Below are positions 1 through 64,000 of a DNA stretch of 64,000 bases, piece after piece (position 1 is the first letter of the stretch; each line of letters starts with the position of its first letter). Under the pieces are notes generated by a model. It was given only the letters and a program-made list of their open reading frames with translations, searched no databases and was not told where the DNA came from. The stretch comes from Bacteroidales bacterium (lineage in GTDB: Bacteria; Bacteroidota; Bacteroidia; Bacteroidales; WRLA01): positions 1 to 64,000 of the forward strand of contig WRLA01000008.1 of assembly GCA_009777825.1 (NCBI GenBank). The letters are read 5' to 3'. The position numbers and the translations under genes were made by a program.

Positions 1-1
1 G

Positions 2-100
2 TGGTCTATCAAGGGGGCACAAAGAATTGTAAATCTGAGAGCTTACTGGAAAAGCAAACGATGGAATGACTTGACGTATCAAATCAAAATGGCGGCTTAG
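2..100 (+). pseudogene. C-terminal end of a transposase, cut by the window edge
   Basis: An open frame enters from the left edge and stops at 98-100. Its last residues, with the motif WSIKGAQRIVNLRAYW followed by KSKRW, look like the C-terminal tail of ISKra4-type transposases, which commonly end in a RWS-x-EGA-x-LR motif and a short W-rich segment. Only 32 codons are visible, so the family call rests on this tail. It is followed 23 bases later by a perfect inverted repeat that may belong to the end of the same element. Whether the gene is whole upstream cannot be seen. Confidence 0.4.
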
Positions 101-122
101 TCCAATTTGTCATACACCCGAA

Positions 123-163
123 CCAGGGCAAACGCATTAAAATTCTTAATGCGTTTGCCCTGG
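123..163. repeat. Perfect 18-bp inverted repeat (hairpin)
   Basis: CCAGGGCAAACGCATTAA at 123-140 is followed after a 5-base loop by its exact reverse complement at 146-163. Nineteen bases of the left arm (124-142) recur at 57258-57276, and both places also carry TGTCATACACCC nearby. It is therefore a dispersed repeat, possibly an insertion-sequence end or a terminator after the transposase tail. Confidence 0.85.
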
Positions 164-193
164 ACAGCCGCCTTTGCAATGAAATATTTTTCA

Positions 194-201
194 TATCTTT
201 G
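194..201 (+). promoter_or_regulatory. Bacteroidetes -7 promoter box TATCTTTG
   Basis: TATCTTTG fits the Bacteroidetes TAnnTTTG box and lies 22 bases before the chosen ATG at 224. A TTTG at 173-176 could serve as the -33 element. Confidence 0.7.
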
Positions 202-223
202 CACAAAAATAAAATTTAAAAAT

Positions 224-2182
224 ATGAAACGAGTACTTTACGTAATAATAGCGTTCTTGTTGAGTGATTCAACCCTGTATGCCCAATCTAATGCGGCTAA
301 TGCGGGAAAGGAATTTTATATTTCATATATTCATCAAACGTATGCTGCGTCAACGTTGCAATTAAAAGTAGTAGTAGAAAAAGCCTGCACGATCACAGCC
401 CAATACAATAATCAGCCGGGCGTTTACTGGTACGGGTGGAACAATACCTTGGTTACTCAGGGCATTTATACCGCCAATGTATCGTACAATGATGTGGTTA
501 ATATTCCGGCTTTCGGTAGCGGTGGCATAACATCCCGCACTCTTACGCTTACCTCAACGGAAGACGTCTGTGTGTATGCCATCAATTACTATAATGCCTC
601 TTCGGATGCAACTTGTGTTTTGCCTGTTCCCACCTGGGGAACCGAATACAGGTTGGCGACGGGAGATCCGATAGCGGATTTTCAAGGCGCTTATGCTATT
701 GTGGCAAATGAACCCGGTACGATAGTAACCTTGCATGATAATTCTACCATCACATTAAATAAAAACGAAGTCTATCACTTTCTAAACGCTACTGCGGCTG
801 ATATGACAGGCATGAGAATTGCCGCTACAAAACCTGTTGGTCTCTTTAGCGGTACTACTGCCGCTTATGGTCCCGGACAGAGTGGCGCTTATGGTTGTTC
901 CTCAATGGGTGGCGTTTCCGGAGACCATACCTATGAGCAAGTGTGGAGTGTGGATAAATGGGGAAAGGACTTTTTTGCGTTTCCGATACTTACTCCGACC
1001 GGCGGAGGTAACTGGGGAGGAATGTTAGCGCTTGTTGCCAACGAGAACGATACCAAGATTACCCTCTCCGGCGGCATTAATGGAGGTTCGCCCTTGAATT
1101 ATGTTTTGAATGCGGGAGAAAAACAGTATGTCTGTTATGTCATGTCCGGTTTGACACAGATTGTCTCCGATAAGCCGATAATGGTATTTTTGGTTCTTCC
1201 GGATGCCTGTGTGATGTATATTCCGCCTACCGACCAACGCATACATCATGCTTTTGTGGCGCCGTTTGTTCTTACGGGTAATACCAACATCCACAATCAT
1301 GGCATTGACCTGCTAATACCGGCTGCCTATTGGGATCAGACGGTGATTCAACACGATGGCGTAGTTGTTCCACATTCACTTTATACGGTAAACACCAGCG
1401 TCCATTTCCCCGACTGGTACCATGTACGCAGGAACTTGACCGATGAAGATATTAAGATTGACATCGTCTGTCCGGGCGGATTTTTAGCATACATCAGCGG
1501 AAATGGATCTGCAGAAACGTACGCTTTTTCTTCGGGCGCAGGAGATTACGACCTCCAAAATTACTTTACCATTCAGGAAAAAGGCACCACCATAGATACC
1601 TACTACGAAAATACAACAGAAACCACCCATACTTTCGAATCATCAGACGACATTGTCGTAAAACGAACATTAGAATCTCCCTTTGATGTGGTTACATGGC
1701 TTATCAACGGCGTTCAGTATGCGATTGCAGAAAATGGCAATATCACGAACACCTTGTACTTCCCCGCTTCGGCGCCGGAGTTCCATTCGGGCGAAAATAC
1801 CATAACCATGTCGGTGCGCTTTGCGGAAACTACGGCAGACTCGCTTTATACCGGAAAAGTGTGGCTGACGATGATGGAGTGTGAATTTTACGCCAACGAC
1901 GTCCACCATGAGAATTTGCCGGATACGGTTTTTTGTTCCAAAAATGTGAACTTCCGCGCCGAAATAGAGGATTTACATCCCGATGCGGGTAGCCTGAAAT
2001 GGTTTATTGACGGAACAGAGGAAACTGCCGCACAGGATCAGTTGAAATGGAGCAAAGAGTTTGAGACCGGCGTGTATCAAATTGAAATGTGGGTGCGCTT
2101 TGAAAACAATGAAACGGCAACGATAACAAGCACCCTGAAAGTTGAGGTTTTCTGGATTAAGATGAAGAATGTTACGCATTGA
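224..2182 (+). CDS. Secreted IgGFc-binding-like protein
   Basis: This 652-residue protein starts with a signal peptide (MKRVLYVIIAFLLS... ending in LYAQ). I chose ATG 224 because it follows a promoter box and begins the signal peptide; the frame is open further upstream. Residues of about 22-440 have the pattern of IgGFc-binding N-terminal domains: AGKEFYISY at the start, repeated strand motifs such as VCVYAINYY, and a late PGGFLAYISG. The rest looks like Ig-type beta sandwiches. I see no T9SS sorting domain, which is unusual for such proteins in Bacteroidales, and the stop codon abuts dispersed repeats, so a sorting domain may have been lost. The role is probably surface or extracellular adhesion; the ligand is unknown. 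Confidence 0.75.
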   Translation: MKRVLYVIIAFLLSDSTLYAQSNAANAGKEFYISYIHQTYAASTLQLKVVVEKACTITAQYNNQPGVYWYGWNNTLVTQGIYTANVSYNDVVNIPAFGSGGITSRTLTLTSTEDVCVYAINYYNASSDATCVLPVPTWGTEYRLATGDPIADFQGAYAIVANEPGTIVTLHDNSTITLNKNEVYHFLNATAADMTGMRIAATKPVGLFSGTTAAYGPGQSGAYGCSSMGGVSGDHTYEQVWSVDKWGKDFFAFPILTPTGGGNWGGMLALVANENDTKITLSGGINGGSPLNYVLNAGEKQYVCYVMSGLTQIVSDKPIMVFLVLPDACVMYIPPTDQRIHHAFVAPFVLTGNTNIHNHGIDLLIPAAYWDQTVIQHDGVVVPHSLYTVNTSVHFPDWYHVRRNLTDEDIKIDIVCPGGFLAYISGNGSAETYAFSSGAGDYDLQNYFTIQEKGTTIDTYYENTTETTHTFESSDDIVVKRTLESPFDVVTWLINGVQYAIAENGNITNTLYFPASAPEFHSGENTITMSVRFAETTADSLYTGKVWLTMMECEFYANDVHHENLPDTVFCSKNVNFRAEIEDLHPDAGSLKWFIDGTEETAAQDQLKWSKEFETGVYQIEMWVRFENNETATITSTLKVEVFWIKMKNVTH

Positions 2183-2330
2183 TGCGATATGCGATATGCG
2201 ATGTGAGATGTGCGATGCGAGATGTGAGATGTGAGATTTGCGATGTGCGATGTGAGACAGCGCGTCATTGCGAGGAGGAACGACGAAGCAATCCGGAACT
2301 ACGAGTTACGAGTTACTTTATTCAGCACAG
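2183..2330. repeat. Dispersed repeat cluster (GCGATGTGAGAT tandem and GTCATTGCGAGG type)
   Basis: Right after the stop codon come about ten degenerate copies of GCGATGTGAGAT-like units, then a unit beginning GTCATTGCGAGGAGGAACG and ending in AGCAATCCGG, then CGAGTTACGAGTTAC and TTCAGCACAGAG. The same modules reappear near 3020, 12150-12310, 39850, 41150, 49830, 57290 and 58750. The reading frames that cross it are translations of repeats, not genes. Confidence 0.8.
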
Positions 2331-2552
2331 AGTGGGTATTTTCTGTTGTAACAATGAAAAAAAAGAATAACTTTGTGTCCATTCTATCAAGCAAGTAAGC
2401 CAAGATGTGTGCTTGGGATTAAATTCCATCACAAAGTACGGTTCCGGTTGTTGGTAATGAAATACTTGGTACGTTAGAGTCCACATAAAAGACTACATTA
2501 CGTTAAAACCGCTGGTCTTGATAGTATTTATTATTTACTAAAAGGAGGATTT

Positions 2553-2947
2553 ATGTCAAAAAAGAAATCAAGTAAAGCAAAGAAGCTTAAGACAAAACAT
2601 GGATTGGCGTTAATATCACTCCAAACAACAAAATATCAGGAGGTAAGCTCCTGTCAAGCAAAGTCCCCAAACGGAAAAATCAGGTGGGTTTAATTTTACG
2701 TGCATCTGCCAATACACTCAGGGTCAATGATACGCCTCTGGGATCCTATTTCCGAAGAATATATATACCGGCCATCATTGCCACTGCTAATAAACTCGGA
2801 AGAATCCTGTACACATTAGTAAAAACAAAAACAGAATACGATGAATCGTTACTCAAAACCAATGAAAGTGAAAGGCTCAAAAAAAGATTAAACAAAATAC
2901 GAAAAGAAATGGAAAAAATTGAAAATCAACTAGATGAACGTGCTTGA
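2553..2947 (+). pseudogene. IS110-family transposase with an internal deletion
   Basis: An ATG at 2553 with a strong ribosome site (AAAGGAGG) opens MSKKKSSKAKKLK, a plausible transposase start, but that frame soon ends. From about 2591, in another frame, the sequence reads WIGVNITPNNKISGGKLLSS and then, from 2684, GLILRASANTLRVNDTPLGS, which is the conserved C-terminal IS116/IS110/IS902 domain with its usual S-G-G-K and L-G-x-x-x-R-R motifs. A coiled, Lys/Glu-rich tail follows. The catalytic N-terminal RuvC-like domain and most of the protein (family members are about 300-400 residues) are absent. This is a decayed element; the AT-rich 2370-2552 stretch may be its left flank. Confidence 0.75.
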
Positions 2948-2950
2948 AAA

Positions 2951-3080
2951 TGTTTGTTATATAAAAGGACACAAAGGACTTTCACAAAGGACACAAAGAT
3001 AATGGGGAAAAACATTGGATTGTTTTGCTCCGCTCGCAATGACGAGAAGTGTCTCACATCGCATATTTCACATCGCACTA
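2951..3080. repeat. Dispersed repeats after IS110 remnant
   Basis: TTTGTTATATAAAAGGACAC at about 2951-2970 recurs with one change near 40985. It is followed by CACAAAGGA modules, a GCTCGCAATGACGAG unit and TCACATCGCA modules up to the end of the convergent uup gene. No gene is visible here. Confidence 0.7.
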
Positions 3081-3082
3081 CC

Positions 3083-4966
3083 TTACATCTCTCCCCCCAC
3101 CTCCATCCACCGTTCCGTTTTAGCCTCTATCATTTCGATGATTTCGCCGATGCGGAGGGAGTAGCGGGTCAGTTCTTCGTTGCTTCCGCCTTGCGAGAGT
3201 TGTTGGGTGAGGATGTGTTTTTCGGTTTCGAGGGCGGTGATTTCGTGTTCTAACTGTTCAAACTCGCGGACGAGTTTTTGCGAGGGTTTGCCTGCTGTTT
3301 TGGATTTCGACGGGAGTGATTTCTGTTCTTTGCGTTGTTCCTGTTGGGATTCTCTTTTTTTGTGAAATTGCTGTTGTTCTTGGTATTCAAGGTATTGGGT
3401 GTAGTTTCCGGGGAAGTCTTTGATTTTTCCGACGCCTTCGAAAGCAAAGATATGGTCGGAGAGCTTATCCATAAACCAGCGGTCGTGCGACACGATGATG
3501 ATGCAGCCGGGGAAGTCGGAGAGAAAATCTTCCAAAGCGTTTAAGGTGGCGATGTCGAGGTCGTTGGTCGGTTCGTCTAAGATGAGGAAGTTGGGATTTC
3601 TCATGAGCGTCATCAGGAGGTAGAGTTTTCGTTTTTCGCCTCCGCTCAGGGTTGAGAAGTAGGCGTACTGCTCCGAGAACGAGAAGCCGAAGTGTTGCAG
3701 GAAGACCGCCGTCGAGACGGTGCCTTTGCCGACATAGACCTCTTCGGCGATATCTTTCATGATGTCAATGACGCGGCGGTCTTGATTCTCTATCCATCCT
3801 TCCTGACGGTAGTAGCCGAATTGCACGGTCTGCCCGATGGTTACCTTGCCCAAGTCCGGCTTCAACGCTCCGGTGATGATGTTGAGCAACGTTGATTTCC
3901 CTGAGCCGTTGGGACCGGCGATGCCTATCTTTTCGCCGTGTTTGAAGATATAACTGAAATCGTCAATCACGACGTTGTCGCCGAAACGTTTGGTGATGTA
4001 GTATATCTCCAATATCTTGTTTCCCAGACGGTTAGCACTCACTTTAAATTCGATTTTATCGCTGTGAAGACGTTTTTTGGCTACTCCTTCGAGGTCATAG
4101 AATGCGTCAATGCGTGCTTTCGACTTGGTGGTGCGGGCTTTGGGCATCCGGCGCATCCATTCCAACTCGGTACGGTAGATGTTGCGGGCTTTTTCGATGG
4201 TTTTCCGTTCTGTTTCAACGAGTTCGGATTTTTTGCCGACGTAGTAAGAATAATTTCCGCTGAAGGAGTAGAGCGTTTTGTTGTCTAATTCCACGATGTA
4301 GTTGCAGATGTTATCTAAGAAATAGCGGTCGTGCGTTACCATGAAGAGGGTGATGTTGTCGGCGCTCAGGTAATCTTCGAGCCATCGAATCATGTCTAAA
4401 TCAAGGTGGTTGGTCGGTTCGTCGAGGATGAGCAGGTCGGCGTCGTCAATCAGGACGCGGGCTAATCCGAGTTTTTTGCGCTGCCCGCCCGACAGGGTTG
4501 AGACCTCTTGGGCGAGGTCGGTAATTCCGAACTTCGTCAATATCTCAGCGATGCGTGTTTCATAGTCCCACGCCTGCAAGAGATCCATCTGCGCTGTTGC
4601 TGCGTCGAAGGCGGCGAAGTGGGCGGGAATGGGATTGGCGTGATAAGCGTCCAACGCCGTATGGTAGGCGTCTATGGTTCTGACGAATTTGTTATCGGTC
4701 GAATAGAGCGTCTCGCGCACGTTGTGCGATTCGTCGAACTTCGGATCTTGTTCCAAATAGCCGATTTTCAACCTCGAACGCACCGACACCGTCCCGGCAT
4801 CCTGCACCTCGCGTCCCAGCAAAATGTTGATGAGCGACGTTTTCCCCGCCCCGTTACGGGCTACCAACGCCTTCTTGTCGCCCCGATTGATTTCTAACGA
4901 AATGCCCTCGAAGAGATGTTTTTCGCCATACGATTTGGATAAACTTTCTGCTTTGATGAAGTTCAT
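3083..4966 (-). CDS. uup: ABC-F family ATPase (Uup-like)
   Basis: This is a soluble 627-residue protein with two ABC ATPase domains and no membrane segments. The first has signature LSGGQRKKLGLARVL and Walker B LLILDEPTNHLD; the second has GPNGSGKST, LSGGEKRKLYL and ILDEPTNDLD. A charged linker after domain one (RRMPKARTTKSKARIDAFY) and a C-terminal coiled coil (about 540-627) match Uup-type ABC-F proteins, which act on ribosomes or branched DNA intermediates rather than in transport. The first Walker A reads ARNGAGKT, with Ala for the usual first Gly. The ATG at 4966 overlaps the stop of the upstream ATPase gene as ATGA, so the two are probably translationally coupled. Confidence 0.9.
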   Translation of the reverse strand: MNFIKAESLSKSYGEKHLFEGISLEINRGDKKALVARNGAGKTSLINILLGREVQDAGTVSVRSRLKIGYLEQDPKFDESHNVRETLYSTDNKFVRTIDAYHTALDAYHANPIPAHFAAFDAATAQMDLLQAWDYETRIAEILTKFGITDLAQEVSTLSGGQRKKLGLARVLIDDADLLILDEPTNHLDLDMIRWLEDYLSADNITLFMVTHDRYFLDNICNYIVELDNKTLYSFSGNYSYYVGKKSELVETERKTIEKARNIYRTELEWMRRMPKARTTKSKARIDAFYDLEGVAKKRLHSDKIEFKVSANRLGNKILEIYYITKRFGDNVVIDDFSYIFKHGEKIGIAGPNGSGKSTLLNIITGALKPDLGKVTIGQTVQFGYYRQEGWIENQDRRVIDIMKDIAEEVYVGKGTVSTAVFLQHFGFSFSEQYAYFSTLSGGEKRKLYLLMTLMRNPNFLILDEPTNDLDIATLNALEDFLSDFPGCIIIVSHDRWFMDKLSDHIFAFEGVGKIKDFPGNYTQYLEYQEQQQFHKKRESQQEQRKEQKSLPSKSKTAGKPSQKLVREFEQLEHEITALETEKHILTQQLSQGGSNEELTRYSLRIGEIIEMIEAKTERWMEVGGEM

Positions 4967-6222
4967 AGTATCAAAAATTTCCAAACAGGGATGATTTCGA
5001 TGTTTATCCCGTTTTCTGTGATTTTATTCTCTTCGTCTCGGGTGATGACGAGCATCTTTTTGATTTCCAATCGTTTGGCAAACTGCAATAACGCATTTAC
5101 TTCACGTTTGCTTGTCTCTATGTCGTTCATGCTGTAACAGACTTGAATTGCCGTCTGTATCTCCGGAACATAAAAATCAACTTCAACGCCTTTGTTATAA
5201 AAATAAACGGCATCGTTTCGTCCGTACTTACGCAGGAGCGTTACGGCAACCAAATTTTCTAACAGGGAGGTATTGCCATCGAGCAAAAAAAGATTCAGTA
5301 AACCGTTATCCGTGAAGTAATATTTCGGATTTGTCTCCTTATCCACGATTTTGTCGGCGATATTTTGTATTGGTGTTATCAGCCACGCATCTTTGGCGTA
5401 ATCCATGTAGTTGATAACCGTGTTGGTGCTGACTTTCGCTCCGGTAGAGGAGATGATGTTGGATAGACGTGTAAACGACGTCTGTTGTTTCACACTTTCC
5501 GCTAATTTTTTAAATAAAATCTTCAATGCGAAAGTGTTATCTATCGAATGACGGGCAGCAATGTCGCCCAAGAATATTTTTTGATAGACGCTTGTTAAAT
5601 AATCCCGTTTCGATTGGAGCATGGCGCCTTCCGGAAAACCTCCGAAGTAAAAATAACTGTTAAACTGCCTTAGGACTTCGGCTTTCCCTTTGGTTGACAA
5701 CAGGGCATTGGAAGTGAAATCCGTATTGTTTGCCGTTAAAAACTCTTTGAAATCGTAAGGATAAACGTCAACGGTGATATATCTGCCGCCAAGCGTAGTT
5801 TGAATGTCGCTGCTCAACATTTTGGCATTGCTTCCTGTGATGTAAACACGGTATTTTGTATCAGCCAAGCGGCGGGCAAACTTTTCCCAACCTGCAATAT
5901 TTTGTATCTCATCAAGAAAAAGTATCGGTTTTTTGCCATATATTTCCCAATGAACTTCCAAAAGCACATTCAAATCCTCCGCGGTAATGCCGGAAAGCCG
6001 TTCATCTTCAAAGTTCATGTAGAGCAGTTCATCCCATTTCATCCCTTGCGCGAGAAGTTGCTGAATGCGCTGGTAGAGCAAAAAAGATTTGCCCGCCCGA
6101 CGAATACCGACAAAAACGTAATTTCCAAACTCCTCAAACGTAAAATCCCGCCTAACTATCTTGTAATTAGGAATTTCCATTTGATTATCGGCAATAATCT
6201 GTTTCAAAACATCTTTGTTCAT
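4963..6222 (-). CDS. AAA ATPase with DUF4143 domain
   Basis: The protein has 419 residues. The N-terminal AAA part carries Walker A GIRRAGKS (about 38-45) and Walker B ILFLDEIQN, then an ITGSNAKML sensor-like segment; the C-terminal half is the DUF4143 nuclease-like region ending in a PD-(D/E)xK-like stretch (VEVDFYVPEIQTAIQVCYS). Such proteins are widespread and variable in Bacteroidetes; their biological role is unsettled, with restriction, toxin or transposon functions suggested. The stop overlaps the uup start by the sequence ATGA. An imperfectly spaced palindrome at 6235-6250 lies just before the start and may be an operator. Confidence 0.8.
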   Translation of the reverse strand: MNKDVLKQIIADNQMEIPNYKIVRRDFTFEEFGNYVFVGIRRAGKSFLLYQRIQQLLAQGMKWDELLYMNFEDERLSGITAEDLNVLLEVHWEIYGKKPILFLDEIQNIAGWEKFARRLADTKYRVYITGSNAKMLSSDIQTTLGGRYITVDVYPYDFKEFLTANNTDFTSNALLSTKGKAEVLRQFNSYFYFGGFPEGAMLQSKRDYLTSVYQKIFLGDIAARHSIDNTFALKILFKKLAESVKQQTSFTRLSNIISSTGAKVSTNTVINYMDYAKDAWLITPIQNIADKIVDKETNPKYYFTDNGLLNLFLLDGNTSLLENLVAVTLLRKYGRNDAVYFYNKGVEVDFYVPEIQTAIQVCYSMNDIETSKREVNALLQFAKRLEIKKMLVITRDEENKITENGINIEIIPVWKFLIL

Positions 6223-6234
6223 TATATCATTTTT

Positions 6235-6250
6235 GTTCTGTACACAGAAC
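6235..6250. promoter_or_regulatory. Possible operator palindrome upstream of the DUF4143 gene
   Basis: GTTCTGT and ACAGAAC are exact 7-base arms separated by two bases. The site lies 13 bases upstream of the ATPase ATG at 6222 on the minus strand. No TAnnTTTG box was found for this gene, so an operator role is only a suggestion. Confidence 0.3.
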
Positions 6251-6296
6251 GGAAACGGCGTGTTTTTATTTTATAGGTAGAATAAAAATGATTAGT

Positions 6297-6746
6297 TAGT
6301 CGTTCCTTAAAAAGATAATTTCAAGCGGCGAGGTAATATAATTTTTGCGGGCAAAAGGGGGGCGCGGGAATGATAATCTTTACTCCATTGATTTCCGATT
6401 TGCCTTTACCGCCTCTGTCGTATGCGAGTTCTTTCGGAAGCTGTATGTCAACCATCGTACGGATAGGAACGCTCGGCGCACCTCTGTCCGAATAGTAGGG
6501 CTTAAACTCGTCCTCAAAATACTTCCAATCTATTGCATTTGCCAATAATGCCAACGAGTGATGTGGATCGATTAAATCTTCGAGCCGGGTGCGAAAAATT
6601 TCGCGCTGATTCCTGTCTGGTAACTTTCCTAACATAATTTGCCGCTTTTTTGACTACAAAAATACAAAAAATGGTTGAATTATACAGGGATTGTTGATAT
6701 TATTTCATTGATTGTTAATAACTTATGATATTTTAAGGAACGACTA
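6297..6746 (-). mobile_element. IS5-type deletion derivative with intact terminal inverted repeats (MITE-like)
   Basis: TAGTCGTTCCTTAAAA at 6297-6312 is exactly repeated in inverse at 6731-6746. Between them is only a fused transposase fragment on the minus strand. TA dinucleotides at the outer edges could be the target duplication. At 450 bp the element is far shorter than a full IS5-group element, but with both ends preserved it could still be moved by a transposase supplied elsewhere. Confidence 0.75.
6321..6635 (-). pseudogene. Transposase fragment, IS5 family (DUF772 N-terminus joined to an internal piece)
   Basis: The first 62 residues (MLGKLPDRNQREIFRTRLED and on to SVPIRTMV) are the DUF772 N-terminal domain of IS5-type transposases. 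They run straight into LPKELAYDRGGKGKSEINGV, a motif that normally lies some 200 residues further on. The DDE catalytic core between them is missing, so the 104-residue product cannot catalyse transposition. The join is in frame, which suggests one clean internal deletion. It lies inside the terminal repeats at 6297-6746. Confidence 0.75.
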
Positions 6747-6782
6747 TTTAATGTAATTGAGTAATTGAAATGAAATTTTTTG

Positions 6783-6790
6783 TACATTTG
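6783..6790 (+). promoter_or_regulatory. Promoter box TACATTTG for the OPT transporter
   Basis: TACATTTG fits TAnnTTTG and lies 29 bases before the ATG at 6820. Confidence 0.6.
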
Positions 6791-6819
6791 CACCGACTAA
6801 ATGATAAACTTTATAATCA

Positions 6820-8949
6820 ATGAAAAAACCATCTAATGTTAAAAATTTCTCTCCGGAAGAGCCGATAGCCGGACTTCCCGAGAACGCCTACCGCGAGTTG
6901 CGCGAGGGCGAAGAGTACAAACCTATTCTGTCGGCAGAGAGCAAATTCCCCGAAGTGAACTTCCGTTCGGTGTCGTGGGGATTGCTGATGGCGATACTTT
7001 TTTCGGCTGCGGCTGCCTACCTTGGATTGAAGGTCGGACAAGTGTTCGAGGCGGCGATACCGATTGCCATCATCGCCATCGGACTTTCGGCGGTCTCGAA
7101 ACGGAAAGGCGCACTGGGCGAAAATGTCATCATTCAGTCCATCGGCGCGAGTTCGGGCGTAATTGTCGCAGGGACAATCTTCACGTTGCCCGCGCTGTAT
7201 ATCCTGCAGGCGAAATATCCCGACATCACGGTATCGTTCATGCAAGTGTTTATCAGTTCGACACTGGGCGGGATGCTGGGGATTTTGTTCCTGATACCTT
7301 TTCGCAAGTACTTTGTGAGCGAGATGCACGGCAAGTATCCGTTTCCGGAGGCGACAGCCGCCACGCAGGTGTTAGTGTCGGGCGAAAAGGGCGGTTCGCA
7401 GGCAAAACCGCTCATCATCGCAGGACTTATCGGTGGACTGTACGACTTCATCATCGCCACCTTCGGAACATGGGCAGAGGTTTTTTCATCGCGTGTTACT
7501 GCTATCGGCACTGCCGTTGCTACGAAAGCGAAACTCGTCTTCAACATCAACATCGGGGCGGCGGTTCTCGGATTGGGATACATCATCGGACTGAAATACG
7601 CACTCATCATCTGTGCCGGTTCGGCGCTTGTGTGGTTTGTCATCATCCCGATGCTGCCTTACATCAGCGTTGACTTTTTGACGGCGATAAATCCCATCTA
7701 TACCGGCGACATCCTTGCGAATGTTGAGCCGGAGGTCATTTTCAAGGAATTTGCCCGTCATATCGGAATCGGTGCTATAGCGATGGCGGGGATTATCGGC
7801 ATCGTCCGGTCGCGAAAAATCATCAAAAGCGCCTTAGGACTTGCCGCAAAGGAGATGAAAGGCAAAGGCAAAAACGTGAACGCCGAAACCAAACGCACAC
7901 AACGCGACCTCTCCATGAAAATCATCGCCATCGGAACCATCATTGCCCTCATAGCGACGTTCATCTTCTTCTGGTTCGGCGTGGTGAACAACTTGCTCTT
8001 TGCGGTCATCGGCATCATCGTTGTTGCCGTCATCGCGTTTCTGTTTACGACGGTGGCGGCGAATGCCATCGCCATCGTAGGCACCAATCCTGTTTCGGGG
8101 ATGACGTTGATGACGTTGATACTGGCTTCGGTCGTTTTGGTTGCCGTGGGACTGAACGGCACGGGTGGCATGGTGGCTGCCATGATCATTGGCGGCGTGG
8201 TCTGTACGGCGCTCTCCATGGCGGGCGGTTTTATCTCCGACTTGAAAACGGGTTATTGGATAGGAACCACGCCGGCGAAGCAGCAGGCGTGGAAATTTCT
8301 CGGAACGCTCGTCTCTGCCGCCACAGTGGGCGGAGTGCTGATTATTTTGAATAAGACCTACGGCTTCGCCGCCGACGCCGCCCATCCCAACCCGTTAGTG
8401 GCGCCGCAGGCGAATGCCATGGCTGCCATCATTGACCCGCTCATGTCGGGCAGCGGAGCGCCATGGCTCCTGTATGCGGTGGGCGCAGCGATTGCGCTTA
8501 TCCTCACATTCTGCAAAATACCCGCTTTACCTTTCGCGCTGGGGATGTTTATTCCCTTTCAACTGAATATCCCGTTGCTTGTCGGCGGATGTATCAGTTG
8601 GTATGTCTCCACACGCTCGAAAGACAACGCGCTGAACACGGCTCGCAAAGAAAAAGGAACACTGCTCGCCTCGGGATTTATCGCAGGCGGAGCGTTGATG
8701 GGCGTCATGAGCGCTGCCATAAAATATGTCCAGACAAATCTGGCTGACACGGAAATCCTCGCTCAGGGATTAACGCGGGTTTCCGAAGACCCGATGATTC
8801 GGGAAGCAGTCAGCAAAATAGACCAGTCGTACAGTTTTACGATGATGCCATGGGCGGAAAGCAACGGCGCGATGTGGTTAGGATTGATGATGTACGCACT
8901 GCTGATTGTTTATATGGTTTGGGATAGTTTTAGGGTGAAGAATAACTAA
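6820..8949 (+). CDS. OPT-family oligopeptide transporter
   Basis: This is a 709-residue polytopic inner-membrane protein. After about 45 cytoplasmic residues (with the typical YRELREGEEYKPIL lead) it has some 14-16 hydrophobic segments, including the conserved SWGLLMAILFSAAAAYLGL and the EATAATQVL motif seen in bacterial OPT proteins. OPT carriers import oligopeptides or metal chelates with protons; the substrate here cannot be told. The start follows a promoter box and no other gene shares the transcript. Confidence 0.88.
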   Translation: MKKPSNVKNFSPEEPIAGLPENAYRELREGEEYKPILSAESKFPEVNFRSVSWGLLMAILFSAAAAYLGLKVGQVFEAAIPIAIIAIGLSAVSKRKGALGENVIIQSIGASSGVIVAGTIFTLPALYILQAKYPDITVSFMQVFISSTLGGMLGILFLIPFRKYFVSEMHGKYPFPEATAATQVLVSGEKGGSQAKPLIIAGLIGGLYDFIIATFGTWAEVFSSRVTAIGTAVATKAKLVFNINIGAAVLGLGYIIGLKYALIICAGSALVWFVIIPMLPYISVDFLTAINPIYTGDILANVEPEVIFKEFARHIGIGAIAMAGIIGIVRSRKIIKSALGLAAKEMKGKGKNVNAETKRTQRDLSMKIIAIGTIIALIATFIFFWFGVVNNLLFAVIGIIVVAVIAFLFTTVAANAIAIVGTNPVSGMTLMTLILASVVLVAVGLNGTGGMVAAMIIGGVVCTALSMAGGFISDLKTGYWIGTTPAKQQAWKFLGTLVSAATVGGVLIILNKTYGFAADAAHPNPLVAPQANAMAAIIDPLMSGSGAPWLLYAVGAAIALILTFCKIPALPFALGMFIPFQLNIPLLVGGCISWYVSTRSKDNALNTARKEKGTLLASGFIAGGALMGVMSAAIKYVQTNLADTEILAQGLTRVSEDPMIREAVSKIDQSYSFTMMPWAESNGAMWLGLMMYALLIVYMVWDSFRVKNN

Positions 8950-9018
8950 TTGAAAAATGTTGCAGAGTTACTGCTTTTACGTTAACTTTTAACAATTATT
9001 ATTCATATTCGCTTTCCA

Positions 9019-9213
9019 TTAAACGGCAGATAGTTGAATTTTTCTGTACATATTGTAGGTCAGATTCATCAGACCAATAATTGCCATAATCCGTTTAATA
9101 CCAATACATTAGATATACATACTATTCATGGAATTTTCCATAAACCCGAAAATATGCTCCACGCGGGAACGAATACGCAATTTTTCTCGATTATTTGCAA
9201 CGATTTGAAATGC
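9019..9213 (-). pseudogene. C-terminal remnant of an IS5-family transposase
   Basis: Read on the minus strand, the segment gives SRVEHIFGFMENSMNSMYI, then an in-frame TAA, then CIGIKRIMAIIGLMNLTYN and MYRKIQLSAV before a final stop at 9019-9021. RVEHIFGFME and GLMNLTYN are conserved C-terminal motifs of ISPg-type IS5 transposases. There is no start, the catalytic core is missing and the frame is broken. It fills most of the otherwise gene-free 8950-9286 interval. Confidence 0.75.
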
Positions 9214-9255
9214 ACCCGGTAGCGCACGCAGATGACGCAGATTCGACAGATTATG

Positions 9256-9263
9256 TATCTTTG
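9256..9263 (+). promoter_or_regulatory. Promoter box TATCTTTG
   Basis: TATCTTTG lies 23 bases before the ATG at 9287 of the YiiX-like gene. Confidence 0.65.
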
Positions 9264-9286
9264 CAGGTTGAAAAATGTCATGAACT

Positions 9287-9928
9287 ATGATCTATATGAT
9301 GCACCTTTTTATATTTCTTTTCTGCACCTTTGCAGTCTTTGCCGGAGATTTCCGTTTTCAAACGGGCGATTTGCTGTTTCAGGCGGGCAAAAGCACGGAA
9401 CTCAACGAGGCGATTGCGGAGGTAACTTTCGGAGAGAACGACATTCGTTATACGCACGTTGGCATCGTCTCCGTTGAGAATGACACGGTGTTTGTGATTG
9501 AAGCCACGCCTCCGGAGGTCTGTAAAACGGTGCTGGACACGTTTTTGCTGCGCTCGGCACAGTGGAACGGACAACCGCTCGTAACCGTCGGACGACTGAG
9601 ACAGGAATACTGCGAAATCATCCCCCAAGCTATCGTTAACGCGGAAAAGTTGCTGGGAAAACCTTACGACTACGTCTATTCGCCCGATAATGATGCGTAT
9701 TATTGCAGCGAATTGGTTACGCTTTCATTTCTAAACCAACAGAACGAGCCGCTATTCGAAACCGTGAGCATGACCTTCCGCGACGTCGACGGGAATATGC
9801 CGGCTTACTGGATCGAACATTTTGAGAAACACCATGCCGAAATTCCCGAAAATCGTCCGGGTTCCAACCCCGGCGACCTGTCAAAATCGGATAAAATTGA
9901 AATTGTTTACCGCTATTTTGAGTTTTAG
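9287..9928 (+). CDS. YiiX/YycO-type permuted papain-fold hydrolase
   Basis: The 213-residue protein has an N-terminal signal or anchor (MIYMMHLFIFLFCTFAVFAG), then FQTGDLLFQ, the His motif RYTHVGIV (about residues 63-70), and the Cys motif YYCSELV (about residue 144). This order, His before Cys, is that of permuted NlpC/P60 proteins of the YiiX group, which are thought to act on cell-wall or lipid amide/ester bonds in the periplasm. ATG 9287 is the first of three near starts. The gene runs into an ABC ATPase gene 67 bases later on the same strand. The substrate is unknown. Confidence 0.8.
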   Translation: MIYMMHLFIFLFCTFAVFAGDFRFQTGDLLFQAGKSTELNEAIAEVTFGENDIRYTHVGIVSVENDTVFVIEATPPEVCKTVLDTFLLRSAQWNGQPLVTVGRLRQEYCEIIPQAIVNAEKLLGKPYDYVYSPDNDAYYCSELVTLSFLNQQNEPLFETVSMTFRDVDGNMPAYWIEHFEKHHAEIPENRPGSNPGDLSKSDKIEIVYRYFEF

Positions 9929-9995
9929 ACCTTTTCTTGTAACTAATTTCCCTCGATCTCGTCTTACTATCGAATTGAAAATTATAATAGTTATC

Positions 9996-10700
9996 ATGAT
10001 GATAAAACTCGAAAATATTCACAAGACGTACTACGGAGGGGCACCTTTGCATGTGTTGAAAGGCATTGATCTACAGATAGCGGAGGGAGATTTTGTCTCT
10101 GTCATGGGCGCTTCGGGTTCGGGCAAGTCCACGCTGTTGAATATCTTAGGCATTTTGGATAACTACGATGCCGGCAAATACTACCTTTCGGGAAAACTCA
10201 TCAAAGACCTTTCGGAGACCCGATCCGCTGAATATCGTAATAAGATGATCGGGTTTATCTTTCAGTCTTTCAACCTGATATCCTTTAAGAACGCTTTGGA
10301 GAATGTGGCGTTGCCGCTCTATTACCAGAACATGAGCCGCCGCAAGCGCAATGGCATCGCGATGGAGTATTTGGATCGTTTCGGACTGAAAGAGTGGGCG
10401 CATCATCTTCCGAACGAGTTGTCGGGCGGACAGAAACAGCGTATCGCCATCGCTCGTGCGCTGATATCCAACCCGCGCATCATTCTTGCCGACGAACCGA
10501 CGGGAGCCTTGGACAGCGCCACCTCCGCAGAGGTTATGCAGATCTTACAGGAAGTCAACCGACAGGGAATCACCATGATCATCGTAACCCACGAGTCGGG
10601 CGTGGCACGCTACACCAACCAGATCATTCGGCTGAAAGACGGCACCATCGAAGACATCCGCCAAAATGAACCCGACAACACCAATAGAGATGTAAAATAA
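9996..10700 (+). CDS. ABC transporter ATP-binding protein, MacB/LolD type
   Basis: With the start at 9996 (or 9999) the protein has 234 residues, normal for the MacB/LolD class. It shows GASGSGKST (Walker A), LSGGQKQRIAIARAL (signature) and IILADEPTGALDS (Walker B); the T-G-A-L-D motif is typical of ATPases that partner FtsX-like permeases. No FtsX permease is next to it: the downstream neighbour is a head-GIN protein 19 bases on. The partner may therefore be encoded elsewhere. The frame is open further upstream to 9822, but that part overlaps the previous gene and has no ABC features. Confidence 0.85.
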   Translation: MMIKLENIHKTYYGGAPLHVLKGIDLQIAEGDFVSVMGASGSGKSTLLNILGILDNYDAGKYYLSGKLIKDLSETRSAEYRNKMIGFIFQSFNLISFKNALENVALPLYYQNMSRRKRNGIAMEYLDRFGLKEWAHHLPNELSGGQKQRIAIARALISNPRIILADEPTGALDSATSAEVMQILQEVNRQGITMIIVTHESGVARYTNQIIRLKDGTIEDIRQNEPDNTNRDVK

Positions 10701-10719
10701 TCATTAAAAAATATACGCA

Positions 10720-11466
10720 ATGAAAAAGTTAGTTTTTCTTTATCTATTCGGATTAGCGCTCGTAACAGGGATTTTTGGTCAGAAAACAGCGCAGGTGCAG
10801 TACGCTTTTAAGGATTTCGACGGATTGAGCGTCTCGTCGGGATACGATGTTTATGTCGAAAAGGGCGACAAGTACAGCATCACCATTATTGTTGACGCCG
10901 AATATGTTGAAAGTGTAAAAGCGTCGGTAAGCGAGGGTGTCCTCTCTTTGGAAAAAGAATCCGGATTTTTCAAAAACATCAAAACGCTCAAGGCGTACAT
11001 CACTATGCCACGCCTGTCGTCCGTTACGCTATCGTCCGGTAGCGACTTGGTCAGCAACAACCTCTTTGTAACTGAGACGTTTAAGGCAACCCAGTCGAGT
11101 GGCTCCGACATGAGCGTCAACATCCGCGCCGATAAGACTATCGTTATCCTTTCGAGTGGCTCCGACCTGAAAATGAACGTCGAAACCACAAGTCTGACCC
11201 TGACCGCATCGAGCGGCAGCGACGCCAAACTGACGGGCAAGGCGGAAAATGTCTCGCTCACCACCTCCGGCGGCAGCGATGTGGACGCCAAAGGCCTGAT
11301 AGCCAGCGATGTAACCATCGTCGCCTCCGGCGGCAGCGACGTCGAAATACATGCCGAAAAAACACTGAAGGTGACCGCATCCGGCGCCTGCGACATCGTC
11401 TATAGCGGCAATCCCGAAGTTATTTCCAACACGTCGGGGGCATCGAGCATTAAAAAGCGGAAATAG
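10720..11466 (+). CDS. Secreted head-GIN domain protein (DUF2807)
   Basis: The 248-residue protein has a signal peptide (MKKLVFLYLFGLALVTGIFG) and then the DUF2807 beta-helix pattern: FKDFDGLSVSSGYDVYVEKG followed by repeated S-S-G-S-D and S-G-G-S-D turns at roughly 20-residue spacing (residues of about 105-235). Such proteins are common in Bacteroidetes as exported proteins of unknown ligand. The 19-base gap from the ABC ATPase gene suggests one transcript, although no functional link is known. Confidence 0.85.
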   Translation: MKKLVFLYLFGLALVTGIFGQKTAQVQYAFKDFDGLSVSSGYDVYVEKGDKYSITIIVDAEYVESVKASVSEGVLSLEKESGFFKNIKTLKAYITMPRLSSVTLSSGSDLVSNNLFVTETFKATQSSGSDMSVNIRADKTIVILSSGSDLKMNVETTSLTLTASSGSDAKLTGKAENVSLTTSGGSDVDAKGLIASDVTIVASGGSDVEIHAEKTLKVTASGACDIVYSGNPEVISNTSGASSIKKRK

Positions 11467-11528
11467 TGGGCTAAAACTTATTTACTAGTGTCATGTCAAT
11501 TATAATATAGTGGTAACACGACAAATTA

Positions 11529-12146
11529 ATGGATTACCTCTACTCAAAATACTTGGAACAGGCTACGGAGGCGCTCGGCTCGCTGCCCGGCATCGGAAAA
11601 CGCACGGCGCTACGGTTGGCGTTGCATCTTTTAGACAGAGACCTGATAGAAGTCGAACGCTTGGCAAACGCCATCGTCTTACTGAAACAGCATGTCTGCT
11701 ACTGCACCTCCTGCAACAACATCTCCGACAAAGAGACCTGCGCCATCTGCGAAAACCCGTTGCGCGACCACTCAACCATCTGTTTGGTAGAAAACATCCG
11801 CGACGTGATAGCCATTGAAAACACGCACGTCTATCGCGGCGTGTATCATGTCTTAGGCGGCGTCATCTCGCCCATTGATGGCGTCGGACCTAACGATTTA
11901 TCCATCGAACTCCTGCTACAACGTCTTCAGAAACAACAGATTAACGAACTCATCTTTGCCCTTCCGGCAACGGTGGAGGGCGACACTACCGGTTTCTATA
12001 TCTTCCGGCAGATAGAACCGTTCAACGTCAAAGTATCCATCCTCGCCCGCGGCATCGCCGTTGGCGATAACTTGGAATATACCGACGAAATCTCGCTCAG
12101 CCGCTCCATACAACAACGGTTGCCCTATTCGGGGAGTGCGGTGTGA
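11529..12146 (+). CDS. recR: Recombination mediator RecR
   Basis: The 205-residue protein contains the RecR helix-hairpin-helix (SLPGIGKRTALRLALHLL), a four-cysteine zinc finger (CYCTSC and CAIC, residues of about 57-75) and a Toprim domain (ICLVENIRDVIAIENT, then YHVLGGVISPIDGVGPNDL). It acts with RecF/RecO to load RecA on gapped DNA. Length and domains match the family. Its last five codons run directly into the dispersed repeats, so the extreme C-terminus (SGSAV) seems repeat-derived. Confidence 0.95.
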   Translation: MDYLYSKYLEQATEALGSLPGIGKRTALRLALHLLDRDLIEVERLANAIVLLKQHVCYCTSCNNISDKETCAICENPLRDHSTICLVENIRDVIAIENTHVYRGVYHVLGGVISPIDGVGPNDLSIELLLQRLQKQQINELIFALPATVEGDTTGFYIFRQIEPFNVKVSILARGIAVGDNLEYTDEISLSRSIQQRLPYSGSAV

Positions 12147-12320
12147 GATTTGCGATGTGAGACATAAGACTTTTAGACACAAGACTTTCTCTGTGTAACT
12201 CTGTGAACTCTGTGACTCTGTGCTGAAAAAGTAACTCGTAACTTGTAACCCGTAACTCTGGATTGCTTCACTCCGTTCGCAATGACGGGAATGTCCCACA
12301 TCTCAAATCGCACAATCTCA
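12147..12320. repeat. Dispersed repeat cluster between recR and the TonB receptor
   Basis: This interval has GTGAGATTTGCGATGTGAGAC, then AAGACTTTCTCTGTGTAACT and CTCTGTGCTGAAAAAG modules, three GTAACTCGTAACT units, a GGATTGCTTCACTCCGTTCG unit followed by CAATGACGG, and CTCAAATCGCACAATCTC modules. The same modules appear in seven other gaps and inside the HlyD gene. There is no gene here; a minus-strand frame containing RHCERSEAIQ is only a translation of the repeat. Confidence 0.8.
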
Positions 12321-12335
12321 TATCTCAAAATATCG

Positions 12336-12343
12336 TACCTTTG
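12336..12343 (+). promoter_or_regulatory. Promoter box TACCTTTG
   Basis: TACCTTTG lies 23 bases before the ATG at 12367 of the TonB-dependent receptor and directly after the repeat cluster. Confidence 0.7.
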
Positions 12344-12366
12344 CACCCAAACAAATTTTTAAACAC

Positions 12367-15183
12367 ATGAAGCAGTTTTTTACATTCATTTTCTTTTCAG
12401 CAGTAGGTCTGAGCCTGTTCGGACAGACTTTAAAAGGTTTTGTTTACGACAAAAAAACCGAAGAGACGCTTGTCGGCGTCAATGTGTATTACAAAGAGCG
12501 CGACAATGTCGTTGGCGTTGCTACCGACGCAAAGGGTTATTATGAACTGACGTTGCCCGACGGCGGCGCCATTGTCAATTACGGTTATATCGGTTATGAG
12601 GCGGAGGCGCATCCGGTTGTCATCCGCAAGGGGCAGGAGCAGCGCTTGGATGTGTATCTGCCTCTGAAAGAGGAGTTGATGAAAGAGGTGGTGGTGAGCG
12701 CCGGACGCTTTGAGCAGGAGTTGAGCGAGATTACGGTTTCGATGGACGTGCTGAAACCGGTTGACCTCATCAAACAGAATCCGAAAGACCTCAGCGTGGT
12801 GCTGAACACGTTGCCCGGCGTGGATGTCGTTGACCAGCAGATCTCTATCCGTGGCGGCGGCGGATGGACGTATGGCGTCGGAAGCCGCAGTTTGGTCTTG
12901 GTGGACGGCATGTCGATACTCTCGCCGTCGGTGAGCGACATCAACTGGAACTTGATCCCGTTGCAGAACGTGGCGCAGGTCGAGGTGTTGAAAGGCGCTT
13001 CGTCGGTGCTTTACGGCTCTTCGGCGCTGAACGGACTTGTCAATATCCGCACCGAACGCCCCGGCTTGGAACCGCAAACGCGCGTCAACACCTACATGGG
13101 AACCTATTTAAAACCCAAAACCAAAAGTTACGTCTGGTGGGACGAAGAGTTTTGGCACGACGACAAATTTAAGGTAACGCCCATGCTGCGGCGCAATGTA
13201 TTATATGGTATCCGCAATCCGATATACACCGGCACCGACTTTTCGCATTCGCGCCGTATCGGAAACTTTGACGTTTCGTTGGGAGGCGACATGTACACCA
13301 ACGAGGGCTACCGTCAAGACGACTTCACACAGCGCGTCCGGATCGGCGGCAACGTTACCTATCACGACAAAAAGATAAAAGGGATGAACTACGGTCTCAA
13401 CGGCAACCTGCTGTTCAACAACTATTCGGGATTCTTTATCTGGGAATCAGCCGAACACGCCTACAACCAGTCGCCGTTGACAAACATGAGCCGACAAGGG
13501 AATATGGTTTACATTGACCCGTTCTTCAACTACGTCAATCCGCGCAACAACACCTCCCATCACGTAAAGGCGCGCTATTTTCACAAATCCGAACGGCTCG
13601 TCTCAAACCCCACCGACGAATCACTGTTGGAAATCGTGTCGAGAATAGGATTGGACACCGATAAAATAAGCGAACTCATGCCCGATGTACTCGCTCTCTT
13701 ACAACTATCGCCCGACGAGATGCTGCCGGCATTGATGCCTTACCTCGCCCCCTATCTTCCCTACATCGTGTCGCAAGATTACGCCGGACTTATTACCGAG
13801 ATAGCAAAAAACGGCAAAGAATACTTCCCCAACGCTTCCGCACCCGACTTGGTGAAACTAATCTCATGGGTCATGGGGCACTCTCCCTTCCCATCTAACG
13901 GACAGGAAGCCCTCGCATGGATAGCCAACTTGGACAAACCCGCCACCAAAAGCGACCCGCCCGACAATACCAACTCCTACTTCTTAGATTACCAGTTCAA
14001 CAAACAACTCGGCTTCGCCCAATTCACCACCGGCGTAACCTACAACCGACTGACCACATCATCCCAAATGACCGGCTATCACGAAAGCGACAACATCGCC
14101 GCTTTTTTCCAATACGACCAAAAGTTTTTCAGAAAACTAAACGTCTCGGCAGGAGTGCGCTTGGAGTATTACCGCGTTGATTCGCTGCTCAAAGAGGCAA
14201 CCACCGATGTGTTTAACAGAGAACTTCCTTTCAAACCGGTATTTCGAGGCGGACTGAACTACGAATTAGCCGAACACACTTTCATCCGCGGCTCTTTCGG
14301 ACAGGGATACCGCTACCCCTCCATCACCGAAAAGTTCGTCTATAAAGACATCGGCGGAATGGGCGCATATCCCAACAAAAACCTCAAAGCCGAAGAGGGA
14401 TACAACGCCGAAATAGGCATCAAGCAAGGATACAAAGTGGGAAACTTCTCCGGATTTTTAGACCTCGCAGGCTTCTATACCATGTATAAAAACATGATTG
14501 AGTTCGAGTTCGGACTCTTCAACAGCGCCACTCTCGAAAAAATTGCCGACCTCTCCGAAGTCTTAGACATGATCCAAAAAGGTCAGATACCCGCCCTCGG
14601 CACCCGCTTCTCCAACGTGGACAAAGCCAGAATCTACGGACTCGACGCCTCCGTCAACGGAATATGGAAAATCTCGCCGGCGTCCAACGTCTCCTACAAC
14701 GTCGGATACGTCTATATCGAACCCATTGACGTCAACTGGAAAGAAAAAGCCGACATCGAAGCCGCCAAAGGCGAATTGGAAATGAAAGAGAAATCCAACG
14801 ACAGCAAATACCTCAAATACCGGCAAAAACACACCGTCAAAGGCGTGTTCGACTTCCAATGGAACCGCTGGAGCGTCGGCACAAACCTGATGTACAAAAG
14901 CAAAACCTTAGCCGTGGACTACTTCATTGTGGACGAACGCGAAAAAGAAGAAGACGATATGATGGACATCGTCAGAAGCCTCATCTTCCCCGGACTGCAC
15001 GACTACTGGGAAGAACACAACACCGGCTCTTTCACGATGGATGCCCGCTTCGGCGTAAAAATCAACAAGAACATCCAAAGTTGGCTCATGCTCAGCAACC
15101 TTCTCAACACAGAATCCTCGCTACGCCCGATGGACGTCTCCGCCCCACGTACATTCATCGTCCAATTGAATTTTAAATTTTAA
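12367..15183 (+). CDS. TonB-dependent receptor with carboxypeptidase-regulatory domain
   Basis: The 938-residue outer-membrane protein has a signal peptide (MKQFFTFIFFSAVGLSLFGQ), an N-terminal CarboxypepD_reg-like domain (about 21-105), a plug domain (LSVVLNTLPGVDVVDQQISI, VEVLKGASSVLYGSSALNGL) and a C-terminal beta barrel ending in FIVQLNFKF. Residues of about 418-525 form an unusual, probably helical stretch rich in Leu, Pro and acidic residues (LMPDVLALLQLSPDEMLPAL) inside the barrel region. The ligand cannot be predicted; there is no SusD partner. It is followed 3 bases later by a sigma-54 regulator gene, so the two may be co-transcribed. Confidence 0.9.
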   Translation: MKQFFTFIFFSAVGLSLFGQTLKGFVYDKKTEETLVGVNVYYKERDNVVGVATDAKGYYELTLPDGGAIVNYGYIGYEAEAHPVVIRKGQEQRLDVYLPLKEELMKEVVVSAGRFEQELSEITVSMDVLKPVDLIKQNPKDLSVVLNTLPGVDVVDQQISIRGGGGWTYGVGSRSLVLVDGMSILSPSVSDINWNLIPLQNVAQVEVLKGASSVLYGSSALNGLVNIRTERPGLEPQTRVNTYMGTYLKPKTKSYVWWDEEFWHDDKFKVTPMLRRNVLYGIRNPIYTGTDFSHSRRIGNFDVSLGGDMYTNEGYRQDDFTQRVRIGGNVTYHDKKIKGMNYGLNGNLLFNNYSGFFIWESAEHAYNQSPLTNMSRQGNMVYIDPFFNYVNPRNNTSHHVKARYFHKSERLVSNPTDESLLEIVSRIGLDTDKISELMPDVLALLQLSPDEMLPALMPYLAPYLPYIVSQDYAGLITEIAKNGKEYFPNASAPDLVKLISWVMGHSPFPSNGQEALAWIANLDKPATKSDPPDNTNSYFLDYQFNKQLGFAQFTTGVTYNRLTTSSQMTGYHESDNIAAFFQYDQKFFRKLNVSAGVRLEYYRVDSLLKEATTDVFNRELPFKPVFRGGLNYELAEHTFIRGSFGQGYRYPSITEKFVYKDIGGMGAYPNKNLKAEEGYNAEIGIKQGYKVGNFSGFLDLAGFYTMYKNMIEFEFGLFNSATLEKIADLSEVLDMIQKGQIPALGTRFSNVDKARIYGLDASVNGIWKISPASNVSYNVGYVYIEPIDVNWKEKADIEAAKGELEMKEKSNDSKYLKYRQKHTVKGVFDFQWNRWSVGTNLMYKSKTLAVDYFIVDEREKEEDDMMDIVRSLIFPGLHDYWEEHNTGSFTMDARFGVKINKNIQSWLMLSNLLNTESSLRPMDVSAPRTFIVQLNFKF

Positions 15184-15186
15184 AAT

Positions 15187-16335
15187 ATGTCAAAAATATT
15201 AGTAATAGACGACGAACGCGCCATCCGTAGCGCCCTGCGCGAGATATTAGAGTACGAAAAATATCAAGTTGACGAAGCCGAAAACGGCAAAGATGCCATC
15301 AAGATGGCACAGGAAACGGAATACGACGTCGTGCTGTGCGACATCAAGATGCAGCAGATGGACGGGCTGGAAGTATTGGAGCAGTTGCAGTCGTTCTCGC
15401 CGGCGCCCGTCATCATGATTTCGGGACACGGAAACATTGACACCGCCGTCGAATCCATCAAAAAGGGCGCTTTCGACTATATCGAAAAACCGTTAGACCT
15501 GAACCGCCTGCTCATCACCCTGCGCAACGCGTTGGACAAATCCCGTTTGGTGGAAGAGACCAAAACCCTCCGCAAACGTATCAGCAAGCAATACGAAATG
15601 GTCGGCAACTCGCCCGCCTTGGAGGAAGTTCGCCGGATGATTGACGTGGTCGCCCCCACCGACGCCCGAATATTGATATGCGGCGCTAACGGCGTTGGCA
15701 AAGAGTTGGTAGCCCGTCAGTTACACGAGAAAAGTCAACGGTCGGCGTTCCCGTTCATCGAGGTAAACTGCGCCGCCATCCCCTCCGAACTCATCGAAAG
15801 CCAACTCTTCGGACATGAAAAAGGCTCTTTCACCTCCGCCATCAAACAGCGCAAAGGCGACTTCGAATTAGCCGACGGCGGAACACTCTTTTTAGACGAA
15901 ATCGGCGATATGAGTTTCGCTGCCCAGGCGAAAGTCCTGCGCGCATTGCAGGAAAACCGCATCACACGTGTCGGAGGCGAGAAAGACATCACCGTCAACG
16001 TGCGCGTCATCGCCGCCACCAACAAAAACCTGAAAGAGGAAATCGAGAAAAAAACATTCCGCGAAGACCTCTACCACCGTCTCAGCGTCATCATCATCAA
16101 CATGCCGTCGCTGTCGGAGCGCGTCGAAGACATCCCTGCATTAGTCAACCACTTCTCAAAAGAAATCTGCAAGGCACAGGGAAAACCCATCTCCGTCTTC
16201 GACAACGACGCCATCGCAACCCTGCAACAATGCCCGTGGACAGGAAACATCCGCGAACTGCGCAACGTCGTAGAACGACTTATCATCCTTTGCCCAACCA
16301 ACATCGGCGGGGCGGATGTGAAAAAGTATTTGTAG
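15187..16335 (+). CDS. Sigma-54-type response regulator (NtrC family, no HTH)
   Basis: The 382-residue protein has a receiver domain (phospho-acceptor D52 in VVLCDIKM, residues 1-120) and a sigma-54 AAA+ domain with Walker A GANGVGKE (166-173) and Walker B GGTLFLDEIGD (231-241). It stops after RNVVERLIILCPTNIGGADV with no Fis-type helix-turn-helix, which is the usual ending for the Bacteroidetes members of this group, so it is not truncated. The loop that contacts sigma-54, normally GAFTGA, reads GSFTSA (213-218). No sensor kinase gene is adjacent; the TonB receptor lies 3 bases upstream. Confidence 0.9.
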   Translation: MSKILVIDDERAIRSALREILEYEKYQVDEAENGKDAIKMAQETEYDVVLCDIKMQQMDGLEVLEQLQSFSPAPVIMISGHGNIDTAVESIKKGAFDYIEKPLDLNRLLITLRNALDKSRLVEETKTLRKRISKQYEMVGNSPALEEVRRMIDVVAPTDARILICGANGVGKELVARQLHEKSQRSAFPFIEVNCAAIPSELIESQLFGHEKGSFTSAIKQRKGDFELADGGTLFLDEIGDMSFAAQAKVLRALQENRITRVGGEKDITVNVRVIAATNKNLKEEIEKKTFREDLYHRLSVIIINMPSLSERVEDIPALVNHFSKEICKAQGKPISVFDNDAIATLQQCPWTGNIRELRNVVERLIILCPTNIGGADVKKYL

Positions 16336-16346
16336 ATGAAAAAGTG

Positions 16347-16354
16347 TATCTTTG
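16347..16354 (+). promoter_or_regulatory. Promoter box TATCTTTG
   Basis: TATCTTTG lies 19 bases before ATG 16374 of the methyltransferase gene, supporting that start over the longer open frame that overlaps the regulator gene. Confidence 0.7.
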
Positions 16355-16373
16355 CAGCAAAATAAAAATAGAC

Positions 16374-17912
16374 ATGACGAATAAACTAATACTCGGCGAC
16401 AACCTCGAAGTCATGAAAACCATGGAGGACGAAAGTATAGACCTGATATACTTAGACCCGCCGTTTTTCAGCAATCGCAACTATGAGGTAATTTGGGGCG
16501 ATGAGGGCGAAGTGCGCAGTTTTCAAGACCGTTGGGCAGGAGGCATTGAACATTATATCGCATGGCTCAAAGAGCGAGTGATTGAAATGCACAGAATCCT
16601 GAAACCAACAGGAAGTATTTTTCTGCATTGCGATTGGCATGCCAATGCTTATATCAGAGTAGATATTTTGGATAAGGTTTTCGGAATGAATAATTTTAGA
16701 AATGAGATAGTATGGTGTTATACTTCTGCTTCCCATTCAAAATTAAAATTACCCAATAAACATGATACCATTTTTTGGTTTACCAAAAGTGAAACATATA
16801 CCATAAATCTTGATGACATCCGTGTACCTTACGATGAAAAAACGGAAGCAAACTACAAGAAAGGGTTAAAAGGCTCCGGAACATTATATGATGGAAAAAT
16901 CAAATCAGATGAAGGCATTTTAAATGAAAAAGGAAAAATCCCCGAAGATTGGTGGACGGATATCGCTATTGGCGCCCGTTTTCCTAAAAACAGTGAGAAT
17001 AATATAGGATATCCCACACAAAAACCAGCCAAATTATTAGAACGAATAATTAAAGTGGCAAGCAACGAAGGCGACATCATCCTCGACCCATTCGTCGGTG
17101 GCGGCACAACCGTTGCCGTTGCCGACAAGTTGAACAGAAAATGGATGGGCATTGACCAGTCGGTAGCAGCTATTAAAGTCTCCGATTTGCGTCTGAAAAA
17201 CCAACAGAGTTTATACTCCCAACCATACGAGTTGCAACTCCATAAATACGATTATGATGTATTACGCAACACAGATGCCTTTGAATTTGAAAAATTCATC
17301 GTCGAACAGTTTGGCGGTATTGCCAATTCAAAACAACGCAACGACTTCGGCTTGGACGGCAGAATGCCCGACAACACGCTCATACAGGTAAAACGTAGCG
17401 ACAACATCGGACGCAATGTGATTGATAATTTTAAATCTGCCATTGAACGTAGCGACAAACGATTATTTGAGAAGAACAAAACAGAAGGAAAAGCCGTCGG
17501 CTATTTGATAGCCTTTTCATTCGGAAAAGGCGCCATAGAAGAAGTCGCACGCCTGAAAAACAAAGAACATATCATCATTGAGTTGAAAAAAGTCGGCGAC
17601 ATCATCCCCTACGGCAAACCGCCCAAAGTAACATTGACCGCCAATGAAATAGAACTGTCCAAGTTCGCCTTTGAAGCAACCGCCGAAAGCGAAACAGAAA
17701 TAGAGTTCTATTCGTGGGACTTTAACCATAAACCCGAAGATGGTTTCAAAGCCGATGTTTACTTAGACAAAGACGGCAAACAAGTTCGCAAATTCTACCC
17801 CGGCGAACATCATATCGCCGTAGAAGCCGTGGACAAAAGCGGATTGGACGGGATGGATAAGGTGAAAATTAAGGTAAAAGAAAATAATAAACGAGATACA
17901 CATGAAGAGTAA
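16374..17912 (+). CDS. DNA methyltransferase fused to an Mrr-like nuclease domain
   Basis: The 512-residue protein begins with a beta-class N4/N6 DNA methyltransferase: catalytic motif DPPF at 28-31, SAM-binding motif DPFVGGGTT at 238-246 and YPTQKP at 213-218. Residues of about 300-360 resemble an Mrr-type PD-(D/E)xK nuclease (FEKFIVEQFGG, then DFGLDG and LIQVKRS). The last 70 residues (EFYSWDF, then HHIAVEAVDKSGLDG) look like a PKD- or Ig-like sandwich. One chain could therefore methylate and cut. The central part, about 16660-17050, is visibly more AT-rich than both flanks, as if the target-recognition region had been exchanged. The stop overlaps the next start by 11 bases. Confidence 0.82.
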   Translation: MTNKLILGDNLEVMKTMEDESIDLIYLDPPFFSNRNYEVIWGDEGEVRSFQDRWAGGIEHYIAWLKERVIEMHRILKPTGSIFLHCDWHANAYIRVDILDKVFGMNNFRNEIVWCYTSASHSKLKLPNKHDTIFWFTKSETYTINLDDIRVPYDEKTEANYKKGLKGSGTLYDGKIKSDEGILNEKGKIPEDWWTDIAIGARFPKNSENNIGYPTQKPAKLLERIIKVASNEGDIILDPFVGGGTTVAVADKLNRKWMGIDQSVAAIKVSDLRLKNQQSLYSQPYELQLHKYDYDVLRNTDAFEFEKFIVEQFGGIANSKQRNDFGLDGRMPDNTLIQVKRSDNIGRNVIDNFKSAIERSDKRLFEKNKTEGKAVGYLIAFSFGKGAIEEVARLKNKEHIIIELKKVGDIIPYGKPPKVTLTANEIELSKFAFEATAESETEIEFYSWDFNHKPEDGFKADVYLDKDGKQVRKFYPGEHHIAVEAVDKSGLDGMDKVKIKVKENNKRDTHEE

Positions 17913-19080
17913 ATTAGGCTTCAACTCGCAGGTAATCCACGCGGGTGGGCAGAAAGACCAGTGGGGTAGCGTCGTTACCCCGATTTATCAAACATCAACG
18001 TTCTCTTTCAGGGACGTGGAGCATGGCGCGGCATTGTTTGCCGGCGAAGAGGATGGTTATATCTATTCGCGGTTTTGCAATCCGACCATTGCCGACTTGG
18101 AAAACACCATCGCCGAGATGGAAAACGGCTACAAAGCCATCGGATGCGCATCGGGGATGGCTGCCGTGTCGGTGGTGTTCACCGCCTGTCTCTCCGCCGG
18201 AGCGCACGTGGTGGCGCACAACGCCCTCTACGGCGCAACGCTGACGATTTTGGGAACCATCTTCAAAAAATTCGGCGTGGAGAGTACTTTCGTGGACACA
18301 ACCGTCTTGGACAACGTGAAAAATGCCATACAGCCCAACACAAAGTTGATTTTCTTGGAAACGCCGGCAAACCCGACCATCGGAATATGCGACATCCAAG
18401 CGATTTGCGAAGTGGCAAAACAACACAACATCACCGTTTGCGTGGATAACACCTTCTGCAGCCCCTATCTGCAAAAACCTTTGGATTTGGGCGCAGACAT
18501 CGTCCTCCACTCCATGACCAAGTTCATCAACGGTCATGCCGACATCGTGGGCGGCATCGTGGTGGCGAAGAACAAAGAGGAATATGACCGCTTGTTGCCT
18601 TCCATGCGCAACTTGGGATTCAACATGGATCCGCATCAGGCGTTTCTGGCTCGACGGGGATTGAAGACATTGGGCATCCGCATGGAACGCGCACAGGAAA
18701 ACGCCGGAAAGATAGCCGTCTTTTTGGAAAACCATCCGAAGGTGAAAAGCGTGTTGTATCCGGGACTGCCGTCGCATCCGCAGTATCACTTGGCGCAGCG
18801 ACAGATGTCGGGACCGGGCGCCATGATCAGTTTTGAACTGAAAGGAGGTTTCGAAGCGGGTAAAACCATGATGAACAGCGTGGAATTAGCCGTCTTAGCC
18901 GTCTCGTTAGGCGGAATAGAGACGTTGATTCAACATCCCGCCTCAATGACACACTCAAAATTATCGAAAGAAGCCAGAGAAAAAGCCGGAATCACCGATG
19001 GCTTGGTGCGTCTCTCCGTCGGAATAGAAGAAATGGAAGATATTATCGCCGATTTGGAACAGGCGTTGGGGAAAAGTTGA
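17902..19080 (+). CDS. PLP-dependent Cys/Met metabolism lyase (cystathionine or methionine gamma-lyase type)
   Basis: The 392-residue fold-type I PLP enzyme contains the conserved YSRFCNPT, the NALYGAT loop and the PLP lysine K207 in HSMTKFINGHADIVGG. Family members split cystathionine, methionine or homocysteine, or use O-acyl-homoserine. Many methionine gamma-lyases have Cys after NALYG; here it is Ala112, so strict methionine gamma-lyase activity is not assured. The start ATG overlaps the end of the methyltransferase gene by 11 bases, so the gene may be read from the same transcript, which is an odd pairing. Confidence 0.88.
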   Translation: MKSKLGFNSQVIHAGGQKDQWGSVVTPIYQTSTFSFRDVEHGAALFAGEEDGYIYSRFCNPTIADLENTIAEMENGYKAIGCASGMAAVSVVFTACLSAGAHVVAHNALYGATLTILGTIFKKFGVESTFVDTTVLDNVKNAIQPNTKLIFLETPANPTIGICDIQAICEVAKQHNITVCVDNTFCSPYLQKPLDLGADIVLHSMTKFINGHADIVGGIVVAKNKEEYDRLLPSMRNLGFNMDPHQAFLARRGLKTLGIRMERAQENAGKIAVFLENHPKVKSVLYPGLPSHPQYHLAQRQMSGPGAMISFELKGGFEAGKTMMNSVELAVLAVSLGGIETLIQHPASMTHSKLSKEAREKAGITDGLVRLSVGIEEMEDIIADLEQALGKS

Positions 19081-19106
19081 GAAACGATTGAGAACTCTTA
19101 CGCCTT

Positions 19107-20009
19107 TCAAAACAACCTCGCCGGATAGTGTCCGGTTTCGACTAACGTCTTGATCTGTGCGACAGCCGCTGTTTTCTCTTCGGCGTAAGTTATTCCGAAC
19201 CAACTGCTTGTCGTCGGAATGACCTGAACATCGGCATCTCTTTCGTCAATCCGGCGGCTCACTTCCGACGGAATGTAATATTCGGCAGTAAGGTTTTCTT
19301 TATTGTTTTTCAGAAAATCTTTAAATCCCTCTTCCAGACAGGTAAACAACGAGGGCGTAAAGCCCCAAAAGTTCATTGAGACAGGGAGAGCGCCATCCAA
19401 TACTGTTTCGTTGCCGTTTTCGTCTTGATAGACAATACCTTTCTCGTTACGTTTTATCTTGGTACGCTCCGTAACGTTGACGAGCATGTCGTTTTCATCC
19501 GCACGGCAAACGCCTCGCGAAACAAATCCGAACTCGGAGAGCGTATTCGCCAACCGGTAACCTACCATCGCCCAGTGATTGCTGTGGCGCTCCGTATTTT
19601 GCAGAAAACGTCCCATCTGCACGAAAGCGTCCCGTCCGTAGAAGTCGTCGGCGTTGATCACGGCAAACGGCTCCCCGATGGTGTCGGAAGCCATGAGGAT
19701 GGCATGTCCCGTCCCCCACGGCTTCTGACGCTCTGCGGGCGGCTGATGACCGGCGGGAAGGCTGTCCAACTCCTGAAAGACATATTCGCAAGGAATAGCG
19801 TTTTGGTACTTCCGTAGAATGACGTCGCAAAACGGCTCTTCTATGGATTTGCGGATGACGAAAACCACCTTCCCGAAACCCGCCTGCATGGCGTCATAGA
19901 CGGAATAGTCCATGATGGTCTCGCCCGACGGTCCTACGTGATCCAACTGTTTGATGCCACCGTAACGACTTCCCATGCCGGCGGCTAATACTAAAAGCGT
20001 TGGTTTCAT
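19107..20009 (-). CDS. Sugar nucleotidyltransferase-like protein
   Basis: The 300-residue protein starts MKPTLLVLAAGMGSRYGGIK, the nucleotide-binding signature of NTP transferases, and has the INADDFYGRDAF metal-binding segment. Similar genes in Bacteroidetes are called nucleotidyltransferase or glucose-1-phosphate thymidylyltransferase-like; the sugar and nucleotide are unknown. The start at 20009 was chosen because GAGAG precedes it and it lies 10 bases after the gpmA stop. The two are probably one transcript. Confidence 0.8.
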   Translation of the reverse strand: MKPTLLVLAAGMGSRYGGIKQLDHVGPSGETIMDYSVYDAMQAGFGKVVFVIRKSIEEPFCDVILRKYQNAIPCEYVFQELDSLPAGHQPPAERQKPWGTGHAILMASDTIGEPFAVINADDFYGRDAFVQMGRFLQNTERHSNHWAMVGYRLANTLSEFGFVSRGVCRADENDMLVNVTERTKIKRNEKGIVYQDENGNETVLDGALPVSMNFWGFTPSLFTCLEEGFKDFLKNNKENLTAEYYIPSEVSRRIDERDADVQVIPTTSSWFGITYAEEKTAAVAQIKTLVETGHYPARLF

Positions 20010-20019
20010 CTCTCGTTGC

Positions 20020-20766
20020 TTATTTTGCTTTTCCTTGATTGGCAACAGCCTCCATCAACGCCTTGACGACTTCGGGGTCGCCGATGAAATAGTCTTTTAT
20101 CAGATTGAGGTCGTCGTCAAACTCGAAGACGTATGGGATGCCGGTGGGAATATTAAAATCAACGATTGCCTCCCGCGAGATGTTTTTCAGATACATCACG
20201 ATGCCCCGCAGACTGTTGCCGTGCGCCGCCACCAACACGTTCTTCTTCTCTTTGAGCATGGGCGCCATCTCGACCTGCCAATAGGGGACAATACGCGCTA
20301 CCGCATCTTTCAACGACTCGGTGCGCGGTATCTCTCTGTCCAACAGGTTTTTATAGCGCGGGTCGCACTTGGCATTGCGCTCGTCGCTTTCCGGTATGGG
20401 AGCGGGCGGCACATCGAAACTGCGACGCCAGATCAACACCTGCGCGTCGCCATACTTCTGCGCCATCTCGGCTTTGTTCAACCCTTGCAACTCACCGTAA
20501 TGCTTCTCATTCAAACGCCAACTCTTGTAAACGGGGATGTAGAGCATCTCCATCTCTTCCAACGCCAGCGACAGCGTCTTGATGGCACGAATAAGATACG
20601 AGGTGTAAGCCACCTCCGGAACAAAACCCGACTGCTTCAACACCCGACCCGCTTCCCTCGCCTCTTCCATACCTTTTGCCGACAGATCCACATCCGTCCA
20701 GCCCGTAAAACGGTTCTCTTTGTTCCATACGCTCTCTCCATGACGGAGTAATACTAATTTTAACAT
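20020..20766 (-). CDS. gpmA: 2,3-bisphosphoglycerate-dependent phosphoglycerate mutase
   Basis: The 248-residue glycolytic enzyme interconverts 3- and 2-phosphoglycerate in the cytoplasm. The phosphohistidine motif [20 protein letters not shown] (His9) is complete, as are [14 protein letters not shown] and the second histidine in [12 protein letters not shown]. Length and motifs match the cofactor-dependent family. It has its own promoter box at 20788-20795 and leads a two-gene transcript with the nucleotidyltransferase. Confidence 0.96.
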
Positions 20767-20787
20767 ATATGTGCTATTTTAGGGGTG

Positions 20788-20795
20788 CAAAGGTA
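20788..20795 (-). promoter_or_regulatory. Promoter box TACCTTTG (minus strand) for gpmA
   Basis: CAAAGGTA on the plus strand reads TACCTTTG on the minus strand, 21 bases before the gpmA ATG. Confidence 0.7.
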
Positions 20796-20823
20796 CACAA
20801 TTAATTGAAAATTGAGATGTGGT

Positions 20824-21738
20824 TCAAAACACACTGAACTTCACATACTTCTTCGGATTTTTGCGGACATCTTCCAAGAGCAGGCGCAGTTGTTCGGTTG
20901 AGCGGGTGAGTTCGTTGTGGAGCGAGTCGGTGGTCATCAGCATGCCGAGGGTGTTGTTGTCGCTTTGTATTTGTTGCAGGATGGAATCCATGGAGGCGAT
21001 AGTGTGTTGGAGTTGGTTGATGGTGCCTGCGATGTCGGCTTGCGCGATGTCGTCGGTGATGGTGGAGACGTTGGTTACGATGTGGTCGAACTGTTCCGAA
21101 CTTTGTTTTAGGTCTTCGGTGAACGACTTGGCGTTGGTCATGATGGCGTCTAAGTTGTTTTGTTGATTTGCCGCCATGCCGGTTATCTTTCTGATGTTCG
21201 CAAGGCTTTCTATCATGTCTTTCCGGCTTTGGTCATTGAGGATATCGTTGATAGATTGCGCAGTGATGTTGAGGCTTTCAACCAAGTCTTCTATTTTTTC
21301 TTTCAGCGGCATGATCTCTTTTGCCAACCTGTCCACCATGGATGGGTCTAACTCGGAATGGATGTTGTCACCGTGCGAGAGATACGTTGTCGCGTTGCCC
21401 AAAAAGATTTCCACGCCTTTCGAGCCGGTGATGCTGGTGTTTACTATTTTAGCGACAGAGTTGTCGGGGATGGGAAAAGAGCTGGTGATGATGAGCGAGA
21501 CGACAAGGCTGCCATCGTTGCTCGGGTCGAACTTTATCTTTTCCACCTGCCCGATTCGGAATCCGTTGAGGATGACGGGGTCGGACTGCGACAGTCCGCT
21601 ACTGTTCGGATAATGGGCATACAATCTGTACTCGCCGGAAAAGATGCTCGATCCTTTCAAAAAATTATACCCCCAAACAAACAACACCAAAGCGATTACC
21701 GCTACGGCTCCTATTTTTACCTCTTTCTTTATCTTCAT
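20824..21738 (-). CDS. MCE/MlaD-family protein
   Basis: The 304-residue protein has one N-terminal membrane anchor (VKIGAVAVIALVLFVWGYNFL), then one MCE domain (about 38-120: YPNSSGLSQSDPVILNGFRI, SITGSKGVEIFLGN) and a long helical C-terminal part that may form the tube seen in MCE assemblies. MlaD-type proteins pass lipids across the periplasm. No MlaE or MlaF gene is next to it. It lies 38 bases after the amidase gene, a pairing I have seen as typical of Bacteroidetes. Confidence 0.85.
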   Translation of the reverse strand: MKIKKEVKIGAVAVIALVLFVWGYNFLKGSSIFSGEYRLYAHYPNSSGLSQSDPVILNGFRIGQVEKIKFDPSNDGSLVVSLIITSSFPIPDNSVAKIVNTSITGSKGVEIFLGNATTYLSHGDNIHSELDPSMVDRLAKEIMPLKEKIEDLVESLNITAQSINDILNDQSRKDMIESLANIRKITGMAANQQNNLDAIMTNAKSFTEDLKQSSEQFDHIVTNVSTITDDIAQADIAGTINQLQHTIASMDSILQQIQSDNNTLGMLMTTDSLHNELTRSTEQLRLLLEDVRKNPKKYVKFSVF

Positions 21739-21776
21739 AACGCACTAATTTTCAATTTTCAATTTTCAATTTTCAA

Positions 21777-22892
21777 CTATTTTATCGCCTCCGCCTCTTT
21801 CAGCGTCAGCCGTTTATCTCCCATGAATGCCACGATGAAGGCGTCTTTGTATCCTTTCTTTTTGACGCTGTCCAAACTCTTTTTTGCCGTTTCTGCCGAT
21901 GATGTTTTGGCGGTCAGATAGATATAGTTTCCGTTGTAATATTTTTCGCTCACGTCGGTAAGGTTTTTAAAGGACTTGGTGTTCATCTTCTTTTTCGACG
22001 CCGCTATTTGCACGTAGTAGGTGAGGGGCTTGGTGTTGTCGTCGCTGTTTGTGTCGGAAATGGTTGGTTGTGTGTCAGTTGGCGATGTTGACGGTGGTGA
22101 TGAAGATGAAGAATTATTGGATTCAAATTCGGTTTTATACTCTTTGAAGGCTAAGAAGATGGCGTTTGCCATGCTCTTTTTTCCATCTTCCGACATCAGA
22201 AAACTCTCTTCGGTGCGGTTGCTGATGAATCCCAATTCGACGAGGATGCTGGGCAACGACGCCTTGTACAACACCAAGAATCCGGCTTGTTTCACGCCTC
22301 TGTCGTGTCTTTTGCCGACGTTTCCGGTGAGTTGGTTTTGGACTTTCTGTGCTATTTGCAAACTCTGGTCTATGTAGGCGCTTTGGAAGAGTGTCATGGC
22401 GATATAGTCTTCGTCGCTGTTGGGGTTGAAACCGTCGTAGTTCTCCATGTAGTTGGCTTCCAACAGGATGGAGGCGTTTTCTTTCTTGGCGGTTTCGAGG
22501 TTTGCGGCGGATTTGCTCAAGCCCATGACGAAAGTCTCGGCGCCGACGGCATCGCTGCTTTTGGCGCTGTTGCAGTGTACCGAGATGAAGAGGTCGGCTT
22601 GGTTGTTGTTGGCAATCTGCGCTCTGTCAATGAGTTTCACGAAGACGTCGCGGTCGCGGGTGTAGATGACTTTCACGTCGGGGAAGTGCTGTTTGATGAG
22701 CGCTCCCGTCTTCAGCACCACGTCGAGGGCGATGTCTTTCTCCTTGCACCGCGAACCGACAGCACCCGGGTCGTCGCCTCCGTGTCCGGCGTCGAGGACT
22801 ACTGTTTTTATCTTTCCGAGGTTGTCTTGAGCAGTTATGCTGAAAGAACATAGCAACAAAAATAAATATATTATGAGGTTTTTCATGGGCAT
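21777..22892 (-). CDS. N-acetylmuramoyl-L-alanine amidase with SPOR domain
   Basis: The 371-residue protein has a signal peptide, then an Amidase_3 domain with zinc ligands in VVLDAGHGGDDPGA and SVHCNS, and the catalytic Glu in ILVELGFISN. A low-complexity Ser/Pro/Thr linker (about 255-285) leads to a C-terminal SPOR domain (YYVQIAASKKKMNTKSFKNL), which binds denuded glycan at division sites. It cuts the peptide from peptidoglycan glycan in the periplasm. The ATG at 22892 overlaps the stop of a truncated DUF3990 frame as TAATG; an alternative ATG is at 22886. Confidence 0.9.
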   Translation of the reverse strand: MPMKNLIIYLFLLLCSFSITAQDNLGKIKTVVLDAGHGGDDPGAVGSRCKEKDIALDVVLKTGALIKQHFPDVKVIYTRDRDVFVKLIDRAQIANNNQADLFISVHCNSAKSSDAVGAETFVMGLSKSAANLETAKKENASILLEANYMENYDGFNPNSDEDYIAMTLFQSAYIDQSLQIAQKVQNQLTGNVGKRHDRGVKQAGFLVLYKASLPSILVELGFISNRTEESFLMSEDGKKSMANAIFLAFKEYKTEFESNNSSSSSPPSTSPTDTQPTISDTNSDDNTKPLTYYVQIAASKKKMNTKSFKNLTDVSEKYYNGNYIYLTAKTSSAETAKKSLDSVKKKGYKDAFIVAFMGDKRLTLKEAEAIK

Positions 22893-23044
22893 TAACGGAT
22901 TAGTTCTTGTTTCAACATTTCATAAATTTCAGCGTGCTTTCTAAACTTTGTTACATAGAACCCTTGTCCAAAATCTCTATTTAAGTGTCCTTTGGACAAG
23001 TCTATTTTATGAATTTTAGTATAACTTCCATGAAAAACTTCCAT
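22892..23044 (-). pseudogene. Truncated DUF3990 gene
   Basis: The 50-codon frame reads MEVFHGSYTKIHKIDLSKG, then LNRDFGQGFYVTKF and RKHAEIYEML. This is the N-terminus of DUF3990 proteins, which are normally about 150 or more residues and have an ADP-ribosyltransferase-like start (HGS ... GFYVT). The rest is missing and the frame ends in a TAA that overlaps the amidase ATG. Its own ATG overlaps the DUF3791 stop (TAATG). It looks like a toxin-type gene cut down to its first third by a deletion ending at the amidase gene. Confidence 0.7.
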
Positions 23045-23295
23045 TATCTTCGCCCTCCGTTTTTGTAACAAACTTCATAAATATCGTTTAAAGCATAAAG
23101 AACGTTATCCGTATGCAATGCCCACCAGTGTTTATTTAAAAAATCCCAACCACCATATTTTTTTAGGTATAACCATGCTTCTTGAATATTCATTTTGTAT
23201 GCATCAGCAAACATTGGTATGATAAAACTAATAAAACTTACTTTATCACTTATTTCTTTATTTAATACCTGTTTGTTTTCGATTGCTGTTGCCAT
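23044..23295 (-). CDS. DUF3791 protein
   Basis: The 83-residue protein (MATAIENKQVLNKEISDKVS, then FADAYKMNIQEAWLYLKKYGG and a C-terminal LNDIYEVCY) matches DUF3791, a small helical family normally encoded next to DUF3990, as here. The role is not established; the pairing suggests a toxin-antitoxin-like or effector module. A promoter box lies 28 bases upstream. With its DUF3990 partner truncated, the module is probably non-functional or reduced to one half. Confidence 0.75.
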   Translation of the reverse strand: MATAIENKQVLNKEISDKVSFISFIIPMFADAYKMNIQEAWLYLKKYGGWDFLNKHWWALHTDNVLYALNDIYEVCYKNGGRR

Positions 23296-23322
23296 AATAT
23301 TCTTATTGAAATTTTTGCCCTG

Positions 23323-23330
23323 CAAAGATA
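23323..23330 (-). promoter_or_regulatory. Promoter box TATCTTTG (minus strand)
   Basis: CAAAGATA on the plus strand; 28 bases before the DUF3791 ATG and only 7 bases after the U32 peptidase stop. It may now drive DUF3791, the DUF3990 fragment, the amidase and the MCE gene together. Confidence 0.65.
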
Positions 23331-23336
23331 CAACTT

Positions 23337-24581
23337 TTATTCAAAATCAGCATCCACCACCTTATACAATTTATCCCCGCGCCTTAGCAAAGTCTCCGAC
23401 GGGATAGAGCAATAAACGCCCTTTTTGCACTGTTCAACGGCTTCCAAATCAACGCGTATCTCCGAGATGACGGCTTCTACGACGCCCGTCGTTTCTCCCA
23501 GAATGCGAACTTCGTCGCCTGTTCTCAGCGTTTCGTTTTCGATTTTCACCTCGGCGACTTTCAGTTTTGAGAAATAGTTGGTTATCTTTCCGACATATAC
23601 TTTTGTCTTGAGCGCCAGCGAGCCGTAATGGTCGCTCCATTCGCCCATTTTGCGTCCTAAGTAATAGCCATCCCAGAATCCTCTGTTGTAAACGGTGGCA
23701 AGGCGCTCGTTCCATCGCGCGATTTTTTCGGGCGAGAATGAGCCATCGTCATACGCCGCTACAGCTTCGTGGTAGCACTCGGTAACGGTTTTCACGTATT
23801 CGGGCGAGCGTCCGCGACCTTCGATTTTCAACACCGTTACGCCGGCGCGCAGGATGCGGTCTAAGAAGTCAATGGTTTTCAGGTCTTTGGGACTCATGAT
23901 GTATTCGTGGTCTATCTCAAGTTCTATCTCGTTCTCCTTGTCGGTAACGATGTAACCGCGTCGGCACGGCTGAAAGCAGGCGCCTCTGTTGCCGCTGGAG
24001 TTGAAGTTGTCCAAACTCAGATAGCACTTTCCCGAAATTGCCATGCACAGAGCGCCGTGAACAAAGAGTTCTATCTGTATCAACTTTCCGGACGGTCCTT
24101 TTATCTGTTCACGTTCAATGGCTTGGGTGATGGCGTGAACCTGTTTCAACGTCAGTTCGCGTGCCAACACGATCACATCCGCATAACGGGCGTAAAACCG
24201 GACGGCTTCGATGTTGGTTACGTTGCATTGCGTAGAGATGTGAACCTCAACGCCTTGCGCACGGGCATATTCCATCACCGCGATGTCTGCCGCGATGATG
24301 GCGGTGATGTCGTTTGCCTTGGCAGCGTCCACGTAGGCACGCATCTCTTCAAGTTCCTCGTCATAGATGACGGCGTTGAGAGCCAAATAGGTACGAACTC
24401 CTTTTTCCCTGCACCGTCGCGAAATCTCCTTTAAGTCGTCCATAAGAAAATTCTGCGACGACCGCGAACGCATGTTCAGCGCCCCCACGCCGAAATAAAC
24501 AGAACCGGCGCCGCCCTGTATGGCTGCCGACAACGACTCGTAGGAGCCGGCGGGGGACATGATTTCGATGAGGTGGTCCAT
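23337..24581 (-). CDS. U32-family peptidase / tRNA hydroxylation-type protein
   Basis: The 414-residue protein carries the U32 signature ELFVHGALCMAISGKCYLS and four cysteines that may hold an iron-sulfur cluster, with an N-terminal TIM-barrel start (EIMSPAGSYESLSAAIQGGA). YegQ/TrhP relatives are needed for prephenate-dependent 5-hydroxyuridine formation in tRNA; older annotation calls them collagenases. The C-terminal 80 residues form the usual small beta barrel. The gene starts 8 bases from the end of the next minus-strand gene. Confidence 0.88.
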   Translation of the reverse strand: MDHLIEIMSPAGSYESLSAAIQGGAGSVYFGVGALNMRSRSSQNFLMDDLKEISRRCREKGVRTYLALNAVIYDEELEEMRAYVDAAKANDITAIIAADIAVMEYARAQGVEVHISTQCNVTNIEAVRFYARYADVIVLARELTLKQVHAITQAIEREQIKGPSGKLIQIELFVHGALCMAISGKCYLSLDNFNSSGNRGACFQPCRRGYIVTDKENEIELEIDHEYIMSPKDLKTIDFLDRILRAGVTVLKIEGRGRSPEYVKTVTECYHEAVAAYDDGSFSPEKIARWNERLATVYNRGFWDGYYLGRKMGEWSDHYGSLALKTKVYVGKITNYFSKLKVAEVKIENETLRTGDEVRILGETTGVVEAVISEIRVDLEAVEQCKKGVYCSIPSETLLRRGDKLYKVVDADFE

Positions 24582-24589
24582 AATTTTTT

Positions 24590-25213
24590 CTAAAAATCCG
24601 TCGTAGGCTGCAATGTGATATCCTTTGGTACCGCTTCATCAGCTCCTACTACAATTTTAATTTGTAGAGTCTGATACCCTATACTTGTAACTTGTAGTGT
24701 ATAATTACCGGGTGAAATCGCTCTGGTGGTATATTTTCCATAAAAATCGGTTTGACATTCCATAACTACCGTCCCTCTTTTAGTCATAACCGACACATTG
24801 GCAAAAGGAATAATTGCACCTGTTTCTCTGTCTTTAATAGTACCATAGAGCGTTCCCGCGTCGTCTGTTACATCGGGTGGGTCTACACTTTCTACCATTA
24901 CTATTCGGATATTATTCTCTTTGGTTTTTACTTGATATTCCTGTGTTTTATATCCCGAAAACGAAAATACAACGGTATTTTGTTTTTCTGTGTCAGACAA
25001 TACGATTTTAAACCATCCGTCGGAATTGGTAAAAATCTCATTTTTACCCGTTTCTTTCACATACACCGTTACGTCTTTCATCGGCTGGTCTTTTTCATTC
25101 ACCACTGTGCCCAGCAATGTGAATGATTGTGCATAACCGGAAAAAACGCTGATTGCCAAAAATGCTACTATAAGTAATTGTTTTATATCGCTATATACTT
25201 TTAACTTGTCCAT
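24590..25213 (-). CDS. Secreted protein with two carboxypeptidase-regulatory-like domains
   Basis: From ATG 25213 the protein has 207 residues: a signal peptide (IKQLLIVAFLAISVFSGYAQ) followed by two CarboxypepD_reg-like domains, each beginning L-x-G-x-V/I (FTLLGTVVNEKDQPMKDVTV and TLYGTIKDRETGAIIPFANV) and ending in strand-rich V/T repeats. There is no barrel or enzyme domain. The signal-peptide coding region (25126-25180) is nearly identical to that of the VWA gene at 35845-35900, so the two share a recent origin or gene conversion. Confidence 0.75.
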   Translation of the reverse strand: MDKLKVYSDIKQLLIVAFLAISVFSGYAQSFTLLGTVVNEKDQPMKDVTVYVKETGKNEIFTNSDGWFKIVLSDTEKQNTVVFSFSGYKTQEYQVKTKENNIRIVMVESVDPPDVTDDAGTLYGTIKDRETGAIIPFANVSVMTKRGTVVMECQTDFYGKYTTRAISPGNYTLQVTSIGYQTLQIKIVVGADEAVPKDITLQPTTDF

Positions 25214-25237
25214 CTTATATAATTCTAAAATGCCCCG

Positions 25238-25245
25238 CAAAGATA
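25238..25245 (-). promoter_or_regulatory. Promoter box TATCTTTG (minus strand)
   Basis: CAAAGATA on the plus strand, 24 bases before ATG 25213. Confidence 0.65.
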
Positions 25246-25335
25246 CAACAATTTCTTCTTTTACGAAACTGTTCCGAATACATGGGCAAAAAAAATAATT
25301 TTCAACTTTCAATTCTCAATTCTCAATTATTTTCA

Positions 25336-25343
25336 TACCTTTG
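25336..25343 (+). promoter_or_regulatory. Promoter box TACCTTTG
   Basis: TACCTTTG lies 33 bases before ATG 25377 of the DUF4062 gene. Confidence 0.65.
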
Positions 25344-25376
25344 CCCCATGATTGATAAAACCGAATAACGTTTTTT

Positions 25377-26942
25377 ATGGATAAAACACGTATTTTCATT
25401 AGCAGTGTGCAAAAAGAGTTTGCCGGCGAAAGGCGGTTACTTTGTAATTATATTCGTCAAGATGCTTTATTGGGAAAATATTTTATCCCTTTCATCTTCG
25501 AGGAACTTCCTGCTGCCAATCAATCTGCTCAGCAATCATACTTATCAGAGGTTCAAAATAGTGATATTTTTTTATTAATTCTCGGCATTCAATACGGCTT
25601 TGAGGATCAGGATGGAATTTCACCAACTGAAAGAGAATTTGATAAGGCAACCGAAATGAATAAGTATCGAATTTGTTTTATCAAAATGTTGATAGACAAC
25701 GTAAAACGAGAAGAAAAAGAAGATGTATTTATTCAAAAGATTGAAAATGAACTTGTTAGGAAAACATTTTTGGATTATGAAACATTGCGAAGTAATGTTT
25801 ATGCAGCTCTCATTCGATATTTAGAGGAAAAAGAACTGCTTAGACTTTTACCGTTTGATGCTTCGTATCATCCGGAAACGTCTATAGAGGACATTGAAGA
25901 TAAAAAAATAGACAATTTTATTCGTATTGCTCAAAGGGCAAGAAATTTTCCACTTCAGATAGGAACTCCCGTGGTTGATGTTCTGAAACACTTAAATTTG
26001 CTCAATACCGCGAATCGGGTAAAAAATGCGGCTATTCTGTTATTTGGTAAAAATCCCCAGCGTTTCTTTATTACTTCCGAAATCAAATGCGTGCAATTTT
26101 ATGGCGATGAAGTAACAAAACCGATTCCTTCTTATCAGGTATATCAGGGCGATCTTTTTGAATTGGTTACCCAAGCCGTTGATTTTGTTGCTTCAAGAGT
26201 TAATGTGCGTGTTGGTACTCGAAAAAACAGTGTTCATGCTCCTATTGATTTTGAACTCCCACTCGAATCTATCAGAGAAGCCATTGTGAATGCAGTTGCT
26301 CACAGAGATTATACAAGCAAAGGGAGTATTCAGGTAATGTTATTTAGAAATCGCTTGGAAATTTGGAATCCGGGACATTTGCCGGCAGGCATTACTATTG
26401 AACAACTGTATCATGTACACGAATCTTTTCCCAATAACCCATTGATTGCCAATCCGCTTTATTTGGCTGGTTATGCCGAAAGGTTAGGAACCGGAACGGC
26501 AGATATTATCAAACACTGCCTTGCCATTGGACTTAGACCACCCACTTTTTCTCAAACCGATAATTTCCGCATCATCTTTTGGCGAAATGTGGAAACCTTG
26601 AATGAAAACCTTGAAACCTTGAATGAAAATCCCGAAACCTTGAATGAAAACCTCGAAACCTTGAATGAAAATCCCGAAACCTTGAGAGATAACCTTGAAA
26701 CCTTGAAACCTCTGCAAAATTTACCCAAACGTATGACTCGTAAAGCATTGGAAGAAGTTATACTAACACTATGCTCCAATGAATATCTGACCATAAATCA
26801 AATATCAAAATTAGTGGGGAAAAGTGGTAATTATCTTTTAAATGAGATAATACCGCCGTTGCTTGCCTGTGAAAAACTTATTCGTTTATTTCCGGCAACG
26901 CCAAAACATAAAAGCCAAGCCTATAAAACCAATTATACTTAA
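25377..26942 (+). CDS. DUF4062 - GHKL ATPase (RecG-C-like) - winged-helix protein
   Basis: The 521-residue protein starts with DUF4062 (TRIFISSVQKEFAGERRLLC, SDIFLLILGIQYG; about 1-110), a domain shared with NACHT and TIR-like signalling proteins. Residues of about 180-400 match the ATP-binding C-terminal part of AlbA_2/RecG-like proteins (SIREAIVNAVAHRDY, ERLGTGTADIIKHCL), so DUF4062 occupies the place of the usual AlbA_2 domain. A linker of six ETLNENL/P heptads (about 406-447) precedes a C-terminal winged helix (YLTINQISKLVGKSGNYL). Such proteins are often found near defence genes, but no role is proven. It lies beside the Mu-like element. Confidence 0.8.
   Translation: MDKTRIFISSVQKEFAGERRLLCNYIRQDALLGKYFIPFIFEELPAANQSAQQSYLSEVQNSDIFLLILGIQYGFEDQDGISPTEREFDKATEMNKYRICFIKMLIDNVKREEKEDVFIQKIENELVRKTFLDYETLRSNVYAALIRYLEEKELLRLLPFDASYHPETSIEDIEDKKIDNFIRIAQRARNFPLQIGTPVVDVLKHLNLLNTANRVKNAAILLFGKNPQRFFITSEIKCVQFYGDEVTKPIPSYQVYQGDLFELVTQAVDFVASRVNVRVGTRKNSVHAPIDFELPLESIREAIVNAVAHRDYTSKGSIQVMLFRNRLEIWNPGHLPAGITIEQLYHVHESFPNNPLIANPLYLAGYAERLGTGTADIIKHCLAIGLRPPTFSQTDNFRIIFWRNVETLNENLETLNENPETLNENLETLNENPETLRDNLETLKPLQNLPKRMTRKALEEVILTLCSNEYLTINQISKLVGKSGNYLLNEIIPPLLACEKLIRLFPATPKHKSQAYKTNYT
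26592..26717 (+). repeat. Six tandem 21-bp repeats inside the DUF4062 gene
   Basis: Units beginning GAAACCTTGAATGAAAA start at 26592 and recur every 21 bases six times, encoding E-T-L-N-E-N-L or P heptads; the last two units are diverged. Exact register with the codons means copy-number change would lengthen or shorten the protein by seven residues without a frameshift. Confidence 0.9.
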
Positions 26943-26943
26943 T

Positions 26944-27177
26944 CTATTCCTTTATAAATTTCTCCCCAAACCACCTCCCCTTATAAAACACTTTTACAAA
27001 GTAAATACCCGTTGACAGTCTGTTTACATCCACTTCCATAACATTCCGCGCCGGTGCGTTAAAACCGTAAAGTGTTTTCCCTGTTACATCTACGATGTAA
27101 ATATCTTTCACTTCGTATAATCGCAAAAACGAATTGTCCAAAAATTCAAAACGACTTGTCCATTTTTCTCCGCACAC
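26944..27177 (-). pseudogene. Orphan T9SS sorting-domain fragment
   Basis: The 77-residue frame is almost entirely a type IX secretion C-terminal sorting domain: VKDIYIVDVTGKTLYGFNAP, then MEVDVNRLSTGIYFVKVFYK and a final lysine-rich tail. There is no signal peptide or cargo, and the first codon is GTG with no convincing ribosome site. It is best read as the 3' end of a cargo gene whose body was lost, perhaps when the neighbouring Mu-like element inserted at about 27200. A promoter box lies just upstream, so the fragment could still be transcribed. Confidence 0.65.
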
Positions 27178-27188
27178 ACGTGCGGCTG

Positions 27189-27196
27189 CAAAGGTA
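27189..27196 (-). promoter_or_regulatory. Promoter box TACCTTTG (minus strand)
   Basis: CAAAGGTA on the plus strand, 12 bases upstream of the T9SS fragment's GTG. The short palindrome CCGCAC/GTGCGG follows. Confidence 0.5.
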
Positions 27197-27207
27197 CAAA
27201 AAATCGC

Positions 27208-28608
27208 TTAACCCCCTGCCTTTCTCACCCTTTCCTCCGCAATTCTCACGTAGTCGGCATTCAACTCCACTCCCACATAGCATCTTCCAAGTTCCTGTGC
27301 CACGATCGCTGTCGTCCCCGCGCCAATGAAGGGATCCATCACCACGCCATCAATCGGACACCCCGCCTCGATGCAGGTACGTATCAGGGCTGGTGGGAAC
27401 GTTGCGAAGTGCGCTCCTTTGAACGCCTTGGTTGGCACGCTCCACACGCTACGCTTATTCCGTGCCGGTGTGATCCTGATGTTGCCGCCGTGATGCTGTT
27501 CCGGCAGTCCGGTAAGCCCTTCCTTCGACACATGCCCACGCACTGGCAGCGTGTTTGGCCAACGCACTCGACCGCCCTTGCTGACGTTCTGAACTCCGAT
27601 TCCCGTTCCGTTGGAGGCGTACTTCGCGCTGCCCTCGTGCGTCATTTTCTTGCGCCCGTCATATTTTGCCGGCTCAAGCATCGCTTCGTGATCGAAGTAA
27701 TATTTTGCCGACTTTGTGAGCAGAAAGATATATTCATGTGCCTTGGTGCAGCGATCGCGGATGCTTTCGGGCATCGGGTTGGGTTTGTGCCATATTATAT
27801 CCTGGCGCAAATAAAAGCCGTTGTCGCGCAACGCCAATGCCAACGTCCATGGCATTCCCATCAAGTCCTTATTTTTATAGCCGGCGAGCTTATATGGCTT
27901 TGTGAATAGATCCCCGACAAAACTTGCTTTTGACTGTACACCTTTGCGATTAATATCACCTTTACCGCGCCCGGAACCGGCATAACTATCACCCATATTA
28001 AGCCAAAATGTACCATTTGGCTTCAATATACGATAACACTCCATGAATACTTCCGTTATCGGGTATTGCACCATGTAACCCTCAACATGCAACTTCACGC
28101 TGGCGTGAAACTTGACAGCCTTTGCCGTTCGTCCCGCCGGATTTTTACCGTCGGCGTGGGAAATAAAGATGAACAGTTTATGTGGAAAACTATCCGTCAG
28201 CGTCTTTGCCGTGTCTTTATTCAACCCGCTGTATTGCAGGCTGTCGATGATAATAATATCGGGGCTTCGTTGTTTTTTCAGTCTGTCGCTCAACGTTCCG
28301 ACAGGTTCTTTGTCTAACAGGATAAAATTATGTGAAACATCCGACATTCCAACGCTTTTCACAGCCTTTTGAAAACTAAAACTCAAGCCCTCTTCCAAAC
28401 TGTTGTATGCCACCTTTCCGAATTGTGCCAGATATTTACACAATTGCAGCGCAAAGTACGTTTTTCCGTTACCGGAACTGCCCCAAATCAGCCAGCAGCC
28501 CGTCCGTTCCGGCGTCCCGAAACTGTCAAACCACTTGCCCTCAAAAGCCATCACGCCCGGCTTGTAATTCAAAATATCTTTCACTGTTATACCCCTCCTA
28601 TGTTTCAT
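27208..28608 (-). CDS. RecA-like ATPase joined to a DNA methyltransferase lacking its catalytic motif
   Basis: From ATG 28608 the protein has 466 residues (a GTG at 28638 would add ten). In the 476-residue numbering, 40-186 is a RecA-like phage ATPase (Walker A WGSSGNGKT 52-60; Walker B DIIIIDSLQ 127-135). After HVEGYMVQYP (185-193) it becomes the later part of a beta-class methyltransferase: YRILKPNGTFWLNMGDSYAG (202-220), HEYIFLLTKS, and SAM motif DPFIGAGTT (435-443). The normal N-terminal methyltransferase part with the catalytic SPPY/DPPY motif is absent. It looks like an in-frame deletion fusing two genes at about 28070, so methylation is doubtful. Last gene of the minus-strand run. Confidence 0.75.
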   Translation of the reverse strand: MKHRRGITVKDILNYKPGVMAFEGKWFDSFGTPERTGCWLIWGSSGNGKTYFALQLCKYLAQFGKVAYNSLEEGLSFSFQKAVKSVGMSDVSHNFILLDKEPVGTLSDRLKKQRSPDIIIIDSLQYSGLNKDTAKTLTDSFPHKLFIFISHADGKNPAGRTAKAVKFHASVKLHVEGYMVQYPITEVFMECYRILKPNGTFWLNMGDSYAGSGRGKGDINRKGVQSKASFVGDLFTKPYKLAGYKNKDLMGMPWTLALALRDNGFYLRQDIIWHKPNPMPESIRDRCTKAHEYIFLLTKSAKYYFDHEAMLEPAKYDGRKKMTHEGSAKYASNGTGIGVQNVSKGGRVRWPNTLPVRGHVSKEGLTGLPEQHHGGNIRITPARNKRSVWSVPTKAFKGAHFATFPPALIRTCIEAGCPIDGVVMDPFIGAGTTAIVAQELGRCYVGVELNADYVRIAEERVRKAGG

Positions 28609-28641
28609 TTTAAATACCTTTAAACACTGTTTAAACACTTT

Positions 28642-29574
28642 TTACCGAAAATTTAAAACCTTGCGCACGAGCGCCACCGTAAGCGGTTCCTCTGTGCGGT
28701 CAGCCTCCCGCATCGCAGGAACTAACACATCGTGCAACTCTCCATAGTTCTCACAATGTTCCGTGAGAAACTTGCGCAATTCTCTGTCAAGTCCGGCAAC
28801 AAAAAGGTCGAACTTGCGGTCAATGCCGGGAAGGTAGCGAATACCAAATTTTATACGGCGATACAGTTGCGGTATCCCGTCCCTGTTCCGCTTGCGCAAC
28901 TTTTCGATATTGTCGGTGAACTGAATATGCCCGGACAGAACAATAGCGCAACACCCCTTTAAATTGTCGTACAACTCTTTCATCGCACACAACGCCGGTA
29001 TCTTCATATATTCGCACTCGTCGAAAATCAACATCGGCGACAATCCGTTCAACTTCATATCCCGTAACTTTCTGATAACCTCCCGTAGCCTTTTGCTGCG
29101 GCTTTTCTCCGGAACAATCTTCAGCAGGTCAACCATCTTGTCTAACAGGTCGCCGATATTGTCCGACTGCGAAACCGTTATTACAAATACATCCACCGGA
29201 TGTTGTTTCGCAAACAACTCTATCGCGTAGGACTTTCCGCAGCCGGTGTCGCCGATAATGGCGTTGGTATAACCGAAAGCCTTTGCGTCCTCCAAGATCG
29301 CCATCGCCTCAAGCAACTGTTCCGTCGGACGGGTTTCCCAATAGGTCTTCCTGAGCGACAGTCCTATCATCTCCGCAATCTTCTCAAAGTGCCTGTCCGC
29401 AATATCAACCATTTTGCCGTTGCCGGCATTGGCAGCATATTCACCTTTGCGCATCGCAACTAAGTACGACGCATTCACACCGCTCTTCCTGGCAACATCG
29501 TTCTGACTGATACCATGTTCCGTCATGTAAGCCTCAAGGGCTTCAATAATCTGTTTTTTAAATTCGTTGTTCAT
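28642..29574 (-). CDS. MuB-like transposition ATPase with N-terminal HTH
   Basis: The 310-residue protein begins with an Xre-like helix-turn-helix (HGISQNDVARKSGVNASYLV, residues 20-39), followed by an AAA+ ATPase with Walker A GDTGCGKS (108-115) and Walker B MLIFDECEYM (181-190). This layout is that of MuB-type activators that bind target DNA and deliver it to the transposase. The ATG overlaps the transposase stop by four bases, as expected for coupled MuA/MuB pairs. Confidence 0.88.
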   Translation of the reverse strand: MNNEFKKQIIEALEAYMTEHGISQNDVARKSGVNASYLVAMRKGEYAANAGNGKMVDIADRHFEKIAEMIGLSLRKTYWETRPTEQLLEAMAILEDAKAFGYTNAIIGDTGCGKSYAIELFAKQHPVDVFVITVSQSDNIGDLLDKMVDLLKIVPEKSRSKRLREVIRKLRDMKLNGLSPMLIFDECEYMKIPALCAMKELYDNLKGCCAIVLSGHIQFTDNIEKLRKRNRDGIPQLYRRIKFGIRYLPGIDRKFDLFVAGLDRELRKFLTEHCENYGELHDVLVPAMREADRTEEPLTVALVRKVLNFR

Positions 29575-31697
29575 ATCGTTTCAACTAAATATTTTGATAA
29601 ATCTACTTTACTCTTAACATATTCCCGTCGCTCACTCGCAAATGTATCCTCTTGCTCCCACTCGTTTCTTAACGAGTAAGAAGCCCGCGTCCGCACCAAC
29701 TCCCTTCCTTTGGAGAGGTTAGGGGAGGACAAGGTCGGAGAGGCTAACAGCCGCTGACTGTTCCGCTGATCCTTATGCTGCCCATGACTGTCAACCAAAA
29801 CCATTTTAGCCAGCGTATCGTTCAACGTCGGCGACTCTGTAAACAATTGCTGCACCCGCTCATACGACCGGGCGCGTACTTCGGTAATGTACTCTTCCAT
29901 TCCAATATTGAAATTGAATATAGCCTGCAATTTGGCGGCGTCGCCCTCCTTGCGCTCTTTCAGCGCCATCGGCTGACTGTATTTTTCCTGAAGCATGAAA
30001 CGCAATGTTCCGTCATCATTCACCGCCAACGCCTGGCTCAAATCCTCCGGGTCATACTTCACCGTCCACCGAACACTGCCGTGCCTGCGAAAATCCAAAT
30101 CAAAACTGTCATAAAAACGCTCAACACCCAAAATGGTAGGCGTCAACCCTTGTGCTTCCAGTCTGTTTTTCTGTGTACTGGCGCCAAAATAATAGAGGTA
30201 ATCTTCCGTCGAAAGCAACAACTTATCCTCCGCCGGCATTCTCCCGTAGAGTTCCATGTAACGCTGCAACCGGTGCTTCCGTTCCATGTCCATGATACGC
30301 TCCAGTTGCTTACGGCAACCCTCCCTGTCCGGAAATTCGTGCCGGTGTTTATTCAAAACGTCAACGTTGGGCTGATTCTCTTTACGCGCCGTGGCGCCAA
30401 AGCCCGACCAGTTTGGGAAAAACTGGCAATATTCCGTGTTGATGTGGTCAAAATACGGCTCAACAACTTTCGACTTTGCATTTTTAATCGCTGCCGGTGT
30501 AAAGTGCTTCGCCACCATTTCATATACCGGTGAAAGCGACTTGATGGCATAATGGTCGCTCTGCAACTGGTGTGTCCGGTGTCTGACGCCAAACAGTTCA
30601 GCCGTATGATTGGCAGCATTACGCAATGCCTCCGTAATCAACTCCGGCGTCTCGTGCGTCCCGATGGCGTAACCAACAGGATAGTTGATACAGGGATCAA
30701 GCACCACTACTATCGCCAACCGGTTGTGATAAGTCGTAACCGAATGCCCTTTTTTATCAATACCCGTCGCCTGATACAACAGTTCGGCGTCCCAGCCGTC
30801 TATCGTCCAGTAGTACATCGGGTACGTCGGTCTATCCCGTTTTACTTGCATCGCCCGTGTGTTCCGGTGGTGGGTAACGCCGCGACGTCCGGGCGTACTC
30901 TCCAAATCGTATTTATCGCGCCATACGCCAACCGTCGCCGCACTAATTTTTTTCCAATCCATACGCTCCGCTATCATATTATACAGACGCGCCACCTGCT
31001 CGTTATTCAGATTGCGCGGATCGGAAATCAACTCAAGCATCACGCTTGACTTTGTGTCAGTATTCACCTTTGCCGAACACGTGTTCCCAAAGTTTTTATT
31101 TACCAATATTTCATAATTCGTCCCTTGAAACTCCCGTAATTTTTCTTTCAGCCGTCTTTCCGTTCCCGGCAACGTATGCGGATACCGCTCCTTGTTAAGA
31201 CTTTTAACAGCTTCTGTCAGTTTGTCCCATACACCCGTTTTCCCGCCCAACGCACGCTGTGCGCCGCGCATGTCAGCCACCGCTACACGTAGCGCGTTCA
31301 ACACAACCGCATTAGCGTAATACTCACGCTGCTTCTCAGGCGTCAGACGAACATTACCCGGAAGCCGATAATCCCTGAACACCTCCTCCGCCACCGAGTC
31401 GTATGCGATAAACCGCTCAACCCTGTTCTCCGCCACCTTTCGCTCCGGCATCCCAAACGCCGCAATGCACCCCCTTTGCCAATCATCGGGAATGCCGTCC
31501 CACTTGACAAGCATCGGCTGCCATGGTCCCTGTTTACGCAACAAGGTAATCCTTCCGCTTCTTACCATCCTATAAAAGGTGAAATATCCCACCAAACAAA
31601 GGCTTTCTTTAAACTGCGGCTTACCCGGACGCTCCTCAAAAAGAAACCGCGCCTGTATCCCCATCGTCCCGTTGTAATATTCGTATGGATTAGCCAT
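29571..31697 (-). CDS. Mu-like DDE transposase (MuA type)
   Basis: The 708-residue protein has N-terminal DNA-binding regions and an integrase-fold core with likely catalytic residues D300 (WTIDGWD), D381 (QSDHYA) and E413 (VEPYFDHINTEYCQF), followed by a Mu-type C-terminal barrel (WTVKYDPEDLSQALAVNDDG) and a tail that would contact MuB. Residues of about 652-666 (ASPTLSSPNLSKGREL) are encoded by a copy of the dispersed CTCCCCTCC...GGAGG repeat (29700-29735), inserted without frame loss near the C-terminus. Its stop overlaps the MuB-like gene by four bases. Confidence 0.88.
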   Translation of the reverse strand: MANPYEYYNGTMGIQARFLFEERPGKPQFKESLCLVGYFTFYRMVRSGRITLLRKQGPWQPMLVKWDGIPDDWQRGCIAAFGMPERKVAENRVERFIAYDSVAEEVFRDYRLPGNVRLTPEKQREYYANAVVLNALRVAVADMRGAQRALGGKTGVWDKLTEAVKSLNKERYPHTLPGTERRLKEKLREFQGTNYEILVNKNFGNTCSAKVNTDTKSSVMLELISDPRNLNNEQVARLYNMIAERMDWKKISAATVGVWRDKYDLESTPGRRGVTHHRNTRAMQVKRDRPTYPMYYWTIDGWDAELLYQATGIDKKGHSVTTYHNRLAIVVVLDPCINYPVGYAIGTHETPELITEALRNAANHTAELFGVRHRTHQLQSDHYAIKSLSPVYEMVAKHFTPAAIKNAKSKVVEPYFDHINTEYCQFFPNWSGFGATARKENQPNVDVLNKHRHEFPDREGCRKQLERIMDMERKHRLQRYMELYGRMPAEDKLLLSTEDYLYYFGASTQKNRLEAQGLTPTILGVERFYDSFDLDFRRHGSVRWTVKYDPEDLSQALAVNDDGTLRFMLQEKYSQPMALKERKEGDAAKLQAIFNFNIGMEEYITEVRARSYERVQQLFTESPTLNDTLAKMVLVDSHGQHKDQRNSQRLLASPTLSSPNLSKGRELVRTRASYSLRNEWEQEDTFASERREYVKSKVDLSKYLVETI
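29700..29735. repeat. Dispersed stem-loop repeat inside the transposase gene
   Basis: CTCCCTTCCTTTGGAGAGG followed by TTAGGGGAGG matches the unit CTCCCCTCCTTCGGAGGGG followed by TTGGGGGAGG at about 61070-61098 inside the ABC exporter gene. Both are in frame with their host gene. Confidence 0.7.
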
Positions 31698-31718
31698 TTT
31701 CGTTACTCGTTACTTGGG

Positions 31719-31991
31719 TTATTTCCTCCTTTTACTTTTAGCCTCAAGTGCGCTAACTACCTTAGCAAGTTCCTCGTTAAAGCCATCTACGAACTCATGA
31801 AACTTCCGTAGTTCTTTCCGGCTAAGTGCTATTGCTATCCCTTCACCGGAGTAATACTGATCAGTCGCCTCATCATACTCCTTGAAGCCACGATCCTTGA
31901 TATGTTCCAACATGAACATGAGCGTCCCCAGAGTATCACCATCTATGCTGGTGATACTCCATAATCTGTTTGAATTGATGTTTACTCTCAT
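31719..31991 (-). CDS. Small phage protein of unknown function
   Basis: A 90-residue protein (MRVNINSNRLWSITSIDGDT ... LAKVVSALEAKSKRRK) with no domain I recognise. It has a beta-strand-rich first half and a helical, charged C-terminus. It lies 21 bases upstream of the transposase gene and after the Cro-like gene, a place where Mu-like phages carry small early regulators. The AT-rich leader AAAAAATTTAGTTAGTT precedes its ATG. Confidence 0.6.
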   Translation of the reverse strand: MRVNINSNRLWSITSIDGDTLGTLMFMLEHIKDRGFKEYDEATDQYYSGEGIAIALSRKELRKFHEFVDGFNEELAKVVSALEAKSKRRK

Positions 31992-32029
31992 AACTAACTA
32001 AATTTTTTAAAACATTTATATTAAATTAA

Positions 32030-32212
32030 TTAAACTTGTTCATAAATCGGATCACCGCCAAAATTAATAGCCGCCTGACGTATCTTCTTTGCCAGTTCGC
32101 TATTAGTTTTTCCATTCAAGGCTTTACTGATCGAAACACCGGAAACTTTAAACATCCTCTTGAGTTCTCCTCCGGTTCCATACTTCGGGTTTACTTTTTT
32201 AACCTGTCTCAT
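32030..32212 (-). CDS. Cro/Ner-like small DNA-binding protein
   Basis: The 60-residue protein (MRQVKKVNPKYGTGGELKRM, then FKVSGVSISKALNGKTNSEL) has a helix-turn-helix: GGELKRMFKVSGVSISKALN fits the two helices, with S/K-rich recognition helix. It is the first gene of the minus-strand early operon and lies opposite the 32263 gene, the usual place of a Ner or Cro switch protein that shuts repressor or early transcription. Confidence 0.65.
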   Translation of the reverse strand: MRQVKKVNPKYGTGGELKRMFKVSGVSISKALNGKTNSELAKKIRQAAINFGGDPIYEQV

Positions 32213-32221
32213 TTTTTTTAT

Positions 32222-32229
32222 TACCTTTG
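32222..32229 (+). promoter_or_regulatory. Promoter box TACCTTTG in the phage switch region
   Basis: TACCTTTG lies 33 bases before ATG 32263 and directly next to the start of the Cro-like gene on the other strand, so a protein bound here could affect both directions. Confidence 0.6.
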
Positions 32230-32262
32230 CAAAAGTTTTTAACGAACTAAATTTTATTATTT

Positions 32263-32502
32263 ATGAGGCACATAGATGTTACACAAGAAGCGTTAATTGC
32301 TGCCATCGAAGCGATGGCGCTATCTAAATCCATCCGCGATATTTTGATGACGGAAGAGCAGCGGAAACAACTCCCTGAGTTACATAAGAAGCACACGATG
32401 GACATTATTGAACAAATTTTTCAGAATCATGAATTACCCTACGAAGAATTTCTATCCAGAATTTCTCCATATCCGCCGTCGCTACCTCCGGACATAACTT
32501 GA
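32263..32502 (+). CDS. Small protein in the phage switch region
   Basis: A 79-residue, mainly helical protein (MRHIDVTQEALIAAIEAMAL ... MDIIEQIFQNHELPYEEFLS) with no recognised family. It has a promoter box upstream. Its last third overlaps, antisense, a 47-residue frame on the minus strand that also has its own promoter box, so one of the two may be spurious or the pair may be truly overlapping. Confidence 0.5.
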   Translation: MRHIDVTQEALIAAIEAMALSKSIRDILMTEEQRKQLPELHKKHTMDIIEQIFQNHELPYEEFLSRISPYPPSLPPDIT

Positions 32503-32548
32503 TCTCAATTTTTACATCAACATGTATCTGTTTTTCCTGTGTTACCAT
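32405..32548 (-). CDS. Possible 47-residue phage protein, antisense overlap
   Basis: An ATG at 32548 opens MVTQEKQIHVDVKIEIKLCP, then EVATADMEKFWIEILRRVIH and DSEKFVQ. The composition is protein-like (alternating strand, then helix). A TATCTTTG box on the minus strand at 32591-32598 and the AAAAATTTAGAGG leader, shared in part with neighbouring phage genes, support it. It overlaps 98 bases of the 32263-32502 gene in the opposite sense. I do not recognise its family. Confidence 0.45.
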   Translation of the reverse strand: MVTQEKQIHVDVKIEIKLCPEVATADMEKFWIEILRRVIHDSEKFVQ

Positions 32549-32590
32549 AACCTCTAAATTTTTAATTCATTTATATTTTAAATCCGGCTG

Positions 32591-32598
32591 CAAAGATA
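32591..32598 (-). promoter_or_regulatory. Promoter box TATCTTTG (minus strand)
   Basis: CAAAGATA on the plus strand, between the repressor start (32628) and the 47-residue frame. It points to minus-strand transcription through the switch region towards the transposition genes, and a repressor bound here would block it. Confidence 0.6.
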
Positions 32599-32627
32599 CA
32601 GAATATTCTGATATAAAAAATTTAAAA

Positions 32628-33086
32628 ATGAAAAAAAATACAATTTTTTCTGAACGATTATTAAAATTGATTGATTATCTTGCAATTAAACCAAATAATT
32701 TTGCAAAAAAATTAGGATATGACCGCTCGCAAACGGTATATGATATTATAAATGGGAAGTCTATGCCAAGCTATGACTTCTTTTTTCGATTCATAAATGC
32801 AGGATTTTCTGAAATAATAAATGTTGAGTGGGTGATAGCGGGGAAAGGAAAAATGCTGAAAAAGGAAAACCCTATAAGTAATTCTATTGTCGGTGATAAT
32901 TCAATTATTGGCGATAACAATCGACAGCAGCGTACTGGAATAAGCAATGATAGAAGTATTGAGGATAAAAATTTAACAAATATAATAAAGGAATTAAAAG
33001 TACAGATGGAAAGCAAGGATAATATCATTGATAATTTAATAAAACAACAGAGTATATTAATTAGTAAATTGACAGAAAAATTATGA
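32628..33086 (+). CDS. Phage repressor, Xre-type
   Basis: From ATG 32628 the protein has 152 residues. Residues 1-75 form a lambda-type helix-turn-helix like those of Bacteroidetes phage repressors (SERLLKLIDYLAIKPNNFAK, KLGYDRSQTVYDIINGKSMP, then NVEWVIAGKGKML). A short N-S-I-V-G-D-N-S-I-I-G-D-N repeat (about 84-96) and a C-terminal coiled coil follow. There is no Ser/Lys peptidase domain, so it is not LexA-like self-cleaving. The next gene overlaps its stop by four bases. The longer open frame from 32499 spans the minus-strand promoter and is not used. Confidence 0.75.
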   Translation: MKKNTIFSERLLKLIDYLAIKPNNFAKKLGYDRSQTVYDIINGKSMPSYDFFFRFINAGFSEIINVEWVIAGKGKMLKKENPISNSIVGDNSIIGDNNRQQRTGISNDRSIEDKNLTNIIKELKVQMESKDNIIDNLIKQQSILISKLTEKL

Positions 33087-33649
33087 AAAAAGTACAAATC
33101 ATTGGTAATAACAACATTCAAGGCAATCATAATATTCAAGGGAACAACAATATTCAGGTTTCCGGGGATTTTATTAAAACGGAAAAGGTTATACGGAAGA
33201 CCGATATAATTTATAATCCGGATGAGCATATTTCAGATGCACAAGCAAAAGAAATAAAAGACAGAGTGCAAAAAATAGCACAAGAAAGGGCAGCAGAAAG
33301 CAAGCAAAGACCGTCTTATCAAACTGCTTATGTGTCCTTTTATAACAGATTTAATATAACGAGGTATCAATTGCTCCCAAAGGATCTTTATGATGACGCA
33401 ATTAAATGGCTTGACAAACAAATCGCCATACATAGACCAAAGTTAAGAGCAATTGACAATGAACAATATAAAAAGGATTATTATAAACCAATTCATACAA
33501 GAGCGAGACAGTTAGGTATAGATGTATATGAATTTGCCGTGACAGCATTGGACTTAAAAGAGCCAATCACATCATTAAAAGAGTTGAACGATAAAAATTT
33601 AAAAAAACTTTACGATAAGTTATTTAGTAAACGTATCAAACCAAAATAG
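33083..33649 (+). CDS. Putative phage regulator with GNNNI repeats and ORF6C-like C-terminus
   Basis: A 188-residue protein. The N-terminus has repeated IIGNNNIQGNHNIQGNNNIQ units, like the hexad repeats of the repressor just upstream. The C-terminal part (YVSFYNRFNITRYQLLPKDL, then DDAIKWLDKQIA) resembles the ORF6C domain at the end of phage antirepressors. It overlaps the repressor gene by four bases, so the two should be made together in a fixed ratio. An antirepressor or repressor partner is a reasonable guess but unproven. Confidence 0.5.
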   Translation: MKKVQIIGNNNIQGNHNIQGNNNIQVSGDFIKTEKVIRKTDIIYNPDEHISDAQAKEIKDRVQKIAQERAAESKQRPSYQTAYVSFYNRFNITRYQLLPKDLYDDAIKWLDKQIAIHRPKLRAIDNEQYKKDYYKPIHTRARQLGIDVYEFAVTALDLKEPITSLKELNDKNLKKLYDKLFSKRIKPK

Positions 33650-33841
33650 CACGCATCGTATATACCCTATACCCGCTATTTTTCCCCGCACACACCCCTT
33701 ATACTCATTTTTGCGGGTAAAAAACGTTAAGTCATTGATTATCAGTGCTAAAACTCGATGTCGTTTTTTAGAATATAGGGGTCAACTCGTAACTGTAAAC
33801 TATACGTATGCCCCCAAACTCAGGTGTTTAAATATACAAGT

Positions 33842-33875
33842 TTTGCAACCTGTTTGCAACCTGTTATGCAACCTG
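33842..33875. repeat. Three direct repeats of TGCAACCTG (possible transposase-binding end sites)
   Basis: TTTGCAACCTG at 33842-33852 and 33853-33863, then TTATGCAACCTG at 33864-33875. They lie about 190 bases beyond the last phage gene on the repressor side, where Mu-like elements carry tandem transposase-binding sites. Not found at the other end of the element. Confidence 0.55.
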
Positions 33876-33901
33876 CGTGTTTTTTTCTCCGTTTTCGGGC
33901 A

Positions 33902-33945
33902 TGAAAAAGCCCGCCGGCTTTTGGCTCCGGCGGGGCGGTTTCGTG
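33902..33945. terminator. Rho-independent terminator-like hairpin
   Basis: AAAAAGCCCGCCGG, a nine-base loop, then CCGGCGGGGC and a T-rich stretch. The CCCGCCGG/CCGGCGGG stem is perfect. It may insulate the phage early genes from the chromosome. Confidence 0.7.
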
Positions 33946-34214
33946 TTGTTTTTTTTTGCTATCTTTGCACTCTGAAATCGGCGATTTACGGCAGTCCGTT
34001 CAATTATTAAAGGTGTCTTCTACCTCAATTAAACTTTTGCCCTAAAATCCACCTCAAACCGCCTCAAAAATTCAACCGCGATTCAACCAAATTCAATTAA
34101 ATGACATTTCGTTTTTTCGACCAAATTCGACAAAATTTGTGTATGTTGTTGATTGTTAGTGAGTTTTATAGGAGTTGGTTGACTGGTTTTTGTGAGCAAG
34201 TCGTTTTATGCCCG

Positions 34215-35906
34215 TTATTCGCTTTTTTTGAGTTCGATTTTCAGGATGTCGCGGCACGGATTGGGATATACTTTGATGATGTCCGACGCGGTCAATTTAT
34301 CGCTATCTTCTTCTGCTTTTTCGTCATACGGGTTGGGGACGAACTTATCGCTTGGTTCGGCATTTTTATTTTGCTTTGCCCATTTCGGATTGTTGCAGTC
34401 GGGCATTTTAGTATATTGCTTGACAACCCGCACCATCGCATCATTCAACTTCTCGACGTCATATTTATCCGTTGAGGGTTTGATGTGCGCATTTCCCACG
34501 CCGCTGTCGTCTGTCAGAAATAGGTAGGTGCCGTTGGTCGCCAGAGCGAAGGTGCGCATCAGATATTCGCCATCTTTTTTAATATCGCTACACGCAATCG
34601 GAACGATGCGGATGCCTTTTTTTGCTGCCAGACGCAGTTGCGATTCAAGTCGCTCAAGCACTTCGGGATTGGTATGCGAAGGGGCGTCTAAGACGATAAA
34701 GAGGATGCGTGCCAAGGCGTCGTCGTCCCAATCTTCTCCGGTAACACTCTCGTACAGAGCCACATCCACCGCTTCGGGATAATCGCCGCCGCCGTTAGCC
34801 GATTGTTTCCGTAGAAAATCGAGCGTTTCGTTGATGTCGCTGTTCAGCGAAGATTTGCGCGTCAGGTATTCGTCGCCATGGTCGCGATAGACAAGAGCGC
34901 CTACCCGCAACTGCAATTCGGATTGCTGTTTGTGGATTTTTCGGATAATATCCTCCAACTCCACCTGCAAATAACGTATTTCGTCGCCCATCGAACCTGT
35001 TGCGTCAACCATAAAGAAGATGTCCACTTTGTTCCGTTCATGGCACGAAACATCTATTTGCGCTGTGTTGATTCCCCGTTTAAAAGGTGTTACATTGGCT
35101 ATTTCGGCGGTTTGTCCTTCGTATTCAAACACAATTTTCAGATTGATCATGTCGGTTTTGGTTTCCGATTTGAAAAAGTCAATCCACAGTTCGGCTTTGC
35201 CGGTGTTGTCGGTTTTGGCACGCCAGAGAACCTCGCCGTTGCTGTTTTGCAGCGTTACCTGCGCATTGGCGAGCGGCATTCCCCGTTTGTTGGTTAACTG
35301 TGCGATGTAACGGTGTACAGGGAAAAATCCCCACAACTCGGTATATAGTTGAAAATCACTGTTCAAAACATTGTTCCACAAATGCCATTTGGCAAAATCA
35401 TTGACCTCGCCGGAGGTAAGCGTGCCTGATTTGATGTTGTTTCTGCCGGAAGATATTGAACCATCTTTTGAAAATACCCCCTTTGTTTTTTTATCAACGC
35501 CAACTTCGCTAAAGGCAATGGATTCGAAAATGGGAATCTTATAGTCAATTATTTCAACAGATTCTAATGTCTCCGTCGTAGGTTGCAACGTGAAGTTTAG
35601 CGGAGTAACTTTGTCAGCGCCGATTACAATGCCTGTAACTTGTTGTGACACATACCCGATACATGAGCATTGCACCGTATAAGTACCGACGGGAATAGCC
35701 CGGATGGTATATTTCCCGTCAAAATCGGTTTGTCCTCCTGAGACTGGTACTTTTTCGGACATAATCGCCACATTGGCAAAAGGAATAGTTTCTCCTGTTT
35801 CTCTGTCTTTCACTCTACCGGTGAGCGAGCCTGTGCTTTCTTGTCCATAACCGGCAAAAACGCTGATTGCCAAAAATGCTACTATAAGTAATTTTTTCAT
35901 AACCAT
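34215..35906 (-). CDS. Secreted VWA-domain protein with a truncated T9SS sorting domain
   Basis: From ATG 35906 (35900 is an alternative) the protein has 563 residues: signal peptide (KKLLIVAFLAISVFAGYGQ), one CarboxypepD_reg-like domain (about 22-110), an Ig-like stretch, and a von Willebrand A domain with metal-site motif FFMVDATGSMGDE. The C-terminus begins a T9SS sorting domain (KVYPNPCRDILKIELKKSE) but stops after about 20 of the usual 70-80 residues, so T9SS export may fail. Its signal-coding region is nearly identical to that of the gene at 24590-25213. TACTTTTG at 35925-35932 (minus strand) is the probable promoter box. Confidence 0.8.
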   Translation of the reverse strand: MVMKKLLIVAFLAISVFAGYGQESTGSLTGRVKDRETGETIPFANVAIMSEKVPVSGGQTDFDGKYTIRAIPVGTYTVQCSCIGYVSQQVTGIVIGADKVTPLNFTLQPTTETLESVEIIDYKIPIFESIAFSEVGVDKKTKGVFSKDGSISSGRNNIKSGTLTSGEVNDFAKWHLWNNVLNSDFQLYTELWGFFPVHRYIAQLTNKRGMPLANAQVTLQNSNGEVLWRAKTDNTGKAELWIDFFKSETKTDMINLKIVFEYEGQTAEIANVTPFKRGINTAQIDVSCHERNKVDIFFMVDATGSMGDEIRYLQVELEDIIRKIHKQQSELQLRVGALVYRDHGDEYLTRKSSLNSDINETLDFLRKQSANGGGDYPEAVDVALYESVTGEDWDDDALARILFIVLDAPSHTNPEVLERLESQLRLAAKKGIRIVPIACSDIKKDGEYLMRTFALATNGTYLFLTDDSGVGNAHIKPSTDKYDVEKLNDAMVRVVKQYTKMPDCNNPKWAKQNKNAEPSDKFVPNPYDEKAEEDSDKLTASDIIKVYPNPCRDILKIELKKSE

Positions 35907-35924
35907 TTTAAATTTAATAATCTG

Positions 35925-35932
35925 CAAAAGTA
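35925..35932 (-). promoter_or_regulatory. Promoter box TACTTTTG (minus strand)
   Basis: CAAAAGTA on the plus strand, 18 bases before ATG 35906 of the VWA gene. Confidence 0.55.
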
Positions 35933-36033
35933 CAAATTATTTTCGAATTACATTTAGACTTGAAAACAGGGTATTTTTGCGTCTAATTCAAGAATCAGAC
36001 GTGAAAAATAAACCACGTATCACGATAATCCAC

Positions 36034-36041
36034 TACCTTTG
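36034..36041 (+). promoter_or_regulatory. Promoter box TACCTTTG
   Basis: TACCTTTG lies 35 bases before ATG 36077 of the large T9SS cargo gene. Confidence 0.65.
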
Positions 36042-36076
36042 CACCCTAATTATTGTTAAACTTAAATTTAATCAAC

Positions 36077-39000
36077 ATGACAACTAAACGATTATTTACT
36101 TTTTTGATTCTTGCTTTCGTCGTCTACACGATGAATGCGCAATTGGAAGTCGTACAGACGCAACTTCCCGCTAAGGAAAATTTAACTTCAACAAAACGTC
36201 AGAGGTCGGAGCCGGTGGTGGTTTTCGAACATGCGTTTGAGACTCCCGCAGGGAACGACTTTGAAGTCGGCTGGACCAATCTCCCGACGTCGGGTGGAAA
36301 CGCCTGGAGCAGGGAAGAGTACTGGATCATTGAGATGATACAAGACCTGGCAGGCGTTACGGGGAGATACGCCCGGATTCTTGCCCATAACAACGTGGCG
36401 CACGATGCGTGGCTCATCACGCCGGGCATTCCGCTCACGCAGGGGAAGATGTACCAAATCAGTTTTATATTGACGACGATGGGATCGGGAAATGTGATTG
36501 AAAAGTTAGAACTGAAAACCGGAAAATCACCGACAGCAGCAGGCATGACCCAACAACTTTTTGTCTCGGACGATGCGGTGAATTACTACCGGACAACGAT
36601 AACCGTCAATTTCACCCCCACCGACAGCGATGACTATTACATCGGCTGGCACGCCATCTCGGCTGCGGATGGGCATTTGATTTACATTGACGACGTTTTG
36701 GTTGTTGAGGTGATGGGCGACGATTTGGAAAATATTACAGACTATAACTATTCGCAAGTCCCTAAAACGCAACTGCTACCTTCGGGAAAAGTGGAAAACA
36801 TCGGCGCGTCAACGCAAACCAACATCGTCCTGACCGCCAAAATCAACGGAGCGACGCTCGGAACATCAGCCCCGTTGCCTTCGCTGGCGCCCGGAGCAAC
36901 CGCTGAACTGACACTGTCGTCCTCCGTCAACGTTCCCGAAGGAGACAATGCCATGACCTACACCTTTACCCAAGACCAACCGGACTCCAACCCCGAAAAC
37001 AACGACGCTACCTTTTATTATAAAGGAACAAAAAACTTATACGCTGTGGACGAAGTAACCTATCTGTACGACTTTTCACCGGTAATCAGCACTACGTGGA
37101 TTGCTTACGGCAACATTTTTACCATCAGTCAGCCCGTTACCATCTCGCAGGCGCATATCGGATTCGGACATCCGGTGGGCATGGATTACTCCGTCTCGCT
37201 CTATGCCATGACGGGCGATTTCACAACTGCCACCACACCCATATTCACCCAATCGGCGATGAAAGACCCTGTTTACGGCTTTGCCTGTCTTGACCTTCCT
37301 GCGACGTTGCTCACGCCCGGAAACTATTACCTGTGTATCAACCAGCCTTATATGGATGTGCAGATGGGCGTGGTGTTCGATGGAAATCCGAATAAGATAA
37401 CCTACGGAAAAGACAATGCCGGCAACCTGACACGGATATGGGAGTATGGCGGCGCCGCTATCCGGATGGTCTTGGAAGTGAGCGAATGTGCTGCTCCGTC
37501 GAATCTGGCGGTCATTCCCGACTACTACTCTGCTGTTTTTTCGTGGGACGGCAATGCGCCCATGTATAAGTTAACCCTCAACGACGGAAACGCCGATTAT
37601 TATTTTTATACACAGGACAACACCATCACCATCAGTGGCATGGAGGAGGGCGGAGCGACAACGTTCAACTGGAGCGTTACCTCAATATGCGACGCCAACC
37701 ACAACGCCACCGCCGTCGGGATGCCATTCGTAACGCTCTCTTGCGAGATGGTAACGTCGTTCCCGTTTGAAGAGAACTTCGACCGTCCTACCATTCCGTC
37801 GTTCCCGCCGCCCTGCTGGACGGTACATAACATCGAAGGCGGCGAAAGAAGTTGGGACAAAAGCGCTGAACTCGCGCACAGCGAGCCATTTTCCGCATGG
37901 CATATTTGCAGTACGGTTTATTATCAGGAAGGATTGTTGGTAACGCCGCAGTTGCAAATCACTTCCGACAGTTATGCGCTTGAGTTTTGGTCTGCCAACA
38001 CGTGGGTGGATTTTCACGTATATGGCGGCGTATGGATCTCAACCACAACCAACGAACCCGAAGCCTTTACCGAGATAAAACAACTGTCGGGCAATGAAAT
38101 TTCAAAAGATTGGAAACAAATCACCGTCCCATTAGGCGCTTATGCGGGAAAAAATATCTACATCGGATTCAGATACGCCGGCGCCGACGGCGACGAATGG
38201 TTTATTGACGACGTCAGAGTCGTGAACTACGCCGACTTTATTGACGGAGAATTAGCAGCGATAATCACTCCCAACACCGGCGACAACCTGACTGCCAACG
38301 AACCCGTTAAGGTTTTAATCAAAAACAACGGCGGCGACCCGCTAACAGGATTTACATTGACACTTAAACTTGACGGCGTCGTAAAGGCTACCGAAACATT
38401 CACCAACTCGGTACCCAACTTCGGCGAGGCGGAATACACCTTCAACACCACGTTAGACCTTTCAACGTATGGCACGTATGAAATCACCGTTACGCTCGAC
38501 ATTACCGGCGACGTCGTCCCCGGCAACAACTCGAAAACCAAAAAGATCGGCAGTTTCCCGCCCGAAATCGTGAAACTCTACGGCTACCGAACCTACGACG
38601 ACGTGGCATCTCCGCCGGAAGGCTTCATCTCGTTTTATTCCCACAATCCCGCCAACGTAACCATCTTAGACGACTACCTGCCGCCCGCACCCGCCACCCA
38701 CATCTACGCCGGCGAACACGTGGACGGCTACTTCTACGCCTGCACGGTAGAGGTAACGCCCTATACCTATTTCCCCGTCAATTTCATCAAAATCGCCACC
38801 GACACATGGACGGAAGTCGCCATCACATCCATCTCCGCATCTCCCATCGACATGGCTTACGACTATACCACCAACACCATGTACGGACTTTACCCCACAG
38901 ACAACTATCACGCGAACTTAGTTACCGTCAACCTGACCACCGGCGCCATGACGCCGGTAGGCGGCGTCGGCGTCCTCGCCATCTCGCTGGCGTGCAACCC

Positions 39001-39847
39001 CGAAGGGAAACTGTTTGCCGTTGACCAGTTCGGCAGTTTCTATTCGATAAACAAAACCACCGGCGCAGGTACCCTCATCGGTTCTACCGGCGTAACGCCG
39101 TGGTACATCCAATCCATGGCATTCGACCAAAACACCGGACGACTTTTCTGGGCATCTCGCGACAAAAAGGACGAAGGACATCTGATGGAAATTGACCTCA
39201 CCACAGGCTTTATCTTCGACAGAGGCGCCATCGCCGGAAATGCCGGCGTCATCGGACTCTATTCCATCATCGGAGAACTCCCAGAACAATACACCGTAAC
39301 CCTGCTCGCCAACCCCGCAACCGGCGGTACGCTCACCGGCGCCGGCAACTATTTAGCCGGAACACCCGTAACCGTTACAGCAACTCCCAACACCAACCAC
39401 GAATTTATCAACTGGACAAACGACAACGCCATCGTCTCCACCACAACAGCCTTCTCCTTCACCGTTACCGAAGATGTGGAGTTGGTGGCTAATTTCGAGG
39501 AAAATGTGGGGATAGCCCTCCCAAGCCCCCCCGAAGAGAGGGATGTGCGGATATATCCCAATCCGACGAGCGGGTTATTAACGATCACGTATTACCGTCA
39601 TTGCGTCCTGAACTTGTTTCAGGATCTCCCGCAATCTCCCGAAAACAATGAGATTGCGGGTCAAGCCCACAATGACATTCACGGTGTGGAAATCTTCGAC
39701 GTCATGGGTAAACGTGCCCTTTCATCTCCCGTGTCCCCCTCGTCCCCCGAAACCGCCCTCGACCTCTCCCGCCTGCCCTCCGGCATCTATTTCCTAAGGA
39801 TAACGACGGGAAACGGAACGGTAACGAGAAAAGTTGTGAAAAAATAG
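36077..39847 (+). CDS. Large multidomain T9SS cargo protein
   Basis: From ATG 36077 the protein has 1256 residues: signal peptide (TTKRLFTFLILAFVVYTMNA), a choice-of-anchor J domain (about 40-180), a CARDB-like domain (220-330), an FN3-like segment, a second anchor J domain (560-720), another CARDB-like domain, a propeller-like region (850-1070), an InlB B-repeat-like domain (YTVTLLANPATGGTLTGAGN) and a T9SS sorting domain starting VRIYPNPTSGLLTITY (about 1157). The sorting domain is interrupted by about 30 residues (RHCVLNLFQDLPQSPENNEI and following) that are a translated dispersed repeat, and IALPSPPEERD just before it is another. Probably surface-displayed; function unknown. Confidence 0.85.
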   Translation: MTTKRLFTFLILAFVVYTMNAQLEVVQTQLPAKENLTSTKRQRSEPVVVFEHAFETPAGNDFEVGWTNLPTSGGNAWSREEYWIIEMIQDLAGVTGRYARILAHNNVAHDAWLITPGIPLTQGKMYQISFILTTMGSGNVIEKLELKTGKSPTAAGMTQQLFVSDDAVNYYRTTITVNFTPTDSDDYYIGWHAISAADGHLIYIDDVLVVEVMGDDLENITDYNYSQVPKTQLLPSGKVENIGASTQTNIVLTAKINGATLGTSAPLPSLAPGATAELTLSSSVNVPEGDNAMTYTFTQDQPDSNPENNDATFYYKGTKNLYAVDEVTYLYDFSPVISTTWIAYGNIFTISQPVTISQAHIGFGHPVGMDYSVSLYAMTGDFTTATTPIFTQSAMKDPVYGFACLDLPATLLTPGNYYLCINQPYMDVQMGVVFDGNPNKITYGKDNAGNLTRIWEYGGAAIRMVLEVSECAAPSNLAVIPDYYSAVFSWDGNAPMYKLTLNDGNADYYFYTQDNTITISGMEEGGATTFNWSVTSICDANHNATAVGMPFVTLSCEMVTSFPFEENFDRPTIPSFPPPCWTVHNIEGGERSWDKSAELAHSEPFSAWHICSTVYYQEGLLVTPQLQITSDSYALEFWSANTWVDFHVYGGVWISTTTNEPEAFTEIKQLSGNEISKDWKQITVPLGAYAGKNIYIGFRYAGADGDEWFIDDVRVVNYADFIDGELAAIITPNTGDNLTANEPVKVLIKNNGGDPLTGFTLTLKLDGVVKATETFTNSVPNFGEAEYTFNTTLDLSTYGTYEITVTLDITGDVVPGNNSKTKKIGSFPPEIVKLYGYRTYDDVASPPEGFISFYSHNPANVTILDDYLPPAPATHIYAGEHVDGYFYACTVEVTPYTYFPVNFIKIATDTWTEVAITSISASPIDMAYDYTTNTMYGLYPTDNYHANLVTVNLTTGAMTPVGGVGVLAISLACNPEGKLFAVDQFGSFYSINKTTGAGTLIGSTGVTPWYIQSMAFDQNTGRLFWASRDKKDEGHLMEIDLTTGFIFDRGAIAGNAGVIGLYSIIGELPEQYTVTLLANPATGGTLTGAGNYLAGTPVTVTATPNTNHEFINWTNDNAIVSTTTAFSFTVTEDVELVANFEENVGIALPSPPEERDVRIYPNPTSGLLTITYYRHCVLNLFQDLPQSPENNEIAGQAHNDIHGVEIFDVMGKRALSSPVSPSSPETALDLSRLPSGIYFLRITTGNGTVTRKVVKK
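39512..39680. repeat. Two dispersed repeats in frame within the T9SS sorting-domain region
   Basis: At 39512-39544 a CCCTCCCAAGCCCCCCCGAA unit encodes IALPSPPEERD. At about 39594-39676 a palindromic unit (GTCATTGCGTCCTGAACTTG ... GAGATTGCGGGTCAAGCCC ... CAATGAC) encodes about 28 residues between two halves of the sorting domain. Both keep the frame. Confidence 0.85.
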
Positions 39848-39925
39848 ATGTGAGATTGTGAGACGTGAGATGTGGGACAAAGACAGTGTCTCATATTGCA
39901 CAGTCTCATATCGCACATTGCATTT
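39848..39925. repeat. Dispersed GTGAGATTGTGAGACGTGAG repeats
   Basis: Downstream of the cargo gene, GATGTGAGATTGTGAGACG and its inverse TCTCATATTGCACAGTCTC could fold on each other; this may serve as a transcription end. No gene is seen to 40180 apart from tatA's promoter. Confidence 0.7.
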
Positions 39926-40101
39926 ATCTGGAAATAAGCCCCAATAGCAAATATCTCGGTTAGGGAGATTCATTTCGAACAAGATTTTCGCATCTCGTTG
40001 TTTGTAAAAGAATCATCATGTTTTTTTCTGTTTCACTCGTATGGGATTTTAATAAGGTAATATGGTTTCAACTTTCGATTTTCAACTCTCAATTAAAATC
40101 G

Positions 40102-40109
40102 TACCTTTG
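40102..40109 (+). promoter_or_regulatory. Promoter box TACCTTTG upstream of tatA
   Basis: TACCTTTG lies 71 bases before ATG 40181. Confidence 0.6.
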
Positions 40110-40180
40110 CATTTTGATAAACTCAATGTATCACAAAAAAATATCATTATGGTAGCATCAATATTACTGGCATAGTCGGA

Positions 40181-40321
40181 ATGCAGGAACTGATCCTCAT
40201 CGGACTTATCGCGTTGCTCTTCTTCGGAGGCAGGAAAATCCCCGAACTGATGAAAGGTTTGGGAAAAGGCGTGAAAAGTTTTAAGGACGGGATGAAAGAG
40301 GAAGACGACGCGCAAGAATGA
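40181..40321 (+). CDS. tatA: TatA-like twin-arginine translocase subunit, very short
   Basis: The 46-residue frame reads MQELILIGLIALLFFGGRKI, then PELMKGLGKGVKSFKDGMKE and EDDAQE. It has the TatA/B layout: one N-terminal membrane helix, the FGGRKIPELMKGLGKG hinge and amphipathic helix, and an acidic tail. Bacteroidetes TatA proteins usually have about 55-70 residues with a few more residues before the helix; here the frame upstream of the ATG is open only for some 18 codons without an ATG, so a non-ATG start is possible. No tatC gene is in the window. Confidence 0.85.
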   Translation: MQELILIGLIALLFFGGRKIPELMKGLGKGVKSFKDGMKEEDDAQE

Positions 40322-40413
40322 GATACAAGACCGTAAGACTTTTTAACCACAAAGTAGGTATTTTCCGTTGTAAAATGAAAAGATTGAATAACAAGATGAT
40401 TGAGATAGAAAAA

Positions 40414-40967
40414 AATAAGGGAATAAGGGATATAGGGTTTCATATTTGGCTACTAAGGGCGCTGTAGAAAATAAGGGTTTTCGTGTCTTGACTTCGACAA
40501 TACGACACCTAATCTTTTTCATACGGAATAGTAAAACACTACATCGTTATTGCAATAACCTCATTCCCACCTAATTTTTATAACGAAACAACCTCAGTAG
40601 CAATAAATTACAAACAAACACCAACCTCATTACCTCATTTCAAACGCAAAGAATGAGGTAATGAGGTTTATGGTTAATTGGCTCATTATCAGCTACTGAG
40701 GTTGTTTTCTTGTTTGAATGAGGTAAAAATGAGGTTTGTTCCGATTTCAATGACGAGACACTCAAATCGGCGTTCCGAATATCGTATTATATTGATATAC
40801 AGAGTTTCAAAAACATAGGAATAAAAGTGTCGAAGTCAGGAATAAGGGTTTTCATGTTGCAAAAGAGATACAAGTTGACATTATATTTCATGATTTTAAA
40901 ACCTTATTTTACAATAGTTCCCTTAGTAGAAAAGAAGTCCCCCGCAAGCATCCCTTATTCCCTTATT
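40414..40967. repeat. 555-bp nested inverted-repeat structure
   Basis: At least five perfect pairs are nested around a common centre near 40646: AATAAGGGAATAAGGGAT 40414-40431 with 40950-40967 (18 bp); TGACTTCGACA 40489-40499 with 40828-40838; AACCTCATT 40557-40565 with 40728-40736; AAACAACCTCAGTAGC 40586-40601 with 40692-40707 (16 bp); AACCTCATTACCTCATT 40623-40639 with 40652-40668 (17 bp). A direct repeat AATAAGGGTTTTC is at 40470-40482 and 40841-40853. No coding frame is apparent. It could be a non-autonomous mobile element, a structured RNA or a DNA cruciform. Confidence 0.85.
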
Positions 40968-40984
40968 CTCAAACAAATAGGAAT

Positions 40985-41200
40985 TTGTTATATAAAAGAA
41001 CACGAAGTACACACAAAGGGAAAGAGCAATGTCGTCATTGACTTTGTCTTCCTCCTTCGCGTCTCGGCAATTCGAGCAAGCTCGATTGCGCTCGACTTGG
41101 CGTCGGTTCCTGCGAAAGCAGGAATCCCCAAAGGTAAAACATCGAACAGGAGATTGCGGGTCGTTGCCCGCAATGACGTCATGAGTGTTTTGTGTTCTTT
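40985..41200. repeat. Dispersed repeat cluster
   Basis: TTTGTTATATAAAAGAACAC (also at 2951), ATTCGAGCAAGCTCGA (a perfect inner palindrome), GTTCCTGCGAAAGCAGGAATC (hairpin), and GGAGATTGCGGGTCGTTGCC followed by CGCAATGACG. The last resembles the unit inserted in the T9SS cargo gene. Confidence 0.75.
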
Positions 41201-41335
41201 GTGATTTTTCCCCAACAAAACATTTTCCTTTTCTTTTCCTTTTGGGGAAAATGCCGGAGGCAAAAGGGGCTGGGAACCAAAGGGGGTTTGTGAACCTTTG
41301 TGGTTAAAATTCAGTTATTCAATTATTCAATTATT

Positions 41336-41363
41336 AAAAAAGCCGCCCTTGCGAGCGGCTTTT
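41336..41363. terminator. Bidirectional terminator hairpin
   Basis: AAAAAAGCCGC, an eight-base loop, then GCGGCTTTTCC. It lies 30 bases past the minus-strand T9SS gene's stop and is likely its terminator. Confidence 0.75.
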
Positions 41364-41393
41364 CCAATTTAAAACAATGATTCATGAAAAATT

Positions 41394-43571
41394 TTATTTC
41401 GTAACCATAACGCGTTTGGTAACGCTGTTATTGTATTCGTCATAAACTTTGAAGAGGTAAACGCCGGTACTGTAGGACGAGATGTCAAATTTGTTGACGG
41501 TTTTGGTATCTACTAATTGTCCGACGGTGTTATAGATTTCTACTTTGGCGAAAGTGAAGTTGTCGGCGGTGATGGTGATCATGCCGGTGGTCGGGTTCGG
41601 GTAGATGGCTACGCTGTTGGCGAGTTCGGCGATGCCGTCGCCGGGACAGTTTCCTTTGGTTTCTGCTATTACGCCGTCTGCTTCTTTACCGCTGAGGCAA
41701 ATGGTCGTAATCGTCCAGGTGTAAGTAACGTCGTGTTCGAACTCAGCTTCTTCGACGTATGGGGAGGTTTCAACTGTAACCGGTGCAACGCCTTCTCTTT
41801 CAATTTTGTATTCTTTGGCGCCGGCGGCGGCTGTCCATGTGATGGTGGCTGTTTTGCACTCTTCGATGACCGCCTTTGTGCCTGTTACATTAGGACACGG
41901 GACGTCTATCTCGCCACACATTTCGTTTGACATAGCGGAATTTCCGCCTCCTACACAATTCACCATCAATTGATAACAATATTCACCGTCTTCAAGAGGT
42001 TTGTCGGTATAGGTGTTCCCTTTGAAACCAGACTCTATTACCACTGTATTACGATAAATATCTACTGTTGGCATCTCTACTTGAACAAAGCCTTTTATAC
42101 ACCAATTGTAATTTAATGTAGGCGCCAATTCATAAAGCGTACTCCATGCATTATTGAAGAACATAACATTACCCAGCCCTTCATTACGTGGACCATTATC
42201 GGTACCTGCAGGAAATTTATTTTCGTCCGGTACGGAAGTTATATTAGTGCAATAGTATCCAATCCATAATTCTTCTGATGCGTTAATGATAATAGGCGTA
42301 GTTAAAGTAACTGTATATTCATTGCCATCAAAAGGAATATTTGCATTGTCTATATCTTGAGAATGAATTTGGGTACCGGGGTTACGTGTTGGGGTCCAGG
42401 TACCGCCTTTATATATCCTGATGGAATAAGTATGTCCGGGTTCTGTTTGTGTTGAACCATACATAGGAGCAAAAGCAACATGTGTGATTTCACCGCCATT
42501 AACAATGGCTAAATCGTCTGGAGTAAAGCGATGATAAACTCCGAAAGAGGATTGTCCTGCGCCCACTCCATTATTTCCAAAATCACCACCTTGAGTAATA
42601 ATAACATCGTCTCTCTTTGTAGGATAGGTCCAATCTACTTTCAATCCATCTGTTCCGGAATTGGTTACGGCTGTAATAGTTGCTGCAGAGCAGTCGCCGC
42701 TATCATCACAAGCATTTAAGGATTGAGTAACCGCCTCTGATTCGAAGTCATCGCAAACAACTTTTACAGACCATGTATGAGGTACAGTTATATTAAAGCC
42801 GGCATCGGTATAGGATGTTGTAGTTACAGTGGTAATCTTAATATTGTCGCGGTAAATGTTGTAGGTAAGATCTGAAGCCGGAGCAGTCCACGTCAAATTT
42901 GCTTCGCAGTCTGAAGTATAAGCAACGGTTAAGTTTGTTGCGGGGTCGCATTCGATAATTACATCGGGTGTTACTGTCAGAGTGATACCATCATTACTTC
43001 CTACTAGATGTGCTAAAAAGTGGTATGCATTCCCTTCTTCAAAAACAAAATTGTCTTGGCGTGGATCAAAAGGTCCATAAGTACTCGGAAACCACAGACG
43101 ATCGTCGCCCCATCCTAACTCTAGATTCGTAAAGCAAAAATCGTAAGTGCCGGCAGGAATGTAAACCGTAACAGATCCGTGTACAAATGTTGCATGTGAA
43201 CATTCAGCCGTGGCATTTTCCGGGATCTTGTGTGTAGCCCAATTGTAAAGCGTAGAGGGAACAGGACAAGATGCCCATGGATTTGCAGTAGCGGGAAACC
43301 CTACATCGTACTGTGTAGCCGTTGCATCTAATAATAATTGATAACCGCTGCCATCAGTCCATGGATCATTAGATTCCAGTGTAACTTTGACCAATCCGCG
43401 AGGTGTGGGTGAAGAAATACCTTTTTTAAAGGCATTCATACTTGCAAATTGACTGGAACTTTGGATTTGGGTACCCGTCGCCTTTGTTCTTGCCATTTGC
43501 GCATTTAGACTTCCAACGCACAGCATTGCTATCAACGCCATGCAAACTGATTTTGTAATAAATTTTACCAT
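41394..43571 (-). CDS. T9SS cargo protein with gingipain-adhesin-like (DUF2436) domain
   Basis: The 725-residue protein has a signal peptide (KSVCMALIAMLCVGSLNAQ), a DUF2436-like domain as in the haemagglutinin regions of Porphyromonas gingipains (residues of about 55-210: YNWATHKIPENATAECSHAT, VYIPAGTYDFCFTN, DNFVFEEGNAYHFLAHLVGS), FN3-like modules (NLTVAYTSDCEANLTWTAPA and later), and a C-terminal sorting domain (VAIYPNPTTGMITITADNFT to VTKRVMVTK). No protease domain is present. It is probably a surface adhesin. It ends at a hairpin terminator and starts under its own promoter box. Confidence 0.88.
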   Translation of the reverse strand: MVKFITKSVCMALIAMLCVGSLNAQMARTKATGTQIQSSSQFASMNAFKKGISSPTPRGLVKVTLESNDPWTDGSGYQLLLDATATQYDVGFPATANPWASCPVPSTLYNWATHKIPENATAECSHATFVHGSVTVYIPAGTYDFCFTNLELGWGDDRLWFPSTYGPFDPRQDNFVFEEGNAYHFLAHLVGSNDGITLTVTPDVIIECDPATNLTVAYTSDCEANLTWTAPASDLTYNIYRDNIKITTVTTTSYTDAGFNITVPHTWSVKVVCDDFESEAVTQSLNACDDSGDCSAATITAVTNSGTDGLKVDWTYPTKRDDVIITQGGDFGNNGVGAGQSSFGVYHRFTPDDLAIVNGGEITHVAFAPMYGSTQTEPGHTYSIRIYKGGTWTPTRNPGTQIHSQDIDNANIPFDGNEYTVTLTTPIIINASEELWIGYYCTNITSVPDENKFPAGTDNGPRNEGLGNVMFFNNAWSTLYELAPTLNYNWCIKGFVQVEMPTVDIYRNTVVIESGFKGNTYTDKPLEDGEYCYQLMVNCVGGGNSAMSNEMCGEIDVPCPNVTGTKAVIEECKTATITWTAAAGAKEYKIEREGVAPVTVETSPYVEEAEFEHDVTYTWTITTICLSGKEADGVIAETKGNCPGDGIAELANSVAIYPNPTTGMITITADNFTFAKVEIYNTVGQLVDTKTVNKFDISSYSTGVYLFKVYDEYNNSVTKRVMVTK

Positions 43572-43653
43572 AATAAAAAATAATTTAAAGTTATTAATAA
43601 TTTAAAAAAATAATATTCAATAAGTCAAAAACTGTGCCACAAAAATGACGGTG

Positions 43654-43661
43654 CAAAGATA
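43654..43661 (-). promoter_or_regulatory. Promoter box TATCTTTG (minus strand)
   Basis: CAAAGATA on the plus strand, 82 bases before the ATG of the gingipain-adhesin-like gene, leaving a long AT-rich leader. Confidence 0.6.
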
Positions 43662-43980
43662 CGAAGTTTTTTAATATGGGCAAAAAAAAAAATTTATAGC
43701 CGTAATGTCCCCAAAGAGGGCTAAAACTTATTTTTGGATAAGATGTCCTTTTCGGCGCAAGTTTCTGCGTGTGATTTTCTGCCCCAGTCTGGCTCGAACA
43801 AAGGCTACACGCCCTCAGTTCTTTTAGAGGCTTTTGTTTGCAGCGTTTGGTGCGGTGCGACAAAATTTATTACCAATTATGTTTAAGTGTAGGTTTGTGA
43901 GTGCCGTTTGGTGTGGAGCGGAACGCTGTCGAAAACAATAAAAAAGCCCAATAGCAGTTATAAAAGAAAAGATATAAATC
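43662..43980. other. Intergenic interval without a recognised gene
   Basis: The only repeated elements noticed are GGGCTAAAACTTATTT, which also occurs at 11467-11482 after the head-GIN gene, and two related stretches, GCAGCGTTTGGTGCGGTGCG and GTGCCGTTTGGTGTGGAGCG. No TAnnTTTG box was seen for the tonB gene that follows, so its promoter is unassigned. Confidence 0.4.
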
Positions 43981-44658
43981 ATGAAAGAGAAAAAAACAGC
44001 AAAAGCCGACCTCCGTTCCAAAAGAGGACTTTTCATCGAAATCGGACTGATCATCGTATTAGCGCTGGTGTATATGGTGTTTGAAGGAAAATCATATAAA
44101 ACCGGAACAGCAACCCGGACTGTGCGCCCCGACGGAATAATAGACCCTGATTGGATTCTCCTTGTCCCGCCTGATAAAATAGAATTGCCGCCGCCACCAC
44201 CACAAACCGTTCTGCTTAAACCGATTGACAATGATAAAAATGTCGAAAAAGATCCCGAAATAGACGTCGGCATCACCTCCGACACCCCGATACCGGACTT
44301 GCCACCATTAGTCCTCCCGCCGGAAGTACCGCCGGAAGACGAACCCTTTCTTATTGTTGAGCAAAACCCCGAATACACCGGCGGCGATGCAGCACGATTG
44401 AATTTCTTGCGCAACAACATCAAATACCCGCAAGTGGCGCGAGAAATCGGGATACAGGGGACGGTTTACGTAAGTTTTGTTGTGGAAAAAGACGGAAGCA
44501 TCACACAGGTAACGATTTTAAGAGGCATCGGCGGCGGCTGCGACGAAGAAGCCATCCGTGTTACCAAACTGATGCCCAAATGGAAACCCGGCAAACAAAG
44601 AGGAAAAGAGGTGCGCGTGTCATATAACATGCCCATAAAATTTACGTTACACGAGTGA
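43981..44658 (+). CDS. TonB family energy transducer
   Basis: The 225-residue protein has a short cytoplasmic start, one membrane helix (LFIEIGLIIVLALVYMVF), a proline-rich periplasmic spacer (LPPPPPQTV and PDLPPLVLPPEVPPEDEP), and a C-terminal TonB domain (about 150-225: IKYPQVAREIGIQGTVYVSF, VVEKDGSITQVTILRGIGGG). It passes proton-motive energy to TonB-dependent receptors such as those at 12367 and 61420. porZ follows 34 bases downstream on the same strand. Confidence 0.9.
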   Translation: MKEKKTAKADLRSKRGLFIEIGLIIVLALVYMVFEGKSYKTGTATRTVRPDGIIDPDWILLVPPDKIELPPPPPQTVLLKPIDNDKNVEKDPEIDVGITSDTPIPDLPPLVLPPEVPPEDEPFLIVEQNPEYTGGDAARLNFLRNNIKYPQVAREIGIQGTVYVSFVVEKDGSITQVTILRGIGGGCDEEAIRVTKLMPKWKPGKQRGKEVRVSYNMPIKFTLHE

Positions 44659-44692
44659 AAGATGAAAATTATAAATAAAATATTATATATAA

Positions 44693-47035
44693 ATGAAAAC
44701 ACGAATACTTTTTATCACGCTGATTTTCAGTTTTTTGACAGCAAAAACACAAGACATCCCCATCGGACAATGGCGGGTTCACGTCCCGTATAACAGAGCG
44801 ATTGGCGTCAAAGTCGTGGGCGATGACGTCTATTGTTTGACCACAAGAGGACTTTTCGTCTATGACCGCAAAAGCGGATATGTTGAGACCATTTCCAAGT
44901 TAGACGGATTGTCGGGCAACGTTTTCAGCGCATTGGGTTACAACGAATCGCAAAAATGTATCATCATCGGACACGAAGACGGGAGTATTGATTTGATTAA
45001 AAACAATGAAATCGTCAATGTAGCCGATATTAAAAACTCCGATGTCAGCGTCAAAAAAATCAACCGGATTGTCTGTTACGGCAAATATGCTTACCTGTGC
45101 GGCGAGTTTGGCGTTGTGGTGTATGACCTTGAAAACGAAGGAGTAAAAGACACTTACCGCATGCGGATGGATGGAACAGAAGTCGCTGTGTGGGATTTCA
45201 CCGCCGACGATAAAAACTTTTACGCCGCTACCAACCAGGGAATCTTTTACGCTGCGCAAAACGAACCGCTGATTAGCCATTATAACGCATGGACTCAAAT
45301 GGAAACACCCGAATACGGAAGATGTGTAGCCATTAACTATTGGAAAGGAAAATTGGTCTATTACTTTGAAGAAACATTTAATGTCTATACACAGACGCCT
45401 TTGAAAAATGATTATGCCTTGCTGAGAGGCTATGTCTATGCGGTCGCCTCGCCGTATAAACCGGACATTTCCATCTCAAACGACCAATTGCTGATATCTG
45501 CCCAGCTAACCGTGTATGTTTATCCCGAATCCTACCAATCGTCCAAAATTATCCGAGATGTACATGTTGGCGACACCATTCATAGAGTCCATCCGATGCA
45601 GGCGTTTTATGCCGGTAACAATCAATATTTTGTGGCAGACTACGGCTTGGGATTACTTTTTATTAACGACATGGAAACCATTGCCGGAGAATCCATACAG
45701 CCCAACGGACCCTATTCCTACCGCTCTTTCAACATGACAACCGACGGAACCAAAGTTTGGGTAGCATCGGGAGGACATGACGAATATATGGCACCGGCGT
45801 CGTGGACATGGAAAGAGGATAATGGTTTATATTGTTTCGACGGCTATTCATGGACATCGTTCAATCACACAAATAAAAATCTTCCGGACAACATTAAAGA
45901 CGTTGCAAACATCACCGTCCATCCGCAAAATAAAGACCTGCTTTATATCGGAACATGGGGAACCGGAATGGCAGAGATGACTAACGGCGTGGTTACCAAG
46001 GTATATAACTCGACCAACAGCCCTTTGCAAAAACGTTTTGAAGCACCCGGACAAGGCGAATTTGTTGCAGGAATCGCTTTCGACAGCAAAGGATTGATGT
46101 GGGTCGCCAACTCCAATGCGAGAAATTTGCTCTTAACTCTCGATAAATCAGGAACTTGGGAGTCACACTACCTCGGCAACAATTGCACCAACCGAGAAGT
46201 TTATAACTTGGTGATTGATAGTTACGACAACAAATGGCTGGTTGACAGACAACGACTTTTGATCGTATATAACGAAAAAAACGGCGGCAAGGTTCGTCTA
46301 ATCGGTCCGGTAGAAGGCTTGGACGCACGTCCGCGCTCCATCGCGGAAGATAAAAACGGAAATATGTGGGTTGGCACCGATGCCGGCATTTTCATTATTC
46401 GCAACCTCTATAACATTTTGGAGTCAAACAACGGAAATTTCTATCCCCTCAACATTGACCGCCCGAAACTGACACTCGGAGGTTTTGTAGACTATCTACT
46501 TAATAATGAAAGAATTACACAAATTATAGTAAACGGATCCAACGAAAAATGGTGTTTTTCGGACAAACAAGGCGTTTACAAGATCTCAGCAGACGGAATG
46601 GAAGAGATATTTCACTTTACCGCGGATAAGTTGTCCACCGGCGAAAAAAGTCCGATTTTTTCGGATAACATGCTGAACGCCTGCATCACCGACAACGGCG
46701 AGGTGTTCATGGCAACCGAACATGGCATCGTCTCCTATCGCGACGAAGCCACAAAAGGAACTTCGACCAACGGCGACGTTTACGCCTTCCCAAATCCGGT
46801 AAAACCTGACTATCAAGGACCTATCGCCATTAGCGGCGTGGTTGATATGGCTGACATAAAAATCACCGACGTGGCAGGAAACCTCGTCTATGCAACGCAG
46901 GCAAAAGGCGGACAAGCCATCTGGTATGCCAAAGACTTCAACGGAAAACGTGTTAAAACAGGCGTTTACGTCGTTTTCATCACCGACGAAGACGGCATCG
47001 AAACCACCATCACCAAAATCATGGTCTTAAACTAA
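44693..47035 (+). CDS. porZ: Type IX secretion system component PorZ
   Basis: The 780-residue protein has a signal peptide and begins with the PorZ N-terminal propeller (IPIGQWRVHVPYNRAIGVKV, then DGLSGNVFSALGYNES), a second propeller with repeated W-V-G/A-T/S motifs (NKDLLYIGTWGTGMAEMTNG, NMWVGTDAGIFII), and a C-terminal Ig-like domain resembling a sorting domain (YAFPNPVKPDYQGPIAISGV). PorZ is part of the outer-surface sortase complex that anchors T9SS cargo to A-LPS. It matches the presence of several cargo genes in the window. Confidence 0.9.
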   Translation: MKTRILFITLIFSFLTAKTQDIPIGQWRVHVPYNRAIGVKVVGDDVYCLTTRGLFVYDRKSGYVETISKLDGLSGNVFSALGYNESQKCIIIGHEDGSIDLIKNNEIVNVADIKNSDVSVKKINRIVCYGKYAYLCGEFGVVVYDLENEGVKDTYRMRMDGTEVAVWDFTADDKNFYAATNQGIFYAAQNEPLISHYNAWTQMETPEYGRCVAINYWKGKLVYYFEETFNVYTQTPLKNDYALLRGYVYAVASPYKPDISISNDQLLISAQLTVYVYPESYQSSKIIRDVHVGDTIHRVHPMQAFYAGNNQYFVADYGLGLLFINDMETIAGESIQPNGPYSYRSFNMTTDGTKVWVASGGHDEYMAPASWTWKEDNGLYCFDGYSWTSFNHTNKNLPDNIKDVANITVHPQNKDLLYIGTWGTGMAEMTNGVVTKVYNSTNSPLQKRFEAPGQGEFVAGIAFDSKGLMWVANSNARNLLLTLDKSGTWESHYLGNNCTNREVYNLVIDSYDNKWLVDRQRLLIVYNEKNGGKVRLIGPVEGLDARPRSIAEDKNGNMWVGTDAGIFIIRNLYNILESNNGNFYPLNIDRPKLTLGGFVDYLLNNERITQIIVNGSNEKWCFSDKQGVYKISADGMEEIFHFTADKLSTGEKSPIFSDNMLNACITDNGEVFMATEHGIVSYRDEATKGTSTNGDVYAFPNPVKPDYQGPIAISGVVDMADIKITDVAGNLVYATQAKGGQAIWYAKDFNGKRVKTGVYVVFITDEDGIETTITKIMVLN

Positions 47036-47061
47036 AAACCACTTTCTTCAACGCCCACCAC

Positions 47062-47649
47062 ATGCTCATCTTTGACAACGTTATTATTCCCGATAATCTT
47101 TTTGAAGAGACGTTTTGTTGCAACTTGACGCTCTGCAAAGGCGCCTGCTGCATCGAAGGCGACGCCGGAGCGCCCCTCAACGAAACTGAAATAGCCGTGC
47201 TGGAAGACCTGATTGACGCCGTCAAACCCTACATGACGTCCAAAGGCAAAGTCGTTGTCGAAAAAAACGGCGTCTTCGACTTCGACATAGAAGGCTGTTT
47301 CGCCACTCCGTTAATAGATGAGGGAGAGTGCGCTTTCGTGTGTATGGAAGACGGAACCGCCCGGTGCGCCATCGAAAAAGCCTACGAAACAGGCACGTTG
47401 AAAGGTCTCTCCGACGACGACAATTTTAACAAACCCATCTCCTGCTATCTCTACCCAATCCGCTTAGTATCAAAAGATAACGGATTTGTCGAACTGAGAT
47501 ACCACAAATGGGACGTCTGCTACCATGCCCGAAAAAAGGGAAAAGAGTTAAAAATGTCCGTTTTTGAGTTTCTGAAACAACCGCTTGTAAGGAGGTTCGG
47601 AAAACAATGGTACGAACGGGTGATGGAATTGAAATACAACATCGGATAG
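47062..47649 (+). CDS. DUF3109 cysteine-rich protein
   Basis: The 195-residue cytoplasmic protein has conserved cysteines (CCNLTLCKGACC, then CFATPLIDEGECAFVC, CAIEKAYE and CYLYPIR) as in DUF3109, a group related to YkgJ-type CxxxCxxC proteins that may bind iron or zinc. The function is unknown. It lies 26 bases after porZ and is probably read with it. Its end converges on the S9 peptidase gene with a 4-base gap. Confidence 0.85.
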   Translation: MLIFDNVIIPDNLFEETFCCNLTLCKGACCIEGDAGAPLNETEIAVLEDLIDAVKPYMTSKGKVVVEKNGVFDFDIEGCFATPLIDEGECAFVCMEDGTARCAIEKAYETGTLKGLSDDDNFNKPISCYLYPIRLVSKDNGFVELRYHKWDVCYHARKKGKELKMSVFEFLKQPLVRRFGKQWYERVMELKYNIG

Positions 47650-47653
47650 AATA

Positions 47654-49768
47654 TCACTTCTCAAATTTCATTCCCAAATTATACATAATGAACGCCCAGC
47701 GGTCGGTTACCTCTTCGATGAGTTTGGCGGTCGGTTTGCCGGCGCCGTGTCCTGCGTTCGACTCGATGCGGACTAAGACGGGATTTTTTCCGGCGTCTTT
47801 TGCCTGCAACTCGGAAATAAATTTGAACGAGTGTGCGGGGACGACGCGGTCGTCGTGGTCGGCTGTCGTTACCAAAGTCGCAGGATAGGCAATGCCCGCT
47901 TTCACGTTATGCAAAGGCGAATAGCCCAACAGGTACTCAAACATTTCCTGCGAATCCTCGCTGGTGCCGTAGTCCACCGCCCAGGCGCGTCCGATGGTGA
48001 AATTCTGATAGCGCAACATGTCCAACACGCCGACTTGCGGAATGGCAACTTTAAAGAGTTCGGGACGTTGCGTCATGCAGGCGCCAACCAACAATCCGCC
48101 GTTCGACCCGCCCATGATTGCCAACTTATCGGAATTGGTATATTTATTTGCGATAAGCCACTCCGCCGCCGCGATGAAGTCGTCGAACACATTTTGTTTT
48201 TTCATCTTGGTGCCGGCTTCGTGCCACTCTTTGCCGTACTCGCCACCGCCGCGCAGGTTGACAACGACATAGATACCGCCATTGTCAATAAACGGAATAT
48301 TGGTAACGCTGAATCCCGGCGTCAAAGGGATGTTAAAACCACCGTAACCGTACAGCAACAGCGGATTTTTACCATTGAGTTGCATTCCTTTTTTATAAGT
48401 GATGAACATGGGAACTTGCGTGCCGTCCTTGCCGGCAAAGAAAATCTGTTCGGTGGTATAGTTTTCGGGGTCGAAACTGAAGTCGAGTTTGCGATAGAGT
48501 TCCGAGACGTTGGTCTCTACATTATATTTAAAGATGGTCGTCGGATAGGTGTAGGACGAGAAAGCGTAAAACGCTTCGGGGCTGTCGTTTCGTCCCGAAA
48601 AACCGCCTACCGTGCCTACGGTCGGGAACTCAACTTCGTGTAACAGCGTCCCGTCGGCATTGAACACCGAAGCCACGCTGTGCGCATCGCGCAGATAAGT
48701 CGCCACGATCTTCCCGCCGATAAGAGTAACGCCCTCTAACACAAATTCCGTTTCGGAAATCACTTCCATCCAATTTGTTTCGGATGGCTGTTTGGGGTCA
48801 ATGCTCAACAGACGGTATTTCGGCGCTTGATAGTTGGTCATCATCAAAATTTTCCCGTCAACCACATCAATCACGCTAAAGTCGCTATCGAAATTTTCAG
48901 AGATGGGGACAAAGGACGCTTTCGGATTGTTGGCTTCTTTCACGTAGAGTTTATTGCCGGAAGTGCTTTCCGAGACCGACAGAAACTGATAGGTTTCGTC
49001 TTCGGAAACGCCCATCCCGAAGTTCCAGTTGGGCTGTGTTTTGTCTTCATACACTAAGACGTCGTCGGTTTGCGCCGTTTCGAGTTTATGGAAATAGACT
49101 TTGTGGAACTGGTTTTTCCCTGAGAGCGCCGTGCCGGCTTGCGGTTTGTCGTAGGCGCTGTAGAAAAATCCTTCGCCCAGCCACGAAACGCCCGAAAACT
49201 TCACCCATTCGATGTGATCCGGCAGTTGCTCTTTGGTGGCGACGTCCATCACAAAAATTTCGTTCCAGTCCGAGCCGGCTCTGGCGATTTGGTAAGCCAA
49301 GTATTTCCCGTCGTTGGAGAGCGCCGTGCCTGCCAGCGCTACCGTGCCGTCTTCCGAAAGCGTGTTAGGGTCTAACAGCACCTCCGGCTCGCCATCCAAT
49401 CCAATCTGCGTATATAACACATATTGATTTTGCAGACCGTCGTTTTTCATAAAAAAGTAACGGTCGCCCTTACGGCTCGGCGTTCCGAACTTCGGGAAGT
49501 CCCACATCTCGGTTAGGTGCTTGTTCAAAGCCGCGCGAAACGGTATCGCCTCCAAATATTTGTTGGTAACGGCGTTTTGGGCGTCCACCCATTCTTTGAC
49601 GTCGGCGGCGTTGTCGTCTTCCAACCAGCGATACGGGTCGGCAACCGACTGTCCGAAATAGACGTCTATCACATCCTGTTGTTTTGTTTCGGGATATACC
49701 CATTTTTTCTCATTACATCCGCTCATAATCAATCCTGATAAGGCTAAAAGCATTAAATATTTCTTCAT
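47654..49768 (-). CDS. Prolyl oligopeptidase family serine peptidase (lipoprotein)
   Basis: The 704-residue S9A peptidase has a lipoprotein signal (MKKYLMLLALSGLIMSGC), a seven-bladed propeller (about 70-420) and an alpha/beta-hydrolase domain with nucleophile Ser in MGGSNGGLLVGA (about 553), Asp in TTADHDDRVVP (about 637) and His in NAGHGAGKP (about 678). It trims proline-containing peptides, probably from the periplasm or outer-membrane side. A promoter box lies upstream at 49793-49800. Confidence 0.93.
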   Translation of the reverse strand: MKKYLMLLALSGLIMSGCNEKKWVYPETKQQDVIDVYFGQSVADPYRWLEDDNAADVKEWVDAQNAVTNKYLEAIPFRAALNKHLTEMWDFPKFGTPSRKGDRYFFMKNDGLQNQYVLYTQIGLDGEPEVLLDPNTLSEDGTVALAGTALSNDGKYLAYQIARAGSDWNEIFVMDVATKEQLPDHIEWVKFSGVSWLGEGFFYSAYDKPQAGTALSGKNQFHKVYFHKLETAQTDDVLVYEDKTQPNWNFGMGVSEDETYQFLSVSESTSGNKLYVKEANNPKASFVPISENFDSDFSVIDVVDGKILMMTNYQAPKYRLLSIDPKQPSETNWMEVISETEFVLEGVTLIGGKIVATYLRDAHSVASVFNADGTLLHEVEFPTVGTVGGFSGRNDSPEAFYAFSSYTYPTTIFKYNVETNVSELYRKLDFSFDPENYTTEQIFFAGKDGTQVPMFITYKKGMQLNGKNPLLLYGYGGFNIPLTPGFSVTNIPFIDNGGIYVVVNLRGGGEYGKEWHEAGTKMKKQNVFDDFIAAAEWLIANKYTNSDKLAIMGGSNGGLLVGACMTQRPELFKVAIPQVGVLDMLRYQNFTIGRAWAVDYGTSEDSQEMFEYLLGYSPLHNVKAGIAYPATLVTTADHDDRVVPAHSFKFISELQAKDAGKNPVLVRIESNAGHGAGKPTAKLIEEVTDRWAFIMYNLGMKFEK

Positions 49769-49792
49769 TGCATTAATATTTTAAAAATTGTG

Positions 49793-49800
49793 CAAAGATA
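49793..49800 (-). promoter_or_regulatory. Promoter box TATCTTTG (minus strand)
   Basis: CAAAGATA on the plus strand, 24 bases before the S9 peptidase ATG. Confidence 0.7.
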
Positions 49801-49824
49801 CGGATTTTTGTCTGAACTGTGTTG

Positions 49825-49952
49825 AAAAAAAAACTCAGCACAGAGGCGCAGACCCCTTTGGTTCCCCCCGAAAGGGGAAGAGAACAGAGTTACACAGAGA
49901 AAGTCTTGTGTCTAAAAGTCTCAAATCTCAAATTTCACAATCTCAAATCTCC
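49825..49952. repeat. Dispersed repeat cluster
   Basis: It contains AAACTCAGCACAGAGGCGCAG, TTCCCCCCGAAAGGGG (stem-loop), AACAGAGTTACACAGAGAAAG, and TCTCAAATCTCAAATTTCAC modules. The order resembles the stretch at 58245-58322 that is read inside the HlyD gene. Confidence 0.75.
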
Positions 49953-50309
49953 CTACTCACCATTCCCCTCCGCCGGTTTATCAGCAGGAGCCACATGGCG
50001 GGTAACCAAAAAACTCACGATGACGCTTAACCCACTGAAAATCATCAGACAGGCGATATACACGCCGTTATATCTGCCGGGCAGCAACTGTCCGATGATG
50101 GTGCCGGCTAACATGCCCAACCCAACGCCAAGGATGATAATTCCCCATTTCATGTAATTGGTTGAGGACAACGTTTTATTTTTTGAATCAGCAAGATTAG
50201 GATCTTTCCCCTGCTGTAATAACAACATGCGCTCTCGTTTTCTGGTATCCAACCATATTACAATAACGACAAACGCAAAAATAATACCAACTATAAGTAC
50301 AGCTTCCAT
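49953..50309 (-). CDS. Small membrane protein (DUF6249-like)
   Basis: The 118-residue protein has three hydrophobic segments: VLIVGIIFAFVVIVIWL near the start, MKWGIIILGVGLGMLAGTII, and VYIACLMIFSGLSVIVSFLV. The linker KRERMLLLQQGKDPN after helix one is typical of DUF6249 proteins found next to ECF sigma-factor genes. It is divergent from the sigma gene here, 121 bases away. Function unknown. Confidence 0.75.
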   Translation of the reverse strand: MEAVLIVGIIFAFVVIVIWLDTRKRERMLLLQQGKDPNLADSKNKTLSSTNYMKWGIIILGVGLGMLAGTIIGQLLPGRYNGVYIACLMIFSGLSVIVSFLVTRHVAPADKPAEGNGE

Positions 50310-50364
50310 AAATTTTATTTTTTGATAAGACGCACCATATTTTATTTGGTTACACTTTTTTAAC

Positions 50365-50372
50365 TACCTTTG
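50365..50372 (+). promoter_or_regulatory. Promoter box TACCTTTG
   Basis: TACCTTTG, with TTTG at 50345-50348 as a possible -33 element, precedes the ECF sigma gene. Confidence 0.65.
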
Positions 50373-50430
50373 TAACCGTTTATTTGACATGCCGTCTAAA
50401 ACAAAAAGACGGCAAGAAAAGAGACTGTTT

Positions 50431-51000
50431 ATGATGGAATATATCTCCGACGAAGTTTATATTCAACGTGTGTTGAGTGGAGACGGCAGAGCTTTCTCTT
50501 GCTTGGTTGACCGGCATAAGGCGATGGTGTTTACCATCACCCTGCGCATTACGGGGCAGCGGGAAGACGCAGAAGAAGTGGCACAAGATGTTTTTTTAAA
50601 GATGTATCAGGCATTACATACGTTCAAGGGGAGTTCCAAATTTTCGACGTGGCTTTACAGCATCGCTTACAACATGGCGATCAGTCATGTCCGGAAATCG
50701 CGTCCCGACTATACGCCCCTGTCGGAGGTGGAGTTTAAAATGGCTGACGAACACGACGAAATGACGATTTTTGCCGATGAAAGCGATGACAACCAACGAC
50801 GTCTCGCCCTGTCGCGTGCGTTAGACGGTTTGAAACAGGAAGAGTTGCTCCTTATTAATATGTACTACACGCAACAGATGAGCATCGAGCAAATCAGCGA
50901 AATCACAAAGTTGTCGTCGAGCAATGTGAAGGTGAAATTGTTTAGAATCCGGCAAAAATTGTCGAACGAAATAGTAAGTAAAAAAGGTGTTATTCATTAA
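50431..51000 (+). CDS. ECF-type RNA polymerase sigma factor
   Basis: From ATG 50431 the protein has 189 residues, normal for ECF factors; ATG 50389 would add 14 basic residues and cannot be excluded. Region 2 (RHKAMVFTITLRITGQREDA, FKGSSKFSTWLYSIAYNMAI) and region 4 (LYTQQMSIEQ-like helix: YYTQQMSIEQISEITKLSSS, NVKVKLFRIRQKL) are complete. The gene 12 bases downstream encodes a membrane protein placed like an anti-sigma factor. Confidence 0.92.
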   Translation: MMEYISDEVYIQRVLSGDGRAFSCLVDRHKAMVFTITLRITGQREDAEEVAQDVFLKMYQALHTFKGSSKFSTWLYSIAYNMAISHVRKSRPDYTPLSEVEFKMADEHDEMTIFADESDDNQRRLALSRALDGLKQEELLLINMYYTQQMSIEQISEITKLSSSNVKVKLFRIRQKLSNEIVSKKGVIH

Positions 51001-51012
51001 AAATAGAGAGAT

Positions 51013-51438
51013 ATGAGCACGTATTACAAAGATTATCAACGAGATCCATTAGAAGAGATGTTAAAGCAGTTACCGTTGGAGCAGCCTCCGCGCCATTTTA
51101 CGGAAAAAGTGATGAGGCAAGTCCAAAGTATTGAGGTGGCAAACAAGGTTTATTTTTATCAGAAACCGTTGTTTATCAGCATGATAAGCATTGGTTTTGC
51201 GGCTTGTTTTTTGTTGTTTTACCATGCCGACTTTTCGCTTTCCGTGCTTTTGAAACAGTTGGGGCATTACTACATTTTGGCGTCCGATTACCTCTCTTCT
51301 TTGCATTTTGCCCCGCGACAAATCACATTTTCGCCCGTAATTGTCGCTCCTTTGCTCCTCATTGGCTGCATTTTTATAGCCGATAGAGCGTTGGAAACGT
51401 ATAAAAGAAGTAAACAACCTCAAGTTTTTTGCATTTAG
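51013..51438 (+). CDS. Membrane protein, putative anti-sigma partner
   Basis: The 141-residue protein has a cytoplasmic N-terminal part (LEEMLKQLPLEQPPRHFTEK, VMRQVQSIEV) followed by two membrane helices (ISMISIGFAACFLLFYHA and VIVAPLLLIGCIFIADRAL). I do not recognise a zinc anti-sigma motif, but size, topology and the 12-base gap from the ECF gene fit a regulatory partner. Confidence 0.65.
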   Translation: MSTYYKDYQRDPLEEMLKQLPLEQPPRHFTEKVMRQVQSIEVANKVYFYQKPLFISMISIGFAACFLLFYHADFSLSVLLKQLGHYYILASDYLSSLHFAPRQITFSPVIVAPLLLIGCIFIADRALETYKRSKQPQVFCI

Positions 51439-51568
51439 CCATGTTTTTAGATGAAAAATAAATCATTGATAGTCAAATAGATGTTGTTTTAAAATTGAAA
51501 AAAAACGGGAAAATGAAAAAAAAATGAAAAAAAATTTGTTCAAATGATATGATTATGTAAAAAATATC

Positions 51569-51576
51569 TATCTTTG
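51569..51576 (+). promoter_or_regulatory. Promoter box TATCTTTG
   Basis: TATCTTTG lies 26 bases before ATG 51602 of the histone-like gene in a very AT-rich leader. Confidence 0.7.
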
Positions 51577-51601
51577 CCCAAACTTATAAAAATCAATAGA
51601 C

Positions 51602-51778
51602 ATGAAAGAGTTAGTAAACAAAATTCAAGCGGAGATAGATGTTTTCGTAAAGGAAGCCGCCGCACAAGCAGAAAAAGGAAATAAGGCTGCCGGCACCCGT
51701 GCCAGAAAAGCCGCGTTGGAATTGAGTAAGTTAATGAAAGAATTCCGCAAAGTATCGGTAGAAGAAGCGAAAAAATAA
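51602..51778 (+). CDS. Histone H1-like (Hc1-type) DNA-binding protein
   Basis: The 58-residue protein reads MKELVNKIQAEIDVFVKEAA, then AQAEKGNKAAGTRARKAALE and LSKLMKEFRKVSVEEAKK. It matches the short Hc1-like histone H1 family of Bacteroidetes: an N-terminal helix, the KGNKAAGTRARKA motif and a basic C-terminal helix. It probably binds DNA non-specifically in the nucleoid. It has its own promoter box and a strong hairpin terminator, so it is a single-gene unit. Confidence 0.88.
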   Translation: MKELVNKIQAEIDVFVKEAAAQAEKGNKAAGTRARKAALELSKLMKEFRKVSVEEAKK

Positions 51779-51800
51779 TTTTTCCCTTTTTTGCGAAACG

Positions 51801-51833
51801 AAAAGAGGGTGCGACAAGCGGCGCCCTCTTTTT
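51801..51833 (+). terminator. Rho-independent terminator
   Basis: AAAAGAGGGTGC, a short loop, then GCGCCCTCTTTTT. It lies 22 bases after the histone-like gene. Confidence 0.85.
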
Positions 51834-51893
51834 GTAATTGTGTTTGGAAACGTTACATAAAAATAGTAAACAAATCTTAAAAACTTATTGATA

Positions 51894-52310
51894 ATGAATA
51901 TAAAACCACAAGCGGTAGCCGTATGGAAAGGCTCCGGCAAAGAAGGAACAGGACATCTGTCCACACGCAGCAATGCGTTACAAGAAACGCCCTACACGTT
52001 CAAATCGCGTTTTGAAGGCGGCGTTGGCACCACCCCTGAAGAATTAGTTGCAGCGGCGCATGCCGGCTGTTTCACCATGAAGTTGGCTTTTGAAATCGGA
52101 GCGGCAGGCTTTGTCCCCGACTCGTTGAATACCAACTGTTCCGTAAAGTTTGAAAATGGCGCCGTTATCGCCTCAACCCTGCACGTAACCGGAATCGTCC
52201 CGAACATGACGGACGAGAAATTTCAGGAAGTCATCCGGGAAGCAGGGAAAAACTGCCCGATATCAAAACTGCTGAATGCGGAGATCATCGTGAGCGGAGA
52301 GATGGCGTGA
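51894..52310 (+). CDS. OsmC/Ohr-family peroxiredoxin-like protein
   Basis: The 138-residue protein has the OsmC fold with the two redox cysteines in AAHAGCFTMKLAFE and GKNCPISKLL, and the N-terminal AVWKGSGKEGTGHLST. OsmC proteins reduce organic hydroperoxides in the cytoplasm. ATG 51894 is the first ATG in the frame. Confidence 0.92.
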   Translation: MNIKPQAVAVWKGSGKEGTGHLSTRSNALQETPYTFKSRFEGGVGTTPEELVAAAHAGCFTMKLAFEIGAAGFVPDSLNTNCSVKFENGAVIASTLHVTGIVPNMTDEKFQEVIREAGKNCPISKLLNAEIIVSGEMA

Positions 52311-52345
52311 TGCTTACAATCCGTTTTTGTTGATGACTTTCAATG

Positions 52346-52353
52346 TACTTTTG
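52346..52353 (+). promoter_or_regulatory. Promoter box TACTTTTG
   Basis: TACTTTTG lies 30 bases before ATG 52383. Confidence 0.5.
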
Positions 52354-52382
52354 CATCTGACTTTTATTAAAATAGTAAGGAT

Positions 52383-53174
52383 ATGAATTTACAAAAATTA
52401 TTTTTAACACAAAATGAGTGTTACAAAGAAGGAACAACGATGACGCTTGTCGGTATTATGGTACATTCTACCGGTGCGAGCAATCCTAATTTGAAAAGGT
52501 ATGTCAATCCCGATGACGGGCTTCTCGGACATAACCCGAATAATAATCATTGGAACCAGCCCCAGCCGGATAATATGAAAAAATGCGTACATGCCTTTAT
52601 CGGTAAATTGGCAAATGGCGATATTGCCACCTATCAAACATTGCCATGGGATATGCCCGGATGGCATGCGGGAGGCTCGGCAAATAACGGATACATAGGT
52701 TTTGAAATTTGTGAAGACAACTTAACCGATAAAACGTATTTCGATGCAGTGTATCAGGAAGCGGTTGAACTCACTACCATGCTTTGCGAACAATATAACA
52801 TCAAACCGGAATATCCCGCTGTTATTTGTCATAGTGAAGGAAAAAGTCTGAATATCGCCAGCAATCACACCGACGTCATGCACTGGTTTCCGAAACACAA
52901 TAAAAGCATGGATACGTTCCGCGCGGATGTGGCAAAAGCAATGGGTTATGTAACAGTTCCGAATTATCCGCTGTTAAAAAGAGGCGATAAAGGAGACGCG
53001 GTTAAAACCATGCAAAGTAAACTAAACGATTTTGGATATAACTTAACCATTGACGGAGATTTTGGACCCGCTACCGAAACAGCCTTAAAAGATTATCAAC
53101 AGCAAAACGGTTTAACAGTGGACGGTATATGCGGTCCTAACACTTGGTCAGCGTTAAATAACCAAGATGAATAA
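52383..53174 (+). CDS. Endolysin-like N-acetylmuramoyl-L-alanine amidase with peptidoglycan-binding domain
   Basis: The 263-residue protein has an Amidase_2/PGRP domain (about 15-190) with likely zinc ligands in IMVHSTG, WHAGGSANNGYIGFEICEDN and ASNHTDVMHWF, and a C-terminal PG_binding_1 domain (LKRGDKGDAVKTMQSKLNDF, DFGPATETALKDYQ). It has no signal peptide and looks like phage or Firmicute CwlA-type endolysins, so transfer from such a source is likely. Base use is more AT-rich than in the uvrC gene, whose start it overlaps by eight bases. Confidence 0.87.
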   Translation: MNLQKLFLTQNECYKEGTTMTLVGIMVHSTGASNPNLKRYVNPDDGLLGHNPNNNHWNQPQPDNMKKCVHAFIGKLANGDIATYQTLPWDMPGWHAGGSANNGYIGFEICEDNLTDKTYFDAVYQEAVELTTMLCEQYNIKPEYPAVICHSEGKSLNIASNHTDVMHWFPKHNKSMDTFRADVAKAMGYVTVPNYPLLKRGDKGDAVKTMQSKLNDFGYNLTIDGDFGPATETALKDYQQQNGLTVDGICGPNTWSALNNQDE

Positions 53175-54975
53175 CGTTCAACCGGAACTAACCTCCCTCA
53201 TCCGTACCCTTCCCGAAAAGCCGGGCGTCTATCAGTATTTCAACAAAAACGGCGAAATCATCTACATCGGCAAGGCGCGAAATCTCAAGAAACGGGTGTC
53301 GTCGTACTTTGTCCGGCAGCACGTCAGCGCCAAGACCGCGCTGTTAGTCAGCAAGATAGCCGACATCAAAACCATCTCCGTCGCCACCGAAAGCGATGCC
53401 CTGTTCCTCGAAAATGTGCTGATAAAACAGTACAAGCCGCGTTACAACATCATGCTCAAAGACGACAAGACCTATCCATGGATTTGCATTGATAATGAGC
53501 CGTTTCAACGTATTTTCCCGACCCGCAATATTGTTCGCAACGGTTCGGAATATTTCGGACCGTATCCGTCGCTACGCAATGTCAACGTCATTCTCGAATT
53601 AATTCGCAATATCTATCCGTTGCGTTCCTGCCGCTTGCCGCTGAGTCCGGAAAAAATCAACGCCGGAAAATATAACGTATGTCTCGAATACCACATCGGA
53701 AACTGCGCCGCCCCCTGCGAAGGAAAACAATCGCTGGATGACTACATGGCGATGATTCGCAACATCCGCGAAATCATCAAAGGGAACATCAAAACGGTAT
53801 TGAAGTCACTTCGCGACGAGATGCTGCAACATGCCGAAACGTTGGATTTTGAAAAGGCGCAAGTCGTGAAACAGAAGTACGACCGGTTGCTGCAATATCA
53901 AAGCAAAAGTGTGGTAGTCAGTCCCGACATTACCGACTTGGATGTTTTTTCCATCAGCGCCTCCCCGACGGACGCTTTCGTCAACTTTATTGGAATCGTC
54001 AACGGTGCTATCGTCAAATCGAGGATGCTGGCGTTGAAAAAACGGTTGGACGAGACGCCCGAAGAGTTGTTGAGTTTAGCCATCGTAGAGTTGCGTCAGC
54101 AGCAGCAGAGTACGGCTCACGAAATCATCGTCCCCTTTCTTCCCGACGCCGAATTGGATGGCGTCTCCTACACCGTTCCGCAACGCGGCGACAAGCGCAA
54201 ACTGCTGGAACTCTCCGACCGCAACGTCCGTCTGCACCGGATAGGACAGGAAAAACTACAGAAAATCACCGACCCCGAACTGCACACCACCCGCCTCATG
54301 AGCACCATGCAGACCGACTTGCGCATGACCGTCCCGCCGGCATATATCGAATGTTTCGACAACTCCAACATACAGGGCGCCTATCCGGTCGCCTCCATGG
54401 TCGTCTTTCGCAACGGCAAACCGTCGAAGAAAGAGTACCGCCATTTCAACATCAAAACCGTCGAAGGTCCCAACGACTTTGCCTCGATGGAAGAGGTGAT
54501 CTACCGCCGTTACCACCGCCTCTTGGACGAGAAACAGGAACTCCCGCAACTCATCGTCGTTGACGGCGGAAAAGGACAGTTGAGTTCCGCCCTCAACAGC
54601 CTCGAAAAGTTGGACTTAAAAGGGAAAATCACCATCATCAGCATCGCCAAACGGTTGGAGGAGATATATTTTCCGGGCGATTCGCTCCCGTTGTATATTG
54701 ACAAGACCTCGCAAACGCTGAAAATCATCCAGCAACTGCGCAACGAAGCCCACCGTTTCGGCATCACCCACCACCGCAACCGTCGCAGCAAACACGCTTT
54801 CGTCAGCGAAATGAACGCCATCCCCGGCATTGGAGAGAAAACCATCGAGACGCTATTGAAGAAATACGGTTCTTTCGCACAAATCAAAAAAGTGACGGAA
54901 GAGGAGTTGGCTACCGTCGTTGGGAAAGCAAAAGCGAGGGTTTTGAGTAAAGAGGTTGCTACATTTGTGAAATAG
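53167..54975 (+). CDS. uvrC: Excinuclease ABC subunit C
   Basis: The 602-residue nucleotide-excision-repair nuclease has the GIY-YIG domain (KPGVYQYFNKNGEIIYIGKA), a UVR motif (LDFEKAQVVKQKYDRL), the RNase-H-like domain (IECFDNSNIQGAYPVASMVV) and C-terminal helix-hairpin-helix (IPGIGEKTIETLLKKYGSFA). It cuts on both sides of lesions held by UvrB. It overlaps the upstream amidase gene by 8 bases and the convergent kinase gene by 17 bases. Confidence 0.96.
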   Translation: MNNVQPELTSLIRTLPEKPGVYQYFNKNGEIIYIGKARNLKKRVSSYFVRQHVSAKTALLVSKIADIKTISVATESDALFLENVLIKQYKPRYNIMLKDDKTYPWICIDNEPFQRIFPTRNIVRNGSEYFGPYPSLRNVNVILELIRNIYPLRSCRLPLSPEKINAGKYNVCLEYHIGNCAAPCEGKQSLDDYMAMIRNIREIIKGNIKTVLKSLRDEMLQHAETLDFEKAQVVKQKYDRLLQYQSKSVVVSPDITDLDVFSISASPTDAFVNFIGIVNGAIVKSRMLALKKRLDETPEELLSLAIVELRQQQQSTAHEIIVPFLPDAELDGVSYTVPQRGDKRKLLELSDRNVRLHRIGQEKLQKITDPELHTTRLMSTMQTDLRMTVPPAYIECFDNSNIQGAYPVASMVVFRNGKPSKKEYRHFNIKTVEGPNDFASMEEVIYRRYHRLLDEKQELPQLIVVDGGKGQLSSALNSLEKLDLKGKITIISIAKRLEEIYFPGDSLPLYIDKTSQTLKIIQQLRNEAHRFGITHHRNRRSKHAFVSEMNAIPGIGEKTIETLLKKYGSFAQIKKVTEEELATVVGKAKARVLSKEVATFVK

Positions 54976-55513
54976 GGAACTTGTTGATTTTCTCATAAAG
55001 TTGTGTGATATCCCCATTATTTTCTATACAAATATCCGCCATTTCGATACATTTTCGCAGATTTTGTTTGTTGGGGTCGTCGGAGTTCATTTCGCGCGTT
55101 TCGTTGGCGGAAAACTCTTCAAAACCGATGTGGTCTGTCTCCGACCCGCGCAGTGTAACTCGTTGATAACGAATGGCGATGTCGGCGTCAACGGCAATTA
55201 ACAGAAAATCACCTTTTGCACGCAACGAGAGAGCCTCACCCGGCGTGCGGATGCTTTCGATGATACTGTTGCGGTTGTTCTTTTTAGCCTCTTCGTAGAG
55301 GCAGTCGGTGATGTATGAAGAGGTATGGTTTGCTCGTAAATCGTTGGCAACCAATACCATAGAATCTCTGTTGACAGGCAGATTCCGTTTTTCTATCTCT
55401 TTGATTAAAAACGCACGCACCGAATAATGGGAAAAGTTTTTCTCTTGCACCAAATAGTCCACCACTGTTCCTTTCCCTGCGCCCAAAGTACCGGTTATTC
55501 CTATGATAAGCAT
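54959..55513 (-). CDS. P-loop nucleotide/nucleoside kinase-like protein
   Basis: The 184-residue protein has an N-terminal P-loop (IIGITGTLGAGKGTVVDYLV) and a layout like dephospho-CoA or adenylate kinases (IIESIRTPGEALSLRAKGDF, LIAVDADIAIRYQRVTLRGS). Its substrate is unclear. Its end overlaps the convergent uvrC gene by 17 bases. The pgi gene lies upstream on the same strand, 15 bases away. Confidence 0.8.
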   Translation of the reverse strand: MLIIGITGTLGAGKGTVVDYLVQEKNFSHYSVRAFLIKEIEKRNLPVNRDSMVLVANDLRANHTSSYITDCLYEEAKKNNRNSIIESIRTPGEALSLRAKGDFLLIAVDADIAIRYQRVTLRGSETDHIGFEEFSANETREMNSDDPNKQNLRKCIEMADICIENNGDITQLYEKINKFPISQM

Positions 55514-55528
55514 CGTGGATATAATTTG

Positions 55529-57190
55529 TTATTTACCCTCTTCGTTTCTGTATTCTTTGAATTTTTGAATAAGTCCTGCGGTAGAAGCGTCGTGTTTTGA
55601 GGTTTTTCGGGTTTCGTCAAGTTCCGGTAAGATATTCAATGCCAACTGTTTACCGAGTTCGACGCCAAACTGGTCGAAACTGTAAATATTCCAAATAATG
55701 CCTTGCACAAAGATACGATGCTCGAACAAGGCTATCAAACTTCCCAATATCTCAGGCGTTAACTTCCTGTAAATGATGGAGATGCTGGGGATGTCTCCGT
55801 CGAAAACCTTGTGGGGCAACAGTTTGTCAATCGTCTCTTTCGGCAACTTTTGGCGTTGCAGTTCGTTTAGGACTTCTTCGTCGGTTTTTCCTTTCATCAG
55901 CGCTTCCGATTGCGCTAAGAAGTTGGAAAACAGAACTTTGTGATGGTCGTCCAAGTCATTGAGCGGGATGGCGGGCGCCATGAAGATACAGGGGATTTTG
56001 GTAGTTCCCTGATGGATGAGTTGGTAGAACGAGTGTTGCCCGTTGGTTCCGGGTTCGCCCCAGACGATGGGAGCGGTGGTCAATTCGGCATAACAGCCTT
56101 GTCGGTCAATAGATTTCCCGTTGCTTTCCATCGCCGCTTGCTGCAAATATGCCGGAAAGCGCTCCAAATACTGGTCGTAGGGCAACACGGCTTCGGTGTT
56201 CAAATGGTGAAAATTGTTATACAAGATGCCCAGCAAGGCAAAAACGACCGGCATGTTTTTATCCAACGGCGCACTGCGAAAATGTCTATCCATCTGATAC
56301 GCGCCCATCAACAATTTCTCAAAATGCTCATAACCAACGTAACAGGCAATAGACAATCCTACCGCCGACCACAACGAGAAACGACCGCCCACGAAATCCC
56401 AAAAACGGAACATGTTGTCGGGATGAATGCCAAACTCGCTCACCGCCTTTTCGTTGGTCGAGACGGCAACAAAGTGTTTCTCAACGGCTTGCTCCGGCGC
56501 ATGTTGCAAAAACCACTTCCGCGCGGTATGGGCGTTGAGCATGGTTTCCTGCGTGGTAAACGTTTTGGAGACAATCAGAAAGAGCGTCGTTTCGGGATTC
56601 ACCTCTTTGAGCGTTTCGGCAATATGGCTGCCGTCAACGTTGGAGACAAAATGCGCCTTCATCCCATCTAATGCGTAGTGTTTCAACGCCTTGCACACCA
56701 TCATCGGTCCTAAATCGGAACCGCCGATGCCGATGTTGACGATGGTGTCTATCTTTTTACCCGAAAAACCACGCCACGCCCCTTCGTGGATTTTCTTGGT
56801 GAAATCTCTCATCTGCTCCTGCACGGCGCGTATTTGCGGCATCACGTCGTGTCCGTCAACAAAGACCGGCTCGGTTGAGAAATTGCGGAGGGCAGTGTGC
56901 AGAACGGCGCGCTTCTCCGTCTCGTTGATTTTTTCACCCGAAAACATCTGCTCTATCGCCAACGGCAGTTCACAACTCTCCGCCAACGCACGAAGCAGGT
57001 AGATGGTTTTTTCGGAGACGTGGCTCTTCGAATAGTCGAAAAACAGCCCGTCCGTCTCTAATGAAAATTTGGAAAACCGCTCGGAATCGTCCATAAACAA
57101 CTCCTCCAGCGTCGCCACCATCTCGTAATTTACGTGATGTTCCAAGTGCGACCATGCGGCAACTTTTTTCGGATCTATCGAAGGTAACAT
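55529..57190 (-). CDS. pgi: Glucose-6-phosphate isomerase
   Basis: From ATG 57190 the enzyme has 553 residues. It has the PGI signatures (IVNIGIGGSDLGPMMVCKAL, FLIVSKTFTTQETMLNAHTA, GGRFSLWSAVGLSIACYVGY, FDQFGVELGKQLA). It interconverts glucose-6-P and fructose-6-P in glycolysis. The start follows the TACATTTG box and ATCATG leader; the longer open frame upstream runs through the promoter. Confidence 0.96.
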   Translation of the reverse strand: MLPSIDPKKVAAWSHLEHHVNYEMVATLEELFMDDSERFSKFSLETDGLFFDYSKSHVSEKTIYLLRALAESCELPLAIEQMFSGEKINETEKRAVLHTALRNFSTEPVFVDGHDVMPQIRAVQEQMRDFTKKIHEGAWRGFSGKKIDTIVNIGIGGSDLGPMMVCKALKHYALDGMKAHFVSNVDGSHIAETLKEVNPETTLFLIVSKTFTTQETMLNAHTARKWFLQHAPEQAVEKHFVAVSTNEKAVSEFGIHPDNMFRFWDFVGGRFSLWSAVGLSIACYVGYEHFEKLLMGAYQMDRHFRSAPLDKNMPVVFALLGILYNNFHHLNTEAVLPYDQYLERFPAYLQQAAMESNGKSIDRQGCYAELTTAPIVWGEPGTNGQHSFYQLIHQGTTKIPCIFMAPAIPLNDLDDHHKVLFSNFLAQSEALMKGKTDEEVLNELQRQKLPKETIDKLLPHKVFDGDIPSISIIYRKLTPEILGSLIALFEHRIFVQGIIWNIYSFDQFGVELGKQLALNILPELDETRKTSKHDASTAGLIQKFKEYRNEEGK

Positions 57191-57218
57191 GATGAAATCT
57201 ATATTAGTTACAAAGGCG

Positions 57219-57226
57219 CAAATGTA
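57219..57226 (-). promoter_or_regulatory. Promoter box TACATTTG (minus strand) for pgi
   Basis: CAAATGTA on the plus strand, 28 bases before ATG 57190. Confidence 0.65.
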
Positions 57227-57239
57227 CAAAAAATTTTCG

Positions 57240-57333
57240 AATGGAGCGCAGCGAAATCAGGGCAAACGCATTAAAAATTTCTGTCATACACCCCTCATAT
57301 CTCATATCACACATCGCACATCGCATATCGCTC
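57240..57333. repeat. Dispersed repeats between HlyD and pgi
   Basis: CAGGGCAAACGCATTAAAA (57258-57276) also occurs at 124-142, here without its inverted partner; TGTCATACACCC follows, then CATATCACACATCGCACATC and related units up to the HlyD stop codon. The repeats probably end the exporter transcript. Confidence 0.75.
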
Positions 57334-58722
57334 TCACCTCTTAATCAGCGCCTTCACCGGATTGAAAAACCGCTCAATCAGCCGCAAATCCTCGGTGATG
57401 ATTTCGGCAGTGCCGGACATCTCCTGAGAGAAATCCAAGGTTTTACCGTAATTGGTAGTAAGATTGTCCGGAAATTCAACCTCCACCATCGTAAATTTCC
57501 CCTGCTGCGTGGCGACGGGAACTAACGATATATTTTTCACCTTCCCCCGCACCATCCCGAACTCCATATACGGATATCCGTCGAACTTGACATTGACGGC
57601 TTGTCCGACCTTGACTTTTCCGGCACCCTGCGCAGGCAACATGATTTTACCGGTGATTTGGGCACTCCCCTCCGGCACGATGCTCAGCAAAGCTTCGCCG
57701 GCGGTGATGTGCTGATTCTTCTGCCACGGTCGGGTCATGGAGACCTTGCCGGCGCCGGCACTTTTGAAAACGTATTGCAGCTCCCACTGGTTGATTTGCG
57801 ATTGTAATGCTTCGTAAGCGCCTGATAATGAAGACAAAAGTTCTTTCTCTTTCTCATCGGATTGCTGTTGGAGGTCGAAGATATTTTGCTCGTACTGCGC
57901 GATAGTGAGCGCAATGTTGTCAATGGACGAGAGGGTGCTCTGGTAGGCTTGCTGTACTTGCAGAAAGGCGCTACGAGCGGTCTCGTACTCCACCAAGGCG
58001 ATGGCATTCCGGACGTACAAGATTGAATCTGAGGCAAAAAGACGTTCCTGCGTCGCCAGTTGTTGACGGCTGAGGTCGCACTGCGTGCGGGTGCGCTGTT
58101 GAAGTTGCTGTTGCAGGGCGATTTGTCGGCGTAAGGCGTTGATTTTCTGGTTGTAGTAGTCGGCTTGGATGAAATAGTCGTAGTCTTCGCAGGATTTGAT
58201 GAATTGGTGGTAGTGGGGCTGGAGTTCGCCGAGGGTGAGACCGTAAGACCGTAAGACTGCAAGACCGTAAGACATTTTCTCTGTGAAACTCTGTGCCCTC
58301 CGTGTCTCTGTGCTGAAAAAAATCAACGCCTCTTTCAACACCAACACATCCCCAAAATCCGCCGGATTCTCAATCACCGCCAGATACCGGTCTTTCTCAA
58401 CCATCTCATTATCAGAAACAAACAGCGTATCCAACTTCCCCGTCGCCCGTGCCACCAACGTAACGGGAAGATTCTCGGTCGTAACTTCAACGGTAGCCGA
58501 CACCACATCGGGATATTTGAAAAAGTAACTCCCGACAAACACCACCGCAATGACAACCATTATCACCGTGATGCCCCACCGGATGACCCAGCGCGGCGGA
58601 CGTCCTAAGACCTCTTGGACGGGTGGGGATTTGAGTTCGAGCCCCCCCAAGCCCCCCCGAAGGGGGGGATGTGGGCTTTCACACGTGCTACTTCTGTCTG
58701 AACTGTGATTTATTTGATTCAT
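57334..58722 (-). CDS. HlyD-family peptide-export adaptor protein
   Basis: The 462-residue protein has one membrane helix (WVIRWGITVIMVVIAVVFVG, about 45-64), a lipoyl-like half (VARATGKLDTLFVSDNEMVE), a long coiled coil (about 180-300) and the closing beta-barrel domain (VKVGQAVNVKFDGYPYMEFG). It would link the ABC exporter to an outer-membrane duct. Two parts are translated dispersed repeats: residues of about 14-28 (SPHPPLRGGLGGLEL) and about 134-159 (STETRRAQSFTEKMSYGLAV and on to LRSYG), the second in the region where related adaptors have an ordinary helix. Both keep the frame. Confidence 0.88.
   Translation of the reverse strand: MNQINHSSDRSSTCESPHPPLRGGLGGLELKSPPVQEVLGRPPRWVIRWGITVIMVVIAVVFVGSYFFKYPDVVSATVEVTTENLPVTLVARATGKLDTLFVSDNEMVEKDRYLAVIENPADFGDVLVLKEALIFFSTETRRAQSFTEKMSYGLAVLRSYGLTLGELQPHYHQFIKSCEDYDYFIQADYYNQKINALRRQIALQQQLQQRTRTQCDLSRQQLATQERLFASDSILYVRNAIALVEYETARSAFLQVQQAYQSTLSSIDNIALTIAQYEQNIFDLQQQSDEKEKELLSSLSGAYEALQSQINQWELQYVFKSAGAGKVSMTRPWQKNQHITAGEALLSIVPEGSAQITGKIMLPAQGAGKVKVGQAVNVKFDGYPYMEFGMVRGKVKNISLVPVATQQGKFTMVEVEFPDNLTTNYGKTLDFSQEMSGTAEIITEDLRLIERFFNPVKALIKR
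58245..58322. repeat. Dispersed repeat in frame inside the HlyD gene
   Basis: TTTTTCAGCACAGAGACACG, GAGGGCACAGAGTTTCACAG and AGAAAATGTCTTACGGTCTT (minus strand) follow the module order seen in the gaps at 12170-12235, 49825-49952 and 58760-58860. It encodes STETRRAQSFTEKMSYG and then LAVLRSYG. Confidence 0.85.
58640..58680. repeat. CCCCCCAAGCCCCCCCGAAG repeat in frame near the HlyD N-terminus
   Basis: GCCCCCCCAAGCCCCCCCGA then AGGGGGGGATGTGGGC. It can fold through the C7/G7 tracts. Nearly the same unit is at 61010-61045 in the ABC gene, and a shorter form is at 39512-39544 and 58944-58976. Confidence 0.85.
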
Positions 58723-58744
58723 CTGATTTATTTGATTTTTTTTG

Positions 58745-58976
58745 CCACTAATTCACTAATTTTCTCTGTGCAACTCTGTGAACTTTGTGTCTCTGTGTTG
58801 AGTTTTTTTATTCAGCACAGAGGCGCAGAGAATCACAGAGTTTCACAGAGTTTTTTATCATTTTATCCCTTTTTATCTATCTTTATCCATCTTTATCCAT
58901 CATTAACACCTTTTTTTTGAGAAACTCAGGTAGCATCCTCACACCCCCCCCATTCGGGGGGGCTTGGGGGGGCTTA
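58745..58976. repeat. Dispersed repeat cluster between HlyD and the ABC exporter
   Basis: TTCTCTGTGCAACTCTGTGA is followed by its approximate inverse TTCAGCACAGAGGCGCAGAG and TCACAGAGTTTCACAGAG; TTTATCCATC repeats follow; a CACACCCCCCCCATTCGGGG unit then GGGGCTTGGGGG overlaps the stop codon of the ABC gene. There is no gene here. Confidence 0.8.
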
Positions 58977-61373
58977 TAGTTCCAACTGATTCCTCACCAA
59001 CCCAAAATAAGCCCCTTTCGCCGCCGTCAGTTCCTTATGCGTCCCTTGTTCCGTTATTTTTCCTTTTTCTAATACTATGATGTTGTCCGCGTTCTTCACC
59101 GTGCTGAGCCGGTGGGCGACGATGACGACGGTCTTTCCCTTGAAAAACTCGTTCAGGTTCTCCATGATAACCCGTTCATTGTTAGCGTCTAAGGCGTTGG
59201 TGGCTTCGTCGAAGAAGATGTAATCGGGATTTTTGTAAACCGAGCGGGCGATGAGTATCCGTTGACGCTGTCCCTGACTGACGCCCTGCCCCTCCTGTCC
59301 GATTTTGGTGTTGAAGCCGAGCGGCAGGCGCTCCACCATCTCGCGGATGTTGGCGACGTTGGCGGCGTGGAGAAGACGTTGGGTGTCAATGTATTCGTCG
59401 CCGACGGCGATGTTACGGGCGATGGTGTCGCTGAAGATGAAACCGTCCTGCATCACCGCCCCGCAGTGGTCGCGCCAGACGCGCGTGTTGATGTTTTGAA
59501 GGTCGTACTCGCCGACACGGATCTCGCCCCTGACAGGCGGATAGAACCCCAACAACAATTTCACCAACGTCGTCTTCCCGCTGCCCGACATGCCGACGAT
59601 GGCGGTGATTTTTCCCGTCGGGATGGAGAGGGTGAGGTCGTCTAAGACGGTCTCGCCGTGGGCGTCGTATCGGAAGACGAGGTTTTGGATGGTGATGTCG
59701 CGGTTTTGTGGTAATAAGGTGATGCGAACGACGCCATGAATGGCGTCGGAATGAATGGTGGTGGGGGATGTGGGGGATGTGGGGAATGTGGAATTTGTGG
59801 AATTTGCGGTATTTGTAGAGACGCACGGCCGTGCGTCTCTACGATGATTAATTGCATTCCCATAATTAACACCGTCCATACCATATTCATCCGGTTCTTC
59901 GTCTTCGCGGTTGTGGATTTCACCCAACCGTTCCAGGCTGATTTTGGCATCCTGCGCCGACTGCACGAAACCAATCAACTGACTGATGGGCGCATTCAGT
60001 TGTCCTATGATGTACTGCACCGCCATCATCATCCCCAGCGTCATGTTGCCGGTGATGACTGCCTGGGCAGCGAAGAACGAGATGATGATGTTCTTCGTCT
60101 GGTCAATGAAAAATCCCCCCGCCTGCTGATACTGACTCAATGCTAAACCTTTCACGCTCACCTTAAAGAGTTTAACCTGAATGTTTTCCCACTCCCAGCG
60201 TTTCTGTTTCTCGCAGTTGTTGAGTTTGATCTCCTGCATGCCGGTGATAAGTTGATAGAGGTTGCTCTGCTCCGCCGACGACTGCGCGAAGCGCTTGTAA
60301 TCCAACTCCTTACGCTTTTTCAGGAAGATGACTATCCAAAGCACATACAACACACTCGCCAAAAGGAAGATTCCCAAGATTTTGAGGCTGTAAATCCCCA
60401 AAACAATGGAAAAGATAATCAGATTCACAAACGAAAACAATGTATTCAACGTATTGGAAGTGAGGAAGTTCTGTATGCGGGAGTTGTCGTGAATCCGTTG
60501 CATGATGTCACCGATCATCTTGATGTCGAAGAAGCGGATGGGCAACTTCATTAACTTTATCAGAAAATCGGAAATCATAGATATATTGACCCGTGCCGTG
60601 ATATGCAGCAATATCCAACTCCGTATAAACTCCACCACCGTCTGACTGGTGAACAACACCAACTGCGCAATCAAAATCAGCGTTACAAAGCCAAGGTTTT
60701 GATTGCTAATCCCATAATCCACAATACCTTGTGTCAGAAACGGGAATATCAACTGCAACAGCGACCCCAGCACCAACCCCAAAAACAACTGCACGATATA
60801 CCTCCGGTAAGGCTTCAGGTAACGGAAGATAAATGAAAATTTTGCTCTGTTCCCTTTTTCGTCTTCCTGCTCGTAGAATGCCGGTGTCGGTTCCAGCAAT
60901 AGGGCGATGCCCTCTTCCTCCCCGTTCTTCGTGGTACTCAGCCAGTTAGCGCAAAACTCGGCGGGGGTGAATTTGATTAAGCCATGACCGGGATCTGCCA
61001 CATATACAGCCCCCCCAAGCCCCCCCGAAGGGGGGGATGTTCGGCTTTCGCTACCTGCCTTCGCTACTCCCCTCCTTCGGAGGGGTTGGGGGAGGCGGTA
61101 AACTACCACAAAATGTTCCTGCTTCCAATGTACAATGCAAGGCAGCGGAACCTCGCACAACTGCCGGAAGTTGATACGTACGCCCATTGTCTTAAAACCC
61201 AATTTTTCCGCTGCATCGCTGATTCCCAATAGGCTTACGCCGCTACGGGAAGCGGAACACATTTCGCGTAAACGTTGAATGGTATAGTTTTTGCCGTAAT
61301 GCTTGGCTATCATCGCGAGACAGGTGGCGCCGCAGTCCATGGCGTCGGGTTGGCGGAGGTGGGGGAAAGGTTT
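58974..61373 (-). CDS. Peptidase-containing ABC exporter (C39 bacteriocin type)
   Basis: From ATG 61373 the protein has 799 residues: a C39 peptidase (Cys15 in QPDAMDCGATCLAMIAKHYG, His88 in HWKQEHFVVVYR, Asp128 in YVADPGHG), six membrane helices (about 190-480) and an ATPase (GMSGSGKTTLVKLLLG, GQEGQGVSQGQRQRILIARS, IFFDEATNALD). Such exporters cleave double-glycine leaders and export peptides. Residues of about 95-123, between catalytic His and Asp, and about 490-545, between membrane and ATPase domains, are translated repeats. The 28-bp palindrome at 59815-59842 lies in the second. The OMP gene is upstream and HlyD downstream. Confidence 0.9.
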   Translation of the reverse strand, partial: KPFPHLRQPDAMDCGATCLAMIAKHYGKNYTIQRLREMCSASRSGVSLLGISDAAEKLGFKTMGVRINFRQLCEVPLPCIVHWKQEHFVVVYRLPQPLRRRGVAKAGSESRTSPPSGGLGGAVYVADPGHGLIKFTPAEFCANWLSTTKNGEEEGIALLLEPTPAFYEQEDEKGNRAKFSFIFRYLKPYRRYIVQLFLGLVLGSLLQLIFPFLTQGIVDYGISNQNLGFVTLILIAQLVLFTSQTVVEFIRSWILLHITARVNISMISDFLIKLMKLPIRFFDIKMIGDIMQRIHDNSRIQNFLTSNTLNTLFSFVNLIIFSIVLGIYSLKILGIFLLASVLYVLWIVIFLKKRKELDYKRFAQSSAEQSNLYQLITGMQEIKLNNCEKQKRWEWENIQVKLFKVSVKGLALSQYQQAGGFFIDQTKNIIISFFAAQAVITGNMTLGMMMAVQYIIGQLNAPISQLIGFVQSAQDAKISLERLGEIHNREDEEPDEYGMDGVNYGNAINHRRDARPCVSTNTANSTNSTFPTSPTSPTTIHSDAIHGVVRITLLPQNRDITIQNLVFRYDAHGETVLDDLTLSIPTGKITAIVGMSGSGKTTLVKLLLGFYPPVRGEIRVGEYDLQNINTRVWRDHCGAVMQDGFIFSDTIARNIAVGDEYIDTQRLLHAANVANIREMVERLPLGFNTKIGQEGQGVSQGQRQRILIARSVYKNPDYIFFDEATNALDANNERVIMENLNEFFKGKTVVIVAHRLSTVKNADNIIVLEKGKITEQGTHKELTAAKGAYFGLVRNQLEL
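59735..59870. repeat. Palindrome and short tandem repeats in frame inside the ABC exporter gene
   Basis: A perfect 28-bp palindrome with half-site GTAGAGACGCACGG lies at 59815-59842 and encodes RRDARPCVST. Next to it, 59758-59815 is a run of degenerate TGGGGGATG/TGTGGAATT units encoding a low-complexity Thr/Ser/Pro stretch. The frame is kept. Confidence 0.88.
61008..61105. repeat. Two dispersed stem-loop repeats in frame inside the C39 peptidase domain
   Basis: CCCCCCCAAGCCCCCCCGAA and following G-tract (61010-61040) and CTCCCCTCCTTCGGAGGGG then TTGGGGGAGG (61070-61098) together encode LPQPLRRRGVAKAGSESRTS and PPSGGLGGA. Confidence 0.88.
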
Positions 61374-61419
61374 CATGGAGTTATGAGTTAACGTTGTCTT
61401 TGAAAAAGAGCACATTAAT

Positions 61420-63759
61420 TTATTTTACATCGTTGTCAATATATTTTTCCAATTGTTCTTTTTCAAATTTTTTTCCATGTCTTAAATAGTATTGAAATCG
61501 AAAATATACTCCTCTAAAACTTGATGTATATTTACGCCATTCATATAAATTTTCAATATCTGTTACATAGACACTCTCTTTAGGAATAAACAAACCGGTA
61601 TAACCAAGCATGATTTTAATGTCTCCTTTCAAAATATTTTTTGAAAGGTACACGTTTAATTCGGGTTTTTCGGCATAATATCCATTAGGCGTCAGATTTT
61701 TATGTCCTCCGTAAGAAAAATCAACATCAATGTCAAAATCAAGTGGCAAATACCAATAAGAATATAGGGAAACACGGCATGAAGTATTGTCTCTATATCC
61801 ATGAGGGTGAGTAAAGTATTCAAAGAATGGGGTTACACTGCCTCCTACCGATAACAGATCGCCGTCATAAGCATATATCATAGCAAGCGACAAAAAACTT
61901 TTTCCGGGCATATTTGTTATTTGTCGCATTAAAATATTTTGTTCGGATATGATATTCTGAGTAACAAACATGTTTTTCATGTAACTATAAGAAGCAATAA
62001 TGCGTAACATAGAGTTGTTTTTTCTCAGCAGGTAGGTTAAACTTGTCAAATAATGGGTTTGTGGTTTGATTCCAGAATTACCTACGCTTGCTGAGGAAGA
62101 ATCGGCAGAATAAGTAATATAAGGAGTTAACATCCAAACAGAAGGATAATAATTGGCTGTACGAAAATTAAAATTTAACTGGTGATGGTTCAAAAATTTT
62201 CTTGATACTGTAAATGAAGGCAAATATTCCATCGTATTTATAACAGGTTCGGATTCCATATAGGTCGAATAACTTTCTATTTTATTTCCAAGACGAAAGT
62301 CAAACTTTTTAATTTTCCACACAAGGTCTAAATACGCATGAGTTTTTAAATTGCTATATTGATAGACGGTATCCGACTTCCCGCCATCATCAAACCGATT
62401 GTTGAACATCTGATAATAACCCAATGCACCAACATTATAAGTAAATTTTTCCAAAACAGGGTGATAGTAATCCATTTTAAAATTGTAAGAATAACGAGAA
62501 GCATTGATGGTTTCATTTCTTTTTGATATAAAATTACTATTGTCAAAAGTCTTATTTTCATCATATTCGGATGAATATTTCGCTTTCATATTATGAAAAT
62601 TAAAATTTACGGTCAATTTGTGGTCTTCCTTTTTTGCAAAAATCTTTCTATAAAAAAACGTATAATTTCCGGTTGAATGATTGTCTGTATTTTGGGAATG
62701 GGTTGATATGGTATTCATTAAGCTATCGTGAATATGGTTGGTTGCGAAAATATCATCAGAAGCGGTACGGGAATTAAAATTGTTTAAAAATGAAAAACTT
62801 ATAAAATTATTTTTGTTAATATAGTAATCTAATCTGTTACATATATCATGGGATTGTTCTGTATATTTATCAGTGGTGGATGTTGAACTGTAAATGTGAT
62901 TTTTTTCATTTTCGGTAAAGTTTCTGTAGGTTGTGTCCCTATCTTTTCTTTTCCAAAGATAATAGTCATAAGAAAAATGATATTGTACTCTTTTCCAATT
63001 ATAAATAAAAGAAGGCGATACACCAATCCGGCTCAATGGGGCTAAATAATTGCCATCAAAATTAATGATGAAGCCTTGATCACGCTCTTCTTTCAAAATG
63101 ATATTAACAATGCCCTCGACATCCGAATCATACTCAGAAGAAGGATTGGTGATAATTTCTATCTTTTCGATAGCCTGCGGGTCAATAGATTTCAGCTTGG
63201 TCTCAGCAGGGTTTAATACGCCATTCAGCATAACCATAGTGTTTGACATTCCTTTGATATTCACAGCATCATATACTTGATCCACGAATAAATCAGGTAT
63301 TTTTTTCAACACGTCAATGGTTGAAGTCGTCCCAGCTAATAGCGAACTGTCAATGTGATAAATGGTGCGATCAAACTTGGTCGTTACACGGTTTTGCGTT
63401 GAAATTTCCACTTCTGATAATGTATTTATGGAGGGGAAAAGTGTAATTGTTTCTAAATCTAAATGCTGTTTTTCTTTGAGAAAAGCAATATCATAAAACT
63501 TTTCTTGATAACCAATATGCGAAATACAACAAATATATTCCCCTTTTATAATATCTTGTAAAAAAAACGATCCATTTACGCCCGGTATTGTGCCTTTATA
63601 AATGGAAGAATCGGATATGTTTAATAGTTTTATAGTAGAGTAAATGAGAAAATCACCGGAAGTACCGTCAATTACTTTTCCCGATAAGGAGCAGTGTTGA
63701 GCCTTGATAATCAATGGTAATCCCAATAACAAACCAAAAACAACTCTTGAAAACTTCAT
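61420..63759 (-). CDS. Outer-membrane beta-barrel protein (TonB-dependent-receptor-like)
   Basis: From ATG 63759 the protein has 779 residues: a signal peptide (KFSRVVFGLLLGLPLIIKAQ), a CarboxypepD_reg-like domain (HCSLSGKVIDGTSGDFLIYS), a plug-like region (STIDVLKKIPDLFVDQVYDA, IEIITNPSSEYDSDVEGIVN) and an OMP_b-brl_3-type barrel. It lies 47 bases upstream of the exporter start on the same strand. In Bacteroidetes such barrels are often encoded with C39 exporters, but whether this one helps export or takes up a ligand is unknown. The gene is markedly more AT-rich than the exporter genes. Confidence 0.87.
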   Translation of the reverse strand: MKFSRVVFGLLLGLPLIIKAQHCSLSGKVIDGTSGDFLIYSTIKLLNISDSSIYKGTIPGVNGSFFLQDIIKGEYICCISHIGYQEKFYDIAFLKEKQHLDLETITLFPSINTLSEVEISTQNRVTTKFDRTIYHIDSSLLAGTTSTIDVLKKIPDLFVDQVYDAVNIKGMSNTMVMLNGVLNPAETKLKSIDPQAIEKIEIITNPSSEYDSDVEGIVNIILKEERDQGFIINFDGNYLAPLSRIGVSPSFIYNWKRVQYHFSYDYYLWKRKDRDTTYRNFTENEKNHIYSSTSTTDKYTEQSHDICNRLDYYINKNNFISFSFLNNFNSRTASDDIFATNHIHDSLMNTISTHSQNTDNHSTGNYTFFYRKIFAKKEDHKLTVNFNFHNMKAKYSSEYDENKTFDNSNFISKRNETINASRYSYNFKMDYYHPVLEKFTYNVGALGYYQMFNNRFDDGGKSDTVYQYSNLKTHAYLDLVWKIKKFDFRLGNKIESYSTYMESEPVINTMEYLPSFTVSRKFLNHHQLNFNFRTANYYPSVWMLTPYITYSADSSSASVGNSGIKPQTHYLTSLTYLLRKNNSMLRIIASYSYMKNMFVTQNIISEQNILMRQITNMPGKSFLSLAMIYAYDGDLLSVGGSVTPFFEYFTHPHGYRDNTSCRVSLYSYWYLPLDFDIDVDFSYGGHKNLTPNGYYAEKPELNVYLSKNILKGDIKIMLGYTGLFIPKESVYVTDIENLYEWRKYTSSFRGVYFRFQYYLRHGKKFEKEQLEKYIDNDVK

Positions 63760-63787
63760 AATAACATTTATTGTAAATTTTTCAAGG

Positions 63788-63795
63788 CAAATGTA
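63788..63795 (-). promoter_or_regulatory. Promoter box TACATTTG (minus strand)
   Basis: CAAATGTA on the plus strand, 28 bases before ATG 63759. It may drive the OMP-exporter-HlyD transcript. Confidence 0.65.
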
Positions 63796-63800
63796 CATAA

Positions 63801-63956
63801 AATTTTGATAACTACGGCTTATTGTATATATATATTGTTAATGGCTTTAATGAAGATAGTTCAATAAACGTAGGCGTTTTTTTTCTATGCACTGATAAAG
63901 AGTCAATAGACCAGGTTTTTGATATTATAAAAAAGACAAAGATTAAGGAAAAGTAA
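63801..63956 (+). pseudogene. Possible C-terminal gene remnant
   Basis: A 51-codon frame without ATG reads NFDNYGLLYIYIVNGFNEDS, then SINVGVFFLCTDKESIDQVF and DIIKKTKIKEK before TAA. Its composition is protein-like, as a C-terminal domain might be, but it starts right at the OMP promoter and has no start codon. I do not recognise a family. Confidence 0.3.
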
Positions 63957-63969
63957 TTCCATAAAACAG

Positions 63970-64000
63970 CCAACTCCGAATAAACTCCACCACCGTCTGA
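63970..64000 (-). pseudogene. Start of a second ABC exporter copy or fragment at the window edge
   Basis: These 31 bases match 60615-60645 inside the ABC exporter gene with one mismatch and encode QTVVEFIRSW on the minus strand. Beyond that, the frame leaves homology and stops within eight codons, so a second exporter gene is truncated here at its third or fourth membrane helix. The rest lies outside the window. Confidence 0.65.

Follow-up and report, generated by a model that had tools for sequence, protein, structure and literature searches.

Nested repeats downstream of tatA in a Bacteroidales genome: a MITE with IS1634-type ends and octamer units associated with a clade of Y1 transposases

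The gene-poor interval that follows tatA in a Bacteroidales genome very probably holds a nest of mobile elements, in which a MITE mobilized by an IS1634-type transposase has entered an older dispersed repeat and in which both layers bear units that would be the end or recognition sequence of a clade of Y1 transposases. The locus lies at positions 40414-40967 of the window, by which we mean the whole 64,000-nucleotide stretch of DNA that was analyzed.

Results

No sizeable gene is present between tatA, placed at ~40182-40322 by reading the sequence, and a minus-strand gene at 41394-43571, as a reading of the sequence alone had stated. An inverted-repeat search of 40414-40967 returned the perfect outer pair of 18 bp reported there (arms 40414-40431 and 40950-40967), as well as the inner pairs based on repeated ACCTCATT units, one with 29-nt arms that are 83% complementary (40611-40639/40652-40680, centre ~40645) and a second with 45-nt arms at 78% (40557-40601/40692-40736, centre ~40646). 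A further pair had 32-nt arms (75%) and a centre at about 40689. The 555-bp set of nested inverted repeats is real, but it is not the single structure with one centre that had been supposed; three nested layers are present, with distinct centres at ~40690 (outer units), 40663.5 (the MITE ends at 40487 and 40840) and ~40646 (inner pair).

According to the sequence-only reading, the locus resembled no known IS and none of the dispersed repeats, and the lack of a further copy in any genome would have counted against its interpretation. Used as a query, 40414-40967 instead gave 34 matches in its own genome, a 69%-complete assembly of 90 contigs. These matches split into copies of an inner block (40486-40841) on contigs C11, C35, C25, C7, C13 and C73, an outer block, which C57 has without interruption, and isolated arms at C9 and C59. 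When the repetitive protein of the neighbouring gene was the query, no clear ortholog was seen in the congeners G001 and G002, and an ortholog of the locus was not found in these two.

The outer dispersed repeat starts with a left module, GTAGGTATTTTCCGTTGTAAAATG...GATTGAGATAG (40350-40413, plus strand), of which copies accompany the outer units at C57 and C23, and finishes at 40968-41000 (plus strand) with a right end, ...CAAACAAATAGGAATTTGTTATATAAAAG, common to C57, C23 and C37. Between these lie two units of the AATAAGGG type. The first, U1 (40414-40477, plus strand), was aligned with units of its own and other genomes and contains the boxes AATAAGGG at 40414-40421, 40422-40429 and 40470-40477 and CTACTAAGGG at 40450-40459. 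Its tail-to-tail partner, U4 (40900-40967, minus strand), contains ACCTTATT at 40901-40908, CCCTTAGTAG at 40920-40929 and two copies of CCCTTATT at 40952-40967, and this pair has its uninterrupted copy on C57. The left module (~60 bp, GTGGGTATTTTCCGTTGTAAAATGAAAARATTGAATAACAAGATGATTGAGAT) was also observed solo in at least seven other places in the genome (C7, C17, C26, C35, C4, C6 and C86). Farther downstream, 67 bp at 41034-41100 are identical to a stretch of C25 (L021:3783-3849, minus strand) and belong to further dispersed repeats with CTTTGTG/CTCTGTG motifs.

Directly after U1, within the outer repeat, is a 354-bp non-autonomous element with IS1634-type ends (the MITE, 40487-40840, plus strand), whose copy on C11 is 92% identical. 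It is bounded by 13-bp terminal inverted repeats of the CYTGACTTCGACA type, CTTGACTTCGACA at 40487-40499 and TGTCGAAGTCAGG at 40828-40840, and has no open reading frame of 80 or more residues inside it. Within it is a head-to-head pair of units of the AATGAGGT type, separated by the 12-bp loop TCAAACGCAAAG (40640-40651). U2 (40557-40639, minus strand), of which two solo copies occur at C9, has the boxes AACCTCATT (40557-40565), ACCTAATTT (40569-40577), ACCTCAGTAGC (40591-40601) and twice ACCTCATT (40624-40639); U3 (40652-40736, plus strand, read from the sequence) has twice AATGAGGT (40652-40667), CTACTGAGGTT (40693-40703), AATGAGGT (40717-40724) and AATGAGGTT (40728-40736).

The four arms seen in the window all represent a single kind of unit with four to five direct octamer boxes, in which two tandem octamers are followed by a spacer of 20-25 bp, the sequence CTACTRAGGK and one or two more octamers. 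The general formula is (AATRAGGK)x2-N21-29-CTACTRAGGK-...-AATRAGGTT, with a length of 60-85 bp. The own genome contained 24 tandem-octamer sites, compared with three for a reversed control pattern, and two congeners contained none. Scanning 84,980 species genomes with the unit pattern revealed the unit in at least 119 stretches of other genomes, mostly of Bacteroidota; among the matches listed were some from termite-gut Planctomycetaceae and one from a Desulfococcaceae. The Planctomycetaceae loci (L222, L237, L248-L250, L255, L256, L258, L270, L273 and L276) reflect either transfer between phyla or mis-binned contigs.

Among the matches listed, AGG, which the search pattern did not demand, followed CTACTN in 136 of 147 distinct units. 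In the same matches the variable box bases agreed within a unit (79+49 of 142 at one position, Fisher p ~1e-23), although p-values overstate such agreement because the sampled units are not phylogenetically independent. Head-to-head pairs were found 25 times, with loops of 9-30 bp in 21 and with two units of the same type joined in 24, and tail-to-tail pairs were seen at L269, L305 and L331 in addition to the outer pair of the window. No hairpin was detected in single units, the single-stranded DNA fold of 60 units giving z values of -0.11 for one strand and -0.09 for the other. The unit is widespread in Bacteroidota and apparently undescribed, to the extent that key-word literature searches, which cannot prove this, can indicate.

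A connection with Y1 (HUH) transposases was evident at C59 of the own genome, where two inverted units surround a deleted Y1 transposase gene (PF01797, E 5.7e-5), and a close Y1 homolog lay directly beside the unit in 5 of the 119 foreign loci listed. An independent search of 393 genomes of the order, made with the Y1 protein only, provided 30 loci that were fetched, comprising 21 members of one clade (support 100/98) and nine sister proteins of 42-46% identity. On reading the flanks, unit boxes were present beside every clade gene (21/21) and beside none of the sisters (0/9). A strict automatic rule found units beside 17 of the 21 and none of the nine (p 5e-5), and a looser rule that accepted every tandem octamer accompanied by the core scored 18 clade members as positive.

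Nearly all clade members contain YILNQPEHH and WQ, and most contain EHVH or EHIH; a protein of Ferruginibacter paludis (L275) belongs to the clade. Two clade proteins matched PF01797 with E values of 2.5e-18 and 1.6e-17, scored just above the cut-off of 55 bits for NF033573 (56.6 and 56.5) and fell far below that of 80 for NF047646, the REP-associated tyrosine transposase model (23.4 and 16.8). The AATAAGGG-type loci L310 and L349 are sisters in the Y1 tree (support 98/95), as are the AGAAGGT-type loci L339 and L344 (support 100/99), which suggests, from two subclade cases only, that box type and Y1 protein change together. An intact cognate Y1 gene was not found in the 69%-complete own assembly. 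Two Y1 copies in G152 share a left border near a box motif, their right side being obscured by repeated boxes.

These observations are consistent with a unit that an IS200-like Y1 transposase clade of Bacteroidota uses as its end or recognition sequence. The protein would most likely read the octamer boxes, perhaps in single-stranded form; a head-to-head pair would then represent Y1 ends that have no transposase gene and may move in trans. By analogy with IS200 and REP, we infer that such pairs have been mobilized as single-stranded DNA by a Y1 protein that reads the boxes. It is the system of unit and Y1 protein, which is presumably mobile, that is new here. The units could instead be binding sites of a host protein, such as a nucleoid, replication or regulatory protein, beside which Y1 genes landed by chance, since direct repeats whose bases vary together inside each unit resemble multiple sites for one protein and single units form no hairpin. 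This explanation is improbable, however, given that the units flank one Y1 clade and none of its sisters, that box type tracks Y1 subclades in both cases above, and that many units are paired across a short loop, the arrangement that gene-less ends should have.

The ends of the MITE occur ~25 times in its own genome, often near contig edges, and a slightly extended pattern was present in 20 of 99 related genomes. At C34, a 650-bp remnant retains an IS1634 transposase fragment (NF033559, E 1.7e-12) between both MITE-type ends. In G021 and G055, IS1634 transposase genes have a MITE-type end at a distance of 52-57 bp, and G024 contains a full IS1634-type element with related 18-bp ends, CCCGAGTTTGACAGTTCA. 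The 69%-complete own assembly, in which many ends lie at contig edges, yielded only remnants; an IS1634 element that is intact and has the identical ends was not found there. Contigs C7, C13, C25, C63, C65 and C70 each terminate within a few hundred bases of CCTGACTTCGACA ends; these elements therefore probably break the assembly, and the true copy number would be higher.

The MITE is flanked by a 17-bp target duplication, AATAAGGGTTTTCGTGT on the left (40470-40486, plus strand) and AATAAGGGTTTTCATGT on the right (40841-40857, plus strand), identical at 16 of 17 positions. The outer matches from the two sides meet at C57 with an overlap of exactly 17 bp, AATAAGGGTTTTCRTGT, which is present there as a single copy. 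Because this flank stands on both sides of the MITE and is single at C57, it is a target duplication whose homologous site at C57 is uninterrupted, and it lies at the border of the inner element rather than at 40414 and 40967, where target duplications had been anticipated.

Direct repeats of other lengths adjoin elements with MITE-type ends in related genomes. They measure 162 bp in the congener G001 (98.8% identical), 77 bp in G074 and 224 bp in G057, where the elements form a tandem array of four. That array (L193, G057:C35, about 1536-2770) consists of four tandem 140-bp MITEs with the 224-bp duplications between and around them and was apparently amplified by recombination between the long target duplications. 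In the own genome, a perfect 31-bp repeat that adjoins the C11 copy at one side and the C7 copy at the other is best read as a duplication from one insertion split over two contigs, which calls for a join across contigs. Several other elements with MITE-type ends had no recognizable duplication at their borders. For IS1549 and IS1634, long and variable duplications of 8-514 bp have been described, for which, according to that account, no mechanistic model had been proposed (PMC2266710).

Given the unusual length and variability of these repeats and the repeat-rich nature of the genomes, the flanking sequences might have been pre-existing repeats used for recombination. This appears improbable, as the 17-bp sequence is single in C57, the repeats, though of five different lengths, stop precisely at the element borders in each case, and like behaviour has been published for IS1634 and IS1549 (PMC2266710). 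Movement of the MITE by an IS1634-family transposase acting in trans is thus an inference from sequence that is well supported by the shared ends, the border repeats and the published duplications of IS1634 and IS1549 (PMC2266710).

The two layers also occur apart. Members of the unit family are found outside the MITE (C9, C3, C76, C25 and C59), and MITE-type ends are found without units (C34 and G001), so that the layers are independent elements that have become nested; the outer pair, which the MITE split, is the older. The sequence-only reading was right in kind to propose a non-autonomous transposon, but at least two nested elements are present in place of one of 555 bp. That a single 555-bp transposon with nested inverted repeats moved whole, as its multicopy pieces and perfect 18-bp outer repeat could suggest, is highly improbable and is refuted by the separate occurrence of the two layers, the outer part standing alone at C57 and the inner 354 bp at C11, C35 and C25. 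The 17-bp duplication at the inner border and an outer repeat that extends past 40414-40967 on both sides also speak against it.

The order of the locus is beyond chance, as had been claimed, in that none of 100 shuffles folded as well (z -13.3). It is likewise highly improbable that this very stable fold marks a structured RNA of large size, or a hairpin with a regulatory role, that happens to be repeated, since the window had no Rfam match at gathering score, permissive E-values retrieved nothing but eukaryotic families that are unrelated and score far under the cut-off, uninterrupted and half copies exist, truncated, solo and deleted ones are common, single units do not fold (mean z -0.1), and the inverted insertion of ends accounts for the fold. 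A search for tRNA and tmRNA genes found none. For the cruciform role also envisaged, no positive evidence emerged, and the three centres do not support a single-centre cruciform. The separate layers, the association with the Y1 clade and the lack of hairpins in single units therefore identify the locus as a nest of transposons rather than as a structured RNA or a cruciform with one centre.

Discussion

The arrangement after tatA can be explained by the following sequence of events. An older dispersed repeat carried two tail-to-tail units of 60-85 bp with AATAAGGG boxes. A 354-bp MITE, which a DDE transposase of the IS1634 family would have cross-mobilized, then inserted beside U1 and generated the 17-bp duplication. 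Two further units of this family, arranged head-to-head and with AATGAGGT boxes, came with the MITE itself.

With the IS1634/IS1549 family (IS4 superfamily) and its MITEs, the inner element shares ends found on elements with an IS1634-type transposase and long, variable target duplications (17, 31, 77, 162 and 224 bp here; 8-514 bp in PMC2266710). It differs in that the elements described here are non-autonomous, 140-354 bp long and without a transposase gene, and in that the 354-bp MITE contains a foreign pair of Y1-type units. A key-word literature search revealed no title combining MITE, IS1634 and direct repeats. Long variable duplications (17 to 224 bp) can now be seen to accompany non-autonomous elements whose ends are of the IS1634 type as well, and in one case element and duplication form a tandem array.

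REP units are hairpins of 20-40 bp, and IS200/IS605 elements have subterminal hairpins at their ends and are cleaved as single-stranded DNA at a tetra- or pentanucleotide with target specificity. As in REP/REPIN-RAYT systems, the dispersed units flank a Y1 gene and form head-to-head and tail-to-tail dimers, and the conserved GTAG of REP is matched by the unit box CCTYAGTAG on the other strand. The units described here, by contrast, are 60-85 bp arrays of four to five direct octamer boxes that form no hairpin singly, and the clade proteins score far below the RAYT model (about 23 and 17 versus 80). As in IS200/IS605, a Y1 transposase gene (PF01797, with NF033573 just above its cut-off) lies between inverted ends and some genomes have several copies, although the ends are octamer arrays and not subterminal hairpins. 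Since the protein is IS200/IS605-like and the layout like that of REPs and REPINs, while hairpins are lacking and the RAYT threshold is not reached, the system is filed as a variant that resembles both groups.

By motif, the nearest described group would be TnpA-Y1 subclass 1.2 of Quentin et al. (2018), a Bacteroidetes subclass with Y---Q--HH, WQ and DH[IV]H motifs for which no REP and generally no terminal structures were reported (PMC6006769). The clade shares the Y---Q--HH signature, the WQ motif and the occurrence in Bacteroidetes listed in the table of that work (PMC6006769), and differs in having mostly EHVH for DH[IV]H and units beside its genes. A Y1 clade near a subclass for which none had been reported thus gains a repeat partner.

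A broader proposal, which we hold tentatively and regard as somewhat short of an even chance, is that this Y1 clade knows its ends by direct octamer arrays without a hairpin, that the boxes (AATAAGGT, AATAAGGG, AATGAGGT and AGAAGGT) co-evolve with the protein, and that head-to-head pairs without a gene hitchhike in MITEs of DDE transposons. The natural variants, in which box and protein apparently change together, make HUH end recognition testable by box swapping.

The own genome has two other Y1 genes, on C24 and C41, with no octamer units flanking them. The intact gene on C24 (L214, G000:C24, 1489-1941) sits amid many palindromic GGGCAACGCCC-type repeats, with which it possibly forms a separate REP-like system in this genome.
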